A stretch of DNA of 64,000 nucleotides from Marinilabiliales bacterium (GTDB lineage Bacteria > Bacteroidota > Bacteroidia > Bacteroidales > ML635J-15): NCBI GenBank assembly GCA_002869385.1, contig PKTB01000010.1, forward strand, positions 1-64,000. The letters are read 5' to 3'. A model generated the notes under the pieces. It ran no database searches, had not been told where the DNA came from, and saw only the letters and a program-made list of their open reading frames with translations. A program made the position numbers and the translations under genes. Shown piece after piece: positions 1-64,000 of the stretch. The first letter of the stretch is position 1; the number at the start of each line of letters is the position of its first letter.

Positions 1-1
1 C

Positions 2-316
2 ATAAACCAACTTGATGTAGATAAATCAAACCTCTCATACACCAAAAGTGAATTTCACTTAATGTGTTCAACTCTGGATGCATCTATGTCAGGTGGAGGA
101 ACAGATGAAGAAACGATTTATGCTACAATGCGAAAGTTGAATACTCAGGATGACTGGCAGTTTCTTCAGAAGACTTTTGGAATCAGGAAAAAGGATGTAG
201 GATTTTGGAATTCAGATATCAACGGAGATTTAAAAAAGTGGTTATCTGATGATTTAATGGATTCGGAGGTTGATGAAGTACGAAGAATTTTAAGTGAAAG
301 CAATATATCATATTAG
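2..316 (+). CDS. Annexin-like helical protein, 5'-truncated by window edge
   Basis: The frame is open to the left edge of the window, so this is the C-terminal part of a longer protein; an internal ATG at 62 is not necessarily the start. The visible 104 residues include a GGGTDEETIY motif and a later DLKKWLSDDL stretch, the general pattern of annexin-type repeats (GTDE...L...Y...DL...L). Such proteins occur on Bacteroidota mobile elements, but I cannot name a function. The gene is followed after 2 nt by the peptidoglycan-binding membrane protein and probably shares its transcript. The annexin resemblance rests on motif pattern only. Confidence 0.55.
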   Translation: MNQLDVDKSNLSYTKSEFHLMCSTLDASMSGGGTDEETIYATMRKLNTQDDWQFLQKTFGIRKKDVGFWNSDINGDLKKWLSDDLMDSEVDEVRRILSESNISY

Positions 317-318
317 GA

Positions 319-696
319 ATGGGTAAAACAAGAAACATATTAGCACTTGTACTGGTTGCAATAATCGGATCAATCATTTTTTGGAAAAGAGATTGGATAA
401 AGGAGAGGATAGATCAGATTAAGAATCCAAAATCTTCAGCTGAAGAACCGGAACAAAATGCAGTTATTCAACCACCATTATCACCAAGTGTAACACCTGA
501 AGATAAATATAAATTTCCATTGAAGCTCGGGTCAAGTGGCAAGACAGTAAAGTCTATGCAAAATGCATTAAACAGGCGTTTTAATGCAAATATTGCTGAA
601 GATGGATATTTTGGTACTGCAACAGAAGCAGCATTGGTAAAAGCAGGATTTGGAAAAGAATTGGAAACATCCGAAGTAGTCAAACTAATGGTTTAA
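319..696 (+). CDS. Membrane-anchored peptidoglycan-binding domain protein
   Basis: This is a 125-residue protein. Residues 5-23 form one hydrophobic N-terminal segment, followed by a basic and then Pro/Ser-rich linker. Residues about 68-122 look like a PG_binding_1 domain (LKLGSSGKTVKSMQNALN, then DGYFGTATEAAL), the typical repeat of muramidase-associated wall-binding modules. It probably sits in the inner membrane with the domain facing the periplasm. It stands 10 nt before a glucosaminidase gene, which suggests that the two act together on the cell wall, for example during transfer or release of the element. The function is inferred from the domain. Confidence 0.65.
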   Translation: MGKTRNILALVLVAIIGSIIFWKRDWIKERIDQIKNPKSSAEEPEQNAVIQPPLSPSVTPEDKYKFPLKLGSSGKTVKSMQNALNRRFNANIAEDGYFGTATEAALVKAGFGKELETSEVVKLMV

Positions 697-706
697 ACAA
701 TCAAAT

Positions 707-1189
707 ATGTCAGTACGATCAGAATACATAAAGAAATACACTAATACGGTTGTAAAAGCTTCAAAAGGAACAGTATTGTTCCCTTCATTGTTTATGGCTC
801 AGGCAATACTTGAGAGTGGAGATGGACAAAGCACATTAGCAGCTAAATACAACAATCACTTTGGAATAAAAGCCACAAGAGACTGGAAAGGAAAAGTAAT
901 TGATATGCGTACCAGAGAAGTATTTGATGGCCAGGATGTCTATATTGTTGATGGCTTTAGGTGGTATGATAAAGCCAAAGATAGCTTTTTTGACAGAGTA
1001 AAGTTTTTGAAAGAAAACTCAAGATACCAGGCACATGGAGTATTTGATGCAAAGACTCCCGAAGCACAAGCAGATGCATTACAAAGAGCAGGTTATGCAA
1101 CAGCACCAAATTATGCAAGTACATTAAAATGGATTATCAATACCTACGACCTCAAGAAGCTGGACAAATTATTAGTAAAAAAAAACTGA
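707..1189 (+). CDS. Glucosaminidase-family peptidoglycan hydrolase (FlgJ-like)
   Basis: This 160-residue protein covers one mannosyl-glycoprotein endo-beta-N-acetylglucosaminidase domain (FlgJ C-terminal type). Diagnostic segments are PSLFMAQAILESGDGQS, containing the catalytic Glu, then NNHFGIKA, then FRWYDKAKDSFFDRVKFL and a C-terminal YAT/YA motif. Family members cleave GlcNAc-MurNAc bonds in peptidoglycan. There is no clear signal peptide, so export may rely on the element or on lysis. It lies between a wall-binding membrane protein and a small membrane protein that overlaps its 3' end. Local wall opening for a mobile element is an inference. Confidence 0.8.
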   Translation: MSVRSEYIKKYTNTVVKASKGTVLFPSLFMAQAILESGDGQSTLAAKYNNHFGIKATRDWKGKVIDMRTREVFDGQDVYIVDGFRWYDKAKDSFFDRVKFLKENSRYQAHGVFDAKTPEAQADALQRAGYATAPNYASTLKWIINTYDLKKLDKLLVKKN

Positions 1190-1305
1190 TTCTGGCCATT
1201 TTCCTGGTAACAGTTTGTGTCCTTGCATACAGATACAGATATGAGCTGCAGGCATACTATGAGAAACTAGTCCCAATGGTCAAAGCATTAAAGAATAGAT
1301 TTTAG
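1129..1305 (+). CDS. Small single-span membrane protein overlapping the glucosaminidase
   Basis: This 58-codon frame starts at an ATG inside the 3' end of the glucosaminidase gene (61 nt overlap, different frame) and ends 3 nt before the RadC-like gene. It fills the otherwise empty gap between those genes. After a polar N-terminus it has one hydrophobic stretch (LILAIFLVTVCVLAY) and then a basic, aromatic tail. The size, position and overlap recall small membrane proteins of lysis or element cassettes. No family is recognised. Confidence 0.5.
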   Translation: MDYQYLRPQEAGQIISKKKLILAIFLVTVCVLAYRYRYELQAYYEKLVPMVKALKNRF

Positions 1306-1308
1306 AAG

Positions 1309-1860
1309 ATGAAAAAATACCTTATAGCATTTACAGTAATTATTTTGGGAGTTGTTGCATTTATAGCAATTAAGAAGTACAGAGAAAACAATGCTGAAGG
1401 TATGGGAAAAGTTGCTGCCAAACACCGCCCTCCACGACTAAGAATTGTTTACAGTAAAAAGTTAAATCCAAAAGAGCGAAACAAGGTAACATGTTCTGAT
1501 GATGTTTACAAAGTATTAAGAGAGATATGGAGTAATCAAATTGAAACTAGGGAAGAGATAATTGTTTTGCTTATGGATAGATCAAATAATGTTTTGGGAT
1601 ATCATGTTTTGAGTAGTGGAGGAATCACCGGAACAGTAGCAGATCTTCGATTACTTTTTGGAGTAGCATTACAATCTTTGGCCACATCAATAATACTTGC
1701 ACACAATCATCCTTCAGGAAACCTTTCACCAAGCCAACAGGACATTGCACTAACCAAAAAAGTAAAAGAAGCCGGCAAGATGATGGACATAACTCTTTTG
1801 GACCACCTGATTGTTACAAAAAACAGCTACTATTCATTCAACGATGAAGTGAATATGTAA
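1309..1860 (+). CDS. RadC-type JAB/MPN domain protein with N-terminal membrane segment
   Basis: This 183-residue protein has an N-terminal hydrophobic segment (residues 4-22) followed by a RadC/JAB-like metalloprotease fold. The JAMM-type signature is LAHNHPSGNLSPSQQD (His-x-His with downstream Ser and Asp), followed by LLDHLIV. RadC-like proteins are abundant on Bacteroidota integrative elements and in anti-restriction regions; their biochemical role is unsettled. The membrane anchor is unusual because most RadC proteins are soluble. It lies in the run of element-type genes at the left of the island. Confidence 0.75.
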   Translation: MKKYLIAFTVIILGVVAFIAIKKYRENNAEGMGKVAAKHRPPRLRIVYSKKLNPKERNKVTCSDDVYKVLREIWSNQIETREEIIVLLMDRSNNVLGYHVLSSGGITGTVADLRLLFGVALQSLATSIILAHNHPSGNLSPSQQDIALTKKVKEAGKMMDITLLDHLIVTKNSYYSFNDEVNM

Positions 1861-1863
1861 GCA

Positions 1864-2313
1864 ATGAAGAACTTAATTTACATACCAGCGATTATCCTCA
1901 CAGCACTTATAATAAGCTCCTGTACTCCTCAAAAACGACTCTCAAGGCTTATTGCACTTCATCCGGAGCTCACCACGCCTGACACAGTCAAAATCACAGA
2001 CACAATTATCACCAAAAAGACTCTAATCGACTCTGCTTTTCACCGTTTCAGGATAAAGGACACAATCACCATAGAAAAAGATAAACTCAGATTAGAAATA
2101 GTCGAAATCTTTGACACAATTTACATTCAAGCTCAATGTGATCCGGACACAATTATTCTTGAAAAAGTAATACCGATTGAGAAGATTCAAAACTCAAAAC
2201 CCATTCATCAAGGCGAACAAAAATCTAGAATTGATGAGTTTTTGGAGAGGTGGTGGGTTTGTTTATTATTTATCATTGTTTTTTATAGACTAAATAATTA
2301 TTGTAGAAAATAA
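1864..2313 (+). CDS. Putative lipoprotein with C-terminal membrane segment
   Basis: The 149-residue product begins with a lipoprotein signal peptide ending in a lipobox-like LIISSC (Cys at about residue 20). The middle is polar and rich in D-T-I repeats, probably extended or beta. A C-terminal hydrophobic stretch (WVCLLFIIVFY) comes near the end. Two anchors could bridge two membranes, as spanins do, but this is speculative. It starts 3 nt after the RadC-like gene and is the last gene of this block. No named family is recognised. Confidence 0.5.
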   Translation: MKNLIYIPAIILTALIISSCTPQKRLSRLIALHPELTTPDTVKITDTIITKKTLIDSAFHRFRIKDTITIEKDKLRLEIVEIFDTIYIQAQCDPDTIILEKVIPIEKIQNSKPIHQGEQKSRIDEFLERWWVCLLFIIVFYRLNNYCRK

Positions 2314-2629
2314 GTTATATGATTTCAAAAACTATGACTTACTATAGTATTTAGAAGAACGTTGAATGAAATCAGTACAATAAGCCCAAAGTAATTCTAA
2401 TAAAAGCATTATAAAACCATTAGTGAGAGTAACATCATTATATTTAAAATACCCTACTAATACATCAAATAATAATGATATTAGTATATGATGCTAAACT
2501 AAGTGACAGGTATACAGCAGTTTATTAAAACTCAAATTTCACATGGAAATTTTATAAATACTAATAGATGAATATAATTACACTATTTTGTAAGTAATTT
2601 TTAAAATTTTTTAATTAAGACTAAGAATT
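2314..2629. other. Non-coding gap, very AT-rich
   Basis: About 316 nt separate the element block from the NTPase gene. I see no convincing reading frame, tRNA or strong terminator hairpin. It probably holds the NTPase promoter, but no clear TAnnTTTG box stands out. Confidence 0.4.
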
Positions 2630-4078
2630 ATGGCTGAGAATAGTATTTCATCAGAAAATCATGTTGTAGAATACAATAAGGAAGAATATGCAGAGGTGCT
2701 GGAACATAGTTTTTCAGATATATTATCAATATCGGATGGGGATAGGGATTTGTTTGAGGAATTGTACTATAATAGAGAAAGAGAATTTATTGATTTTAGA
2801 AATGCAGCGGAAAAGTTGTATTTAAATGGAAATAATATTTTAGTAATTGGTTCAGCAGGTGTTGGTAAAAGTAACTATGTGTATAAGTTGTTTTATGACA
2901 AAGAATTACTTGAGAAGTCAAAGTTGTTTCCAATGATGTTTGATTATAGGAGTATATCTCCAAATAGTTTAATAGGTTGGAAGCTACATTTTATTGCAAA
3001 GTTTATAGATTATTTTGAAAAGATAGCTTATAATATTCAGCTAAAAGACAATACTGTAGACAATATTGATGATAATTTGTTTAAATTGCAAAAGGAGTTT
3101 AAACACACACAAAAAGAGTTACTTACAAAACACCCAATTATTTTTGTGGATGACTTGGATTATTCAGAGGAGAAGCAGTTATTTGAATTACTTGACTTTC
3201 TTTCGCCATATGCAAGAGATAAAAAAATTAGTATTCTTCTATCAGTAAGACCTCCACTTTATCTTGCTATTCAACATAATGACTTTAAATATCATTTTTT
3301 GTTTACAAATAATGTTAAAAAAATAAAATTGCCTCCATTGCATATACATAATATTATAGCAGTGAGATTAGCTCCAGTTCTGGCTATACAGGAAAAGCAT
3401 AGTATTTTTGATAAGTTAAATGGATTAAAAGAGTCGGGATCAAAGTATAAGAAAATACTTAAAAAATTAGGAATATCAAATTTAGAAGAATTAAAAGAGT
3501 TTCAATACCCTTTTACAGATGATTATGTAAATTTTATGGCGAAAATTACTAATGGAAATTTGCGTGAAGTATTTGATATAGCAATAGATAGTCTTTCTTT
3601 TATTTTAGAGAATTACCATAGGCTTAAGGAATCTGTTGTTGATAATACATTAAGAAAGGTTATTAGTGAGGGACAAGCAGTTTCATTGTTTTTGAATAAT
3701 CCAGAATCTCGTTACAAGTTGTTCGATTTACATTCAAATAAAAATAGGAAAGGGAATTCAATTTACTTTAATGTACTTGAAGCGGTATCTGCATTTGGAT
3801 GTTCTTCTAACACAGGGTTTTATGAAGCATTAGAAGAGATGGGACATAAGAAAAAGGATGTAGATAATACATTAAAAGAATTGTAAAGAAGAAAACATCG
3901 GTTTTTAATATCACATAATTTTACATATGCAGTAGATAAGGTAAATGAAGCAAAGAAATTTAAAATTGCTGAGAAAGGGAGTTATTATCTTGAAGAAGTT
4001 GTAAAATGGGATGCTTATATTGAAAAATGCGGCAAATCAAAAGAATCTTTAATTGAAAAAATAAATAATGAGATATAA
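2630..4078 (+). CDS. ORC/AAA-like P-loop NTPase, interrupted by one in-frame TAA
   Basis: The 482-codon frame is open from ATG 2630 to TAA 4076-4078 except for one TAA at 3884-3886 (codon 419). Walker A is GSAGVGKS (residues 74-81) and Walker B is IIFVDDLD (about residue 172). Sensor-like LSVRPP and a TNGNLREVFDIA helix resemble ORC/Cdc6-type and STAND-adjacent ATPases. The segment after the stop (RRKHRFLISHNF and onwards) reads as the missing half of a C-terminal winged helix, so the ancestral codon was probably GAA. The gene overlaps the next one by 11 nt (start at 4068), suggesting translational coupling. A role in phage defence is inferred only from the island context. Confidence 0.7.
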
Positions 4079-4418
4079 ACTTAAAGATAAAAGTAGAACT
4101 TTGACAAGAATAGATATTCTTCTATATTGTTACTATTGCTACCAAATTCGGGAAGATAAGGATAAGAAGCATATTATTAGAATTGTTGATCTATATAATT
4201 GTCTTGTAAGAATTGATTACTACTATGCAGATTTAAATTATTTTCACTTAAGAAAGGAGATAATCGAACTTTTCCCATTATTAAAAAATAACCATCGAAA
4301 TGTGAAGAATATAAAGATAAATAAAATGTTGATAGATTACTGGGGGAAGAAGTTTAGGATTAATTATAATATTCATCATGAAATCTATAATACTTTTAAT
4401 AAATATGAAAAAAGATAA
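4068..4418 (+). CDS. Small basic protein coupled to the NTPase
   Basis: This 116-residue protein is rich in Lys, Arg, Tyr and Ile with no signal peptide or membrane segment. Its ATG lies inside the last codons of the NTPase gene, so the two are almost certainly co-translated. The predicted character (many Tyr-Tyr pairs, alternating basic residues) fits a nucleic-acid or partner-binding helical protein. I do not recognise a family. The pairing with an NTPase suggests an NTPase-plus-effector or adaptor arrangement. Confidence 0.6.
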   Translation: MRYKLKDKSRTLTRIDILLYCYYCYQIREDKDKKHIIRIVDLYNCLVRIDYYYADLNYFHLRKEIIELFPLLKNNHRNVKNIKINKMLIDYWGKKFRINYNIHHEIYNTFNKYEKR

Positions 4419-4700
4419 GCAGTGTAAGTTCATGATTAAAAATAGTTGCGTTTTAAAAAGAAATAGATGTTTTTTTTGTGTTTTCAGAATAGAATCTATT
4501 GAGGGTATCACTGAAATGAAAGATTATTTTAGTATTGTATTAAATAGAACTAGTACTCAAAGAGCGTTGTTTTTCGCAACAATGTCCCTGATAATATCAA
4601 TCTGACTATTGGTTTTATCTATAATTGATGCATTTTAATTAGATTCAATATGTTGTCCCCCTGGCACATAGATTGAATTCAATTATACTTTTCTCTATCT

Positions 4701-4730
4701 AATTAGCCTGCATTTCGCAGGCTAATTTTT
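4701..4730 (+). terminator. Rho-independent terminator
   Basis: A 9-bp perfect stem (ATTAGCCTG / CAGGCTAAT) with a CATTTCG loop is followed by a run of T. It probably ends the transcript of the NTPase pair. Confidence 0.7.
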
Positions 4731-4891
4731 AATAATTTAATAGTTATACAATTTTTATTTGTTTGTTTTAAAACAAAATTGTATGTTTGTCGTATATAAA
4801 CTACAAGAACTGTTATATTAGATTTAATATAAAATTGAATTAGATAGGTTGTTTTAGCAGAGAAAAGTTGAATGACCGGCAGTGGGATTAC

Positions 4892-4920
4892 TAAAACGGA
4901 TTTATTAAATCCGTTTTTTT
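4892..4920. terminator. Rho-independent terminator, probably bidirectional
   Basis: The stem AAAACGGATTT / AAATCCGTTTT has seven T on the plus side and a shorter T run on the minus side. It sits 2 nt beyond the stop of the minus-strand zinc-ribbon gene, so it can serve converging transcripts. Confidence 0.65.
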
Positions 4921-4921
4921 G

Positions 4922-5245
4922 TTATATATACCTAAACCTCTCTTTAATCTCTTTCACATTTTTTTCTTTTGTTAATTGATCCATTCGTGCCGGTGGGTTA
5001 ATTCCGTTTTGTCTGTGGTGCCATATGTTTTGTGCACATCTGGAACAGCAGGCAAAGGAATTAAGCCTATAGGATTCGTATGGAGATCCGCACATCCAGC
5101 AAAGTTTTAAGTATTTGGTCCTTCTGATATCGATTTTTCTGGGAGCATCACCAAGAGTTTGTTGGTAGCTCCTTTTTTGTTTTTCGATTTTAACACCTAT
5201 TACGTTTCCGGAATAAAGATCTTGATTTGAAAGTAGTATTGCCAT
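4922..5245 (-). CDS. Small zinc-ribbon protein of mobile-element type
   Basis: The 107-residue product carries two Cys pairs, CWMCGSPYES and CCSRCAQNIW, about 20 residues apart, a probable four-Cys zinc ribbon. The N- and C-termini are basic. No enzymatic motif is seen. It is transcribed opposite to the neighbouring defence genes, as is the next gene (5718-6155), so these two may form a separate module of the integrated element. The exact family is not recognised; a DNA- or RNA-binding role is inferred from the zinc ribbon. Confidence 0.55.
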   Translation of the reverse strand: MAILLSNQDLYSGNVIGVKIEKQKRSYQQTLGDAPRKIDIRRTKYLKLCWMCGSPYESYRLNSFACCSRCAQNIWHHRQNGINPPARMDQLTKEKNVKEIKERFRYI

Positions 5246-5717
5246 TTGTTTTTACTCTAATGTAAGTTAGAGGAAATTAGAGCTTTCTTTAATCAAGGCC
5301 AAAGCCATTTATTTGCTTGTAAAATCTTCTAATTTATTTCTATTGTAATTCGACATTCATTTCATTAAGATTCTATATCCATTCGATATAAATTCGATAT
5401 AATATCGATATATAATCCATTATTGTTCGAATGTGATTTTGCAAAACTATTGGTATTACTTATGTTTGTCTGCAATTGGGTGTTAGTTACAATTAAAAGA
5501 ATTTGCTTATAAATCCTTATTGAAAATAATGCAAGTTGTAGCATCTTCCACCTTACTTGTTTATGAGTATTTTGGCTGTTTCTATGAGATCAATGTGTGA
5601 ATGGACTGCGGGTAGCAGTTAAAATCTAATTTTTTTGCTTGGTTTGGGTGAGATGCATGTTAATGCAGATAGGTCTGGGTGAAGCAAAAAAGGTCTGCCG
5701 GAGCAGACCTCAAAAAA
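5246..5717. other. Non-coding gap with a TCGATAT repeat cluster
   Basis: About 470 nt without a credible gene. Around 5393-5425 there are closely spaced TCGATAT/ATATCGA words forming overlapping palindromes, possibly an operator or promoter region of the leftward zinc-ribbon gene. The right end holds the terminator of the next leftward gene. Confidence 0.35.
5685..5710 (-). terminator. Rho-independent terminator of 5718-6155
   Basis: A perfect 8-bp stem AGGTCTGC / GCAGACCT with a 4-nt loop is followed, on the minus strand, by six T. It lies directly downstream of the leftward coiled-coil gene. Confidence 0.7.
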
Positions 5718-6155
5718 TTAAAACTGAATTTGTTTTTCAATCTCACTGATTTTGCCAACCAAAGTAGTATTGATAGCATCAACAACTTTTGTAAATACTT
5801 CTGAATTTGAAGTTTTAAAGGTGTTGCCGTTTTCATCGGTCAAGACAATGTTTTCACTAAATTGATTAGCGCCTACAACAAAAGATTGTAATTTCTTACG
5901 ACTCAATTCAAGTCTTTCTCTTTTGTCAACTAAGGTTTTAAGGTTCTCTACTTTCTCGATTTTCTGTTCGAGAGTTAAAACAGGTTCTTCAGCCTTTTTT
6001 ACAGGCTCTTCAATCTTTTTCTCAATTGGTTTTACCTGTTCTGCTTTTTTATCAGCAGTAACTTTCTTTTCAATAGCTTTGATACTAATTGAATTTACAT
6101 TTGTTTCTTTTGTTGAAACTTTCTCATTCGCTTTTTTTGCAATAGCTGTTGCCAT
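5718..6155 (-). CDS. Lys/Glu-rich coiled-coil protein of mobile-element type
   Basis: The 145-residue product starts with about 70 low-complexity Lys/Glu/Ala/Val residues containing repeated KKxEEPV units. A predicted coiled coil (LEQKIEKVENLKTLVDKRERLELSRKKL) follows, then a short globular tail. Similar proteins of unknown function occur on Bacteroidota integrative elements and conjugative transposons, from general knowledge. There is no signal peptide or membrane segment. It has its own terminator and is followed upstream by a long non-coding region with a nested palindrome. Confidence 0.6.
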   Translation of the reverse strand: MATAIAKKANEKVSTKETNVNSISIKAIEKKVTADKKAEQVKPIEKKIEEPVKKAEEPVLTLEQKIEKVENLKTLVDKRERLELSRKKLQSFVVGANQFSENIVLTDENGNTFKTSNSEVFTKVVDAINTTLVGKISEIEKQIQF

Positions 6156-6741
6156 AATAATAAAATTTAAAGGTTAATAAATAATTGATTTATAAATTTT
6201 GATGTTTTAAAACTCGCAATAGGACTAATACAGATAATAGATTTGAAGCGGTGTTCGTTTCTTTTTAATTCTGATATTTACTGGTTTCTACACATAATTC
6301 TATTTTTAAGTTTCTTTACATCTAATGAGTTTTCTGCGTTTGTTCTGCAGCTGAACCTAAAGCCACAAACAGCGGCTACTCAACAGAGATAGTCATTAGT
6401 GTTTAGAAATACCACAACCTTCCCGGAGGGATTAAAGAAACCATTTCTGAACTCTTAGGAATATCTATTGATCCTCTGTTGTAGCAGTTGTTTTTGTTTT
6501 ACAGCTTCGCAGATACAATAAGCAGTAAACTAATTTGATAAGAACTTTTGGGAATGGGTGGTGTAGAAAAAAAGGAAGTCAGATCTGAGGACAGAATTCC
6601 CCCATTTTATTGATATTTGGGCTATACCTTATTTGATAATAGAAGAAATTCTAATGCATTAATAATTGTTTTGAATGCTTTGGCAATAGAGATGTGTGAA
6701 TAACGCTGTGTTGTCTTAAAAAGCTGTTAGAAATATAGAAA
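6156..6741. other. Non-coding gap holding a nested palindrome
   Basis: About 585 nt separate divergent genes 5718-6155 and 6742-10848. The central part (6371-6489) folds into a long nested hairpin described separately. The rest is AT-rich, with no reading frame that I trust. Confidence 0.45.
6371..6489. repeat. Nested 119-nt imperfect palindrome (structured RNA or folded DNA site?)
   Basis: The outer arms GGCTA-CT-CAACAGAG and CTCTGTTG-TAGC pair over about 12 bp with a 2-nt bulge. Inside, ATAG (6389-6392) can pair with CTAT (6465-6468) and AGAAAT (6405-6410) with ATTTCT (6443-6448), and a small CCTT/GGAGG hairpin forms the tip. All helices nest in order, which is more than expected for a chance repeat. 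No reverse transcriptase or other ncRNA-using gene is adjacent. It could be a small RNA, a recombination site, or a single-strand origin. Confidence 0.35.
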
Positions 6742-9700
6742 ATGAATTTAAATAATAATAAATTGCATTTAATGGAATCAGAGAAGTTAATACAGAGTCT
6801 TATAAATGACATATTAAATAATAAAAAGATTATTTTTCTTATTGGAAGTGGCATGTCATTAAAAAGTGATCCTCATCTAAAAGAAGGAATCGGCGATTCT
6901 AGATTCTTTACTGAGAAATTTAAAGGGCTATTAAGGGATGGCTATAATACTACGAGAAAAGTTGAGTATGAGAAACTTATAAAGGAAGCAGAAAAAAGTG
7001 CTAATGAATACTCTTTTCTTGCAAAAAAGATTATTGAGAGTAAGCCAACTAAACAAGGGATTAGAGATATCAGCAAACTATTTAAGACTGAGATTCTTCC
7101 AATTTTAAATCTTAAAAATATAGATATTTCTAATAATAATAATATATCATATGCAATAAAAAACCCTGAAACTTGTAAAAATATTAGATTGAATCCTGGT
7201 TTTGAAGCATTTGGTAAACTTGGAAAATATTTTCAAAAATCGACTAGAATTATAACTGCAAATTTTGACCCTTTTATTGAAGTCGCATTAAGGAAGAACG
7301 ATATTGATATTTATCAGTTTAGTTATAGTTATAACCTTGAGCATAGAAATGTTTTCTCACCAACAAAAAATGAAATTGTTGTATAGCATTATCATGGGTA
7401 TTTTCTTTCAGAAACTGCTCATAATGATTTAGGTGAAAATTATAATAATAAGGATCAGTTTAAAGAAATAATAAAGGAATCTGATTGCATTTATGTATTT
7501 GGATTTGGAGGTTGGAAGGACGCATTTACTCAAGCAATAAGTGAATCAATAGATAACACATCGAACCAATGCGTTTTTCATTGGGCATTTCATTCAGGGA
7601 AGAAAGAGGTTGAAAGAAAAGTTGCAAAACTCGAAAATGAGCAATTTGCATTACTACAGCAGATTATTCAAAAAGAAACTTGCCAGTCGTATTTTAATAT
7701 TAATACGAACAGATTTTTTCCTCAACTTTTGACTAAGTTTAGAGAAAAAATATTTGAAAACGCACTTGAAAACTACGTTAAAGAGAAAAGAAAGGAGTTA
7801 AAAATAAAGAACAGAAAACAAGTTTTTGAAAGAACACCATTTAAGGTAGGAAAGCTAAATGAAAGATATTCTATTGAAACGACAGAAAATATTACTAGAT
7901 ATATTTATAATAAGCTAATTAATAACAATAGTATAGTTGTTTGCTCAAAGTTTGTGATGGGTAAGACAACCATTTTGGAGAATGCTTTTTTGGACTATAC
8001 AAAGGATCATTTTAATTACTCTTTAATAATAAACTTAGCATATCATGAACTTTCTCATTTGCTTGATGAGTCTCATTCATTTTGTCACACTATACTTAAC
8101 GAGTTAGATTTTAAAAATCAGGATATAGAAAAAGAGGCATTTTTAGATATAATTGATAAATATCTACATGATAATGATAGGAAATTACTTCTTATTCTTG
8201 ATGCAATTGATGAGTCAGTATTTAAAGACGAGGAGCTGAACCAGTTTCGAGAGAAACTAAAGAATTTAGATTATTCTATTTTAACATCAATAAGATTGGA
8301 ATTTCATGATTTTATTGATAATGCTATAGAACTCATAAAATGGAATTATGAAGCAGTTGAACTTGTTGAGTGGACAGAAGGTATTGTCAATGAATACTTA
8401 ATAAGCATTAATATTGAAGATGTTAAATCAAATAAGATTAAAGAATTTACAAATTTGAATAATAGACCTTTATTTATAGACATGATTGTCAAACTTAACA
8501 ATGATTCTCTAAAAAATATTTCTGATAATATTGCTAGTTTGTATTATCATACTATTATTGCTGCTATTGATAATGAAATACGGAATGCCTTTACGAATGA
8601 AATAGAGAATAGATATTTTTATTTATCGATTAAAAGAGAATACTTTGATTTTTTAAATTCAATTGCGATTGCTATATATATGGAGTTTCAGCATTACAAA
8701 TATGAGACTAACTATTTTTCTAAACCAATGGTTATATTTACAGATGAAAATATAAGATTATTAGTGAGCAAAAACAAATTTCTTGACTATGACAGAATAA
8801 AAAAGATCTTTGAGCAAACAGTATCTAATGGCATTAAACTAATTAAAGTAATAGAAAAAAAACAATCTAAATTTTACACTTTCTTTCATCGCTCATTTTT
8901 CGAATATCTTGTTGCAAATGGTGCCGCAGTAAAAATTTTAAGAGATAAAAGATGTTCTGAAGCATGGGACGTGTATCAAACTGACGAAGTCAGCGAGTAT
9001 TTTGTTCAGGAGATTAAACGTGAAAAAGTACAAAAGTCTCGTGAAAAGAAAGATAGTTTTTTCGTGGCTTTTGATATTGAGTTTATTGGAATGAGAAATG
9101 AGTTAGATAAACTTAAACTCAACCGGTCTGAGGATGAACTCCAAGAATATATAAAGAATATTGAAAGTGGAGAAAAAGATAATGCAATTAAAGAATATTA
9201 CAGTTTTAGAAGGAATATTAACGAAAGAACCGTAGTTTTTAAAAATCAATTAATAGAGTACTCTGAAAGACTAGAAGAAGCAATATATTATATTGGTAAA
9301 TTTCAAGATTTTTGTACTGAAGAACAAAAAAGTACATTTAGTCATTATTGTATGATTATGTTCTTTAACTCAAGAGTCACTTATAAGGATGAAATCATAA
9401 ATGAGTTTATCCCAATTATAGATCCTGTTTATTATAGAACTAGTAGTATTACTCTTAGTCGACTAATTAACAACTCTTATATTTTCGATTATATTTCATA
9501 TTTATTCCTTGATTATTTAACAACTGACAAGAAATATTTTTTAACTCAAATACGAAAAGATACTCGATATTATGGAAAAGAACAACTTGAAGAAAAATGT
9601 ATTTTAGCTTTTAATGAGATTTTAGAGATTAAAAATGATGTGGATTTAAAACCATTACAAATCCTGAAAGTATTTTCTTTATTCATTTCCTTATGGTATG

Positions 9701-10848
9701 ATTCTTCTGATAAAACAAAACAACAAAGTGCTTCTCTTAACATTGATAAGTTTAATGAAGTAAAATATAGATTTGAAAATCTGAAAGAACATTGTGAAAA
9801 ATGGAGTTTTACAAACACATTGGATATATTAGAAGGGATAGAATATATTTTAAGGGACATATCTTTTGAAGTTCGAATTCAAAATGTAAATGTAGAATTG
9901 CTTTTAAAGGAAGCTATAGAGAAAAGAAATCATGTTGAAAGAGAGATGTTTAGAATTGTAAATTAATGTGGAGATGGTCTTGATTATTTTGATGTTGATT
10001 ATTATGCTGGACATGTTATTATTGATGCAAAGAAGAAATACTATTATGAAAATAGAAAACAAATAATAGAAATATTAACTAGTAATTTAAAGCAGCCTAT
10101 TATTTCAATTTCATATAATAATAATAATTATGATGTAGACCTTAGATTAAAAGGCAAGGAATTTGAAACTCTATATGGTCAAAATGATTTTAATTCAAGA
10201 ATTGACTGTAATGAGATAATAGACATAATAGTTAAACCAATTAATTTTCCTAAAACCGGGTTTTTTATTGACAATAGTAATATAAGAACATTTTTATCAA
10301 AAAACAGCGAAGGTAAAAAGGTACTAAACTTATGTTCTTATACCTGCACCTTAGGGGCTATTGCTAGAACAAATGGAGCCACCTCAGTAATTAATGTTGA
10401 TAAAAATGGAGGCTTTCTTGAACTTGGCAAGGATATTTATAGAAAGCAAAAGCCAAAAATTGTGTTTGAGGATTCTGAGTTCATTAATAAAGATGTTAAT
10501 GAATATCTTGATAGTATTCCAAAGAATGATGAATTCGACATTATTATTTTAGACCTTCCTGAAATTTCACCTATACCATGTAATTTTATAAACACTGAGA
10601 ATACATATAGATCTATCAATAAGAAATGTCTAAAACGACTTAGTCAAAATGGTATTCTAATAACTTCTTGTTGTTCTCATGGTTTTAGAAGAGAAAGATA
10701 TCAACGAGTAATTTCAAATGTAATTGCTGGTACAGATTTCTATATAGATAAAGAATGTGTGTTTGACAAGCTCGAAGACCATCCCATCAAAGTCGGGGAT
10801 TCCAATAGTGATTATTTAAAAATCTACGTGTTAAAAAGAAAAATATAA
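6742..10848 (+). CDS. SIR2-like / NACHT-type STAND NTPase / RlmI-like methyltransferase fusion, with two in-frame stops
   Basis: A single frame of 1369 codons runs from ATG 6742 to 10848 with only two interruptions: TAG at 7384-7386 (codon 215) and TAA at 9964-9966 (codon 1075). Residues 1 to about 310 are SIR2-like: FLIGSGMS (33-40), TANFD (172-176), HYHG (216-219), VFGFGG (252-257). Residues about 400-730 are NACHT-type: degenerate Walker A SKFVMGKT (402-409), Walker B LLLILDAIDES (483-492), and FFHRSFFEYL before residue 725. A helical region follows. Residues about 1040-1368 resemble RlmI without its PUA domain: FRIVNxCGDGLDYFDVD spans the second stop, then KTGFFID (1171-1177), VLNLCSYT (1194), VNVD-type Asp 1220, FDIIILDLPE (DPP changed to DLP), SCCS (1310-1311) and DHP. 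The expected role is NAD-depleting or NAD-sensing abortive defence. The methyltransferase fusion is unusual. An alternative start at 6772 is possible. Confidence 0.7.
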
Positions 10849-11215
10849 TCTTTTGACATATCACGCTGTTGTAGATGTTTAAAGAACTGAATTTAGTAGT
10901 GAAACTATTTAATCAGGTTTAAAGGAAATGAGTAGTTGTTGTGGAAAAACATATTTTGGAAATATTAGGACAGAAAAGTCGGTGTTAATTGCTGAAGTGG
11001 GCAAAACCACTATTAAAGAATGGACAAATAACTAGCAATAAGTAACGGTAAAATATAATTGAAAATAGAAAAATAATGAATTTCATTATAATGCATTAAA
11101 TAGCACTCAAAAGTGTTGGAAATGAGCAAATTAAACGATAAGTTTGATAGGGCAAATCATGAGTTATTAAAAAAAATAGAAACAGAAATACATATCTAAC
11201 TAAAACTTTAAAACT
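10849..11215. other. Gap with only very short open frames
   Basis: About 367 nt. Two short ATG frames are present, 10928-11035 (35 codons, preceded by AAAGGAA) and 11123-11200 (25 codons). Neither has recognisable content, and I do not call them genes. The region probably carries the promoter for the membrane-protein pair that follows. Confidence 0.35.
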
Positions 11216-11722
11216 ATGATGATTATTGAAGATTTTACTGGAGACGATTTTGAGAAAATGGCTCAAGAGATAAACGAAATTAGTGAATCAAACACTGAAG
11301 ATGAGATTCTAAAACTAATTGGTAATGCACTACATGATAGCGGGATGACTGTTGTAGATAACAACTCAAAAGGTATTATTAAACCAAAAATGTATAATCC
11401 AGAAAAAGAGAAATTTAACATTGTGAAATCTTTAAACTTTGTTGCAGATACAAAATCATTAACACCTAAGGATGCTAAAAAAGAAGGGAAGAAATTCTGG
11501 AAAAGGTTTAAAGAAGAATTACAAGAGGCGATTTGTAGTGATGATAAGATTAAAAAGCTAATGGACGGTAAAGGGACATTAAAAGAATACTTAGTTGTTG
11601 GAATTCCTATGGTCCTCGCAGCCTTGGGCGTTGCTTTAAATCCGATTTTTCTTGCAATTATTGCAGCTGTTTTTGCATTAATTATTAAAGTTGGGTTCAG
11701 AGCATACTGTGAAACAGAATAG
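11216..11722 (+). CDS. Protein of unknown function with C-terminal membrane hairpin
   Basis: The 168-residue product has an acidic soluble N-terminal part (to about residue 85), a Lys-rich linker (KKEGKKFWKRFKEEL), and then two closely spaced hydrophobic stretches at about residues 126-162 (LVVGIPMVLAALGVALNP / IFLAIIAAVFALIIKVG). These probably form a membrane hairpin. It is 12 nt upstream of a second membrane-anchored gene, so the two probably form an operon. No family is recognised. Its position between the SIR2-NACHT gene and Hachiman makes a membrane-acting defence role plausible, but this is inference. Confidence 0.6.
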   Translation: MMIIEDFTGDDFEKMAQEINEISESNTEDEILKLIGNALHDSGMTVVDNNSKGIIKPKMYNPEKEKFNIVKSLNFVADTKSLTPKDAKKEGKKFWKRFKEELQEAICSDDKIKKLMDGKGTLKEYLVVGIPMVLAALGVALNPIFLAIIAAVFALIIKVGFRAYCETE

Positions 11723-11734
11723 TTAATGTATTAA

Positions 11735-12478
11735 ATGAATATGGGAATCATTGAAGATATTTTTCAAAACACATCTTTATGGGAAATAATGGCTTTTGTT
11801 ATTGTCATTTATTTAATGTTTAATCCAAATTTACTGAAAAGGATAACTCGACTTAAAGTAGGTGATCTGGAACTTGAGCTAGAGACAATTAAGAAAGAAG
11901 TTAAAGAGGGTAAAGAAAAGATTAATGAGTTAGAATCTGATATAGAAAATGAGAAGAGGTTTTTAGATAATATTATTGAAAGTTTTGATCCCACTGCTCC
12001 AGTTTCAGAATTAGCAGCCGTTAGGCAGAAAATAAAATCCCATATCAATAATAGCAATGATATTAATTCACTGAGAGAATATTTAAAGATAGATTCTTCT
12101 CCAAGTGAGATGTATGTTGCAGCTGTAAGTATTAGAGAGAAAAGACCGGTTGCATTACTTCCAGATTTAATTTCTTTGTTAGGTGAAATATCAAATGATA
12201 AAAAGCTAGGAGGTTTTAGGTTAAATACTGTTTGGACATTAACAGATGGAATTCATAGGATACTCATTTCGTCCTTTCGTGATGGGATTACACCAATTCC
12301 AAGTCTTGAGCAGCTTGATGAATTAGAAAAAGTGCTTTATAAACTTGGAAGTAATTCAAGAGTTAAAAAAGACAGGCAAGATAACCCAATGAAAGGAATT
12401 CGTGGGCCGATAAAATTCTGTTTTGATTGGATTGAAAAAGGGAGAGAAAAATATAAAGGAGATTTTTTCAACAAATAA
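11735..12478 (+). CDS. Membrane-anchored coiled-coil protein of unknown function
   Basis: The 247-residue product has an N-terminal membrane segment (WEIMAFVIVIYLMF, about residues 16-29). A coiled coil rich in Glu and Lys follows (about 43-85). The C-terminal globular domain (110-247) begins near SEMYVAAVSIREKRPVALLPDLISLLG. The topology (one anchor, coiled coil, cytoplasmic domain) resembles sensors or effectors that act at the membrane. It is probably co-transcribed with the preceding gene (12-nt gap). No catalytic motif is recognised. The local base composition is like that of its island neighbours. Confidence 0.6.
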   Translation: MNMGIIEDIFQNTSLWEIMAFVIVIYLMFNPNLLKRITRLKVGDLELELETIKKEVKEGKEKINELESDIENEKRFLDNIIESFDPTAPVSELAAVRQKIKSHINNSNDINSLREYLKIDSSPSEMYVAAVSIREKRPVALLPDLISLLGEISNDKKLGGFRLNTVWTLTDGIHRILISSFRDGITPIPSLEQLDELEKVLYKLGSNSRVKKDRQDNPMKGIRGPIKFCFDWIEKGREKYKGDFFNK

Positions 12479-12507
12479 AAGAATATCAATTAAATAAATT
12501 TGTAACC

Positions 12508-12615
12508 ATGTCAAAGTATTATGTAAACAAAAATGCACAAGCAAATGGAGATCATGAGGTGCATAAAGCAGGATGCAGTAGATGTTGCAAAAAATCCTTG
12601 AAATTCATAAGATAA
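12508..12615 (+). pseudogene. Truncated small YYVNxNAQxNGDHEVH-family protein
   Basis: The 35-codon frame starts with MSKYYVNKNAQANGDHEVHK, the hallmark N-terminus of a small conserved protein family normally about 60-70 residues long with a YLG motif and later Cys pairs. Here the frame ends soon after GCSRCCKK, and the usual C-terminal half is not found in frame. A later YLG in another frame hints at degeneration. It is probably a remnant. The family's function is unknown. Confidence 0.45.
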
Positions 12616-12736
12616 GGTTCTCAGTAATGTCCAAATCCAGTTATGGTGATAATATATCTGGGAATTAGAAAGCAAGCTATAAGTATGGTACTTCCGAATA
12701 GAGTCTTCATTGTTTTACTTAAAATTTAAATAAATT

Positions 12737-13111
12737 ATGAAAAAAACGTTATTAATTATCACCCTAATCACGATTACATTAACATCAATGAGTCAGAACG
12801 CTATTTACAACGAAAACAAGCAATTTGACTCGCACAATGTTTGCATATCTACTAGTGAAAACAAAATAGTTGCTCAAAGTCTGATTTCTGAGAAAATAAG
12901 CGAATCTGACAATGAGGAATACAATAAAAAAGAAACAGAATCTTCTGCGGACGACAAGGTGTATGTTTGCGGAGGAAAATATAGTAAGAAATTTCACAGC
13001 ACATCAAAATGTAAAGGTCTTAATAATTGCAAATCTAAAATATATTATTACGACTCACAATCTGCTGCGTTAAAAGCCGGATATGAGTATTGTAAAATCT
13101 GCTGGAAATAA
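12737..13111 (+). CDS. Secreted small Cys/His-rich domain protein
   Basis: The 124-residue product has a typical signal peptide (basic start, hydrophobic core, cleavage near SMSQNA at residue 20), a polar Asp/Glu/Ser linker, and a C-terminal Cys/His domain of about 50 residues: VYVCGGKYSKKFH, CKGLNNC, AGYEYCKICW. The spaced Cys and His residues look like a small zinc-binding module that is often appended to nucleases or membrane proteins. It precedes hamA by 82 nt on the same strand, but Hachiman systems do not normally include such a gene, so it is probably independent cargo. Confidence 0.6.
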   Translation: MKKTLLIITLITITLTSMSQNAIYNENKQFDSHNVCISTSENKIVAQSLISEKISESDNEEYNKKETESSADDKVYVCGGKYSKKFHSTSKCKGLNNCKSKIYYYDSQSAALKAGYEYCKICWK

Positions 13112-13193
13112 TTTTATAACCCGAATTAGGTGAGTTCCCAACTTGTCAATCAGCTATTATTGTTGCAAAGAGAGCAACCTGCAATAAATTAAC

Positions 13194-14027
13194 ATGAGAA
13201 AAGAATTATATGATTTAATAGAAAATTCGATTGTTTATAGATATGATTTACCAAATCATCATCTGGGAATTGACAGGTCGATATTTTCAAATGTTGATGA
13301 TAAGTGTTTTTCTGCGATAAGTAACGACTCTTTGGCTGAAATCATCTATAATTCAATTGTAGAATATTCGTTTAACGAGTTTGACATTGCAGGAAAAGAT
13401 TATGAGAAATTGCATACAGTTGCATTAAAAACAAAGTTGAAATATAATCCTGATGCAGAGGAAACCACTAAAATAAGTTATGGGTTTCATGGAGAAACAA
13501 TACTTTATTGCATGCTTTATGCTAAACTAAATGCAAAGCCTATAATTTCACGAGGTTACTTTTATAACCCTTTAGAGTCTGCAGAAACAAAAGGTTATGA
13601 TTCATATCACTTAATCGAGAAAAATGGTGTAACTGAATTATGGTTTGGCGAAGTGAAATTTAGAAACACACATAGTTCAGGGATAAAAAGTGCTTTGGAG
13701 AGTATTGAGAAAGCAATATCTGATGATTACTTGTCTTCTAATTTTTTAGCAATCACGAATCACAAAAACAATCTTAATATTAGTGGTTCTAAAGTAGAAA
13801 CAATTATAAGTCAATGGGAAGATAACCCTATAGTTGATATTATTGAAGAAATAAAAACACATGACATTAAACTTATTTATCCAATTATAATTCTCTATGA
13901 CGAGAGCCCAAGAGGTTACGATAAAAGTGTCGAAAATGCGGTAAAATATATAGAGGAAAGATACGAACAGAAGGACTTCGATTTATCGATTCCTTTTAGC
14001 ATTTATTTTATTTGGGGATACCTGTAA
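13194..14027 (+). CDS. hamA: HamA, DUF1837 nuclease-like subunit of Hachiman defence
   Basis: The 277-residue protein shows the DUF1837/HamA pattern: FHGETILYCML (Glu 101), GYFYNPLESAETKGYDSYHL (Asp 136), and LWFGEVKF with Glu 153 and Lys 155. Together these give a PD-(D/E)xK-like nuclease core. HamA is the effector of Hachiman; in known systems it is held inactive by HamB and degrades DNA when HamB meets damaged or phage-modified DNA. The next gene, 34 nt downstream, is the matching helicase, which makes the assignment firm. No in-frame stop is present. A hairpin GTTGC/GCAAC lies just upstream (about 13163-13180). Confidence 0.85.
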   Translation: MRKELYDLIENSIVYRYDLPNHHLGIDRSIFSNVDDKCFSAISNDSLAEIIYNSIVEYSFNEFDIAGKDYEKLHTVALKTKLKYNPDAEETTKISYGFHGETILYCMLYAKLNAKPIISRGYFYNPLESAETKGYDSYHLIEKNGVTELWFGEVKFRNTHSSGIKSALESIEKAISDDYLSSNFLAITNHKNNLNISGSKVETIISQWEDNPIVDIIEEIKTHDIKLIYPIIILYDESPRGYDKSVENAVKYIEERYEQKDFDLSIPFSIYFIWGYL

Positions 14028-14061
14028 GTAAAGTTAGAGACATAAAAATTAAAGTAATCGA

Positions 14062-16365
14062 ATGGATAGAGTCAAGGAAACCGCTGATTTAATAGTTGAG
14101 CTTAACAAATTTAAGAAAGGTGAATTGGAAGATTTTCAATTTATTAAAAACGTATGCGGTTATTTTGATAAAATCAAAGCAGAACAGATTTCTAAAAACG
14201 ATTATAGATTTTTAAAATTTATTGCTTCTAGTTCAGGGATTCCTCACTTTTATTACATTTTAAATCAATTTGAACAGACACCAGATATTGAAGAATTTGA
14301 TTTGAATACATTCTCATCATTGTTTTATGAAAGTATTCTACATACTGATGAAAGTAGTATGCTTCATAAATATAAAAAGGAAATTATAGATACGTTTGAA
14401 GTTGATAAAAGAAACCGATTGTTTCTTTCTGCTAGCACATCATTTGGTAAGACGCACTTGGTTTTTGATGTAATAAAAAAAATGAAATATGAGAATATTG
14501 TTTTAATATTTCCTACAATTGCTTTACTCTCTGAAAATCTAGAAAGAATGATTTCAGATAGTGAGTATTCATATTTTCACGAAAACTATTCGGTTCATAC
14601 ATTAAGCGAGGTAAATCAATTAGGCGACAAAAATCTATTTATTTATACCCATGAGAGATTCTTATCTTTTATTGAAAAATCAAATTTGGGGGTACAATTT
14701 GACTTTGCGTTCGTCGATGAAGTTTACAAAATTGATAACGATTACCTAATTGATGAAGAATTAAAAGAAAATGAAAGAGATGTAGCATATAGGTTAGCGG
14801 TACATTATGCTTTAAACGATAATACAGATGTGTTGCTTGCTGGTCCATACATGGACTTTGATACCCCAAACTCTTTGAACTACAATAGTTCTTTTGATAA
14901 TTTTCTAGCAGAAAATGAAATCTCATTTTTTGATTATAATAATTATGAAATCGTAAATAAAACGTATTTAAATATAAAGAGAGCTAGAGTGTCATATCCT
15001 GATAATCAATTAGACATTCATTATTCTACTAGTGGCAAAACACAAAGATTGATTGAGACAGCAGAAGCGATTATTAATATACCTCAAAATTTAATTATCT
15101 ATTGTGCACGGAAGAATGGAAATGGAGGTGTAGAATATTATGCAAGTTCTTTGATAAATTCGGGGATTATGGAAAATCATGATTCATCCGAATATGAAGA
15201 TGTGATTTCGCATATCGAAAGGAATTTTACAAAAGAATGGATTTTAGTAAAAGCATTGAAACAAGGTATTGGGATTCATCATGGTCTTGTTCCAAAATAT
15301 ATTCAAAAGGAAATTATAAGCCTTTTTAACCAAGGTGCTTTACGAATCCTTATTTCAACAACGACAATTACAGAAGGAGTAAATACTTCAGCAAAGAATT
15401 TAGTCGTTATGCATTCAAAAAAAGGAAATAAAGACTTAAAGAAGTTTGATGCAAAAAATATAGCTGGTCGTGCAGGCAGATTTGGATATCATTACAGTGG
15501 CCGAGTTATTGATTTAAGTGGACAATTTATCAAAGTAATAAATGGAGAGGCTGAAATTATAAAGCATAAGAATTACGACGAAAATTCACCTAAGGACGAA
15601 ATAGATTTATTCTATTCAGGCGATAAATATTTATCACAAAATGACAAACAAAGAAAGAATGAAATAGAAGCAGAACAGCTAAAGAGGAATATTCCAGAAG
15701 AAATATTGAATCAATATAAAGTAATTAGCCGACTTGATAAGATGCGTGTTTTTGATATAATGTCTAAACTCACAGATGAAGAGCTTGCATTGATAAAGAA
15801 ATTAATCCGATTCATTAATTATAAAATGGATATAGATTATGCAGGTTTTCAAATCATTTTAAATGTTTTAGAGCCTATCGTAAAGAATCAAAAACTTAAA
15901 TTCCTAATCTAATATAAAGGGGAAACTGGAGAGGGTTTCTCAATGTTAACGAATTTGGTACATTTCTATTTAGTTGGTGGGTTTAAAAGTTCTATACTTT
16001 ATCATCATAGACAAAGAGGAGCTTCAATAGATGAAGCAATAAGAAAAACATCTGAATTTGTTTATAATACATTAAAATATCAAGCAGTGAAATACTTATG
16101 TGTATTCAATATAATGTACAAGTATTTTATCTCCATTAATTCTGTAACTAAGTTTGAAGATGTAACTGGTATTGATAGGTTGTTACTAAAATTTGAATAT
16201 AACGCACTGACTGATGAAGGTCGAATTGCAAGTGATTATGGTGTACCATCAAGTATTGTAGATTATTATGAAAATCCAGAGCAACAATTGGACATAAAGG
16301 CTGGGTTTGATGGATATGAATTGATGACATTTAATAAAATTGATAAAATAATACGAAATGAATAA
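14062..16365 (+). CDS. hamB: HamB, superfamily 2 helicase of Hachiman defence, with one in-frame TAA
   Basis: The 768-codon frame is broken once, by TAA at 15910-15912 (codon 617), and continues in the same frame with a conserved-looking segment (YKGETGEGFSMLTNLVHFYL). Helicase motifs are STSFGKTH (Walker A, about 125-132), FAFVDEVYKI (motif II, about 214-223), LISTTTITEGVN (motif V region) and NIAGRAGRFG (motif VI, about 468-477). HamB senses DNA ends or intermediates and controls the HamA nuclease. The pair follows the usual hamA-hamB order. The stop probably replaced GAA (Glu), although TCA is possible, and would remove the last 150 residues. Confidence 0.85.
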
Positions 16366-16373
16366 AGCACGAA

Positions 16374-16503
16374 ACGCCAACAATATGTATAGTGCATAAG
16401 GGTTTTAGAGGTTTTCGAGTGGTATCACACGCATCAATTTTGGGTGGTAAGCTGATAAGTTTGAAGCCCGCAATCCCTTACGACACCATACACTCAACGT
16501 TAT
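16374..16503. repeat. attC-like imperfect palindrome downstream of hamB
   Basis: About 130 nt start with ACGCCAACAA and end with CTCAACGTTAT, resembling the outer boxes of integron attC sites (GCCTAACAA ... CAACGTTAG). The inner arms GTATAGTG-CAT-AAGGG and CCCTTACGACACCATAC pair with one mismatch and small bulges. The outer boxes do not match the strict 7-nt attC consensus, and no integron integrase is visible, so it may instead be a small dispersed repeat. It begins 9 nt after the hamB stop. Confidence 0.4.
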
Positions 16504-16532
16504 CGATAAGTGTGACCCGTCCTAAAATCTAA

Positions 16533-17768
16533 TTACACCTCAACATCAAACTTCCCATTCAAATGCTGCATATCCTTACCAACTTTTTTATCAAGTAACC
16601 TTGCATAAATTTTAGTCATACTTATTGAGGAGTGACCTAGCATTTTTGATACCGTTTCAATTTGCACATTATTATTTAAAGTAACTGTGGTTGCAAATGT
16701 GTGGCGAGCAAGATGGCTAGTAAGTTTCTTTTCAATTCCACACAGGTCAGCAATTTCTTTGAGATATGCATTCATCTTTTGATTTGAGTTTACCGGTAGT
16801 AATACACCTTTCTCATTACAATAGGAGTTGTCTTTGTATTTATCCAGTATTTTTTGTGCTGCATTTAGAATTGGAATACTACTTAGGACTTCTGTTTTTT
16901 TACGTTTGATTTTAATCCATTTACCACCATCTGTTCCTATAACAATATGATCGTGATTGAGTTTTTGAATATCGGAATGTGATAATCCTGTAAAACAAGA
17001 AAACACAAAACAATCACGCACCTGTTCCAAGCGTTTAATCGAGAGTTTCAAGTTAATGATTTTGTTTAGCTCTTCATCAGTTAAAAAGCCTCTGTCAACT
17101 TTTTTGTAACGAACTTTATATCCTGCAAAAGGGTTAGAAGTTAAATATCCATTTGCAAGAGCCAGGTTGATTATCTTTTTCAGGTTTTGGATATACTTGC
17201 TGGTTGAGTTTTGAGAACAATTACAGGTAGTTTTAAAGTAGAATTCAAAATCAGTTACAAACTTGTGATCTAAATCTGATAAATAGAGATCTTTGGTACC
17301 ATATTTTTGTTTTATAAAAGTCTGAGTGTGTTTTAGGGTTGTTTTATATCGCTTTAAGGTTGTTGCGGAATAATCTATGCCGACAAGTTGTTCGAACCTA
17401 GCATTATGTTCTTCGAAAAGTTCAATTAGTTTCATTCCTTTTTCTTCTTCAGGAACAATTCCAAGAAATGCATTTTTAACAGATTTAGCTGTTACTGATT
17501 TTCCTGTTTCACGAAGATATTTGTATTTTTCATAAATAGTAGAACGAGTAGACTCCAGTAATGAGTTGAGTTCTTTGGTCTTTTTCGAATTCCCTGTTGC
17601 ACATCCAATATTTGAGTTCCAGTAGTTTTGGGCAACATCTACATGCATTGACATATCTGTTCTTTCTCCGTTAACTGTAATCCTCAAATACACAGGCATT
17701 TCATTGTTGTTTTTTGCTCTGTGTTTTTTGAGAAAGTAATGGACACTAAAAGTGTTTCTTTTTTCCAT
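16533..17768 (-). CDS. Tyrosine recombinase/integrase of the island
   Basis: The 411-residue protein is a phage-integrase-family recombinase of the Bacteroidota type: N-terminal arm-binding domain, then a SAM-like core-binding domain (about 100-200), then a catalytic domain. Visible catalytic residues are Arg in CFTGLSHSDIQKL (the Arg position appears replaced by a His-Ser context), Lys in KRKKTE, His-x-x-Arg in TSHLARHTFAT, His in MLGHSSISMT and Tyr in KIYARL. It is read away from tRNA-Gln, whose 3' end lies 240 nt upstream of its start, the usual arrangement for an element inserted at a tRNA. The first catalytic position deserves a check: family members usually read TGLRxSD. Confidence 0.85.
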   Translation of the reverse strand: MEKRNTFSVHYFLKKHRAKNNNEMPVYLRITVNGERTDMSMHVDVAQNYWNSNIGCATGNSKKTKELNSLLESTRSTIYEKYKYLRETGKSVTAKSVKNAFLGIVPEEEKGMKLIELFEEHNARFEQLVGIDYSATTLKRYKTTLKHTQTFIKQKYGTKDLYLSDLDHKFVTDFEFYFKTTCNCSQNSTSKYIQNLKKIINLALANGYLTSNPFAGYKVRYKKVDRGFLTDEELNKIINLKLSIKRLEQVRDCFVFSCFTGLSHSDIQKLNHDHIVIGTDGGKWIKIKRKKTEVLSSIPILNAAQKILDKYKDNSYCNEKGVLLPVNSNQKMNAYLKEIADLCGIEKKLTSHLARHTFATTVTLNNNVQIETVSKMLGHSSISMTKIYARLLDKKVGKDMQHLNGKFDVEV

Positions 17769-17860
17769 AATTTACTTAAATTTTAGTTCGTTAAATGTAT
17801 TATTTATGGAATAAAAACAAGAATGCAAAGTGCTGTATGTCAGCGCAAAGACGTCTAAAT

Positions 17861-17904
17861 GGTGTCCATTTTTCTGGAATTGTTGTGGACTCGATTTGGA
17901 CACC
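17861..17904. promoter_or_regulatory. Inverted repeat GGTGTCCA...TGGACACC upstream of integrase
   Basis: A perfect 8-bp inverted repeat (17861-17868 and 17897-17904) with a 28-nt spacer lies between the integrase start and tRNA-Gln. Its position suits recombinase arm or core binding, or an operator of the integrase promoter. The function is inferred from location only. Confidence 0.4.
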
Positions 17905-17951
17905 GCAAAATCCCTAAAAATGCCGTATTTGACAGAACAAAATTAAAACAG

Positions 17952-17983
17952 AAAAGCCTGACTTCGTTAGAAATCAGGCTTTT
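17952..17983 (-). terminator. Terminator downstream of tRNA-Gln
   Basis: A 10-bp perfect stem (AAAAGCCTGA / TCAGGCTTTT) with a short inner TTC/GAA pairing is followed on the minus strand by a T-rich stretch. It lies about 25 nt past the tRNA 3' end, in the tRNA's transcription direction. Confidence 0.65.
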
Positions 17984-18007
17984 ACGTTTTTTTGCTTTCG
18001 CAATCCG

Positions 18008-18078
18008 TTGTCCGACAAGGATTCGAACCTTGACTGTATGAACCAAAATCACAAGTGCTACCATTACACCATCGGACA
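18008..18078 (-). tRNA. tRNA-Gln (anticodon UUG)
   Basis: On the minus strand the 7-bp acceptor stem TGTCCGA/TCGGACA closes a full cloverleaf with GGTGTAATGGTAGC as D-arm, anticodon stem TGTGA/TCATA and loop TTTTGGT giving anticodon TTG, and GGTTCGAATCC as T-arm. The discriminator is A; CCA is not encoded (CGG follows). Gln tRNAs are common integration targets, and the integrase gene lies on its 3' side. I found no second copy of the tRNA 3' end in the window, so the left junction is probably outside. Confidence 0.93.
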
Positions 18079-18148
18079 AAGAACTTTTGAGACTGCAAAA
18101 GTAAAATATTTTTTTTGTTTACAAAAATATTTTCTGATTTTCTGATAT

Positions 18149-18174
18149 AAAAAAACCCGCCTCAAAAGCGGGTT
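18149..18174 (-). terminator. Terminator of the antiporter gene
   Basis: The stem AACCCGC / GCGGGTT with a CTCAAAA loop is followed on the minus strand by a run of T. It lies about 20 nt beyond the stop of the leftward antiporter gene. Confidence 0.7.
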
Positions 18175-18193
18175 CTTAATAAGTATCTAAATT

Positions 18194-19525
18194 TTATAAA
18201 AATATTAGCTGAGTGATAATGTAAAGAGGTAATAAAACTATTAGAGAGAATTTAAGAATATAACAAAAGAATCCTGGCATTGTAATCTTATTTTCTTCAG
18301 CGATAGCTTTTACCATAAAGTTAGGACCGTTACCAATATATGTCATAGCACAAAAGAATACAGCACCAAGACTTATTGCTTTTAACAATATTTCAGGTAT
18401 TCCGGCAACATATCCAGCTCCTGTAATTGCTTGTGCTCCTTCATTCATACCTAATGCAAGATTATGAAAAGATACGGCTGTTGGTGCATTATCAAGGAAA
18501 GCGCTTAGTGAACCCGTGGCGTAATAAAAGTGTGTTGGACTTGTAATACCAAAAGAATTTGCATTTGCTGATAAATATAGAAGAGCTGGTATCATTGTAA
18601 TAAAAATACCAATAAATAAATAGGCAACTTCTGTAATTGGAACCCATGTGAATTTGTTTGCCTCACGTAATTTTTTAGATGTAAGAACCAGTGATAAAAC
18701 AGCCATTAAAACCATAGCTCCTTCACGAATAAAACTGAAGTAATGATTCTCATGAATAGCAGGGATATATTGTTCATTTAAAAATGCAACAGAAACAACA
18801 ACACCAGCTAACCATAAGAAATTTAAATTCCCCTTTAGTTTAATTGGTTCAATGTTTTCTTTATCAAATTTAATATTTTCAAGAGGTTCTTTTTTATAAT
18901 AGAAAGTATCGACTACAAAATAAATAATGAGCAACATTACATTAACAAATGCCCATTCTGGAATCATGTGAATAAACCAGGTAAATTCTGCACCACGTAA
19001 ATATAATAAGAATAATGGCGGATCTCCTAAAGGTGTTAAAAGTCCACATGCATTTGCAACAGCAGCAATAAAAAATAAAATAGTATGAACTTTATATTTT
19101 CTTTCAGAATTTGTTTTGATTACAGGTCTTATCAAAAGCATTGCAGCTCCTGTAGTTCCCATAATTGATGCCAAAATAGCTCCTATTCCTAAAAATATTG
19201 TGTTAATCCAAGGTTTTGCTTCAATGTCTCCTTTTAAGTGTATACCCCCCGTAATAACAAAGAGTGATCCCAGTAGAACAATGAATGGTATATAATCAAA
19301 TAAGATTTGATGTTGCAAGGCGTGTGTCAAATCTTTAGTGATTAACCAAACAGCTGTTGGTATACCCAGAACTAATGATACAATAAGTTTGTTTTTGTTT
19401 TCCTCCCACCAGTGATGGAATAATAGAGGTCCTACTGCGATCATCAGCAGCATTAATACAAATGGAATGATAGCCCAAAGTGGCATATCTACTACATGGT
19501 TTGCTGAACTTGATAATAATAACAT
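18194..19525 (-). CDS. Sodium/proton antiporter-like ion transporter (NhaD/IT superfamily)
   Basis: The 443-residue integral membrane protein has about 11-12 hydrophobic segments and no signal peptide. Recognisable parts are GGIHLKGD near residue 93, GTTGAAMLLIRP, NACGLLTPLGDPPLFLLYLRG and SLSAFLDNAPTAVSF, which fit the NhaD/ArsB/CitM ion-transporter superfamily. The probable role is Na+/H+ exchange at the inner membrane. Substrate choice (Na+ versus an organic acid) cannot be settled by eye. It stands alone with its own promoter-like box and terminator and is the first core gene to the right of the tRNA. Confidence 0.75.
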   Translation of the reverse strand: MLLLSSSANHVVDMPLWAIIPFVLMLLMIAVGPLLFHHWWEENKNKLIVSLVLGIPTAVWLITKDLTHALQHQILFDYIPFIVLLGSLFVITGGIHLKGDIEAKPWINTIFLGIGAILASIMGTTGAAMLLIRPVIKTNSERKYKVHTILFFIAAVANACGLLTPLGDPPLFLLYLRGAEFTWFIHMIPEWAFVNVMLLIIYFVVDTFYYKKEPLENIKFDKENIEPIKLKGNLNFLWLAGVVVSVAFLNEQYIPAIHENHYFSFIREGAMVLMAVLSLVLTSKKLREANKFTWVPITEVAYLFIGIFITMIPALLYLSANANSFGITSPTHFYYATGSLSAFLDNAPTAVSFHNLALGMNEGAQAITGAGYVAGIPEILLKAISLGAVFFCAMTYIGNGPNFMVKAIAEENKITMPGFFCYILKFSLIVLLPLYIITQLIFL

Positions 19526-19548
19526 AGCTTTATAGTTTTTAAAAACGA

Positions 19549-19556
19549 CAAAACTA
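19549..19556 (-). promoter_or_regulatory. Bacteroidota -7 box (TAGTTTTG)
   Basis: On the minus strand the box TAGTTTTG matches TAnnTTTG and lies 24 nt upstream of the antiporter start. The -33 region is weak. Confidence 0.4.
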
Positions 19557-19662
19557 ATGTTTTTTTTTAATTGTCAGAGAAAAATTAAATCAAAATTAAT
19601 CTATTGAATTTGTGTTACAAAGCAGGGTGTTGTTTTTAAAGCTAAATAAAGATCGAGAAGTA

Positions 19663-20337
19663 TTATTTTTCTATTGGTTCTGTTTGCTCTTTTTTAGCTT
19701 GGGCAAAGATCCTTTTATAAAAAATAATCATTAAAAAAACTGAAATGGTAATAGAAGAATCTGCGATATTAAAAACAGCTCTGAATATTTCTCTGCCTCC
19801 AACTTTAGGCACCCACTCAGGCCATCTGGTAGTGAAGTGGAGCATGTCTACAACACATCCAACAAGAGGCTTTGCATATCCAGGGCTTCCAAATTGTGAT
19901 ACGCCGCTGTATCCTACAACATCGCTTATAGTTGGATCATAAACAGATCCAGTATCAAATAAAACACCATAGAAAGCACTGTCAATTAAGTTACCAGTTG
20001 CTCCTGCAATTACCATTGATATGCAAACAATAAATATTGTGTTTTCATTTTTCTTTAGTAATCGTACAAGGTAATATGTTAATCCACCAATTGCAATGAG
20101 TCTAAAAATGCTCAGAAGAATCTTTCCAGTCGTTCCACTAAAAGCCATTCCAAAGGCCATTCCATAATTTTCAACAAAATGTAGCTCGCCAAAACCTTTT
20201 ATTAAAGTAACGCTTTGACCTAATTCAAAATTTGTTTTAATATAAATTTTTAGAATTTGATCTGCAATTAAGATACCTAAAATCACAGCTATTGCTATTA
20301 TTGCCTTTTTATTCATAGTCATATTATGTGATTGCAA
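19663..20337 (-). CDS. lspA: Lipoprotein signal peptidase (signal peptidase II)
   Basis: The product of up to 224 residues has four hydrophobic segments and the two aspartate motifs of LspA: GNLIDSAFYG and FNIADSSIT. LspA cleaves prolipoproteins at the lipobox Cys after lipidation, in the inner membrane. The loop between the third and fourth segments is longer than in Proteobacteria, which is usual for Bacteroidota. The annotated start gives MQSHNMTMNKK; the more likely start is MNKK (20322) or MTMNKK. Many lipoproteins in this window depend on this enzyme. Confidence 0.92.
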   Translation of the reverse strand: MQSHNMTMNKKAIIAIAVILGILIADQILKIYIKTNFELGQSVTLIKGFGELHFVENYGMAFGMAFSGTTGKILLSIFRLIAIGGLTYYLVRLLKKNENTIFIVCISMVIAGATGNLIDSAFYGVLFDTGSVYDPTISDVVGYSGVSQFGSPGYAKPLVGCVVDMLHFTTRWPEWVPKVGGREIFRAVFNIADSSITISVFLMIIFYKRIFAQAKKEQTEPIEK

Positions 20338-20488
20338 ACATACATAAAGTTTTTAATTATCACAATATCGACAAGTACTTTATGTATGAGAATATCTATT
20401 GAAATATGCATTAGCAAATGTTAATTATAGTTGAATCTTTATTAACTTTTTTCCTTATAATTCGTATATTGCAATAAAAACAGAAGCC

Positions 20489-21658
20489 ATGTTAAATATT
20501 GCATTATTTGGCCCTCCAGGTGCTGGTAAGGGTACACAATCAGAGTTTTTAATAAAGGAGTATAATCTGTTTTATATTTCTACCGGTGACTTATTGCGTA
20601 AGGAAATTAAAAATCAAACAAAACTGGGTAAGCAGGCTCAGAGTATTATTGCTTCCGGTGGATTGGTTTCGGATGAAATTATCGTACAAATTATTGAGAA
20701 AACAATTACTGACAATCCTGATGCAAACGGTTTTCTTTTTGATGGTTTTCCCCGAACATATATACAGGCATATATCCTTGAAGGTTTGATGATAAAACTT
20801 AATACTTCATTGAATTGTCTTATAAGTTTAGATGTTACTGAAGAAGAATCTGTTAGAAGATTGCTTCACAGAGGGAAAACATCAGGACGATCCGATGATA
20901 ATGAAGTAGTTATTCGTAATCGTCTTAAAGAATATCGTGAAAAAACATTGCCGGTGTTAAAATTTTACAAAGATAAAGGCATATGTTTCGATGTTAATAG
21001 CGAAAAACCAATTCCTGAAGTAAAAAAAAGTATTAATAAAATAGTAAAAGATGAGCTGAGCAAGCGCCTTTTAAATATTGTTTTGTTTGGATATCCCGGT
21101 TCTGGCAGAGGTTCTCAAGGTAGAGCGATTGCTAAAAAATACGGATTGGAATATGTCGCTACAGGGCCAATGTTAGGTGAGGAAATCGAAAAAGGAACAG
21201 AAATAGGCAAACAAGTTAAAGAATTGTACGAAAATGGTCAATTAGTTCCTGATGAAATTGTTGTTCAGTTGATTGAACAAAAACTTGAGAACTCAAAAGA
21301 GATTAAAGGTTTTATTTTTAAGGGATTTCCCAGAACTCTTGTACAGTCTTATATATTAGATGGGCTACTAAAAAAACACGGGTCATCTTTAGCAAAAATA
21401 ATAGAGATAGAAGTTCCAACATTAGAGTTAATAAGGAGACTGGATGAAAGAAGCAAAACTAAAGATTGCATGCCATACGATACAAGTACTGCAAAAATTG
21501 TTAAACGTCTACAGGAACATGAATATAAGACAGTGCCTGTAATTGAAAAATATAATGAACTTCATGGTGTCGTTAAGATTGATGGAACTGGATCATTTGA
21601 AGAGGTGTTAGAGAAAATCAGTTTTGAAATTGAAAACGGGTTTAAGAATTTAAGATGA
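20489..21658 (+). CDS. adk: Tandem adenylate kinase; second half lacks key P-loop residues
   Basis: The 389-residue protein holds two adenylate-kinase domains. The first (1-190) is intact: GPPGAGKGTQ P-loop, STGDLLR, DGFPRT, and RGKTSGRSDDN in the LID. The second (194-389) aligns throughout, but its P-loop reads GYPGSGRGSQG (Lys to Arg), ATGPMLGEE replaces STGDLLR, FKGFPRT replaces DGFPRT, and the LID is RSKTKDCMPYD. The second half is therefore probably catalytically weak or regulatory. The normal role is 2 ADP = ATP + AMP in the cytoplasm. A normal bacterial Adk is about 190-215 residues, so this is an internal duplication. Confidence 0.85.
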   Translation: MLNIALFGPPGAGKGTQSEFLIKEYNLFYISTGDLLRKEIKNQTKLGKQAQSIIASGGLVSDEIIVQIIEKTITDNPDANGFLFDGFPRTYIQAYILEGLMIKLNTSLNCLISLDVTEEESVRRLLHRGKTSGRSDDNEVVIRNRLKEYREKTLPVLKFYKDKGICFDVNSEKPIPEVKKSINKIVKDELSKRLLNIVLFGYPGSGRGSQGRAIAKKYGLEYVATGPMLGEEIEKGTEIGKQVKELYENGQLVPDEIVVQLIEQKLENSKEIKGFIFKGFPRTLVQSYILDGLLKKHGSSLAKIIEIEVPTLELIRRLDERSKTKDCMPYDTSTAKIVKRLQEHEYKTVPVIEKYNELHGVVKIDGTGSFEEVLEKISFEIENGFKNLR

Positions 21659-21719
21659 ATATAGGTTTATAAACAAAATATTACTGAGCTTGTTTTTATT
21701 ATAAATTGGAATTAATAAT

Positions 21720-22607
21720 ATGAGAACTAGGAGTTTTTTACCAATATTGTTTTTTATTCTTTATGTTAATGCATTAAGTTTTTCACAGAATATCCCCAAT
21801 AATAGTTTTGAAACATGGTATACTGCTGCTGAGGGTCATGAGGATCCTGAATCTTGGAGCACTGCAAACCCAACAACAAACGTAATGCCTATTTATGTTT
21901 TAACTACAGAAAAAACAACGGATGCTTATGATGGCAGCTTTGCAGCAAAATTAACATCACAAACAGTTTTAACATTTGTTGCTCCTGGATTTGTAACGCT
22001 TGGTGACTTTGACATTGATATTTGGACGCAGGAAACAAGTATTACAGGAGGTATTGAATACAATCTTTATCCTGATAAATTAAATTTGTACTATAAATAT
22101 TTACCTCAAGCGGGAGATAATTTTAGAATTGGTATGTGGATGCTTAGAGTTGATGGGTTTGAAGTTCCTGATACTGTTGCTACAGCATTATATGACGGTA
22201 CGGAAGAGCAGACAGAGTATACCTATTTAAGTATTCCTGTCGAATATCGTAATGGTTTTGAGCCTGAGATTCTTAATATAATAGGAGTTTCATCAAATCC
22301 AGATAATCCTGTTGCAGGAAGTGTTTTGTATATTGATAAATTTGAGCTTGAGTATTCAACAGGAATAATTCATAATCAAGAAGGAGAAAAATTAGAATTT
22401 GCAAATCCTGCTAAGAATTTTATTTTGATTAATGATTATTTTACGGGTTCTGAGTTAAATATTTATACAATAAATGGTCAGTTTATTAAATCAATTTTTT
22501 TGAGAGGAGATAATTCTGTGAATATTGCAGACCTATCATCAGGTATTTATATTATTTCTATCATAAAAGATGGAATTATTCATTCACAAAAGTTAGTTAA
22601 GGAATAA
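21720..22607 (+). CDS. T9SS-exported PCMD-like surface protein
   Basis: The 295-residue product has a signal peptide ending near ALSFSQ, a PNNSFETWYT start typical of PCMD-type carbohydrate-associated beta-sandwich domains, and a T9SS type A sorting domain at the C-terminus (FANPAKNFILINDYF, LNIYTINGQF, SSGIYIISI, KLVKE). It is probably exported by T9SS and attached to the outer membrane surface. It opens a three-gene set with a lipoprotein and an outer-membrane protein whose coding regions touch or overlap, suggesting one operon. Confidence 0.75.
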   Translation: MRTRSFLPILFFILYVNALSFSQNIPNNSFETWYTAAEGHEDPESWSTANPTTNVMPIYVLTTEKTTDAYDGSFAAKLTSQTVLTFVAPGFVTLGDFDIDIWTQETSITGGIEYNLYPDKLNLYYKYLPQAGDNFRIGMWMLRVDGFEVPDTVATALYDGTEEQTEYTYLSIPVEYRNGFEPEILNIIGVSSNPDNPVAGSVLYIDKFELEYSTGIIHNQEGEKLEFANPAKNFILINDYFTGSELNIYTINGQFIKSIFLRGDNSVNIADLSSGIYIISIIKDGIIHSQKLVKE

Positions 22608-22608
22608 A

Positions 22609-23307
22609 ATGAAATATATTATAATATTATTATTATCAGTCTTTACATTTGTTTTTGTCGCTTGTGACCCGGAAGAGGAAGATCCACATATTGAGAATCC
22701 TCAGGAAACGATTGCATTAGCTGGTTGTGATTTTGAAACATGGACTGAGTTTGTGCAGGGTGAAGTTACATATGATATTCCTGCCGGAGATTGGTGGGAT
22801 GGTCTAAATTATTTATCTGTTATTGGAGGTCCAATTACTTTTGAGAAAACAACAGACTCTTATAATGGTGAATATGCATTGAGGTTAGAAACTAAAACCT
22901 GGGGAGAAGATTTAACAATACCCGGAATATTAGCATCTGGTTATTTTGACCCGGAACAGCCAATCGGGGAGAATTTAATTATTGGAAAACCTTTTACTGA
23001 TAAACCTTTAAGTCTTAATGGATTTCTAAAATACGCTCCAGCGGAAAATGATACCCTGGTAATATTTGTTGCATTAACAAAATTTGATTCTAATGAAAAC
23101 ATCAGGGATACTATAGCAACTGGAGAATATACCTATAGCGGGCTAATTGAAACTTATAGTCCTTTTACTGTTCCTATTGAATACACCGAGAGTATTAATC
23201 CGGATAGTGTTCATGTAATATTATTGGCCAGTGTCTCCGGAAAGGAAATGAGAGGACATACCGGTTCGGTTTTAATAGTTGACGAATTAAGCTTTACTTA
23301 TGAATAA
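22609..23307 (+). CDS. PCMD-like surface lipoprotein
   Basis: The 232-residue product has a lipoprotein signal (FTFVFVACDP, Cys near residue 19) followed by acidic residues, typical of a Bacteroidota surface-lipoprotein export signal. GCDFETW near residue 39 and a VLIVDELSFTYE end match the same PCMD-like fold as its upstream neighbour. It starts 1 nt after that gene and overlaps the next gene by 8 nt, so the three are translationally linked. The ligand is unknown; carbohydrate association is inferred from the domain type. Confidence 0.7.
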   Translation: MKYIIILLLSVFTFVFVACDPEEEDPHIENPQETIALAGCDFETWTEFVQGEVTYDIPAGDWWDGLNYLSVIGGPITFEKTTDSYNGEYALRLETKTWGEDLTIPGILASGYFDPEQPIGENLIIGKPFTDKPLSLNGFLKYAPAENDTLVIFVALTKFDSNENIRDTIATGEYTYSGLIETYSPFTVPIEYTESINPDSVHVILLASVSGKEMRGHTGSVLIVDELSFTYE

Positions 23308-24088
23308 GATTTATGCAGTCCTGATTCTAATATTTTTGTTTTTTTCTGCATATTCACAGGAATGTACCACATCTTTTTTTGATGGATCGAAAACTACATT
23401 AAATGCTGGTTTAAATATTGGAGGAGCTATCCCAACAAAAGCAACAGAGGGTTCTTCAGCTTTATTATTGCCTGGTGGATATATCTCTATAGGAAGAGAT
23501 TTCTATATAAATAGACGTGTGAAGATTCAGCCTTCATTATATGCAGAGTTTCAGCTTTTTGGATATGGAGCAATACAATCAAAAGATACTGTTGTGCAAA
23601 CCGAAGTTGCCGGAATTATGGCAAATGTGCCTACATATTGTACTGCCACAGTTGATGGAATGGTAAATATGGGGAGAATAGGTGTGTAAGTACCAGTAAT
23701 ATTCCCTTTTCAGTTTTTTTCAGGAAGAACAAGCCTAATTACTGGAATTTATTGAAATTATGCTTTTTATAAGTCTGATAAAGTTGATATAAATGTACAA
23801 GTAGGAGAAGGAGGATTAATCCCGGATGTTGATACAAGTTATAATAATAGAAATAAAATCAACTCTTATGCAGCAGGTTTCTTGCTGGGGACAAATATAC
23901 GTTTAAACGATCAATTTTCTATTAACTTAGTAGCTTATAGAGATATTACTCGATTCTTTAAACAGGATGCTGTTTTAGATGAAAATGGAAAGGATATTCC
24001 TTTCTATTATACAAACTTTAGAATAGGAATATCATATTACTTTAAACCTATGTATAAACAAATAAATAATGGCTGTCCTGCGTTTTAG
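23300..24088 (+). CDS. Outer-membrane beta-barrel protein with two in-frame stops
   Basis: The 262-residue frame has a signal peptide (FFSAYSQ) and alternating hydrophobic strands ending in FRIGISYYF, typical of a small outer-membrane barrel. Two stops fall in the frame: TAA at 23687-23689 (codon 130) and TGA at 23753-23755 (codon 152). Between and after them the barrel pattern continues (VPVIFPFQFFSG, LITGIY, NYAFYKS), so the likely original residues are Glu (GAA) and Gly (GGA), both single G-to-T changes. The ATG overlaps the stop region of the preceding lipoprotein gene. Confidence 0.65.
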
Positions 24089-24096
24089 AATTTTAT

Positions 24097-24104
24097 TAGC
24101 TTTG
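24097..24104 (+). promoter_or_regulatory. Bacteroidota -7 box (TAGCTTTG)
   Basis: TAGCTTTG matches TAnnTTTG and ends 15 nt before the methyltransferase start at 24120. Confidence 0.45.
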
Positions 24105-24119
24105 TAGAAAGCTTAATTT

Positions 24120-24749
24120 ATGATTTGCACCTTATGTAAAAGTCCGGATACCTATTTATTTGAAAATGTAAATGAAAGGGATTATCATAAATGTAATAGT
24201 TGCGATTTAGTTTTTCTCGATCCAAAACATTTTTTAGATACTGATGAGGAGAAAAGTCGATATAACTTTCATCAAAATAATATCGAGGATAAAGGCTATA
24301 TTGAATTCTTAAATAGAGTTATACAACCAGCAAAAGAGTTTATTTCTAAAGATGATATTGGGTTGGATTTTGGCTGTGGCCCTAATCCGGTGTTAGCTCA
24401 AATGATTGAGAAGGACGGAAATAAATGCGACTATTACGATCCAATATTTTTCCCTGAAATACGAAAAGAGGATTATAACTTTATTTTTGCTACAGAGTGT
24501 TTTGAACACTTTTATAATCCAAAGAAAGAACTAAATACAATAGTTTCCTTATTAAAACTGGGAGGTGTTTTATCAGTTATGACTGAATTGAATTTAAAAT
24601 TTCTTGATTTTGCGAATTGGTATTATATTAAAGACCCAACACATGTGTGTTTTTACTCGGAGAATACTGTAGAATTTATCTGTAAAACTTTTGGGTTTGA
24701 GAATATATTTTCAGATAAAAATCGAGTCTTTGTTTTAAAGAAAAAATGA
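24120..24749 (+). CDS. Zinc-ribbon class I SAM-dependent methyltransferase
   Basis: The 209-residue product begins with a four-Cys ribbon (CTLC ... CNSC) and continues with a class I methyltransferase: LDFGCGPNP (motif I, about 81), the YYDPIF acid loop, FATECFEHFYNP (motif II region) and LKLGGVLSVMTE. This architecture (zinc ribbon plus type 11/12 methyltransferase) is common in sugar or small-molecule modification in Bacteroidota, but the substrate is unknown. A second gene of the same architecture is at 44892-45851. Confidence 0.75.
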   Translation: MICTLCKSPDTYLFENVNERDYHKCNSCDLVFLDPKHFLDTDEEKSRYNFHQNNIEDKGYIEFLNRVIQPAKEFISKDDIGLDFGCGPNPVLAQMIEKDGNKCDYYDPIFFPEIRKEDYNFIFATECFEHFYNPKKELNTIVSLLKLGGVLSVMTELNLKFLDFANWYYIKDPTHVCFYSENTVEFICKTFGFENIFSDKNRVFVLKKK

Positions 24750-24863
24750 TTGATATATTTTCATCCCAAGTTTATCGTATCTGAGCTTTAAATCATTTTT
24801 TTATTGATAAGTTCTCACTATCTTGGCAAATGAGAATCTGTAATTATTAAAAAGAAAAATATT

Positions 24864-25439
24864 ATGAGAAAAGCGATTGAGTTAGTATTGTTTATTGTAT
24901 TTATAATAAGTGTTATATCTTGTAATAATGTTAAAGAAAATCCTGATAATAAACAATCAGAGAAGAAGAATGAGAACCTGAAAGAACAAACTGTAGAAGA
25001 AGATGCCAATTTTAATGAAGAACAAATCTTAGAATTAGGAAAACTACAAATTGGAGAGGAATATAATGATTTAATAGTTGCGGACTATGAGTATGATCCA
25101 TATAATTCGTTTGGATTTACTTTGAAAGGAGAGTTTGTTATTAGCGGTCAACTTATGATAGATGAAATGTGGGGAGAATTGTCAGTTCTTTTCGATGATG
25201 AAAATAATCCACATAAGAATTTAATTTTGGATAACGATGGTTTCCAAAAACAATTGGTAAGCTTTTGTTTTTTTACCAATCTTGATGTGTTGATGAATTT
25301 ACTTACTGAGGGTCAAAGAGCCCTACTGGATTCCGGAGAGTCTGTTTCTGTAAAAATGAAAGTGAAAAATTTCTCTATTGGTGGGAAAGTTGATGGTTAT
25401 GCAGAATGTTATATCGAGTTTGTTGAGTTTGTTGATTAG
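24864..25439 (+). CDS. Putative lipoprotein of unknown function
   Basis: The 191-residue product has a lipoprotein signal (FIISVISCNN, Cys about residue 20), then a Lys/Glu-rich linker to about residue 50 and a globular beta-rich domain ending in a DxxAECYIEFVEF pattern. No family is recognised. It lies alone, followed by a 234-nt gap before the giant surface protein. Confidence 0.5.
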   Translation: MRKAIELVLFIVFIISVISCNNVKENPDNKQSEKKNENLKEQTVEEDANFNEEQILELGKLQIGEEYNDLIVADYEYDPYNSFGFTLKGEFVISGQLMIDEMWGELSVLFDDENNPHKNLILDNDGFQKQLVSFCFFTNLDVLMNLLTEGQRALLDSGESVSVKMKVKNFSIGGKVDGYAECYIEFVEFVD

Positions 25440-25673
25440 TTTTCAAATAAACGCCTATAGTTTGGATTAATCTTCTCTCTTTTTGTTTAATTGTTAAGTT
25501 GACCTACTACTTAGATTTGGTTTGGAGATAATTATCATGCACTACAAGTGTTGAAAACAAATGGTTTTAGAAAAACCCAACTTCATATATAAAAAGTTTT
25601 CAAATATCGAAAAATTATATTAAATTTACAAGTGAAGAAAAAGCATTTTGTTTTATTTAATCTAAATTAATTT

Positions 25674-28600
25674 ATGAAAAGAAAATTACTAAAACTAATT
25701 CTCTTGTGCATTAGCGTGTTTATTTATACGCTTGCCGGAGCACAAGAAAACTTTGGAGACCCCATAGATATTGGGGTTGTAAACGGCGTATATGAATGTG
25801 GTGCGATTTATTCGCATAGCGATAATTCATGTAACTATGTTGATGACGTTGCTGGTACTAATGGTGCGCCAGATGTTGTGTATCAGTTTGAATTAACTGC
25901 TGATGCAACAGTGTTGATGAGCATGTGTAATGGAACTAGTTATGACTCATATTTATATCTTTTTGATGGATCTGAGACATTGGTTACATCAAATGATGAT
26001 GCCTGTGGTGTTTATAGCGAGATAGAAGCATCTATTACAGCTGGAACATACTATGTTGTAGTTGATGGATTTAGTACCAGTTGTGGGTCCTATACTCTTG
26101 AGGTATCTATTGCCGGGGAAGATATTACACCACCGGTTCCACAAGCAGGGAGTTTGCCTGATTTGTTGGATCCATGTATGATAGCCTCAGTGGTACCACC
26201 TTTTGCTGATGACAATTGTGTAGGATTAATTGTCGGGACAACTGAAACAAGTTTTCCGATTTATGGAAGCACTACAATTACCTGGTCTTTTGAAGATTTA
26301 TATGGAAATATTTCGACTCAGGATCAAATTGTGATAATAGGTGATTCCGACCCACCGGTTCCTGACCTAGTGAGTTTGGATGATGTCGTTGGGGAATGTA
26401 ATATTGATGACCCAATTGCACCAACAGCTACAGATGCTTGCGGAGGTCCGGTAACAGTAACGCATGATGCGGCTCTACCTATCGCGCAAGGAACAACTGT
26501 TGTAACCTGGACTTACGAAGATGCTAACGGAAACTCTGTGACCCAAACACAGAACTTTATACTTAATGATTTGGAAGATCCAACTATTACTTGCCCACCA
26601 GAGATAACACTTGAAACAGATGTGGATGCTTGTGAGGCAAGTACAACAAGTGAAAATGTATATTATATTTCTTCTGCACAATTAGTTGGTGTAGATTACA
26701 ATGGTCCGATTTGTAATGGAACTCCAGATGCTTGGGTTTGTGGTGATTCGTTTGAACTTACATGGAATAGCGAGGAGACAAACATCCCAATAGGAGTTGA
26801 TGTTGAGTTTTATCAATCATATAATGATAACTTTGGAGCACTTCCTTTATTCTTTAATGGTATTCCTGATGATAATTATGAAGGACCTATAGAGTCTTGT
26901 GTAAATAATCTTGTAAGCGTTACATTAAATCCGTCAAGTTATAATGTGGGAGGATTAAATTCAATTATAATTAACTCATTTGATGAATGTCTTGTTCTTG
27001 ATCAGAATCCTGCATGGTGTATGGATGTTTATGCAAAAGTAATAGTTTATACTATAAATAGTAGTATCGGTGAACCTATCGCTGAAGATAATTGCGGGAT
27101 AGAGATAATAGTAAACGATGTACTACCTACATTAACATTAGGAACACATACTGTAGAGTGGATGGCTATTGATCAGGTCGGAAATTTTGCAACATGTACT
27201 CAAGAGGTAACAGTTGTGGATGCAACTCCACCAGTACCTGATTTGGCTGTGTTGCCGGATGTTATGGATGAATGCGAAGTTACAGTTTTAATTGATCCAA
27301 CAGCTACTGATGCTTGTGGAGGAGTTGTTACTGTAACAAATGATGCTGTATTACCTATCAACACACAAGGCACAACAGTCGTAACATGGTATTATGAAGA
27401 TGAATTTGGCAATATTAGCAGTCAAACACAGAATATTGTTATTGACGACATAACTGATCCAATACAAGACTTAGCTGTATTACCGGATTTAAATGACCCA
27501 TGTGCGATAACATCTTTAACACCTCCAACAGCAACAGATAATTGTGGAGGCATGGTAACAGTTACACATGATGCAACATTACCAATATATGGAAGTGGAG
27601 TAATTACATGGACATATGATGATGGAAATGGTAACACTGCGACTCAAACTCAAACTGTAATTGTTGATGACGTTGATGCACCTGTTCCGGACCTAGCTGT
27701 TTTAGACGATATTACAGCTGAATGTGAAATAACTTCTCTGGAAGAACCTACGGCAATTGATGCTTGTGGAGGTGAAGTTACAGTTACAAATGATGCAGTA
27801 TTACCAATTACTGCGCAAGGAACAACTGTTGTGACATGGACATATACAGATGATAACCTTAATAGTGTAACTAAAACTCAAAATGTTATTTTAACAGATG
27901 TAACAGAACCTGTACCTGATTTAGCAGATCTCCCTGATATTACAGCTGATTGTGAGGTAACATCTTTAGTTGACACTAATGTAACAGACAATTGTGGGGG
28001 AACGGTTATTATTACTAATGATGCAGTTCTACCTATTACTGGAGAAGGAACTACAACTGTAGTAACCTGGACATATGATGATGGAAATGGTAATATAGCA
28101 ACACAAACACAAAATGTAATTATTGAAGATTTAACACCACCTGTACCTGATGTTTCTTTAGGAGAACCTTCAAATATAGAAATTGTTATTGTTGATTTGT
28201 ATGGGATTGCTGATGAAATTGGATGGGAGCTAAGAGATGCCTCTGATGTCGTTATTATTTCAGGAGGGCCTGGTGCAACAGGTACTTATATTGCAAGCTC
28301 AATGAATGGGCCTTATACTTTTATTGCAGAGACTCAAGGTTATTGGAATGATAATTCATTTAGTTTTGATTTGTCTTGTAATGGAACCAATTTCTTATCA
28401 GGTTCAATAACAGGAGGTCAATATCTTACTTACACTGACTTAGAAACCTGTGGTCAGGAGAGCTATTATGAATTGCCAGAATATGTTATGGAGTGTGGAG
28501 AAACTGTTTCTGCAATACCAACGGCTACAGATGCATGTACTGGATCTATTACCGGAATAACAACTTATCCATTAGAATATGCTGATCTTGGTACATATAC

Positions 28601-31600
28601 AATTGCATGGGATTATGAGGATGGTAATGGTAATACATTAACTCAAATTCAGGATGTTATTGTTACAGACCTTACTGGACCAGTTCCAGACCTTGCAGTT
28701 TTGGACCCTGTAAGTGGTTCTTGTGAAGTAACGTAACTTATTGCACCTACAGCTACAGATAATTGTGCAGGAGCAATAACAGGCACAACAGATGAAGTGT
28801 TTCCAATAGAAGCAACAACAATGGTAGAGTGGACTTATGATGATGGCAATGGTAATTTTACTATTCAAACCCAATTAGTAATTATTGAGGATGTGACAGC
28901 TCCTGTACCGGATTTAGCCGTACTGGATGATGTTAGTGGAGAATGTGAAGTAATATCATTAGAAGAACCAACAGCTACAGATGATTGTTCTGCAGAAGTA
29001 ATTGTTTCAAATGATGCTGTTTTCCCAATTACTACATTAGGAACAAATGTGGTTACTTGGACATACGAAGATGCCAATGGTAATACTGCTACCCAAACTC
29101 AAAATGTCATTATTGAAGATAATACCGATCCTGTATTTGCTACACTTGAAGATATTACTGTCTCAACAAGTTTAGCATCTTGTGATGCGAATTTGTCAGT
29201 AACAAATGTTTATTATATTCCTGTTGGTCAATTGTCTGGATTTTCTTTAGGTACCGGACCAGCTTGCGGTTTTGGAAATGAGGCAGATATTTGTGGAGCA
29301 AGCGGAAACCTTAGTTGGACATCTATAGAGTCTACTGTGCCAAGTAGTGTCGTTATTGAGTTATTCCAGGTTGCTAATACATGGGGAACTGGAAACCCAA
29401 CAGAATTTAATGGGGTAGCTGCCGATACATACGACAGCCCGTTTGATATTTGTACACCAACAATAGTTGAGATAAATCTATCACCAGATGACTATATTGT
29501 TGGAGGAGTAAACACATTGATGATTTCTGCATTAGATTGTATAGCCATTAGTGAAAATCCAGATCCTGCATGGACCCCACTTTCATACGCTAAAGTAACA
29601 GTTGAAGTCACTGGATTACCTGAGCCTGATGTTACTGATAATTGTGGCATTGAAAGTTTAACGAATGATTTGGTTCCTCCTTTAGGAATTGGTGATCATG
29701 TAATTACCTGGACTGCAACTGATTTTGCCGGAAACTCAGCAAGTGCAACACAAAATGTGACAGTTGCTGATCTTGTAGGACCAACACCGGATGTTGCTGA
29801 ATTGCCTGATGTAAATGAACCTTGTGAAATAATATCACTTACAGAACCAACAGCTACCGACAATTGTGGTGGAGTGGTTACTATAACATCTGATGCTGTA
29901 TTACCAATTACTGAGAATACAACAGTAACCTGGACATACGAAGATGAAAATGGCAATATAACCACACAAGAGCAAATCATAATAATTGACGATGAACTTC
30001 CTGTTCCGGATGAACTTATTTTGACAGATATTGAAGAATCATGTTCTGTAGAATCAATTACTTATCCTACGGCAACAGATAATTGTCTTGGAACAATTAC
30101 TGGAGTTCCTGATATTGCTCCTCCTTACAATGTGTCTACAACAGTAACTTGGACTTATGATGATGGACATGGAAACAATGTTACTCAGACACAGAATATT
30201 ATTGTTAATGATATGGTTCCTCCTGCACCTGATATGCCAATTCTTGACGTTTTAACAGCAGAGTGTTCAATTGAACCCGTTGCCCCAACTGCAACCGACA
30301 ACTGCTCAGGCGAAATTACTGGTGTGTCAAACACTGTATTTCCAATTGACGTACAAGGAACTACAGTAATTGAATGGAGTTACGAAGATTCTAATGGTAA
30401 CATTAGCTATCAAGATCAAACGATTATTATAGAAGATGTAACACCTCCAGTTATAGAAGCTCTTGACGCTATTGAAGTTAGTACAGGAGAATTAACTTGT
30501 GATTGGGATGATTTTGCTAGTTTAGTAGCACCAACTGCAACAGATAATTGTGGAATGGGTACTGTAACTCATGATTTAGTTGATCCACTTGCAGTAGGGA
30601 CTCATACTATTACTTGGACAGCTACTGATGCTGCTGGTAATGTAAGTACAACTACCCAAGAAATAGAAGTTTTAGACCTTACAGCACCTGTACCTGATGT
30701 CGCTGTACTTCCTGATCTTGAAGATAACTGTAAGATTACATCATGGACTGAACCTACTGCTACAGATGGATGTTTTGGTACAGTTACAGGTGTACCTGAT
30801 GTTTCTTTACCAATTCTTGAAAGTACAACTATAACTTGGACTTATACTGATGATAATTCTAACGAAGTAACACAAACACAAACAGTAATTATAGGGCATG
30901 ATATTCCACCTACACCAGATGTAGAGGAATTAGATGACTTTATTGCTTCATGTGAAGTAACTTCAATAGATCCTCCTACTGCAACTTCTGAATGTGCAGA
31001 GCCAATAGAAGGAACAACTGATGCGGTATTCCCAATTACAGAGCAAGGAAGTACAATAATAACATGGACTTATACAGATGAGTTTTGTAATGTTGCTACA
31101 CAGAACCAGTATGTGTTTGTGATGGATTATAATGATCCTGTACCTGATGTATCAAGTCTTCCTGTAATAACTGTTTGTGATGAGTTGACTGAATTAACTC
31201 CTCCAACAGCAACAGACGATTGTTCTGGCAGTGTTACTGGCGTTCAAAGTTTTGGTTTACCATTAACTGCTTCAACAACATTGACTTGGACATATACTGA
31301 TGCTAATGTAAATAGTGCAGTTCAGTTTCAATCAGTAGTAATTAACACAGCTGATGTTACTGTTACTAACGAAAGTCCAACCCTTATTGCGAATGCAGAA
31401 GGAGCAACTTACCAATGGTTAGATTGTGATGATGGCTATGCCCCGATAAGTGGTGAGACGAATCAAATTTTTGTTGCTACAGAAGATGGAAATTATGCTG
31501 TTGAAGTTACACAAAACGGATGTACAGATATTTCAGATTGTATTAGTGTGACAAATTCAGGAATAAACATATCTTCTGCTAATGGTATTAACGTTTACCC

Positions 31601-31811
31601 TAATCCAACATCAGGAATTTTAAATGTTGAATTAGCTAAACTTGATGAGACATCATGGAAGCTGGTTAACGTTACAGGTCAGGTTGTTTTGGAAGGAAAT
31701 TCATCGGATGACAGGTTCTCTGTCAATATGGAAAATCTTTCTCCGGGAGTTTACGTTCTTAATATTCAGCAAAATGATAAGGTATTTACAAAGCGAATTG
31801 TACGCAAATAG
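25674..31811 (+). CDS. Giant HYR-repeat T9SS surface protein, one in-frame TAA
   Basis: The frame has 2046 codons with one TAA at 28734-28736 (codon 1021). The order is: signal peptide (TLAGAQ), a PPC-type beta-sandwich (about 35-155), then some 20 HYR/Ig-like repeats of about 75-80 residues beginning PVPDLAVLDD and carrying CEVTSLxxPTATDxCGG and TTVVTWTYxDxNGN. Two longer inserted domains (near 310-470 and 1160-1310) are divergent copies of each other. A final Ig-like unit and a T9SS type A sorting domain (INVYPNPTSGILNVE ... RIVRK) follow. Across the stop the repeat reads CEVT-stop-LIAPTATD, so the lost residue is Ser (TCA to TAA). The expected role is adhesion or surface structure. Confidence 0.8.
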
Positions 31812-31834
31812 ATATTTTTAAACTACTAAATTAA

Positions 31835-31862
31835 GGGCGATATTATAATCGCCCTTTTTTTG
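31835..31862 (+). terminator. Terminator of the giant surface protein gene
   Basis: A 7-bp perfect stem GGGCGAT / ATCGCCC with an ATTATA loop is followed by a run of seven T, 23 nt past the stop. Confidence 0.8.
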
Positions 31863-31912
31863 TAATTAAAAAAGTGTAAATTTACCATGAAGAATAATCA
31901 TTGTTAACCTAA

Positions 31913-33133
31913 ATGAGTCTAAAAATAAAGTATTAGGCTAAGATTAATCTGTTTTTGTATGGATTATTATTGGTTATTACACCATTTCTCTTGCTCCAAA
32001 ACTATCTACAGGATTTAATAGGTAAGCTCTCTAAAATTAGTTTTGTTTTTATCGGAAAAGAAATTCCATTTTTTTTAGTTCTGGTAGCAATAATGTTTAT
32101 CGTAGTTGGATTTATTTTAGCGAAGAACTTTACGAAAAAAAGATTATATGGGACATTGGTTGTTGTATCAATGTTTATAATTGGATATAGTACTAGTGAT
32201 TATTATTTTGGACATCATTTTTATGATATACAGCATAATTGGCATTACTTTTCTTATGCAATTTATACCTGGTTGGTTTGGAGGGCATTTAAAGAAAAAG
32301 GTTTATCCGTTGAAAAGATTATTCTTAGAACATTTTTATTAGCCTTATCTATTTCAATAATGGATGAGGTAATACAAGTTTTCATTTCTAATAGAATATT
32401 TGACCTTTCTGATGTGTCTAAGGACCTTTGGGGCTGTATGATTGGACAGGTATTTATTCATTCAATTATTTTTGATTGGAAATATATAGATATAAGTAAA
32501 GTGTTTCCTATATCAAGGAAAAACTGGTCAAAAGAACCGTCAAGATTGTTAATCATTGAAATTTTATTTGCTTGGGTTTTTATTAATGTTTCTGCAGTGT
32601 TATCAGATTCTGAATTTGTAACTCAGGTTGTATTTTTTACTGTTTTGTTCTTTTTTGCACTAGTTCTTTTATTTCAAATGTTAGGGAAGAAGAAACAAAG
32701 ATATATTGCAATTGTAATATTTGGATTATTAATTTTATACCCTATAGCAAGAATTTCTTTTACAAAACCAAAAGTAGAATATATTACCGAAAATCTTATT
32801 ATTTATAAAGGTGTTCCAATTGCATATTTTGATGTTATGGTTTATCCAAACGGTACATTCAGACCTGTAGACAAAAAATCAAGCTTTAACACACGTGATA
32901 AAAAGAAAATAGAAGAATTTGATATGGATATACTCCTTTTGGCAACAGGTTCAAAAGGGGATGGAGGAAAAGGTTTCAATGATCAGTTAAATGTTGAGCT
33001 TGTGTATAATTCAACAACAAAAAAGGTATATCAAATTATAAAATTGCCAACAAAAGAAGCCTGTAAAATGTACAATAAACTTGCTGATGAAGGTAAATGT
33101 GTATTAATGATAATTCACAATTCACAATTATGA
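31913..33133 (+). CDS. VanZ-like integral membrane protein with an early in-frame TAG
   Basis: The best start is ATG 31913, giving MSLKIKY-stop-AKINLFLYGLLL; a TAG at 31934-31936 (codon 8) interrupts it. Without that ATG the only starts are TTG 31955 or a late ATG, so GAG to TAG is the likely history. The N-terminal half has about five membrane segments and a VanZ-like pattern (WHYFSYAIYTWLVWRAF, MDEVIQVFISNRIFDLSDVSKDLWG). The C-terminal half has two more membrane segments and a soluble domain. VanZ-family proteins are linked to envelope stress or teicoplanin resistance elsewhere; the role here is unknown. It overlaps the next gene at ATGA. Confidence 0.65.
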
Positions 33134-34035
33134 AAGGAGATAAATATATAGCAGTAATTATATATGGGTTTTATACCTTTCTAATATTGTTTGGCTTAGC
33201 AAGTATTATGCGGCCAAATTGGCTTGAAGATTTAGCTGTCGATGGTCGAAAAACAGAAGCGCAAACTTATGTTGAAAAAGGGAACCAATTGATGTATCAA
33301 GGAAAGTTTATGGAAGCAATTCAACAATATCAGAAAGCCTTGGAGATTGATACTACAAGTAAAAATATTTATGGAAATCTAGCGATTGCTTATTTGAATA
33401 TTGGGGATTTTGAAATGGCAGACGAGAACCTAAATGAAGTCGAAAAACGCTTAGAAGGATTAGATAGCATAGCAATGTTTTCAAGTTTGATTACTAGAGG
33501 AGATTTGGAAAAAGCAATTGGTTTTAGCAAAAACGGACAAAGGAAAAATCTCGAAAATGCATATTATTATTATGCGAAGGCGATTAACCTAATGCCATAC
33601 GAGGTCAAGATTATTTATAAACAAGCACATCTGGCTATGCAAATGGGTTTGGACAGCATTGCTATTCAAGGTTTTCAGAGAGGGATACTATATTATTCAA
33701 GACTGGAAACTATGTATTATGCAGCATTATATAAAGAATATATGAAAGCTGCAGATGATAAAGATGAACAAAAACTTGCTGATTTAGAATCCTGTATATA
33801 TTCAAAAGAACCAATTGATTGGAATAAGTATGATACTATTTCTTTAAGATCAACCTATATAGTGAACACGATGAAAGCAACAGCTTATTCTAATTTAGGA
33901 GAGTTGTATTACAGAAATGGTTATTTTGATGAAGCAAATAAGGCCTTCGAGAATTCTATTTCTATTAATTTAGGAATGTCTGCTGAAATCGAGAAAATTA
34001 AAGAAAGATATAAAAACCTGATTATAGATAAATAA
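33130..34035 (+). CDS. Membrane-anchored TPR protein
   Basis: The start chosen is ATG 33130, which overlaps the upstream stop (ATGA); an earlier in-frame ATG at 33097 lies inside the upstream gene. Residues 8-27 are a membrane segment. Tetratricopeptide repeats follow (EKGNQLMYQGKFMEAIQQYQKALEI; NLGELYYRNGYFDEANKAFENSI) to the end, about 300 residues. It probably acts as a periplasmic or cytoplasmic scaffold with the VanZ-like protein. The partner is unknown. Confidence 0.65.
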   Translation: MKGDKYIAVIIYGFYTFLILFGLASIMRPNWLEDLAVDGRKTEAQTYVEKGNQLMYQGKFMEAIQQYQKALEIDTTSKNIYGNLAIAYLNIGDFEMADENLNEVEKRLEGLDSIAMFSSLITRGDLEKAIGFSKNGQRKNLENAYYYYAKAINLMPYEVKIIYKQAHLAMQMGLDSIAIQGFQRGILYYSRLETMYYAALYKEYMKAADDKDEQKLADLESCIYSKEPIDWNKYDTISLRSTYIVNTMKATAYSNLGELYYRNGYFDEANKAFENSISINLGMSAEIEKIKERYKNLIIDK

Positions 34036-34065
34036 AAAAAGGCTATCTATTGATAGCCTTTTTCT
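34034..34065. terminator. Bidirectional terminator
   Basis: The stem GGCTATC / GATAGCC (loop TATT) is flanked by A-run and T-run and lies between converging genes. Confidence 0.75.
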
Positions 34066-34082
34066 TTACATGTTTTGATTTA

Positions 34083-36245
34083 TTATTTTCTAATATCCAT
34101 TTCTTCGATTAAATTTTTAGCTCCTGCATATTTATCAATAATAAATAAAGCATATCTAACGTCAAGGTTAATACATCTTTGAAGATTTTCTTCAAAATCA
34201 ATATCTCCAGACATCGCTTCGCTGTTACCATCAAATGCTAAACCAATTAAATGTCCTTCTCCATTAATTACTGGAGAACCTGAGTTCCCACCTGTAATAT
34301 CATTATCTGTAATAAAGCAAGTGACCAGTTCACCATCTTTATTTGCATATTGACCGAAATCTCCGGCATAATAAAGCTCTTTTAGTTTTTCAGGTACAAT
34401 AAACTCAGTTGAGTTTGGATCTTCTTTTTCAATAACACCTTTTAATGTTGTGTAGTAATTATAAGCAACGGCATCGCGAGGGTCATATTTTCCTACTTTA
34501 CCATAAGTAAGACGAATGGTAGAGTTTGCATCAGGATACATTAAGTTTCCTGTATTGATAGCTAAAATACCGTCAACAAATAATCTACGACCTTTTTCAA
34601 GACCTTCGCTATTTGTCCAAAATAGGCTGTTTACTTCGCGATACTTATTTATAATGCTAATACCTGCAGTCATTATTAAATCTTTCTTCAGTTTTTTAGC
34701 ATTTGGTTTTTCCAGAAAGGCATTGAAAGATTCCTCTGTTGCAAAAACAGACTTTTTAAATGCCGTTTCAACAAATTTATTGAAATCACCTTTGTATTTA
34801 CTTTCAATTGTCTGAAGAATCTCAGGGTGGAACTGTTTATCAAGATTGTTGTATGTATATTCAAACATTGCAGCAATTAATTTATTCTCAGTTTCTGCAT
34901 TGTAGTCTTTGTAGAAGTCTGCTGCAGCTTCTTTAACAGCAGCAATATTCTTATCTATTTTATCCTGATCTTTTGATTCTAAGGCACTAATTAAACCTGA
35001 ACATTGGTACGCAAAATATGGGAGTTCAGGGCCACTGATCAGACCTTCGATAAGGAACATTCTTGCTATTGCATAATCTTTGCGATTTTTATATGCATTC
35101 TCGATTAATCCTAATGCTTCAGCATATGCTGTTGTTTTGTTATTTTTTGCCCATTTCATATATTGTTTTTCAATATCTTTTTTCACAGCCATCGTGTTAA
35201 GCTGTTTTAGGGCTTTATTTTGTTGCTCAGAATATTTCCAGTAGTTTGAACAACGTGCATATTTTGATGCATATTGTATTCTAACTTTTTGACTTGCTTT
35301 CATTTCTTCTCTTAATATGTTAATCTTAACAGTTCTAATCTCGAAACGAAGTTTATTTGTGATATTCATAGTTTCTTCAAGTCCGTATGAAGTAATGTAT
35401 CTGTTAGTTGTTCCGGGAAATCCCATAACCATAGCAAAGTCTCCATCTTCAACACCTTTAACACTTACAGGAAGATAGTGTTTTGGTTTAAGTGGTACGT
35501 TCTCATCTGAGTAAGAAGCCGGGCTACCGTCAGGTGCAGTATAAATACGGAACATTGAGAAATCAGCAGTGTGTCTTGGCCATTCCCAATTATCTGTATC
35601 TCCACCAAATTTTCCCATTGCTGAAGGAGGAGTACCGACTAATCTAACGTCTTTATAAATAATATATACAAAAAGGAAAAATTGATTGTTATCAAACATA
35701 TCAGCAACATATGCATCATACTCAGTATCAGCAGTAGCTGCATTTGCAATTTCCTTTGATTTTTCTTTGATTTTTGTAGCACGCTCATCTTCTGTCATCT
35801 CATCTGTTAGCTCTGCTAAAATATCATCGGTAACATCTTCCATGCTAATTAAAATCGAAGCTGTTGTTCCGGGATTGGATAATTCCTGATCTTTTGAATA
35901 TGCCCAGAAACCATCTGCCAAATAATCATGCTCAACAGTTGAATGAGCCTGAATCATTCCATAACCACAGTGATGGTTTGTAAAAAATAAACCTTCATCT
36001 GAAACAATCTCACCTGTGCAAAAATGACGGAATGGAGCACCTTCGTTTCCTAAACCAACGATAGCGTCTTTAATACTTCCATTGTTTACATTGTAAATGT
36101 CTTCCGGAGTTAATTTAAACCCCATTGCTTTCATTTCTTCATAATTCTTACCTAACATTGATAAAAGCCACATGCCCTCATCAGCACGAAGGTTGAAATT
36201 AAAAAGGAAAGTCAATCCTAATAAAATTGTAAAAATCTTTTTCAT
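34083..36245 (-). CDS. S46-family dipeptidyl-peptidase, DPP7-like
   Basis: The 720-residue product has a signal peptide (LTFLFNFNLRA) and the S46 features: mature start DEGMWLLSMLGKNY, TNHHCGYG (catalytic His, about 91), GGDTDNWEWPRHTADFSMFR (catalytic Asp, about 225), and ITGGNSGSPVING (catalytic Ser near 655). The GLAFDGN loop carries Gly rather than the Arg of DPP11, which suggests hydrophobic P1 preference like DPP7. The C-terminal NIVEEMDIRK-like end is usual. These periplasmic enzymes release dipeptides for uptake. A paralog at 39603-41795 is about half identical by eye. Confidence 0.88.
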   Translation of the reverse strand: MKKIFTILLGLTFLFNFNLRADEGMWLLSMLGKNYEEMKAMGFKLTPEDIYNVNNGSIKDAIVGLGNEGAPFRHFCTGEIVSDEGLFFTNHHCGYGMIQAHSTVEHDYLADGFWAYSKDQELSNPGTTASILISMEDVTDDILAELTDEMTEDERATKIKEKSKEIANAATADTEYDAYVADMFDNNQFFLFVYIIYKDVRLVGTPPSAMGKFGGDTDNWEWPRHTADFSMFRIYTAPDGSPASYSDENVPLKPKHYLPVSVKGVEDGDFAMVMGFPGTTNRYITSYGLEETMNITNKLRFEIRTVKINILREEMKASQKVRIQYASKYARCSNYWKYSEQQNKALKQLNTMAVKKDIEKQYMKWAKNNKTTAYAEALGLIENAYKNRKDYAIARMFLIEGLISGPELPYFAYQCSGLISALESKDQDKIDKNIAAVKEAAADFYKDYNAETENKLIAAMFEYTYNNLDKQFHPEILQTIESKYKGDFNKFVETAFKKSVFATEESFNAFLEKPNAKKLKKDLIMTAGISIINKYREVNSLFWTNSEGLEKGRRLFVDGILAINTGNLMYPDANSTIRLTYGKVGKYDPRDAVAYNYYTTLKGVIEKEDPNSTEFIVPEKLKELYYAGDFGQYANKDGELVTCFITDNDITGGNSGSPVINGEGHLIGLAFDGNSEAMSGDIDFEENLQRCINLDVRYALFIIDKYAGAKNLIEEMDIRK

Positions 36246-36274
36246 CTTTCTAGTATTTATTCATATTTGGATAA

Positions 36275-36282
36275 CAAAAATA
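36275..36282 (-). promoter_or_regulatory. Bacteroidota -7 box (TATTTTTG)
   Basis: On the minus strand TATTTTTG fits TAnnTTTG, 30 nt before the start of the S46 peptidase gene. Confidence 0.45.
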
Positions 36283-36446
36283 ATTTAAATTTTGTCTTCA
36301 CCACTTTTTTTATGTTAATAAGAGCTTAAAATTTATTGGTTTTTATAGCAATGTAACCGATTTCTAAAGAAAATTGTTGAGAATTACACGAAATTTGTAT
36401 TTGATTAGTTAGATAATAATGGGTTCTTTTTCTAAAAGATAATTTA

Positions 36447-36454
36447 TAAATTTG
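36447..36454 (+). promoter_or_regulatory. Bacteroidota -7 box (TAAATTTG)
   Basis: TAAATTTG matches TAnnTTTG and lies 15 nt before the chosen ATG at 36470. Confidence 0.5.
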
Positions 36455-36469
36455 TCTAAAACTTATTTT

Positions 36470-37339
36470 ATGAAAAGAATACTCAGTATATTTATTTTTA
36501 TATCGATTATTTCTACAATTGTAAAGGCACAAGTCAATGTGCCATTAACATCTTCTGATCTTATGGATATTCAAAGAGAAAGGGATATTATGAAGATGAT
36601 GAACATTGACGTCTCTCAAACTTGGTTGTATCTTGTTAAAGACAATATGGTGTCTTCAAATAAATATCTTGTATCTGAGATTATTTATAATGAGTCCGGT
36701 TCTCCTGAAAAAATGGTGTTTTTTGACGAAGATATGCATGTTAAATCCTTTACAAAAGTGAAATACAATAAAAAGAACTTACCTTTTGAGGAGATACGGT
36801 TTACTTCAGATTCAAGCCTTTTAAATGGTATAATGTACATTTATGATAAAGATGATCTTCTTGAAAAACAAATCAATTATAATAATTCTGGAGATATAAT
36901 ATCTACATACAAGTATAGTCGTTTAAACGACACTGTGTTTATTGATGAATTCAATGGTTTGGATGATTTAGTAAGCAAAAGCTTTCTTATAATTGATTCA
37001 GGAGAAAGGACTGATTATATTAAAAAAATAGTTAAGATAAATACTTCAGACAATACTGTTGAAAAACAGATATTTGAATATGATGATATGTCTTTATTGA
37101 CAAAGAAAACAATAATTGAAGGGGAGAGTAACACCGGATATAAGACATTTGTTTATAATGATGATGGAGCTTTGGTTAAATCGTCTTTTTACACTGAAAA
37201 TAATGAGTTTGTCAATAGTACATCCTATGAGTATGATGATTATGGGAATGTTATTAGAATTATTGAAAGACAAGAAAAAGATAATAGCACTAAAGTTTTT
37301 GTTATAAATTATCTTACAAAAACACAAAATGAAGATTGA
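36470..37339 (+). CDS. Secreted protein with YD-like beta repeats
   Basis: The start at ATG 36470 gives a clean signal peptide (MKRILSIFIF ... TIVKAQ); an ATG 18 nt upstream would blunt it. The 289-residue body contains repeated short strands such as FEYDDMSLLTKKT, FVYNDDGALVKSS and YEYDDYGNVIRI, which recall RHS/YD or MORN-like repeats. The function is unknown; it is likely periplasmic or surface exposed. It overlaps the thioesterase gene by 11 nt, suggesting co-translation. Confidence 0.6.
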   Translation: MKRILSIFIFISIISTIVKAQVNVPLTSSDLMDIQRERDIMKMMNIDVSQTWLYLVKDNMVSSNKYLVSEIIYNESGSPEKMVFFDEDMHVKSFTKVKYNKKNLPFEEIRFTSDSSLLNGIMYIYDKDDLLEKQINYNNSGDIISTYKYSRLNDTVFIDEFNGLDDLVSKSFLIIDSGERTDYIKKIVKINTSDNTVEKQIFEYDDMSLLTKKTIIEGESNTGYKTFVYNDDGALVKSSFYTENNEFVNSTSYEYDDYGNVIRIIERQEKDNSTKVFVINYLTKTQNED

Positions 37340-38042
37340 GAAGCATAGAAAAAGGCAAATTATAACATCCTTTGATACTAATCGAGACAAAAGATTAAAG
37401 CTAAACAGTTTATTTCAGCATCTTTCAGAAATTGCTTGGGAACATGCAAAGATTTTAGGTGTAGGGTTTGAAGATTTTCATAGTACAAACAGATTTTGGG
37501 TATTAAACAGCATATCGGTTGAAGTAAATAAAATGCCTGTTTGGCAGGATGAGGTTGAGTTGGTTACATGGCCTTCAGGCTTATTAAAGTTGTTTTTTAC
37601 AAGAGAGTTCGAAGTGTTAGATAAAGATGGTGAAATTTTAGTAAAAGCTAGTTCAACATGGCTTATTGTTGATAGAAAATCGATGAGGCCTATAATCCCC
37701 AGAGATTATGATTATCTTGAGAAATATGCGTTAGAAAAGACAAGTCTTACAGGGCCGGTTAAAATTGAGATGCTTTCAAGTTTTGATAAAGTTGCAGAGA
37801 TAAGGTCCGAATATACTGATATAGACATGCACCAACATGTAAATAACTCTGTTTTTATAAGGTGGATAGAAAACAGTATTTCTTGCGAAGTATTGAAAGA
37901 CTCGTACTATTTTGGGATACAATTTATTAAAGAAATGAAAGTTGATAAAATTGCAGATGTATTACTTGATAAAAACAGTAATAAATTTGAAATAAAAAAC
38001 TCTGACAATAAAACACATGTCAGAGCTATATTTAAAGTTTAA
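37329..38042 (+). CDS. Acyl-ACP thioesterase (FatA-like)
   Basis: The 237-residue protein is a double hot-dog thioesterase of the acyl-ACP type: NSLFQHLSEIAWEHA near residue 26, FWVLNSISVEVNKMPVWQDEVELVTWP, and the catalytic-region DIDMHQHVNNSVFIRWIE (Asn and His in the second hot-dog). Such enzymes release fatty acids from acyl carrier protein in the cytoplasm. Bacteroidota versions are about 240-250 residues, so the length is full. The start overlaps the upstream gene. Confidence 0.85.
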   Translation: MKIEKHRKRQIITSFDTNRDKRLKLNSLFQHLSEIAWEHAKILGVGFEDFHSTNRFWVLNSISVEVNKMPVWQDEVELVTWPSGLLKLFFTREFEVLDKDGEILVKASSTWLIVDRKSMRPIIPRDYDYLEKYALEKTSLTGPVKIEMLSSFDKVAEIRSEYTDIDMHQHVNNSVFIRWIENSISCEVLKDSYYFGIQFIKEMKVDKIADVLLDKNSNKFEIKNSDNKTHVRAIFKV

Positions 38043-38086
38043 AACTTATGTTATTCCATCCACGATTTAAGCTTTTTTAAAACCAT

Positions 38087-39337
38087 TTATTTATCATTTT
38101 CCGGCAAATTCATTATTCGGGTTGCATGAGTTCCTTCGGGCTTAACTACTTTAATGATATTTTGATTTGTTGAAACATCTGGAGCAGCAGCAGTCCAAGT
38201 GTCATACTCGCCATAAATCATAATTGTTCTTTTTGCCTTTGTGTTAAGGAAATTTAATAAATCTTGAGATGTTTGAGCATAAAAGTCTGTGCGAGTATCT
38301 TGGTCTAAGAATATTTTATTAAAATATCCTTTTGCAGAAGGAATTGTCAGGTATTCTGATAATGTTTCGGTTTCGTAACCATAATAACCTAGTTCTTTTG
38401 CTGCTTGAACTAAAAATGGGAATATTGGTTCTGCACCTTCAATAGAAAAATAGTCAGGACCTGACACCGCAATTAGATGTTGAAATATCTTATCATCAGT
38501 TGCTTTAGATTTTGGAATTCGGTCTGTGTTTCCAACCCATTGCCAAAATGCAAAAGAGTATTCAAGAACGCAATACTCGAAAACCTCTTCAACAGGAATA
38601 CGGAAATTTAATTTTGCCAATTGAACATATTGTTGGAACATTGGTAATAAAGTTTCTCTTCTAGATAAAACTTCTATTTGGAATTTTGTTATTCTTTTTC
38701 TATCTTTTTTTGAACCGATATTATTGATAAAAGGCTCATGTCTACCATCTTCTAATGCCGTTGCCACAGGAGCGACGTAAGCAACAGTTACATCAACATC
38801 GTTTGGGTAGTACATTTGATATAATAAGCAGGTCTGCCCTCCTTTACTAATGCCGGTACTTACCCATTTGTTTTTATATAAATCACTAAATGCTTCTCTT
38901 ATTATATGATGATCTGAAGCAGCCAAACTAGTAGTTAGATACCCCCATTCTGTTTCTTCAGGTGCTGAGCCGGAGAAAAAGCGATGTTCTACACATATCT
39001 GATTAGCATTTAAAATCCTACTTAGTTCATTTACATAATTTTCGGACTCTGCATAATCCGCACTATAGCCTTCGGTTATATATACAACCGGTGCGTCATC
39101 ACTTTTGTGGCTTAAAAATACTCTTTGCTGAAAAGTTCATGCTTCTGGCACAGAAGGATCAAGGTATTGTTCAAAAATAATGAGGTACTTTTCTGCAAAA
39201 AATTCATTTGTTTCGAGTTTTTTTACAGAAACGACACCAGGAAGATTCTCCAATTGTGTTAAAAGTTCGGATGCGAAAGAATTAATTGAAAAAAAGATTA
39301 CAAAAATAAATAAAGAGATGTTTTTTAACTTGTTCAT
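38087..39337 (-). CDS. S37 (PS-10)-like secreted peptidase with one in-frame TGA
   Basis: The frame of 417 codons has a signal peptide (LFIFVIFFSINSFA) and one TGA at 39137-39139 (codon 67). Continuation reads TFQQRVFLSHK, and PS-10 family members have Gly before TFQQR, so GGA to TGA is probable. The catalytic serine motif is WVSTGISKGGQTCLLY (GxSKGG), with downstream GEYDTWTAA and HATRI supplying Asp and His of an alpha/beta-hydrolase triad. It probably releases N-terminal tripeptides in the periplasm and works with the two S46 dipeptidyl-peptidases beside it. Confidence 0.75.
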
Positions 39338-39552
39338 TTTTAAATAATTACAATAAATTTATTAGACATAGCTTTCAAGCTGAAATATATATAAATACGA
39401 AGAAAAATCGCAATTTATTTTATAATACATGTACAAATTTTATACATTTTTTTATTGAGCTGTTTTTTTAATTTTAAAACTACTTAAAAACCCAAGTTTT
39501 AGGATTTTGATATTAATAATTCTAAAATAAAATTATAGCAATAGCAAAGTTT

Positions 39553-39584
39553 AAAAAAAAGCACCTCAATGGGTGCTTTTTTTT
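39553..39584. terminator. Bidirectional-looking terminator
   Basis: The stem AAAAGCACC / GGGTGCTTTT with long A and T runs lies downstream of the leftward S46 gene (39603-41795). Confidence 0.75.
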
Positions 39585-39602
39585 AATATAAAGGGTTTAA
39601 TA

Positions 39603-41795
39603 TTATTTTCTAATATCAAGTTCACTCATAATATGTTGACAGTCATATAACTCATCAACAACCCAAAGTACATATCTAGAATCGACATTGATAGTTCTTT
39701 GAAGTTCAACACTGAAAATCAAGTTACTACATAACCATTCCCAGTTTCCATCAAATGCAAGACCAATTAAATGACCTTCTCCATTGATAATTGGAGAGCC
39801 AGAGTTTCCACCTGTAATATCATTGTCGCTTAAGAAACATACAGGAAGATTACCTGTTTCATCTGCATATTGACCAAATTCTTTATTCTGAATTTTAGTT
39901 TTTAATTCAGCTGGAACAATAAATTCACTATTTGTAGGATCTTCTTTTTAGATAATTCCATCAGCATAAGTTAGATATTTATAGTGTACAGCATCTCTTG
40001 GATCATAAGATTGAACTGTTCCGTAAGTTAATCTCAAAGTAGAATTAGCATCCGGATAGAAAGTTCTATCAGTTTGGAATTCACGAAGACCTTCGATAAA
40101 TAATCTTTCGTTAACACCAATGTTTTCCATTGCTCCTAAATATGCCATTTGAACACCCATAAGGTCACCAAAAACACCTTGAACATAGTTAAACATAGGG
40201 TCTTTATCAAGAACTTTTTTGCTAGGTTTAGCTAAGAATGCATCCATTCTGGCTTTGTCTGTAAAAATTGATTTCTCAAAAACAGCATCAACGAACTTAT
40301 CTAATGATTCCATTTCTGTTTTACCTTTAAAGTTCTTGAAAATATAATCAGCAAAAACAGCATTTCTTTTCTCAGCAGGAACTTGTTCAATATAATAAAC
40401 CAATAGAGCTTTGAAAACCTTTTTGTCGGTTGCTACATAGTATTTTTCAAACATTTCATCGGTTTCAGCTTTAAGATTTTCAACGGTCATGTTTATTGCG
40501 TCTGCATTACCTTTTGTGTCATCTAGTAAACCATTTAAACTCATAAATGATTGAACATTCATTACATGCTCGCCAGCTTGGAGTAAGCCTAAAGAAAGGT
40601 AAATAATATCTTCAGTTGCAGGACCAAATGCTTCGTAACTTTCTTTTAAGCTAGGTAATACGTTTCCATATTTTGCTTTTCTTGTTTCGTCGCTATCTAC
40701 CCATTTTTGGAAATCAGCTTCGAGAGCTTCTTTTTGTTGAATAGCATCTGTATTTCTTAAAGTAAGAGCCTCACAATCGAAAAGTTTCCAACCGTTAGCA
40801 TTTGAAGCGTAGCTGTCAGCATAAGCAAGACGAATTTCTTCACTTGCTTCCATATCTTGTTTTAAAGTTTTTAACTGAACGTCAAGAAGATTTACAATTG
40901 TAGGATTAAAATAATCTCTTTTGTAAATCATTCCATAATAACTTAGGTATCTTTCAGTTTGACCAGGGTAACCCATAATCATAGTAAAATCGCCTTCTTT
41001 AACACCTTTAATTGAGATTGGTAATGAATGCAAAGGAACGTAAGGTACATTGTCTTCGCTGTAACCATCAGTTTGTTTGCCATCAGGAGACATATAAACT
41101 CTAAAAATAGAGAAGTCACCAGTATGGCGTGGCCACATCCAGTTGTCAGTGTCACCACCAAATTTACCAATTGCAGAAGGAGGTGCTCCTACAAAACGAA
41201 CATCACCAAATGCTTCATAAACAAAAAGATAATATTCGCCTCCCTGATACATTTCAGAAACAGCAGCTTCATAATGAGTTCCTTCGATTGCTTCAGCTTC
41301 AATTTCTTTGATAGCTTTACTTACAATTTTTTCACGTTCAGCTTCTGTTGTTTCATCGGTAATATCTTTTAATACTCTTTCTGTAACATCGTCAATTCTT
41401 ACAACACGTGTAACTCTGATACCAGGAACAGAAATTTCTTCTTCCAAGCTGCTTGCCCAGTAACCATCATCAAGATAGTTATGTTCAGTTGTACTTAGAC
41501 TTGTAATTGCTTCGTAACCACAATGGTGGTTTGTGAAAAGCAAACCTTGTTTACTTACTATTTCTCCCGTACAGAATCCCATACCGTCTTCTGATTGTAA
41601 CTGAAAAATAGCATCTTTTAGACTTGAGTTATTAATACTGTAAATCTCTTCAGCAGTTAATTTACAACCCAATTTTTGCATGTCTGCATAATTCAGTTGA
41701 GCAACCTTGCTGTGGATCCACATCCCTTCATCTTGAGTTGCATACATTCCGGCAAAGAATAGTATACCGACAAATAGTAATATTAGTTTTTTCAT
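39603..41795 (-). CDS. S46-family dipeptidyl-peptidase paralog with one in-frame TAA
   Basis: The full frame is 731 codons, interrupted by TAA at 39948-39950 (codon 616). The paralog at 34083-36245 has GVIEKEDPN where this gene has GII-stop-KEDPT, which shows directly that the lost codon was Glu (GAA to TAA). The signal peptide is GILFFAGMYA. Catalytic motifs are TNHHCGYE, GGDTDNWMWPRHTGDFSIFR and, beyond the stop, TGGNSGSPI. The stop would remove the catalytic Ser, so an unsuppressed product would be dead. FDGN suggests DPP7-like specificity, but the following residues (WEWLCSNLIF) differ from the usual MSGDI. Confidence 0.82.
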
Positions 41796-41891
41796 AGTTT
41801 AAATATTATTAATTATTTTTTATTCATCACAAAAGTGCAAAAAATTATTTGTTTAGCATAGGGTGTTTTCTTAAAATAATCTTAATGATAA

Positions 41892-43040
41892 TCAGAGTTT
41901 TATTAAAGAAGTCTGAAAATATAGGTTTTTATCAAATATTCTAATCATATATTTGCCAGGTAGGATATTTGAAACATCAAATTCAAACGTGGTATTATTT
42001 TTTGAGACTTCAAAAGTATCTTCTTTTATTTTTTCTCCATTTATGTTAATAAACTCTACATTAACTTTACATTTACGTTTTTCGCATGGAAATGTAATAT
42101 TGATTTTGTTACGGGCAGGGTTTGGATAAATATTGCAGAATAACGGGTCAGAAAGAAATTCTTTAACCGGTTGGATATTGTAATCGATATAATATAAGCC
42201 TTGTGTATAGGTAAGGAATTGCTCATTAGTAAACCACAGCCTGTTTGAGTTTCTGAAAACAACTGCTTCTGTTTGACATCCATTAAGTTCCAGTTCTTTT
42301 CTAATAAATGTGCCAGAGAAAAAATCATCATTGGCAAAATCTGTTAAAATAAAAAATAAAGAAGGAGCAGGAATCCCATATTGATAACCAATCATCGCAA
42401 TTGTGTTTGAGCTTTCGTCATAATCTGCACCACAGACAAGTCCATTTGTATTTAATGTATCTCTAGGCGAAATAATATAGTCTCCTGGATTTTTAGGTAG
42501 TGCGTACAAATATGACTGATTGTCTAACCAGTTTTTTGAAAAAAGGTATAGACTATCCCCAAAAGCAATAAAAGCCTCACAATCAAAATTTGTATTATTC
42601 CTGTTAGTAAATTTCCCTGAATATATTTCAGGATTATATGCGAAATTTATTATTTCTGCTTCGATAGATTCAGTTTCCGGATTTTCCAGATCATTGAGGC
42701 TTATTCGATATATTTTTAAATCATCTCTTGCTCCTGAGTTATTTCCAATATCACCAATATAAAGGTAGTTGTCGTCTTTGCAAATATCTTCCCAATCATT
42801 ATTTGATGCATTGTTAATACTAACCGTTCTAATAATGCTGCCATTAGTAGTATCAATACTGTATAAAGCAGCTTCGCCCCCTGAATCGTTATGAGTCCAT
42901 AACTCTCCATTGTGAAAAACTAAACCAGAGGTTTCATCAGTTTGAGAATCAATATTTGTAATTAAGACAGGATCGGATATTTGTGAAAATACACCAGTGC
43001 TAAAGAATATAAATACAATGTAAGAAAATATCTTATTCAT
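41892..43040 (-). CDS. T9SS-exported beta-propeller-like surface protein
   Basis: The 382-residue product has a signal peptide (FFSTGVFSQ), a repeated beta-rich body ([46 protein letters not shown]) that resembles a small propeller or esterase-like fold, and a C-terminal T9SS type A sorting domain ([16 protein letters not shown] ... [10 protein letters not shown]). The ATG overlaps the end of fbp by 8 nt, so it is probably expressed from the fbp transcript. The enzymatic activity is unknown. Confidence 0.7.
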
Positions 43041-44058
43041 CTCCGAATTCTTTCATAAATCCTTCAGCTTTTTCCACCATATTTCTTGATCCGGTAAAAA
43101 ATGAAACTCTTTGATGAATGTCAGTAGGTTTTAAGTCTAGAATTCTGTTTCCATATCCGTCAGTTGCCATTCCACCTGCTTGTTCAGCAAGGAAAGCTAT
43201 AGGGTTACATTCATATAATAGTCTTAATTTACCATTAGGTGCAGAAGCTGTTTTTGGGTAAATATATATTCCGCCTTTCAGTAAATTTCTATGAAAATCG
43301 GCAACTAGAGAACCGATATATCTTGATGTGTAAGGTCTGTTGGTATCTGGATCACTTTCCTGACAGTATTTAAGGTATTTCTTTACACCCTGAGGGAATT
43401 TAATATAATTACCTTCGTTGATAGAGTATATTTTACCGGCTTTAGGTGTCACCATATAATAATGAGACATACAAAACTCTCCAATGGATGGTTCATATGT
43501 AAAACCTGTTGTGCCTAGGCCTGTAGTGTAAACAAGCATAGTAGATGATCCATAAATAATATATCCAGCAGCAATTTGTTTATTTCCCGGTTGAAGAAAA
43601 TCTTCAACAGTTACTTTTTGACCATGAGGAGAAACTCTTCTGTATATTGAAAAGATTGTACCAACTGATACATTTACGTCAATATTAGATGACCCATCTA
43701 GAGGGTCTATACAAATAACATAGTTTCCATCAAGAGAAAGCTCATCATCAAAAATTATAATTTCATCATTTTCTTCTGAAGCAATACCACAAACAATACC
43801 TGAAGCTTGTAACGCCTTTGTGAAAATATCATCAGCGTAGGCATCAAGTTTTTGTTGAGTTTCACCTTGTATGTTTATAACTTCGGTTTCTCCAATGATG
43901 CTCGACTCCAGACCGGCTTTGTTTACTTTATTATTTACAATTTTTGCTGCTAATCCAATATGGCTAAGTAGCCTTGAAAGTTCGCCTTTTGCATATGGGA
44001 ATGCAGATTGTTTTTGGATAATTACTTCGTTTAATGTAAGGATTCTGCTTGTAGACAT
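43033..44058 (-). CDS. fbp: Class I fructose-1,6-bisphosphatase
   Basis: The 341-residue product shows the class I FBPase pattern: [11 protein letters not shown] (metal-binding Glu), [25 protein letters not shown] (the metal and phosphate signature), [24 protein letters not shown], and [22 protein letters not shown] near the C-terminus. It hydrolyses fructose-1,6-bisphosphate to fructose-6-phosphate in gluconeogenesis, in the cytoplasm. The length is normal and the gene has no in-frame stop. It is the first gene of a short leftward operon. Confidence 0.95.
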
Positions 44059-44123
44059 GTTTATTGTTTTTAAAAAGGCTAAATTAATATATTATTTTTT
44101 TATATCATTATTTTTTTTAATTT

Positions 44124-44131
44124 TACTTTTG
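44124..44131 (+). promoter_or_regulatory. Bacteroidota -7 box (TACTTTTG)
   Basis: TACTTTTG matches TAnnTTTG and lies 34 nt before the chosen start of the lipoprotein gene. Confidence 0.45.
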
Positions 44132-44165
44132 TTATACAATAAATTAACTTTTAATGACAATGCCT

Positions 44166-44822
44166 ATGAAAAAGCGAATTTTGAATTTTACAATTATTGC
44201 AGCAATATCTGCATTACTGTTTAGTTGTGTAATTAAACAGGAGATTTATTTTAATAAAGACTTTTCTGGAAGCTATAAATATACTTATGATTTTACTGAG
44301 TATGCAAGCTATATGGAAGGAGAAGAAGATAGCGATTCTTTAATGATGAAGAATGAAGATTTTGAAGAATATCTTCAGGTTGTAGTCTCTGAATTAAAGA
44401 AAATTGAAGGAATTAATGATGTTAAGTATCTGAATGATGCAGATCATGGGACGGTTTATTTTTCTTATAAATTTGATGATATAAGTGCCCTAAATAAAGG
44501 CTTAGTTTATTCATCATATATGGATCAGGAACCATTGGAAGATCCTCCTTATTTTGTGCAGAAAGGAAAGAAACTAACATTTATCAGACATGCAACACCA
44601 TTAGAAGAGGAAGAAGGTGCTGAAGCTACAGAAGAAGACGATTCAATGAACGACATGTTTGCCTGGGAATTTACAATTGAGTTTGAAGGGAATGTAAAAA
44701 AGTATGATGTTCAAGAGGATACTACTGTAACAGTTTCAAGTAATAATAAAAAGTTTGTTGAAAATAGTAATATATTTGATGTTGCAGAAAAAGAAACAGA
44801 GTGGCTTTTTAAAACAAAATAG
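44166..44822 (+). CDS. Putative lipoprotein, DUF-type
   Basis: The start at ATG 44166 puts a proper lipoprotein signal (MKKRILNFTIIAAISALLFSC) at the N-terminus; an ATG at 44154 is also in frame. The 218-residue product continues IKQEIYFNKDFSGSYKYTYDF, a motif seen in Bacteroidota lipoproteins of unknown function, and has an acidic middle (EEEEGAEATEEDD). No enzymatic motif is seen. It is monocistronic with its own promoter and terminator. Confidence 0.6.
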   Translation: MKKRILNFTIIAAISALLFSCVIKQEIYFNKDFSGSYKYTYDFTEYASYMEGEEDSDSLMMKNEDFEEYLQVVVSELKKIEGINDVKYLNDADHGTVYFSYKFDDISALNKGLVYSSYMDQEPLEDPPYFVQKGKKLTFIRHATPLEEEEGAEATEEDDSMNDMFAWEFTIEFEGNVKKYDVQEDTTVTVSSNNKKFVENSNIFDVAEKETEWLFKTK

Positions 44823-44843
44823 ATTTTAATTTTACAATATTTA

Positions 44844-44869
44844 AAACCTGAGTTATGCTCAGGTTTTTT
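44844..44869 (+). terminator. Rho-independent terminator
   Basis: The stem AACCTGAG / CTCAGGTT with a TTATG loop and six T follows the lipoprotein gene. Confidence 0.75.
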
Positions 44870-44876
44870 ATTTTTG
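44869..44876 (+). promoter_or_regulatory. Bacteroidota -7 box (TATTTTTG)
   Basis: TATTTTTG fits TAnnTTTG and lies 15 nt before ATG 44892. It partly overlaps the T-run of the preceding terminator. Confidence 0.4.
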
Positions 44877-44891
44877 TGTAAACTTTTAGTT

Positions 44892-45851
44892 ATGCCTTGA
44901 TGTCCTGCTTGTAAAAAAACAGAAGCAAAAGAAATTATAAAGATTAATTCTTATTCAATCTTTAAATGTAGTAATTGTGGGTTGATTTTTACTAATCCAT
45001 TACCTGAAGACAAGGATTTAGATGAATATTATCAGGGCTTTCTTTTTAATGAACCAAAACCGGACAAAATAAAAAAGCAAATAGAAAGCCGCACCAATGA
45101 ATTAAATGCACACTTTATTCCAAAGTCTGACGATTTATCCCAAATTTCTTTTCTTGATTATGGTGGAGGTACTGGTGCAATGTTTGAAGCTGCCAGAAAA
45201 ACAGGGTATGATGCCTTTTATTTTGATATATATAAAGAATCTGTCGGTTTTGTTAAAAACAATTTTGGACTGAGTGAGGATGAACAGATTAAAGATCTTA
45301 GTTTGAAAGGGAGAACATTTGATTATATATGGAGTGATAATGTAATTGAGCATGTTAAGGATCCGAGTCTGTTTATCAAAACTTTATATGATTCCCTTAA
45401 TCCGGATGGGAAATTGATAATAAAAACACCTCAAGCCTCAAATACAGAAACTTGTTTTGTGTTTGCATTGTCAATGCTATCTTACTTTAAACGTGCAGTA
45501 AAAGAGAATTCACTTATGAAATCTTTGGCTTCTGTGTTAAGATATCGATTTTGGCATTGTGAACCACCTCGGCATCTTTATGCATTTAGTAAAAAATCTA
45601 TTCTAGAGATAGCAGAATCACTAGATATTGATAAGTCAAGAATAAAAATGTCAGATTATTATATGTCAATGTTTTTGTACAGCTTGCCTTATACATTTTT
45701 TAAAATGCCGAACACATTGTTTAAATATGTTTTTGGATTAGCAATTATTCCATTTATAATACCTGAATTTTTTGTAATTCTATTAAGAGTATTATTATCG
45801 AAGCTGGGGCTTATTTCAGGAACAGGGCTAATAATAAAGATAATAAAATAA
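44892..45851 (+). CDS. Zinc-ribbon SAM-dependent methyltransferase with in-frame TGA at codon 3
   Basis: From ATG 44892 the frame reads MP-stop-CPACKKTEAK ... FKCSNCGLIFTNP, a four-Cys ribbon that would be lost if translation began at the next candidate (about 44982). The TGA at 44898-44900 can come from GGA. The methyltransferase domain has DYGGGTGAMFEAA (motif I), FDYIWSDNVIEHVKDP and LNPDGKLIIKTP; the C-terminus has two hydrophobic segments, so it may be membrane associated. The architecture matches the gene at 24120-24749. Sugar or lipid methylation is possible but not shown. Confidence 0.7.
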
Positions 45852-45905
45852 TTGGTGGCATAATAATTGAAAAAGTAAAACGACTTTAAACAAAAAATCA
45901 TAGAT

Positions 45906-47102
45906 ATGAAAACAAGACTAGTTTTATTAAGCACACTTATAGCAATATTCTTATTAAGTGTAATTTCTTTTTCATCATGTAAAAAAGATGACGATGATGA
46001 TCCTCAATCAACAGATTATGTATTAGTAATTGAAAATGGTGCACAAAACATTGAACCGGGAGAAAGCATTTCATATTCAGCGATTTTAATCGATGAAGAT
46101 GGAAATATTTCAAATCCAAGTGGAATTGTTTGGTATGTTACACCTGATTCGGTTGCAAGTATAAATTCATCTGGAGTGCTTTCAACTTCAGCTACAGGGA
46201 AAGCAAAAGTAACTGCAACTGTTAGTATTGATGGGGTGAGTGTTAGCGCCTCTGTTCCTGTTGGAGTTTATGCACCAGTTCTTTTTGCTGTTGCACCATC
46301 TGCTATTTTATTTGAAGCAGGTCATGACATTCAATTAGAGACTGTTTACTTCAGTAATTCTGCACCACCTACATACACATATTCATCTAGTAATACTTCT
46401 GTAGCAACGGTTAGCTCGTCTGGTTTGGTTAGTTTGAATGCAGCAGGTGAATGTGTAATTACAGTTACTGCTAGTAATCAACAAAATGCACCATTTTATG
46501 TGCCGGTACTGGTTATAGAAGCTCCTCAAGTTCCACTACCTGTAACAAGAGTTGAGTTAAATCATTATTCTAAGGACCTGTTTAAAAATGAAACGGTTCA
46601 ACTTTCAGCAACAGCTTATAATATGGAAGGTGCAGTTACTGATGCAACTATTACATGGGCATCAATGAATTCTGAGATAGCTACTGTATCAAGTAATTGA
46701 CTTGTTACACCTGTACGAACAGGAGAAACTTATATTACTGCAACATCAAATGGTATTGTTGCTCAATGTGAATTATTGGTAAATCCTGATACAGTGGTTT
46801 TAGTTACACCTTTCTATAGAGATATGGAGCAGGGTGAAACATATCAGTTTACGGCTACAGCATATAAGAATCAAAGGAGCGGACTAGGAGAAACATACCC
46901 AATTGATTTTGAATGGTTAATTCCTGATTACGGACCTGGTTTTGAGATGTTCAATATTGGAACAGTTGATAGTGATGGTAATGTAACAATTAGCAATTCA
47001 GCAATGATGGGAATGATGTCTTTTGTAATGGCATATGATCCAAACAATGAATATGTTTGTGGTGCTGCTATGATTATGATAGATATAGGATTTACCTGGT
47101 AG
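45906..47102 (+). CDS. Surface lipoprotein with BIG2-type Ig domains, one in-frame TGA
   Basis: The frame has 399 codons with a lipoprotein signal (SVISFSSCKKDDDDD, followed by acidic residues that mark surface lipoproteins) and three to four BIG2-like Ig domains. Each has the pattern WYVTPDSVASINSSGVLSTSATGKAKVTAT. One TGA at 46698-46700 (codon 265) reads VSSN-stop-LVTPV; the two other repeats have SSG at this position, so Gly (GGA) was lost. The role is probably carbohydrate or surface binding. Confidence 0.72.
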
Positions 47103-47126
47103 ATAAATATTTTAAAAGATATAAAA

Positions 47127-47156
47127 AGGAGGTTATAAAAGTATAGCCTCTTTTTT
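47127..47156. terminator. Bidirectional terminator
   Basis: The stem GAGGTTATA / TATAGCCTC (one G-U pair) has flanking A and T runs and lies between converging genes. Confidence 0.65.
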
Positions 47157-47725
47157 TATCCCCACCTTTGAGCATCATGTTCTATTTCCAATAAATCCAA
47201 AATTCTGGATATAATAGAATTTATTAAGTCATCAATACTTTGAGGTTTCATGTAAAATGATGGGTTTGCGGGGAAGATTATACCACCTGCTAATGTAACT
47301 CTTTCCATATTTTTTATATGGATTAAGTTTAATGGGGTTTCGCGAGTTACCAGAATTAGTTTTTTCTTTTCTTTAAGAATAACATCTGCAGCTCTACACA
47401 GTAAATTGTCAGATGTGCCGTGTGCTATTCGCCCAAGAGTCCCCATGCTACAAGGCACGACAATCATAGCTTCTGCAACTGATGAACCGGAAGCAAAAGG
47501 TGCATAAAAGTCATCAATATTATAGATTTTGTGTTTCCCAAATGTTATATTGTTCCATTCAAGTTCGTATTTAATGACTTCTTCACCGGTTTTTGTTATT
47601 ACAATATGAATATTGAAATTGTATTTTCTCTGTAATTCAGTAAGTTTATCAATTAGTGATTTTGCATAAATACTACCGGATGCTCCTGTAATGCCAATAA
47701 CAATATTTTTATTTTCTTGAGACAT
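47156..47725 (-). CDS. ubiX: UbiX-family flavin prenyltransferase
   Basis: The 189-residue product has VIGITGASGSIYAKSL (phosphate/FMN loop), the SGSSVAEAMIVVPCSMGTLGRIAHG segment (conserved Ser and Cys), and LILVTRETPLNLIHIKNM. UbiX makes prenylated FMN, the cofactor of UbiD-type decarboxylases, and acts in the cytoplasm. No ubiD is visible in this window. The start overlaps the stop of the upstream gene (TAATG). Confidence 0.9.
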   Translation of the reverse strand: MSQENKNIVIGITGASGSIYAKSLIDKLTELQRKYNFNIHIVITKTGEEVIKYELEWNNITFGKHKIYNIDDFYAPFASGSSVAEAMIVVPCSMGTLGRIAHGTSDNLLCRAADVILKEKKKLILVTRETPLNLIHIKNMERVTLAGGIIFPANPSFYMKPQSIDDLINSIISRILDLLEIEHDAQRWG

Positions 47726-48375
47726 TAAAATTCGTACTTAAGACTAAAACTCATATTGTGATTGTATTGTCCACGGTTAAACCAATATACCTGACCCCCA
47801 GGATGTTCACGAACAGGTAAAAATAAAAAAGTGTATGATAGTCTCCAGCATACATACCAATTTTCGGTAATTGGATAATTTAATCCAATATGATTTGCAA
47901 TTTCATATTTTCTGAAGGGTCTGGTTGGAGGTGGTAATGGCCCGGAGCCAAAATCTTCAGTTCCATTTATCAGATATGAATATGAAACTCCGAAATCAAA
48001 TAATAAATCATTTGGCAATGTGTATGAAAACAAACCTGGGATTCCAATTTTTTCGATAGAATATGTTGCCAGAACAGGGACTTCAATATAATCCATATTC
48101 ATTGCATAATAAAAAACAACATAACCTGCTTCATTTTTTTGAACTTCTTTACTGCCTTTTCTTTTGTATTCAATTCCGGCAAACATTCCCCACTTATCGC
48201 TGAATGTGTTACGCACGAAAACTCCGGTTAATGGAGACACTTTATGATATCCACCATAATTGTCACCATCAACCTGAGAAATTGTCATACCGAGGTTTAA
48301 TCCTCCGTAGAAGTCTTGTGAATAAGCATTTATGAAGCCAATGCAAAAGATTAATATTGCTAAACACTTCTTCAT
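47725..48375 (-). CDS. PorT-like outer-membrane beta-barrel protein
   Basis: The 216-residue product has a signal peptide (IFCIGFINAYSQ) and an opening of the PorT/outer-membrane barrel type (FYGGLNLGMTISQVDGDNYGGYHKVSPLTGVFVR), followed by alternating strands and a terminal aromatic-rich FSLKYEF. It lies in a five-gene leftward run (TlpA-like, DUF6029-like, Omp28-like, this protein, ubiX) with tiny gaps. No specific role is assigned. Confidence 0.65.
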   Translation of the reverse strand: MKKCLAILIFCIGFINAYSQDFYGGLNLGMTISQVDGDNYGGYHKVSPLTGVFVRNTFSDKWGMFAGIEYKRKGSKEVQKNEAGYVVFYYAMNMDYIEVPVLATYSIEKIGIPGLFSYTLPNDLLFDFGVSYSYLINGTEDFGSGPLPPPTRPFRKYEIANHIGLNYPITENWYVCWRLSYTFLFLPVREHPGGQVYWFNRGQYNHNMSFSLKYEF

Positions 48376-49227
48376 TTATTCGTGTAAGTGAAGGACTTCT
48401 GCTTGTAAGATCTCTTCAGTTTCTGTATCATAAACAAAAGCTACAATCAGGCAATTGTCGATTACCCAATCTTCACCTTTTTTTACTGAATATGACTTTG
48501 ATAAAATGTCGCCTACAGCACTGTTGTTTGTATTGTCTTTAATTGACTCACCAAAAGGCCCATTCATTCCTACTCTTAGGACATGATTATGTTCGTAGCC
48601 TTCAATGTCTTCAGGTTCTGCTTCATAATCTTTTTGCCATTGCAATATGTGATCTTCCAATACAAAAACCGTTAACGAAAGATTTCGATTGTTTGCAATA
48701 TAAGTTTCGACATCAACTGTACAATTAATCATACTATCTGAAGAGGTGTAAACACCGTCAATACTTACTAGAAATTCCGGATATAAAGAAGCATATTCAG
48801 CAACAGAGGCACCCCAGAGAGTGTGAGTTGTTAAGTCAGCCGCAGCATAAGAGTTTACCATACCTGTTGGCAGATACAGTTCTCCATAATAACCTGTGGA
48901 AAAATCTCTTCCACCTAAGTAGTCCCCAACGTCTGTTCTAAAGTCATAATGATAAGCTAGAGTTGTATCATCCTGAACTGTTGCATACCATGTTGAGTGA
49001 ATTGCAATAGGAATGACAGCATCTCCGTATTTTTAAATTAAACCATCGATAGTTTCATGTGCTCTTGGACAATTTCCACATTTATGACCGGTAAAATCAA
49101 AAACGATGGATTTTCTTCCATTCCAAATAAAAGCGTCATCTTTAACGTAAGGTTCTTCCATTTTATCACAGGCATTAAGAAGGCCTAATAATATAATCCC
49201 GATAATAATTATATATCTTTTTTTCAT
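48376..49227 (-). CDS. Omp28-like lipoprotein with one in-frame TAA
   Basis: The 284-codon frame has a lipoprotein signal (IILLGLLNACDK) and a thioredoxin-fold start FDFTGHKCGNCPRAHETIDGLI. A TAA at 49033-49035 (codon 65) comes directly after that, and the frame continues KYGDAVIPIAIHSTWY, so Glu (GAA) is the likely original. This is the Omp28/thiol-redox-like surface protein type of Bacteroidota, with the CxxC pair CGNC. The stop would leave only the first helix and the redox motif. It begins 11 nt after the DUF6029-like gene. Confidence 0.7.
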
Positions 49228-49238
49228 CGTTTTAATCT

Positions 49239-50894
49239 TTAAAATGTACTGGAAATTGATAACATAAACCCATTTGAAGCAGGGACATTTCTACAAACAC
49301 CACCTATACACATTACTCCTTCTCGTTGCTTTCCATATGATAATTGAATGCGATTTCCTCCACTTACGTAACCAAACCCAACACTCATATAATGGGGACG
49401 GTCATTTTCATCAGGATTCCCATAATTCCAATTGTCAAATACTGAGAAGAACCATTTGGGAATTGTCAGCTCTACTAAACCAAGTCCCCAGTTCCCTTCA
49501 TACTGGTCGGTAAACAGACCTTGAAACTCTGTTCTTACAGCTATGCCACTTTTAATTTTGTATGTCATATCAAGGATTCCGATATTTGCATAGACATCAT
49601 CATGACCTGCTACACCTCTTAATACGTTGTAGTTATAAATCAAATTTACGTAAGATATGTTTGTATAGAATTTCTTATTCCATTTTCTTGATATTTAAAT
49701 CGTCATATCTTGATAAAACAAGTCGTCGCCTATAGAAAAGAAATCGCTATTGTAACCAAGTGTTCCTGGTGATAAAACCGGAATTGTGTCAGAGACTCTT
49801 AGCCTTTCGATATCGTGAACTCTTGAGTAATATAATGAAATTGTAGTGCCATATTTACCACCAATAAGAGATTTCTTAGGAATTTTATAAAACACATTTG
49901 CTTTTACTCCCCATTCTCCAACCGGTTGACTTGCATAAGGATAAAAAGCAGGTAAAGTATATGTGTGATTTCTGGAAATTTCAGGCATTAAATTAATTGT
50001 TAAATCTGATAGTGAAGCATTCCTGTCAGATCTGAATAGCATATTATCAACCCATTTTGTACCTAAAACAACGCCAAAACCTTTTTGGGAATATGTTGCA
50101 TTTACTAATAATGCTTGACCGGGTTTGTAAATGTAGTTGTTTTCTGGTGATGGGTCATTAATCTTATACGCATATTCTGATGACAGATTGAATCCTTTAA
50201 AAGACATGTTTACTCTACATGCACCAGAACCGACATTTTGCGGGAGGTTATAAATTGGATTATCTTCTTCCTGGAATTTGCTCACAAAACTACCTCCTGC
50301 AGAAAATCTAAAACTACTTTCCGCTAAAGAAGAAATCAAATCATTAAATTGAATTTCACCATCAACACCTCTTATTAACCCTGGACCATAGTCCCAGTAA
50401 TAACGTTGCTTGCCTATGATACCTTTAAGGTAAACACCCGGAGCGATGGTGTATTTAACTCTAAATCCCATCATTGCATTGTCAACTCCAAGTGTTTTTT
50501 CTTCATAGGACCTGAAAACTAATCCATTGCCAAACTGTTCATAGTAATTACCAACTGTAATTTCAAGGTTTTCATTTGAAAACATAGCCCATTTAATTGG
50601 TATTCCAATGCCATCATTTATTCCACCCATATTAGGATATCCTAATAAAGAGTTCATATAACCTTCGTATCTGAAACCTGCTGAGAAATTACCTTGTGAA
50701 TAAGCAAAGTTTGCCCATGAATTTACCAATACATTTTCGTCAACAGCAACAGCACCAATATCTGTATCTTCTATATAGTATTGAATGTCGCTTTGAAAAT
50801 TACCGGTTATTGTTGCTCCATTATTCTCTTGTGCATATAAAGAGAATATTCCTGAGCTTAATAAGCCCAGTAAAAGAATAATAACTTTTCTCAT
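49239..50894 (-). CDS. DUF6029-like outer-membrane protein with one in-frame TAA
   Basis: The 552-codon frame has a signal peptide (LLSSGIFSLYAQ) and long stretches of beta strands (NLEITVGNYYEQFGNGLVFRSYEE) that fit a large outer-membrane barrel of the DUF6029 kind. One TAA at 49695-49697 (codon 400) reads DMTI-stop-ISRKWNKKF; Glu (GAA) is the likely original. After the stop the barrel continues and ends in GFMLSISSTF, a normal barrel C-terminus. The genes on either side encode thioredoxin-fold proteins. Confidence 0.65.
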
Positions 50895-50915
50895 GTCTGA
50901 ATTATCTTAATTTTA

Positions 50916-51407
50916 TTACTGTCCGCTGTATTTTTTAATCATTTCGAAAGTGTGTTCTTCGTCACCTTCAAGGTATGAAGTGTGTTGCCAAACAACTTTT
51001 CCGTTTCCGTCAATTAAGAAAGTGTGCGGAACGTTTCCAACATTCATAGCTCTTTTAAAATCACCATTTGTGTCCAGATAAACATCAAATTCCCAACCTC
51101 TGGCATTTACAAATGGAGCAACACTGCTGCTGCTACGAGCATTGTCTGTTGAAATAGCAATGATTTTTACACCGGTTTCTTCTGCCCAGTCTTCGTATTC
51201 ATCGTTAAATGCAGAAAGTTCTTTAATACAAGGTTTGCACCATGTAGCAAAAAAGCTTACTAATACTGGTTGCCCATCGTTGTCGATAAGAGATTTAGTA
51301 TTAACAGTTTTTCCGTTAAGGTCTTTAATCTGCACCTGTGGAACATCTTGTGCGAAAGCGAAGCTTACAATTAAACTTGCTAATAAGACAAATAAGAGTT
51401 TTTTCAT
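50916..51407 (-). CDS. TlpA-like periplasmic thiol-disulfide oxidoreductase
   Basis: The 163-residue product has a signal peptide (LASLIVSFAFAQ) and a thioredoxin fold: LVSFFATWCKPCIKEL (CxxC active site), VKIIAISTDNARS, and NVGNVPHTFLIDGNGKVV with the cis-Pro. It probably reduces periplasmic disulfides. It heads the leftward cluster with the DUF6029-like and Omp28-like proteins. The length is normal and it has no in-frame stop. Confidence 0.88.
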   Translation of the reverse strand: MKKLLFVLLASLIVSFAFAQDVPQVQIKDLNGKTVNTKSLIDNDGQPVLVSFFATWCKPCIKELSAFNDEYEDWAEETGVKIIAISTDNARSSSSVAPFVNARGWEFDVYLDTNGDFKRAMNVGNVPHTFLIDGNGKVVWQHTSYLEGDEEHTFEMIKKYSGQ

Positions 51408-51485
51408 AATTTTGCTTTTTTTAAATCGTCATAAAAATATATAATTCAAATTAATTCTAGCAATAATTGAACCAAAATGTAAAAA

Positions 51486-51509
51486 AAGAGCCTGGAAAAC
51501 CAGGCTCTC
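51486..51509 (-). terminator. Terminator of the 51526-53199 gene
   Basis: The stem AGAGCCTGG / CCAGGCTCT with an AAAA loop is followed on the minus strand by T-rich sequence (CTTTTTTT). Confidence 0.75.
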
Positions 51510-51525
51510 AATTTTTATATGACAA

Positions 51526-53199
51526 TTATCTAGAGATATTTATTTTAAAAATTTCTTGATTTACTTTTACAATATAATTACCTACAGGTAATTTGCTAAC
51601 TTCAATATTCTCAGTAGCGTTTGCATTTTCAACAGTCATTACTATTTCACCAATCATGTTTAAGACAGTGATATCTGAATTTTCAGCATTTTTTACAGTA
51701 ATTATATCAGATGCAGGGTTTGGATAAACATGGATATCTTGAGTGATGTTATCTTCTACACCAACCATAGTTGTAAGAACCATATTATCTGTCATGAAAG
51801 CAAATGTATCTTCACCAACATATACAACAGCAATATAAATATCTTGGCCATCATAAGCACTTAAGTCAAGCGTTATTTGTTCCCAAGAAGCACCTGCAGT
51901 TCTTGTTCCACCAATAATAGTAAAACTTGCAGGATCGTTTGTTGTTGTTGAGACACCAAGTTTATATAATTCATTTCCACATGTGGTATTTGTTGATGTA
52001 ACGTATAAACTAAAGCTTGAGCCAGTTCCTAAGGTAAATTGTGGGGAGATCATCCAATCATCGTTATATGAACCATTTCCAGATCCTGGGTTATTTGTCA
52101 TAGCTAATGCACATTTGTCACCTGCGTAAGGAGCATAATCTGAAGCAGCCAAAGAATGACTATATACAACAAATGAATTATCAGCACCAATAAGTACCCA
52201 ATCTGAATAGTTTTCCCATACTGTTCCACCATCTTCATCCGCGGTAGTCCAGTTATACGGAGCAAGACTTGATGGGAATTCTGTATTTACAATTATTTCT
52301 TCGAAAGTTACATTTTTATCATCGACAGCACCAGGATCAACAATTGAAACTGTTATTGATACAGGATCACTTGTGCCGTTTGCATTTGTTGTTATTAATG
52401 TAACTTGGTAGTCACCTGGAGTGTCCCAAGATACACTAGGAGATTCTACATCAGATGTTGCAGGTGTTCCGCTTTCAAATGTCCAAGCATAATCTGTTAT
52501 AGGATAAACGCTGATACCTCCGGCAGTAAAATCTAATGTGTTTCCAACATAACCGGATGATGGACCTTCAATTTCTGCAACAGGAGCTTGTCCTGAAGCA
52601 GGGCATGAGCCTAACTCTGCATAAACAGTCGCAACACCATCCCAACATTGGTCTGTAATATCTTTATAGTAGCCAGATGGACAAACCATAAATACAGTTG
52701 GAACATATCCTTCATATAATTCACTAAAACCAGAAAGTAAAGAAGCGTTATCAATAATTGGAACAGGCCATGTTCCACCTTCTGTCCAGTCTCCTTGTGT
52801 GACATCAGCGTAGCTGTCACCGGTAGTTCCTGTTGTTCCGTAAATTTGATCAATTGTGTTTGTGCTTTGAACTTCAACCCAAAGAACAACTAATTCATCG
52901 GTTCCATCAGGACCATAAGCATCATGTAAACCATCTAGCACACCTGACTGGTGTAAACTCCAACATGGACTACACCAACAGCAAGAAAAGTCAATAATAA
53001 CTGTTTTGCCTGCAGCTAAATAATCAAACAAAGTGTGTGATGTTCCGTCAATGTCAGTAGCTGTAAAATCGCTAGCCATTGCCCAAGTTCCTTTACTATC
53101 CACGGAGTGTTTTTCGCAAACAGGAGGAGTAGTTTTAATTTGCGCTAATGCAAATAATCCAATCATTAAACTGATTGTAATTAGTAATAGTTTTTTCAT
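51526..53199 (-). CDS. T9SS-exported thioredoxin-fold / PKD-domain protein
   Basis: The 557-residue product has a signal peptide (LMIGLFALAQ), then a thioredoxin-like domain with FSCCWCSPCWSLHQSGV (CxxC, about 75), a PKD domain (about 200-285, DYAWTFESGTPATSDV ... DYQVTLITTNANG), a jelly-roll-like domain, and a T9SS type A sorting domain (DIHVYPNPASDIITV ... LPVGNYIVKV). The combination suggests a surface redox protein. CCWC is unusual: the residue before the CxxC is more often Gly or Ala, so a G-to-T missense is possible. Confidence 0.75.
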   Translation of the reverse strand: MKKLLLITISLMIGLFALAQIKTTPPVCEKHSVDSKGTWAMASDFTATDIDGTSHTLFDYLAAGKTVIIDFSCCWCSPCWSLHQSGVLDGLHDAYGPDGTDELVVLWVEVQSTNTIDQIYGTTGTTGDSYADVTQGDWTEGGTWPVPIIDNASLLSGFSELYEGYVPTVFMVCPSGYYKDITDQCWDGVATVYAELGSCPASGQAPVAEIEGPSSGYVGNTLDFTAGGISVYPITDYAWTFESGTPATSDVESPSVSWDTPGDYQVTLITTNANGTSDPVSITVSIVDPGAVDDKNVTFEEIIVNTEFPSSLAPYNWTTADEDGGTVWENYSDWVLIGADNSFVVYSHSLAASDYAPYAGDKCALAMTNNPGSGNGSYNDDWMISPQFTLGTGSSFSLYVTSTNTTCGNELYKLGVSTTTNDPASFTIIGGTRTAGASWEQITLDLSAYDGQDIYIAVVYVGEDTFAFMTDNMVLTTMVGVEDNITQDIHVYPNPASDIITVKNAENSDITVLNMIGEIVMTVENANATENIEVSKLPVGNYIVKVNQEIFKINISR

Positions 53200-53508
53200 A
53201 ACAGTAGTTTTAATTTAGTTAAAAATAATAATAAAGTAATTTATTGCTAATATAGATAATAAATCAATGATAAGGTTGCATTGACACTACAAATTTCTAC
53301 TAAAAAGAGTTTCATGCTGATATTGAGGTGTTTTTATACTATGTGTAAAATTACCCTCTGTAAATAATAAAATATGCATATGTCCACCACATGGCGCAAT
53401 GCAAGGACATAAAGTATAAAACAAAAAGCCTTTGGTATGAATGAGAAGGTTATTGGGAAGTGTTTTTTATTTTATAATTATCTTGCAAAAAACTATAAAC
53501 CAAATTTT
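53200..53508. other. Intergenic region between divergent T9SS-protein genes
   Basis: About 309 nt. It contains a 7-bp inverted repeat (TATGTCC ... GGACATA, near 53381-53413) and AT-rich sequence. The -7 boxes of the two flanking genes are not clear. Nothing else is seen. Confidence 0.4.
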
Positions 53509-56500
53509 ATGAAAAAACTCTACTTAATTATTTTATCTTTAGTAATTATTTCTGCTGCGATAGCACAAGAAAGAGATTACAATTATGTTGCACCTAAGTA
53601 TAAAACAACATACAATAAGGTTCAACCTCAAAATTCAAATGCAACAAAAGGTGTTAAAGCCATGTTAGTTGATGAAAGTTTTGAAATTGCAGTACCTCCA
53701 ACTGGCTGGACAGCACTAAGCCCTGATGGCGGGTCTGGATGGGATAGACAAACAGCGGGAACAACACCTTTGCCTGGATGGTTAGGTGGTGAAGTAACAG
53801 TTCCTGATGGAGGTGGAAATGCAATTGCATTTTGTACTTGGAGTACAGGTGGTTCAACATCAAATGACCAATGGTTAATTACTCCACAAATTTCTGTATC
53901 TACAGGAGACAACTTAAGTTTTTTTATTACTAATTTCTATTTAAGCTATGCAGATGAAGTACAGGTTTTACTTTCTACTACAACAGCAGAAACAGCTTCT
54001 TTTACAGAAACTCTTGGTACAATAACATGGGCTGGTGGAGGTTCTGGTGCAGATGCATGGACAGAATATGAATATTCTTTAGACGCATATGATGGCCAGG
54101 ATGTATATATTGCATTCCGTGAAGTAATTGCTGATAACTATAATGATGGCGGAGCTATTGGACTTGATTTAGTCAGAGTAGGCTCACCGGTTGCACTTGA
54201 CTTGGGAGTTGTGGATATTGATTTACCACCGATTTTTGGTACAGGTTTAATGGACATTTCTGGTACTGTACAGAATTTTGGTTCTAATAATATTACAGAC
54301 TTTGATCTTGTTTATACAATAAACGGAACAGATGTTAGTACGACTTATTCTGTTAGTGGAATTGATATTGCATATGGGGAAACATACTATTTTACACATG
54401 ATGTTCAGTATGATTTTGCAACTGCAGATACATATACTGTTGAAGTTGAGATTTCAAATGTTAATGGAGGTGTAGATGAGAATGCAGAAAATGATGTTTT
54501 ATCTATTGATGTAGATGCTGCTGAAGGTGTAGTTCAAAGAAAACCATTAAACGAGGTATTTACTAGCTCAACATGTGGTTACTGTCCTGATGATAATGCA
54601 AATATTGATGCAATTACTTTAGATCCTGCAAATATTGATGCATGTACACTAATTAAGTATAAGGTATCATGGCCTGGTGATGGTGACCCATATCAGACAC
54701 CAATGGCAGCAGATAGAGTTTCTTTTTATGGCATTACAGGTGTTCCTGCTTTTTTTGTAGATGCTAATGAAGATGCTGGAGATACTTACACTCAAACTGA
54801 TCTGGATACATATGCCGCAGTTCCTGCCTTTTTTGAAATTGATGGAGAACATACTATTGTAGGTGATCAAGTTGACATTGATGTAACGATTACTCCTAAT
54901 GTTAATTTTACTGGAGTTTGTCATGTTGTTGTTGTTGAAAAAGAAACAACAGGTAATATTGGAACAAATGGTGAAACAGAATTCCATAATGTGATGATGG
55001 CAATGCTTCCTACATCTGCAGGAACGACAGTTGATTTAACTGCTGGTGTCCCTTATAACTTTTCTGTATCAAAAGATATGTCAGATACATTCGTTGAAGA
55101 AACATATGACTGTGAAGTAGTTATGTTCTTACAAAATCCAGGAACACAAGAAGTAATGCAGTCGAACTATTCTGTTTTAAATAATACAGGTAGTGACTTA
55201 ATTTTAACTGATGTTGAGGTTGTTTCAACAATAACAGACTGTGTTTATTCTGATGCTTCTGAAATTCAAGTAACATTATATAATTATGGTGTTGATGATA
55301 TTACTGAATTTGATGTTCAGTATATAGTAGATGGTGGAGTTCCAGTAACCGAAACTGTAACTTATACAATTCTTGCTGGAGATACATATACTTACACTTT
55401 CCCAACAACTGTTGATTTGAGTGCATTAGGAGTTCATGAAATCACTGCAGAATGTTCATTTGCATCAGATGTTTATACAGAGAATAACTCAGGCGAAACA
55501 AGTGTGTTAAGTGGTGATGATGCTATTACTATTGATATTACTTTCGACGATTATCCTGGTGAAACATCTTGGGATTTAGTTTATCAGGCAACAAGTACTG
55601 TAATCGCTGAAGGTTCATTATATACCGGTACATCTACATCTGAAGAAATTTGTATTTTATCCACATCATGTTATACATTTACAATTTACGATGCTTATGG
55701 TGATGGAATATGCTGTTCATATGGAAGTGGTAGTTATACTGTAACAAGAGGTTGTGTTGTAATGGCTTCTGGTGGTGAATTCGGAGCTTCTGAATCATCT
55801 GATATTAGTATTCCAATAGACATTACTTTAGATGACATTACAATTTGTCCTGGTGAAACAATTACTTTCCCTGCTGTTGGAATGGGAACTTATGATGTTG
55901 ACGCAGTATCTATTGATAATAATACACCGGCTACAACTACGGTAACATATACTATTGAGGAAGGTGGTGTTTGTGAGGTAAGTGAGACTTTTGATGTAAT
56001 AGTTTTAGATGATGCATTAGATATTACTCCTGAAGATATTACAGTTTGTAAAGGAGAGGCAATAACATTCTTAAGTGGAGTTGGAACATTTGATACTGCT
56101 ACAGTTTCAAATACTACAGTTGCCGTTACAACAGTTACTTATTCAATTAACGAAGGAACTACATGTGAAAGCAGTACTACATTTGATGTTACTGTTCTTG
56201 AGGCACCTGAAGCTGTAATTACCGAAGAAGCAGACTTTACATTAACTACTACATCAACAGATGATATCCAATGGTATCTTGACTATGTTTTAATTGATGG
56301 AGAAACAGGTCAATCTTATGTTTGTACTGCTGATGGCGATTATTATGCAATTATGTCAAATGCAAACTGTTCAACTCAATCAAATACTATAACAATTACT
56401 GGTACTTTTGCAGAACTATTTAGTGCTGAAGGACTTAACGTTTTCCCAAATCCAACAGACAGTAAGTTATATGTTGAATTTAAAGAGTATTCAGAACTTA

Positions 56501-56658
56501 CAGTAAAAGTTCTTGATTATACTGGAAAAACTATATTGGAGAGAAATATCAATTCTGGTGAGTATATTGATGTTTCAGAACTAGCTGCCGGAGTTTATTT
56601 TGTTGATGTTAAAAATATGAACAATGAGGGTGGTATGTATAAAATTGTTGTTGAATAA
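53509..56658 (+). CDS. T9SS-exported multidomain surface protein with Omp28-like segment
   Basis: The start at ATG 53509 gives a clean signal peptide (MKKLYLIIL ... ISAAIAQ); an upstream in-frame ATG at 53437 would precede it. The 1049-residue protein has a choice-of-anchor/MAM-like jelly roll (about 60-230), a CARDB-like domain, an Omp28-like redox segment (EVFTSSTCGYCPDDNANIDAI with CxxC, about 360), further beta domains with CxxC-like CCSYGSG, and a T9SS type A sorting domain (LNVFPNPTDSKLYVEF). It is probably a secreted surface protein. No in-frame stop is found. Confidence 0.75.
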   Translation: MKKLYLIILSLVIISAAIAQERDYNYVAPKYKTTYNKVQPQNSNATKGVKAMLVDESFEIAVPPTGWTALSPDGGSGWDRQTAGTTPLPGWLGGEVTVPDGGGNAIAFCTWSTGGSTSNDQWLITPQISVSTGDNLSFFITNFYLSYADEVQVLLSTTTAETASFTETLGTITWAGGGSGADAWTEYEYSLDAYDGQDVYIAFREVIADNYNDGGAIGLDLVRVGSPVALDLGVVDIDLPPIFGTGLMDISGTVQNFGSNNITDFDLVYTINGTDVSTTYSVSGIDIAYGETYYFTHDVQYDFATADTYTVEVEISNVNGGVDENAENDVLSIDVDAAEGVVQRKPLNEVFTSSTCGYCPDDNANIDAITLDPANIDACTLIKYKVSWPGDGDPYQTPMAADRVSFYGITGVPAFFVDANEDAGDTYTQTDLDTYAAVPAFFEIDGEHTIVGDQVDIDVTITPNVNFTGVCHVVVVEKETTGNIGTNGETEFHNVMMAMLPTSAGTTVDLTAGVPYNFSVSKDMSDTFVEETYDCEVVMFLQNPGTQEVMQSNYSVLNNTGSDLILTDVEVVSTITDCVYSDASEIQVTLYNYGVDDITEFDVQYIVDGGVPVTETVTYTILAGDTYTYTFPTTVDLSALGVHEITAECSFASDVYTENNSGETSVLSGDDAITIDITFDDYPGETSWDLVYQATSTVIAEGSLYTGTSTSEEICILSTSCYTFTIYDAYGDGICCSYGSGSYTVTRGCVVMASGGEFGASESSDISIPIDITLDDITICPGETITFPAVGMGTYDVDAVSIDNNTPATTTVTYTIEEGGVCEVSETFDVIVLDDALDITPEDITVCKGEAITFLSGVGTFDTATVSNTTVAVTTVTYSINEGTTCESSTTFDVTVLEAPEAVITEEADFTLTTTSTDDIQWYLDYVLIDGETGQSYVCTADGDYYAIMSNANCSTQSNTITITGTFAELFSAEGLNVFPNPTDSKLYVEFKEYSELTVKVLDYTGKTILERNINSGEYIDVSELAAGVYFVDVKNMNNEGGMYKIVVE

Positions 56659-56690
56659 ATAATATTTAGGTTTTTCTGCAGATTTTTAGT

Positions 56691-56698
56691 TAAATTTG
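56691..56698 (+). promoter_or_regulatory. Bacteroidota -7 box (TAAATTTG)
   Basis: TAAATTTG matches TAnnTTTG, 26 nt before the T9SS gene at 56725. Confidence 0.45.
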
Positions 56699-56724
56699 CA
56701 GAAGAACCTTTTAATAATTAAAGT

Positions 56725-57453
56725 ATGAAAAGATTTTTTACATTTTTAATATTTGCAATTTTTACAATATCTACAGTTTTTGCTAAGTCTTTTGAAGTGT
56801 ATGATCATGAGGATAATTTAATTAATGGGGAAACTATTACGGTACCAACTACTATTGGCGGACCGGAATTGTATTATTATTTTACCGTTAAAAACACCTC
56901 CGGATCTCAAAAGACAGTTAAAATTGGCATAGAATTGCAAACAACACAAATTGATGGTTCATATCATTCAATTTGTAGCCCAACTACTAATAATTCTACA
57001 GGACAATGTGGTATGCCTTGGGGTTCAACAAGTGCTCAATTCATTTTAGATCCTAGTGAAACTTCAGGAGATGGAGATTTTAGATTTACACAAGGCCCTA
57101 ATTGAGGAATTACGACAATCCTTTATACTGTTTACGATATTAATAATGTATCAGATAATATTACATTTACTATTAGCTATTCAACTTTAACTTCTGATAA
57201 CTTAATGGGCTTAAATGAATTTGCTGTTTATCCAAATCCAGCTGTTAATTCATTTGTAGTTTCTAATGATTTTGGACCTAATTCTTATGTTGAGATTTAT
57301 AATGTATTAGTAATGCAAGTAAGCAGAGTTGATTTTTCTAGTAATGGCGAAACAGAAATAGATTGTAGTAACTGGGAAAAAGGTTATTATTTCTGTAGAC
57401 TTTATAATAATGGTCAAATTGAGAAAACAATTAAATTGACCATAACACATTAA
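56725..57453 (+). CDS. Small T9SS-exported protein with one in-frame TGA
   Basis: The 243-codon frame has a signal peptide (IFTISTVFA), a beta-sandwich domain (about 20-150) and a T9SS type A sorting domain (FAVYPNPAVNSFVV ... WEKGYYFCRLYNNGQ). One TGA at 57103-57105 (codon 127) reads TQGPN-stop-GITTI, compatible with GGA. The stop falls before the sorting domain, so a truncated product could not be exported by T9SS. Confidence 0.7.
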
Positions 57454-57477
57454 GAGACAATAATTCTTATTATATTT

Positions 57478-57505
57478 AATCCCGGAAATAATCCGGGATT
57501 TTTTT
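57478..57505 (+). terminator. Rho-independent terminator directly before yraN
   Basis: The perfect stem AATCCCGG / CCGGGATT with five T ends exactly at the ATG of the next gene. Confidence 0.8.
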
Positions 57506-57862
57506 ATGGCTGAACATAATAAACTTGGAAATAAAGGAGAAGAGCTTGCTTGCGAATATCTATTATCAAAATCGTATAAAATTTTAGATAAACAATGGAG
57601 ATTTAAGCACAAGGAAATTGATATTGTTGCTTTGGATGAAGATGTTTTGGTTTTTGTCGAAGTAAAAACAAGAACAAATAATTACTGGGGCAATCCCGAA
57701 GAGTTTGTTACTAAAACGAAACAAAAGTATTTAATATCAGCAGCCGATAATTATATTGTAGAAAAAGACTTTGACCTTGAAGCTCGGTTCGATATTATTT
57801 CAATAGTTTATAATAATGAAGAACCTCAAATTGAACATATAATCGAAGCTTTTTATCCATAA
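57506..57862 (+). CDS. yraN: YraN/UPF0102-family nuclease-like protein
   Basis: The 118-residue product shows the UPF0102 pattern: HNKLGNKGEELACEYLLSK at the start, then KHKEIDIVALDEDVLVFVEVKTRTN. Asp and Glu-x-Lys give a PD-(D/E)xK-like (Holliday-junction-resolvase-like) core. The biochemical role is not firmly known. The gene starts at the end of a terminator's T-run and is followed after 1 nt by the threonine dehydratase gene. Confidence 0.85.
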   Translation: MAEHNKLGNKGEELACEYLLSKSYKILDKQWRFKHKEIDIVALDEDVLVFVEVKTRTNNYWGNPEEFVTKTKQKYLISAADNYIVEKDFDLEARFDIISIVYNNEEPQIEHIIEAFYP

Positions 57863-57863
57863 T

Positions 57864-58814
57864 ATGATAGATTATAAAGACATAGAATTAGCATCACAAA
57901 GAATTTCAAAGCATGCACATCGTACACCTGTATTATAATCAAGCAGATTAAATAGCATGTTTAAGTGTAGCATGTTTTTTAAATGCGAGAATTTTCAAAA
58001 AGTTGGAGCATTTAAATTTAGGGGAGCATTAAATGCTATTAGTAATTTGTCTGATAAGGCGAAAGCAAATGGTGTTGTAACTCATTCAAGTGGAAATCAT
58101 GCTCAAGCACTTTCCTTAGCTGCTTATATATTTGATATCCCTGCATATATTGTTATGCCTAATAATGCCCCAGATGTAAAAGTTAATGCTGTTAAAGAAT
58201 ATGGAGGTAAGATTAGCTTTTGCAAACCTATTCTTGAAGCACGTGAATCAACAGCAAAACAATTATTAGAAAAGTATAATGCTACATTTATTCATCCATA
58301 TGACAATGATTTTATAATTGCAGGTCAAGGTACTTGTGGAAAGGAATTTATTGAGCAGTTAAACCTGGAGCCGGATATACTTATGGCTCCCATTGGTGGT
58401 GGTGGATTATTATCGGGAACAGTAATTAGTGTAAAAGCACTTAAGAAAAACACAAAAGTATTCGGAGCTGAACCTGAAATGGCAGATGATGCATTTAGAT
58501 CTTTTAAAGCTGGCAAAATAATACCACAAATTAACCCTCAAACCATTGCAGATGGTTTACTTACCTCTGTAGGGGAGCGGAATTTTAAGATACTAAATAA
58601 ACATTTAGATAAAATTCTTTTATGTTCAGAGAAAAGTATTTTAGTCGCAATGAAACTGATATTTGAAAATCTTAAAATTGTTGTTGAACCTTCTGCAGCA
58701 GTAAGCTTAGCATGTATTATTGATAATCCTGACGAGTTTAAAAATAATACTGTAGGTTTAATTTTAAGTGGTGGAAATCTGGATATTAGTAAGTTTAACT
58801 GGGAAATGAAATAA
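57864..58814 (+). CDS. PLP-dependent threonine/serine dehydratase with one in-frame TAA
   Basis: The 317-codon frame starts at ATG 57864 and is broken at TAA 57936-57938 (codon 25): HRTPVL-stop-SSRLN. The next ORF start, MFKCSMFFKCENFQKVGAFKFRGA, contains the PLP Lys (KFRGA) and the family's N-terminal signature, so the loss affects only the first 24 residues. Later motifs are SSGNHAQALSLAA and APIGGGGLLSGT. Length without an ACT domain fits a catabolic threonine dehydratase or serine racemase. It converts threonine to 2-oxobutanoate in the cytoplasm. GAA or TCA could have become TAA. Confidence 0.78.
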
Positions 58815-58840
58815 AAAAGGAGGGTTTGCCCTCCTTTTTT
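58813..58840. terminator. Bidirectional terminator
   Basis: The stem AAGGAGGG / CCCTCCTT with loop TTTG and flanking A and T runs lies between converging genes. Confidence 0.75.
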
Positions 58841-58842
58841 AT

Positions 58843-59934
58843 TTATTTTGAACTTGGATTTGGATCGTTGTATAATATGTTAGACCAATTTGCATAACCG
58901 GTAGACTTCCATTCATCAAGAAAAATACCTGTCCAATCTGCAATGGCTGGTGCAGTTAAGGTGCCGTCACCATTTGTGTCTCCTAATAAATCGTCATCTT
59001 TTAGGGATGTGTAATAAACGCCGGAACCATTATAATTGTCTAAAGAGCTTTCTCCACTTAATAAGGTCAAAGTAGCATCATCAACAAACTTCAGAATAAC
59101 ATTGTTCCCTAATGTTAATACTATTCCAATACCAACATTCATATTGTCAGAAGTAATAACATATGCAACCTCACTTTCTTCCCAACTAGTATTTCTTTGT
59201 ATGTTTCCTGATACAAATATTCCATTATATGAATTTCCTTCACCTCCGGATGAAAATGAATTAGAATTGTCTGTACTTATTTCTGCAGCGATTGTTAAGG
59301 TTAACACATTATTATAGAAGGTTGTATTGGTAATGCTTGTGTTATTACTTGCCTGGTCAGCATTTAAAGCTCCGACAAAAAAGTTGCCGTTTTGGCCACC
59401 TCCATTGTAGGCAAATGTACATCCTTCAATTGTTGCTTCTGCAGAAGCAGAAAGGTTTAAAGTTGAACTTGCAGTTGTGCCGTATCCACCATAAAGAAAT
59501 TTACAGTTTGTGAATACAGAGCCACTAGTTCCATTTAAATCGATATTTCCCCAATCGCCGACTGCAGCAGTTGTGCTACTTCCATCTTCATTAGTATCTC
59601 CACCGTTAGTATCATATTTATAAGATGTAAAAACTACCTGATTGCTAGTTGTTCCGTTTGCAATAATTTTACCATCACCATAAAGTGATAAGTATTTGTA
59701 ATTTGAAGGGAATTTAATTACTGTTCCAGCTTCTATTGTTAAGGTGCTCTCTACTCCAAAATCCAGCATACTTATAACATATACTTTGTCTGCTGTCCAG
59801 GTTGTGGGCTCCGTAATGTCTGCTGTTATTTCAACAACATTATTTGTTACAGGAGGATCTGTAGGGTCACATGAAGTAAAAAACAAAGCCGAAGCAATTA
59901 TACCTATAATTAATAGCGATTCTAAATTTTTCAT
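58843..59934 (-). CDS. Lipoprotein with right-handed beta-helix-like repeats
   Basis: The 363-residue product has a lipoprotein signal (IASALFFTSCDP) and a repetitive beta-rich body: TTWTADKVYVISMLDFGVESTLTIEAGTVIKF, then FTNCKFLYGG, TIEGCTFAYNGG, TNTTFYNN and similar short turns that suggest a parallel beta helix. Similar proteins occur at the Bacteroidota cell surface. The substrate is unknown. A -7 box lies upstream. Confidence 0.65.
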   Translation of the reverse strand: MKNLESLLIIGIIASALFFTSCDPTDPPVTNNVVEITADITEPTTWTADKVYVISMLDFGVESTLTIEAGTVIKFPSNYKYLSLYGDGKIIANGTTSNQVVFTSYKYDTNGGDTNEDGSSTTAAVGDWGNIDLNGTSGSVFTNCKFLYGGYGTTASSTLNLSASAEATIEGCTFAYNGGGQNGNFFVGALNADQASNNTSITNTTFYNNVLTLTIAAEISTDNSNSFSSGGEGNSYNGIFVSGNIQRNTSWEESEVAYVITSDNMNVGIGIVLTLGNNVILKFVDDATLTLLSGESSLDNYNGSGVYYTSLKDDDLLGDTNGDGTLTAPAIADWTGIFLDEWKSTGYANWSNILYNDPNPSSK

Positions 59935-59967
59935 AATATGTGTATTTTATTTATGTACTTGATTTTA

Positions 59968-59975
59968 CAAATATA
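59968..59975 (-). promoter_or_regulatory. Bacteroidota -7 box (TATATTTG)
   Basis: On the minus strand TATATTTG matches TAnnTTTG, 34 nt upstream of the lipoprotein start. Confidence 0.45.
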
Positions 59976-60198
59976 ATGCCTTAAATAATATGTTTTGAAA
60001 ATACACATAATTAATTTTTCTTTTAATAATTCGAATAGGATTTTAATTTGACAAAAAAATATTAACAATAAAAAAAGCTTGCTTGTTTTAGCAAATTTTA
60101 ATTTGCTCTAAATACTGGTTTTTGCAATGGAAAAATAGTTATTAACAGTTTGAAAAGCTGTTGAAAACAGAAATTAATAAAAAAAAATACCTCAACTA

Positions 60199-60228
60199 TT
60201 GTTAATAAAAAAAAATAATCTACCTTTG
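60199..60228 (+). promoter_or_regulatory. Promoter of the rpsL operon (TTG-N19-TACCTTTG)
   Basis: TTG at 60199-60201 and TACCTTTG at 60221-60228 match the Bacteroidota -33/-7 consensus, with 19 nt between. The start codon of rpsL is 46 nt downstream. Confidence 0.7.
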
Positions 60229-60273
60229 CAGTCCGAAATTTTATTAAGTCGAAATTTAAATTTTTTAGGTTTT

Positions 60274-60654
60274 ATGCCAACGATACAACAATTAGTAAGA
60301 AAAGGAAGGACTGTTACTATTGATAAAAGTAAGTCCCCTGCATTAGATTCATGTCCGCAACGTAGAGGTGTATGTACAAGAGTATATACTACTACACCTA
60401 AGAAGCCGAATTCGGCAATGAGAAAAGTTGCAAGAGTTAGATTAACAAACGGAAAAGAAGTAAACGCCTACATTCCAGGTGAAGGACACAACCTTCAGGA
60501 ACACTCTATTGTACTTATTAGAGGTGGTAGAGTAAAAGATCTACCGGGTGTAAGATATCACGTTGTTAGAGGTGCTCTTGATACTGCTGGTGTAGATGGT
60601 CGTACTCAAAGACGCTCTAAGTATGGAACAAAGAGACAAAAAGTTAAAAAATAA
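60274..60654 (+). CDS. rpsL: 30S ribosomal protein S12
   Basis: The start at ATG 60274 gives [12 protein letters not shown], the normal S12 N-terminus; an upstream in-frame ATG at 60199 overlaps the promoter and is rejected. The 126-residue product has the conserved [25 protein letters not shown] and [14 protein letters not shown] motifs of the decoding centre. It opens the str operon with rpsG and fusA. No in-frame stop is present. Confidence 0.97.
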
Positions 60655-60671
60655 TATTTAAATAGTCAGAA

Positions 60672-61148
60672 ATGAGAAAATCGAAACCAAAGAAAAGAAC
60701 GATTTTACCGGATCCTAAGTTTAACGATTCAAGAGTAACAAGATTTGTTAATGATATGATGTGGGATGGAAAGAAATCTGTTTCATTTAAGATTTTTTAT
60801 GACACAATGGAAGTCATAGAAAAGAAAATGAAAGACTCAGAAGAAACTCCTCTTGAAATCTGGAGAAAAGCATTGGATAACATTACTCCATCTGTTGAGG
60901 TTAAAAGTCGTCGTATTGGTTGTGCTACTTTCCAGGTTCCAATGGAAATCCGTGCCGACAGAAAAATTTCTATAGGTCATAAATGGTTAATTCTTTTTGC
61001 ACGTAAGCGTAGCGGTCGTTCAATGGCTGAAAAATTAGCTGCTGAGATAATGGCTGCCTATAATAATGAAGGCGGAGCTGTTAAGAAGAAAGAAGATACC
61101 CACAGAATGGCTGAAGCTAACAAAGCATTCTCTAACTTTAGATTCTAG
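60672..61148 (+). CDS. rpsG: 30S ribosomal protein S7
   Basis: The 158-residue product matches S7: [77 protein letters not shown]7 nucleates assembly of the 30S head. One oddity: [11 protein letters not shown] has Cys where family members have a near-invariant Gly (RRxGGA). The codon is TGT at 60921-60923, one G-to-T change from GGT. Confidence 0.97.
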
Positions 61149-61162
61149 TATTGCTTAGATAG

Positions 61163-63265
61163 ATGAACTCCAATTTAGAAAATACTCGTAATATAGGAAT
61201 AATGGCTCATATAGACGCTGGTAAAACCACGACTACTGAGCGTATTTTATATTATACTGGTATTAACTATAAAATTGGTGAAGTTCATGATGGTACTGCT
61301 ACAATGGATTGGATGCGCCAAGAGCAGGAAAGAGGTATAACAATTACCTCTGCAGCAACCACTACCTTTTGGGAAGCGGATAATAGTAGATATAAAATTA
61401 ATATTATCGATACTCCCTGTCATGTTGACTTTACAGTTGAAGTTGAGCGTTCGTTAAGAATACTTGATGGAGCTGTTGCTGTTTTTTGTGCTGTTGGTGG
61501 CGTTGAACCTCAAAGTGAAACTGTTTGGCATCAAGCTGACAGATATAATGTTCCAAGATTAGCATTTGTAAATAAAATGGATAGATCTGGAGCAGACTTT
61601 CACTCTGTTGTTAATCAAATTGAGGAAAAGCTTGGAGCAAATCCTTTAGTGTTGCAATTACCAATTGGTGCTGAGGATGATTTTAAGGGTGTTGTCGATC
61701 TTATTGAACAAAAAGCATATGTTTGGGATGAAGATGACTCTCTGGGTGCCAAATTCACTATAACCGATGTTCCTGAAGATATGCAGGACGAAGTATATGA
61801 ATATCGCGAAAAACTTATCGAAAAAGTTATCGAAGCTGATGATCATATGCTTGAACGGTTTTTTGAAGACAGGACTAAAATTTCGGTTAAAGAGTTTAAA
61901 CAACTACTTCGTAAATTTGTAATCAATAGTAATTTTGTTCCGGTTTTTTGCGGTTCTGCGTTTAAAAACAAAGGAATACAACCTCTTTTAGATGCAATTT
62001 GCGATTACCTTCCCTCACCTGTCGATGTAGAAGCTATTACAGGGCACCATCCTAAAACAGACGAAATAATAAGCAGACATCCTGAATCAGACGGAGCATT
62101 TGCGGCTATGGCTTTTAAGATTGCTGACAACTCATATGTTGGTAAACTTACATACCTTAGAATATATAGCGGTAAAATTACCAGCGGACAAATGATTTAT
62201 AATGTTCGAACTGGTAAAAAATAGCGAATTACCCGTATCTTCCAGATGCACTCAAATAAGCAAACACAAATTGACGAGATTGAAGCTTGTGATATCTGTG
62301 CCGTTGTTGGACTAAAAGATGTTATTACCGGCGATACACTTTGTTATGATAAAAAACCTATAGTTTTAGATAAAATGCAGTTCCCTGAACCAGTAATATC
62401 TATAGCTGTAGAAGCACAATATCAGGCTGATTTGGAAAAGCTCACTAATGCACTTGATCGTTTAGCACTAGAAGACCCAACATTTACTATCAGATATGAT
62501 GAGAATTCTGGTCAAACTTTGATTAGTGGAATGGGGGAGTTGCATTTAGAGATTATTATTGACAGATTAGTCAGAGAATTTGGATTAAAAATTAACCAAG
62601 GTAAACAACAGGTTAATTATAAAGAAGAACTTCTTGATTCTGTTGTTCATAGTGTTGTATTTAAAAAACAAACCGGTGGAAAAGGTCGTTTTGCAGAAAT
62701 TGCTGTAAATATTGGCAAATGTGATAACGACGAAGTTACAGGATTAGAGTTTATAAATAGTATTAAGGGTGGAGTAATCCCGAAAGAGTTTATTCCTTAT
62801 ATAGAAAAAGGGTTTAGAGAAGCAATGCAGAATGGACCTATTGCAGGATATCCTGTTCATAGCATGAGAGTTGAATTGGTTGATGGATCATTCCATTCTG
62901 TTGATAGTGATGAGATGTCATTCCAAATTGCTGCCGGTATTTGCTTTAAAGAAGCAAGTCAAAAGCTGTCAGCAGGGCTTCTAGAACCAATTATGAAACT
63001 CGAAATTATTACTCCTGAGGATTACCTCGGTGATATTAGCGCAGACCTTAACAGAAGAAGAGCTGTAATTGAAGGGATGGATAGTAAAGGTCAGCACAGA
63101 GTATTAAGAGCAAAGGTGCCTTTGGCCGAGCAGTTTGGATATGTGACAGCACTTAGAACATTAAGTTCTGGAAGAGCTTTATTTAGTATGGAGTTTTCTC
63201 ACTATGAAGCTGTTCCTAATGAGATTAGAGAAGAATTGATAAATAATAGAAAGTTTATTTTTTAA
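61163..63265 (+). CDS. fusA: Elongation factor G with one in-frame TAG and a mutated G3 motif
   Basis: The full frame is 701 codons, from ATG 61163 to 63265. TAG at 62222-62224 (codon 354) interrupts [26 protein letters not shown], where EF-G has Glu (GAG). The G domain has [12 protein letters not shown] (G1), RGITITSA (G2) and NKMD (G4). G3 reads DTPCHVD where DTPGHVD is invariant; the codon is TGT at 61418-61420, one G-to-T change from GGT. Domains III-V lie after the stop. EF-G drives translocation and is essential, so the gene is unlikely to be truly broken in a living cell. Its place after rpsL and rpsG marks it as the canonical copy. Confidence 0.93.
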
Positions 63266-63282
63266 TTATAGTTAAATAGATT

Positions 63283-63591
63283 ATGAATCAGAAAATTAGA
63301 ATTAAGCTGAAATCTTACGATCACAACTTGGTTGACAAATCAGCAGAGAAGATTCTTAAGACAGTAAAGACTACAGGTGCTGTTGTTAGAGGTCCTATTC
63401 CTTTACCAACTCACAAGCGCATCTTTACAGTTAATCGTTCGACATTCGTAAATAAAAAGTCGAGAGAACAATTTGAGCTAAGCTCATATAAACGTTTACT
63501 TGACATTTATAGTACGACATCTAAAACGATTGATGCTCTTATGAAATTAGAACTTCCAAGTGGTGTTGATGTAGAAATTAAAGCAAGTTAA
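63283..63591 (+). CDS. rpsJ: 30S ribosomal protein S10
   Basis: The 102-residue product matches S10: [55 protein letters not shown]. It is a 30S head protein and also NusE in antitermination. It follows fusA by 17 nt and begins the S10 segment of the operon, the Bacteroidota str-S10 join. There is no tuf between fusA and rpsJ, which is usual in this phylum. Confidence 0.97.
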
Positions 63592-63611
63592 AATTTAAAA
63601 AATTATTAGAA

Positions 63612-64000
63612 ATGCAAGGAATTATTGGTAAAAAAGTTGGTATGACTTCCATCTACAGTGTTGAAGGGAAAAACATTCCATGCACTGTTATTGAAGCAGG
63701 ACCTTGCGTAGTAACCCAAATCAGAACAAATTATGTTGATGGTTATGAAGCGGTTCAGGTTGCTTTCGATGATAAAAAGGAAAAGCATACGACCAAAGCG
63801 ATGAAAGGTCACTTTGACAAAGCCGGCATTTCTCCTAAAAGAAAACTAGTCGAGTTTAAAAACTTTGGCCAGATAAAAAAAGGAGAAGAATTTTCGGATG
63901 TTGAAGTGGGTGACAAGATCACTGTAGACATTTTCGTAGAAGGAGAATGGTGTGATGTAACAGGAACTTCAAAAGGTAAAGGTTTCCAAGGTGTAGTAAA
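63612..64000 (+). CDS. rplC: 50S ribosomal protein L3, 3'-truncated by window edge
   Basis: The visible 129 residues begin [21 protein letters not shown] and include [18 protein letters not shown] and [12 protein letters not shown], clear L3 motifs. The gene runs out of the window on the right; a full L3 here would be about 205 residues. L3 is an early 50S assembly protein near the peptidyl-transferase centre. It follows rpsJ by 20 nt in the S10 operon. Confidence 0.95.

Follow-up and report, generated by a model that had tools for sequence, protein, structure and literature searches.

The gene described here encodes a single protein in which a SIR2 domain, a NACHT NTPase, a helical region and an RlmI-like methyltransferase domain are joined, and this fusion is a conserved architecture. 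We predict that the protein is an anti-phage abortive-infection receptor of the SIR2-NACHT (NLR-type) kind whose RlmI-like tail acts as an integrated sensor, and we give this reading a probability of about 0.5. The gene lies in a 64,000-nucleotide stretch of DNA (the window), which is the start of contig 17 of a 4.25 Mb genome (28 contigs, 93% complete). Its features are as follows, all on the forward strand.

6772..10848, + strand: SIR2-NACHT-helical-RlmI-like methyltransferase gene; conserved ATG at 6772, interrupted by two stops
6772..7731, + strand: SIR2 domain (residues 11-330, limits approximate)
7384..7386, + strand: internal TAG, inside the SIR2 domain
7897..8946, + strand: NACHT NTPase with winged-helix part (residues 386-735, limits approximate)
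8947..9876, + strand: helical region (residues 736-1045, limits approximate), partly common to the protein P0009 described below
9877..10845, + strand: RlmI-like methyltransferase-fold domain without PUA (residues 1046-1368; family match 9904-10836)
9964..9966, + strand: internal TAA, inside the methyltransferase domain

One coding unit with four parts

The frame spans 1369 codons from 6742 to 10848 and ends in a TAA at 10846-10848. An earlier note on this DNA had described a single frame broken by two stops, and re-reading the sequence recovered both stops (TAG 7384-7386 and TAA 9964-9966) together with the motifs it quoted. The frame is already open from an ATG at 6742, upstream of the conserved ATG at 6772. 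The span claimed for the gene stands except at its 5' end: six of the seven whole proteins described next begin at the second methionine of the frame, so the gene probably starts at 6772 rather than 6742.

We searched a database of 5.8 billion proteins with the full frame, placing an X at both stops (7994 candidates scored). Seven whole proteins of 1333-1368 aa were returned, each covering 98-100% of the frame. The closest of them, P0002, has no interruption and is 99% identical to the window frame; given this identity and a database entry without a listed source, it probably represents this organism's gene as deposited in a second record. The remaining six are 44-63% identical to the window frame. 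A query with the tail only, length-limited to long proteins, recovered the same seven and two more of 1336 aa. All nine align over their full length through the SIR2, NACHT, helical and methyltransferase parts, with identities to P0002 of 32-64% and one protein 99% identical to the window. Nine whole proteins aligning over all four parts are not expected by chance, and the fusion is therefore real. Intact copies of the gene are present in public data.

These proteins settle several points raised in the earlier note. It had placed SIR2, NACHT STAND and PUA-less RlmI-like methyltransferase modules in one protein, and the nine-protein alignment, profiles and models agree. It had proposed looking for stop-free homologs with all three domains, which the nine whole proteins are. 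It had also placed the second stop inside an RlmI motif region, and the TAA at 9964-9966 does fall within the RlmI-family match. The methyltransferase is fused in 9/9 proteins, which bears out the view that it is not a neighbouring gene and rules out a shorter SIR2-STAND gene followed by a methyltransferase gene of its own. Homologs ending before residue 1000, named there as evidence against the fusion, are absent among the nine SIR2 members, but a more distant protein, P0009 (885 aa), has no methyltransferase at its end.

A predicted SIR2 effector and NACHT switch

The SIR2 motifs GxGxS, TxNxD and HG are kept in all nine members. The Sir2 domain family PF13289 matches six of the nine at E 0.1 or better and exceeds its cut-off in P0002 and P0005. 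Walker A and Walker B are likewise kept in 9/9, and the NTPase is predicted to adopt a NACHT fold; the Walker A motif of the window's own frame deviates from that of the nine proteins. A model of P0002 residues 11-760 (pLDDT 75.6, pTM 0.75, built on 7 sequences) gave NLRC4, NLRP3 and NOD2 as the best structure matches to its NACHT part, and SPARSA, SIR2/HerA, ThsA and DSR2 as matches to its SIR2 part. EfAvs5 ranked second in Foldseek for these residues. The model thus predicts that the NACHT switch resembles that of animal immune receptors in fold.

The helical region and a tail-less relative

A second search for relatives (again 7994 candidates scored) returned eight proteins, comprising the same seven whole ones and P0009. 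P0009 is a trypsin-NACHT protein with a trypsin-type effector. It matches P0002 residues 397-769 and 893-990, segments that take in the NACHT module and a portion of the helical region. Since P0009 lacks a methyltransferase, its helical region must work without the tail. In the seven proteins the helical region has a mean pairwise identity of 0.516, near the 0.535 of the tail core.

Both the sharing of NACHT and helical parts with P0009 and this similar conservation favor a reading in which sensing falls to the helical region, while the tail has no more than a stabilising, tethering (for example to ribosomes) or restraining role. We consider this rather unlikely. The tail carries fixed, family-specific residues in 9/9 SIR2 members, hardly what one would expect of a simple tether. 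In addition, the search that scored 7994 candidates returned no trypsin-NACHT protein other than P0009, and none of the 394 other genomes of the phylum matched it at E 1e-8.

A repurposed methyltransferase-like tail

Residues 736-1368 model as an RlmI-type methyltransferase (pLDDT 79.9, pTM 0.77, built on 7 sequences), the structure check that the earlier note had suggested for the C-terminal part. The model matches PH1915, TTHA1280, RlmO, SMU.776 and E. coli RlmI, and sequence profiles agree. The aligned range of the structure matches extends into the helical part and into the first residues of RlmI. The methyltransferase core family PF10672 is over its curated cut-off in all nine members. 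The RlmI equivalog NF053718 scored 83.5-109.2 bits in the four members scanned and 82.6 in the window, far below its cut-off of 575; this cut-off is strict, and it is likewise not reached in most of 14 control genomes or in any of 20 congeners (full-length congener RlmI reaches 223-245 bits). Matches to this profile begin only at position 70-75 in the four members scanned, and we therefore take the PUA domain to be absent from the tail. No PUA family was found among the Pfam matches of the nine members at E 0.1.

We compared the tail with ordinary RlmI, represented by the 29 best non-own loci of the phylum genome search, which are not a random sample. KTGFF, Asp1177, Arg1179, Asp1271, Cys1311, Ser1312, DHP and YLK are unchanged in 9/9 members, as is the motif II acid. 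Asp1271 is the Asp of motif IV and Cys1311 the Cys of SCS, which is also present in 29/29 ordinary RlmI; in methyltransferases of this type, these two positions have catalytic roles. Motif IV itself reads DPP in 29/29 ordinary RlmI but in none of the nine members, where it is DLP, DLA or DFP. The loop behind KTGFF is IDNR[NK]IR in 9/9. The seven proteins of the full-frame search have Asn at residue 1178 (Gln in 29/29 ordinary RlmI), Ile at 1181 (Asn in 28/29), Cys at 1202 (Gly in 29/29) and Leu at 1272 (Pro in 29/29), and all lack the Phe that 29/29 ordinary RlmI have at 1275. The two further members carry Cys and Ala at 1202, and Leu and Phe at 1272. The earlier suggestion of altered or lost catalysis is consistent with the change in motif IV in 9/9 members, whereas the Asp and the SCS Cys, kept in 9/9, speak against a loss.

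The glycine of motif I is missing in all nine members. SMU.776, solved with SAH (3ldf), also lacks it at the aligned position, and the motif I change is therefore no argument against SAM binding, which is still possible for the tail. The core of the tail is the best conserved part of the seven proteins (its N-terminal part has a mean pairwise identity of 0.451). In an unrooted tree, for which the program warns of long branches and letter make-up, the seven tails lie on one side of a branch (100/100) with a long stem, apart from the 29 ordinary RlmI. The conserved core, the separate branch and the family-specific residue changes suggest that the tail is a repurposed domain under constraint with a changed pocket, either a ligand binder or an enzyme.

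If an enzyme, the tail could actively methylate cytosines, either marking host or self RNA and so holding the SIR2-NACHT part inactive, or altering phage RNA or ribosomes within the response itself. In agreement with such activity, all nine members share KTGFF, the motif II acid, the motif IV Asp, Cys1311, Ser1312 and DHP with ordinary RlmI. The replacement of DPP and the IDNR[NK]IR loop (both 9/9), together with the missing PUA part, argue against it, and the host clade appears to live without RlmI (see below). On balance we regard an active enzyme as unlikely. The lack of a PUA domain and the substituted motif IV in 9/9 members lead us to infer that the tail binds its target rather than acting as a normal rRNA methylase.

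We also considered c-di-GMP as a ligand. E. coli RlmI is described as binding c-di-GMP via R64, R103, G114 and K201 (PMC11894153). R103 and K201 align to Arg1071 and Lys1171, which are invariant in the nine-protein alignment; R64 precedes the matched part, and G114 is not kept in the tail. R64 presumably sits in the PUA domain that is missing here. With two of the four binding residues gone, we rejected the tail as a c-di-GMP sensor, and it remains a weak lead.

The internal stops

The window frame and P0002 differ at ten residue positions, including both stops and one position in Walker A. A single class of change, G:C to T:A, can explain all ten differences, and six of them have no other single-change explanation. 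By a simple count, the chance of this pattern is about 2e-5. In the ribosomal-protein/fusA stretch of the same genome, G:C to T:A accounts for 7 of 24 singletons, vs 16 of 224 in 11 congeners (Fisher p 0.003); A:T to T:A is also raised in this stretch (8/24 vs 40/224, summed). Both EF-G genes over the family cut-off in this genome are interrupted once (by TAG in one and TGA in the other), and a TAA occurs in a third, EF-G-like match. Since the G:C to T:A excess extends to the ribosomal-protein/fusA stretch and the EF-G genes are interrupted too, the stops seem to reflect a sequence-level change across the assembly, most simply sequence error, or less simply a mutator lineage, and not the loss of this one gene. 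An alternative genetic code was ruled out: the stops are TAG and TAA here and TAG and TGA in the EF-G genes, and rpoB of this genome contains no internal stop. Two stops and ten differences from a 99% identical whole protein, one of them in Walker A, could also mark a dead remnant from which this host makes no working protein, but one class of change can explain all ten differences and its cause seems to act on the whole sequence, making this very unlikely.

Genomic setting and host

To the right of the gene lie HamA and HamB of a Hachiman system, followed by an integrase and a tRNA gene.

16533..17768, - strand: tyrosine recombinase (integrase), phrog_1, 2.6e-44; adjoins tRNA-Gln
18007..18078, - strand: tRNA-Gln (ttg), likely attachment site

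HamB, too, runs into an in-frame TAA (15910), and another open frame continues in register beyond it. Endolysin-like and RadC-like genes lie to the left of the gene. The G+C content is 26-32% from 2 to 16 kb vs 29-39% to the right of 18 kb. The integrase likely marks one end of a mobile element that carries the gene. The integrase, tRNA-Gln, Hachiman, endolysin-like and RadC-like genes and the G+C pattern together fit an element, such as a prophage, that entered at tRNA-Gln and carries defence genes. To locate its other end we looked for a repeat of the 3' end of tRNA-Gln, allowing one mismatch, and found none. The small gene at 11216-11722 showed no sign of being a conserved partner, occurring in only 1 of 345 genomes of the class, the host's own.

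No full-length ordinary RlmI was found in the host genome (G000). Full-length RlmI is present in 12 of the 20 congeners sampled. The eight that lack it are the eight best matches to G000 over the ribosomal-protein/fusA stretch, in a ranking of the 17 congeners with a near full-length match to that stretch, some of whose assemblies are incomplete. A role of the tail as mimic or substitute of a resident RlmI is unlikely in this host, since neither G000 nor its eight nearest congeners yielded a full-length RlmI. We also found no support for the idea that it replaces an RlmI lost by this strain alone, given the lack of RlmI in these eight congeners and of a fused tail in all 20.

Distribution and database matches

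Among the stronger matches listed from 395 genomes of the phylum (the host included), only the host's own is full-length, and all others are tail-only. At the level of the order, the fusion occurs in 1 of 393 genomes, again the host. Named genome contigs gave two tail-only matches, and the one inspected is an ordinary RlmI. The fusion was not found in viral contigs, and none of the 14 phage and 34 plasmid records that match does so over more than 80% of the query. One of the plasmid matches, a 1039-aa SIR2 protein, covers residues 8-415 only (SIR2, linker and the start of the NTPase).

We also compared the protein with the PADLOC models. Searched piece by piece, the window frame gave matches of its SIR2 part to generic SIR2 models (best 8.1e-5) and of its tail to mad2 of MADS (143 residues, 6.7e-14); we take the latter to reflect a shared methyltransferase core. 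Neither match was repeated with the whole proteins. The nine members gave one match each to two Argonaute-associated SIR2 models (best 9.9e-06), SP_VI (0.0018) and Csm2 (0.053), and no PADLOC model covered the whole protein. A literature search for a SIR2-NACHT-methyltransferase fusion, with subscription journals mostly outside its scope, gave no description among its best matches.

A proposed model for sensing by the tail

We propose the following mechanism for an integrated sensor. At rest, the helical region and the tail would hold the NACHT module closed. A phage-related ligand would then engage the tail, most likely an RNA, a ribosome (or an assembly state of it), or a phage protein with affinity for methyltransferases of this kind. 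In the ligand-bound state the NACHT module would oligomerise, and the SIR2 domains would hydrolyse NAD and stop the infected cell.

The tail ends the protein, as the sensing repeats do in Avs5, in keeping with a sensory role. Three observations weigh against it: the retention of the motif IV Asp and SCS Cys in 9/9 favors an active enzyme, the existence of P0009 without a tail suggests that the helical region alone may sense, and the window's own copy has two stops and a deviant Walker A. The earlier note had put the methyltransferase where STAND proteins carry their sensor. This is correct for the C-terminal end, but the helical region lies between NACHT and the tail.

Integrated enzyme decoys are known from plant NLRs. 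We tentatively suggest that the protein could be a bacterial counterpart, in which a captured rRNA methyltransferase has lost its own job and serves as bait or gauge for phage action on ribosomes, on their RNA or on the enzymes that modify them; the output would be the destruction of NAD. The enzyme-derived C-terminal domain offers a concrete lead to the trigger, be it RNA, ribosomes or SAM-linked chemistry. A sensor role of the tail would mean that integrated enzyme decoys exist in bacteria too; an active enzyme would instead tie RNA modification to NAD-depleting immunity.

Comparison with known systems

Known SIR2-STAND and Avs proteins mostly sense through helical repeats. Avs5 (AVAST type 5) resembles our protein in combining an N-terminal SIR2, a central STAND NTPase and a C-terminal sensing part in one protein. 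Its order is described as SIR2, STAND (an nSTAND3 ATPase) and C-terminal sensing helical repeats (PMC12931631). In contrast to this nSTAND3 ATPase, an NLR-type NACHT is modelled here, and where helical repeats end Avs5, an RlmI-like domain of ~320 residues follows the helices in 9/9 members. The label Avs5-type from the earlier note works as an analogy. The profile nSTAND3 (PF20720, the Avs5 ATPase) matches one of nine members, at E 0.061, and no Avs5-named family is among the four PADLOC families that match any of the nine.

bNACHT proteins and animal NLRs share the NACHT fold, and NLRC4, NLRP3 and NOD2 lead the structure matches. Our protein differs from them in its SIR2 effector in front and its enzyme-derived C-terminal domain; the bNACHT proteins of one study are described with PD-(D/E)XK effectors and NCH1, or with SNaCT C-terminal domains (PMC12169576). 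RlmI (23S rRNA m5C1962), RlmO, PH1915 and SMU.776 resemble the tail in predicted fold, motif order, motif IV Asp, SCS Cys, KTGFF and DHP. The tail differs from this group in lacking PUA and DPP, in its changed loops, in its fusion to an NTPase and in scoring far under the equivalog cut-off. SPARSA, Thoeris ThsA, DSR2 and SIR2/HerA share the SIR2 motifs and predicted fold, but their sensing parts and oligomers differ from those of this protein, and to our knowledge none of them carries a methyltransferase-like domain. We conclude that the protein is a variant within the known SIR2-STAND kind, and that the methyltransferase-like tail is its unusual part.

Interrupted reading frames in the window and the assembly

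Besides the fusion gene, which encodes a SIR2-NACHT protein with an RlmI-like methyltransferase tail, other frames in the window and elsewhere in the assembly are interrupted. The features concerned are as follows.

13194-16365, Hachiman genes HamA and HamB
25674-31811, frame stopped by TAA at 28734 and resuming in the same register
45906-47102, frame stopped by TGA at 46698 and resuming in the same register
61163-63265, EF-G gene above the family cut-off
69322-71376 on contig 19 of the same assembly, EF-G gene above the family cut-off

The Hachiman pair lies 2.3 kb from the fusion gene, and its HamB is broken by an in-frame TAA at 15910, with the same-register frame resuming at 15943-16365. 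Both EF-G genes above the family cut-off in the assembly carry one internal stop each (a TAG and a TGA), which points to a sequence-level error or a mutator acting across the whole genome.

RlmI in the genus

Full-length RlmI, the 23S rRNA methyltransferase that the fusion tail resembles, was found in neither this genome nor its 8 nearest relatives among 20 sampled congeners; the other 12 encode it. RlmI was likely lost across the clade.

Neighboring genes and a candidate defense system

A gene at 2630-3886 codes for a 418-aa AAA ATPase (AAA_22, 8.4e-6, slightly below the family cut-off). Neither PADLOC, at a threshold of 0.1, nor PHROG, at 0.001, gave a match to it. The small gene at 11216-11722, whose product has a C-terminal stretch that is hydrophobic by eye, matched the PADLOC candidate PDC-M35B (1.3e-10). 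PDC-M35A was matched (1.3e-6) by the trypsin part of P0009, a trypsin-NACHT relative of the fusion protein. Two related NACHT proteins are thus each touched by one half of a single candidate system.
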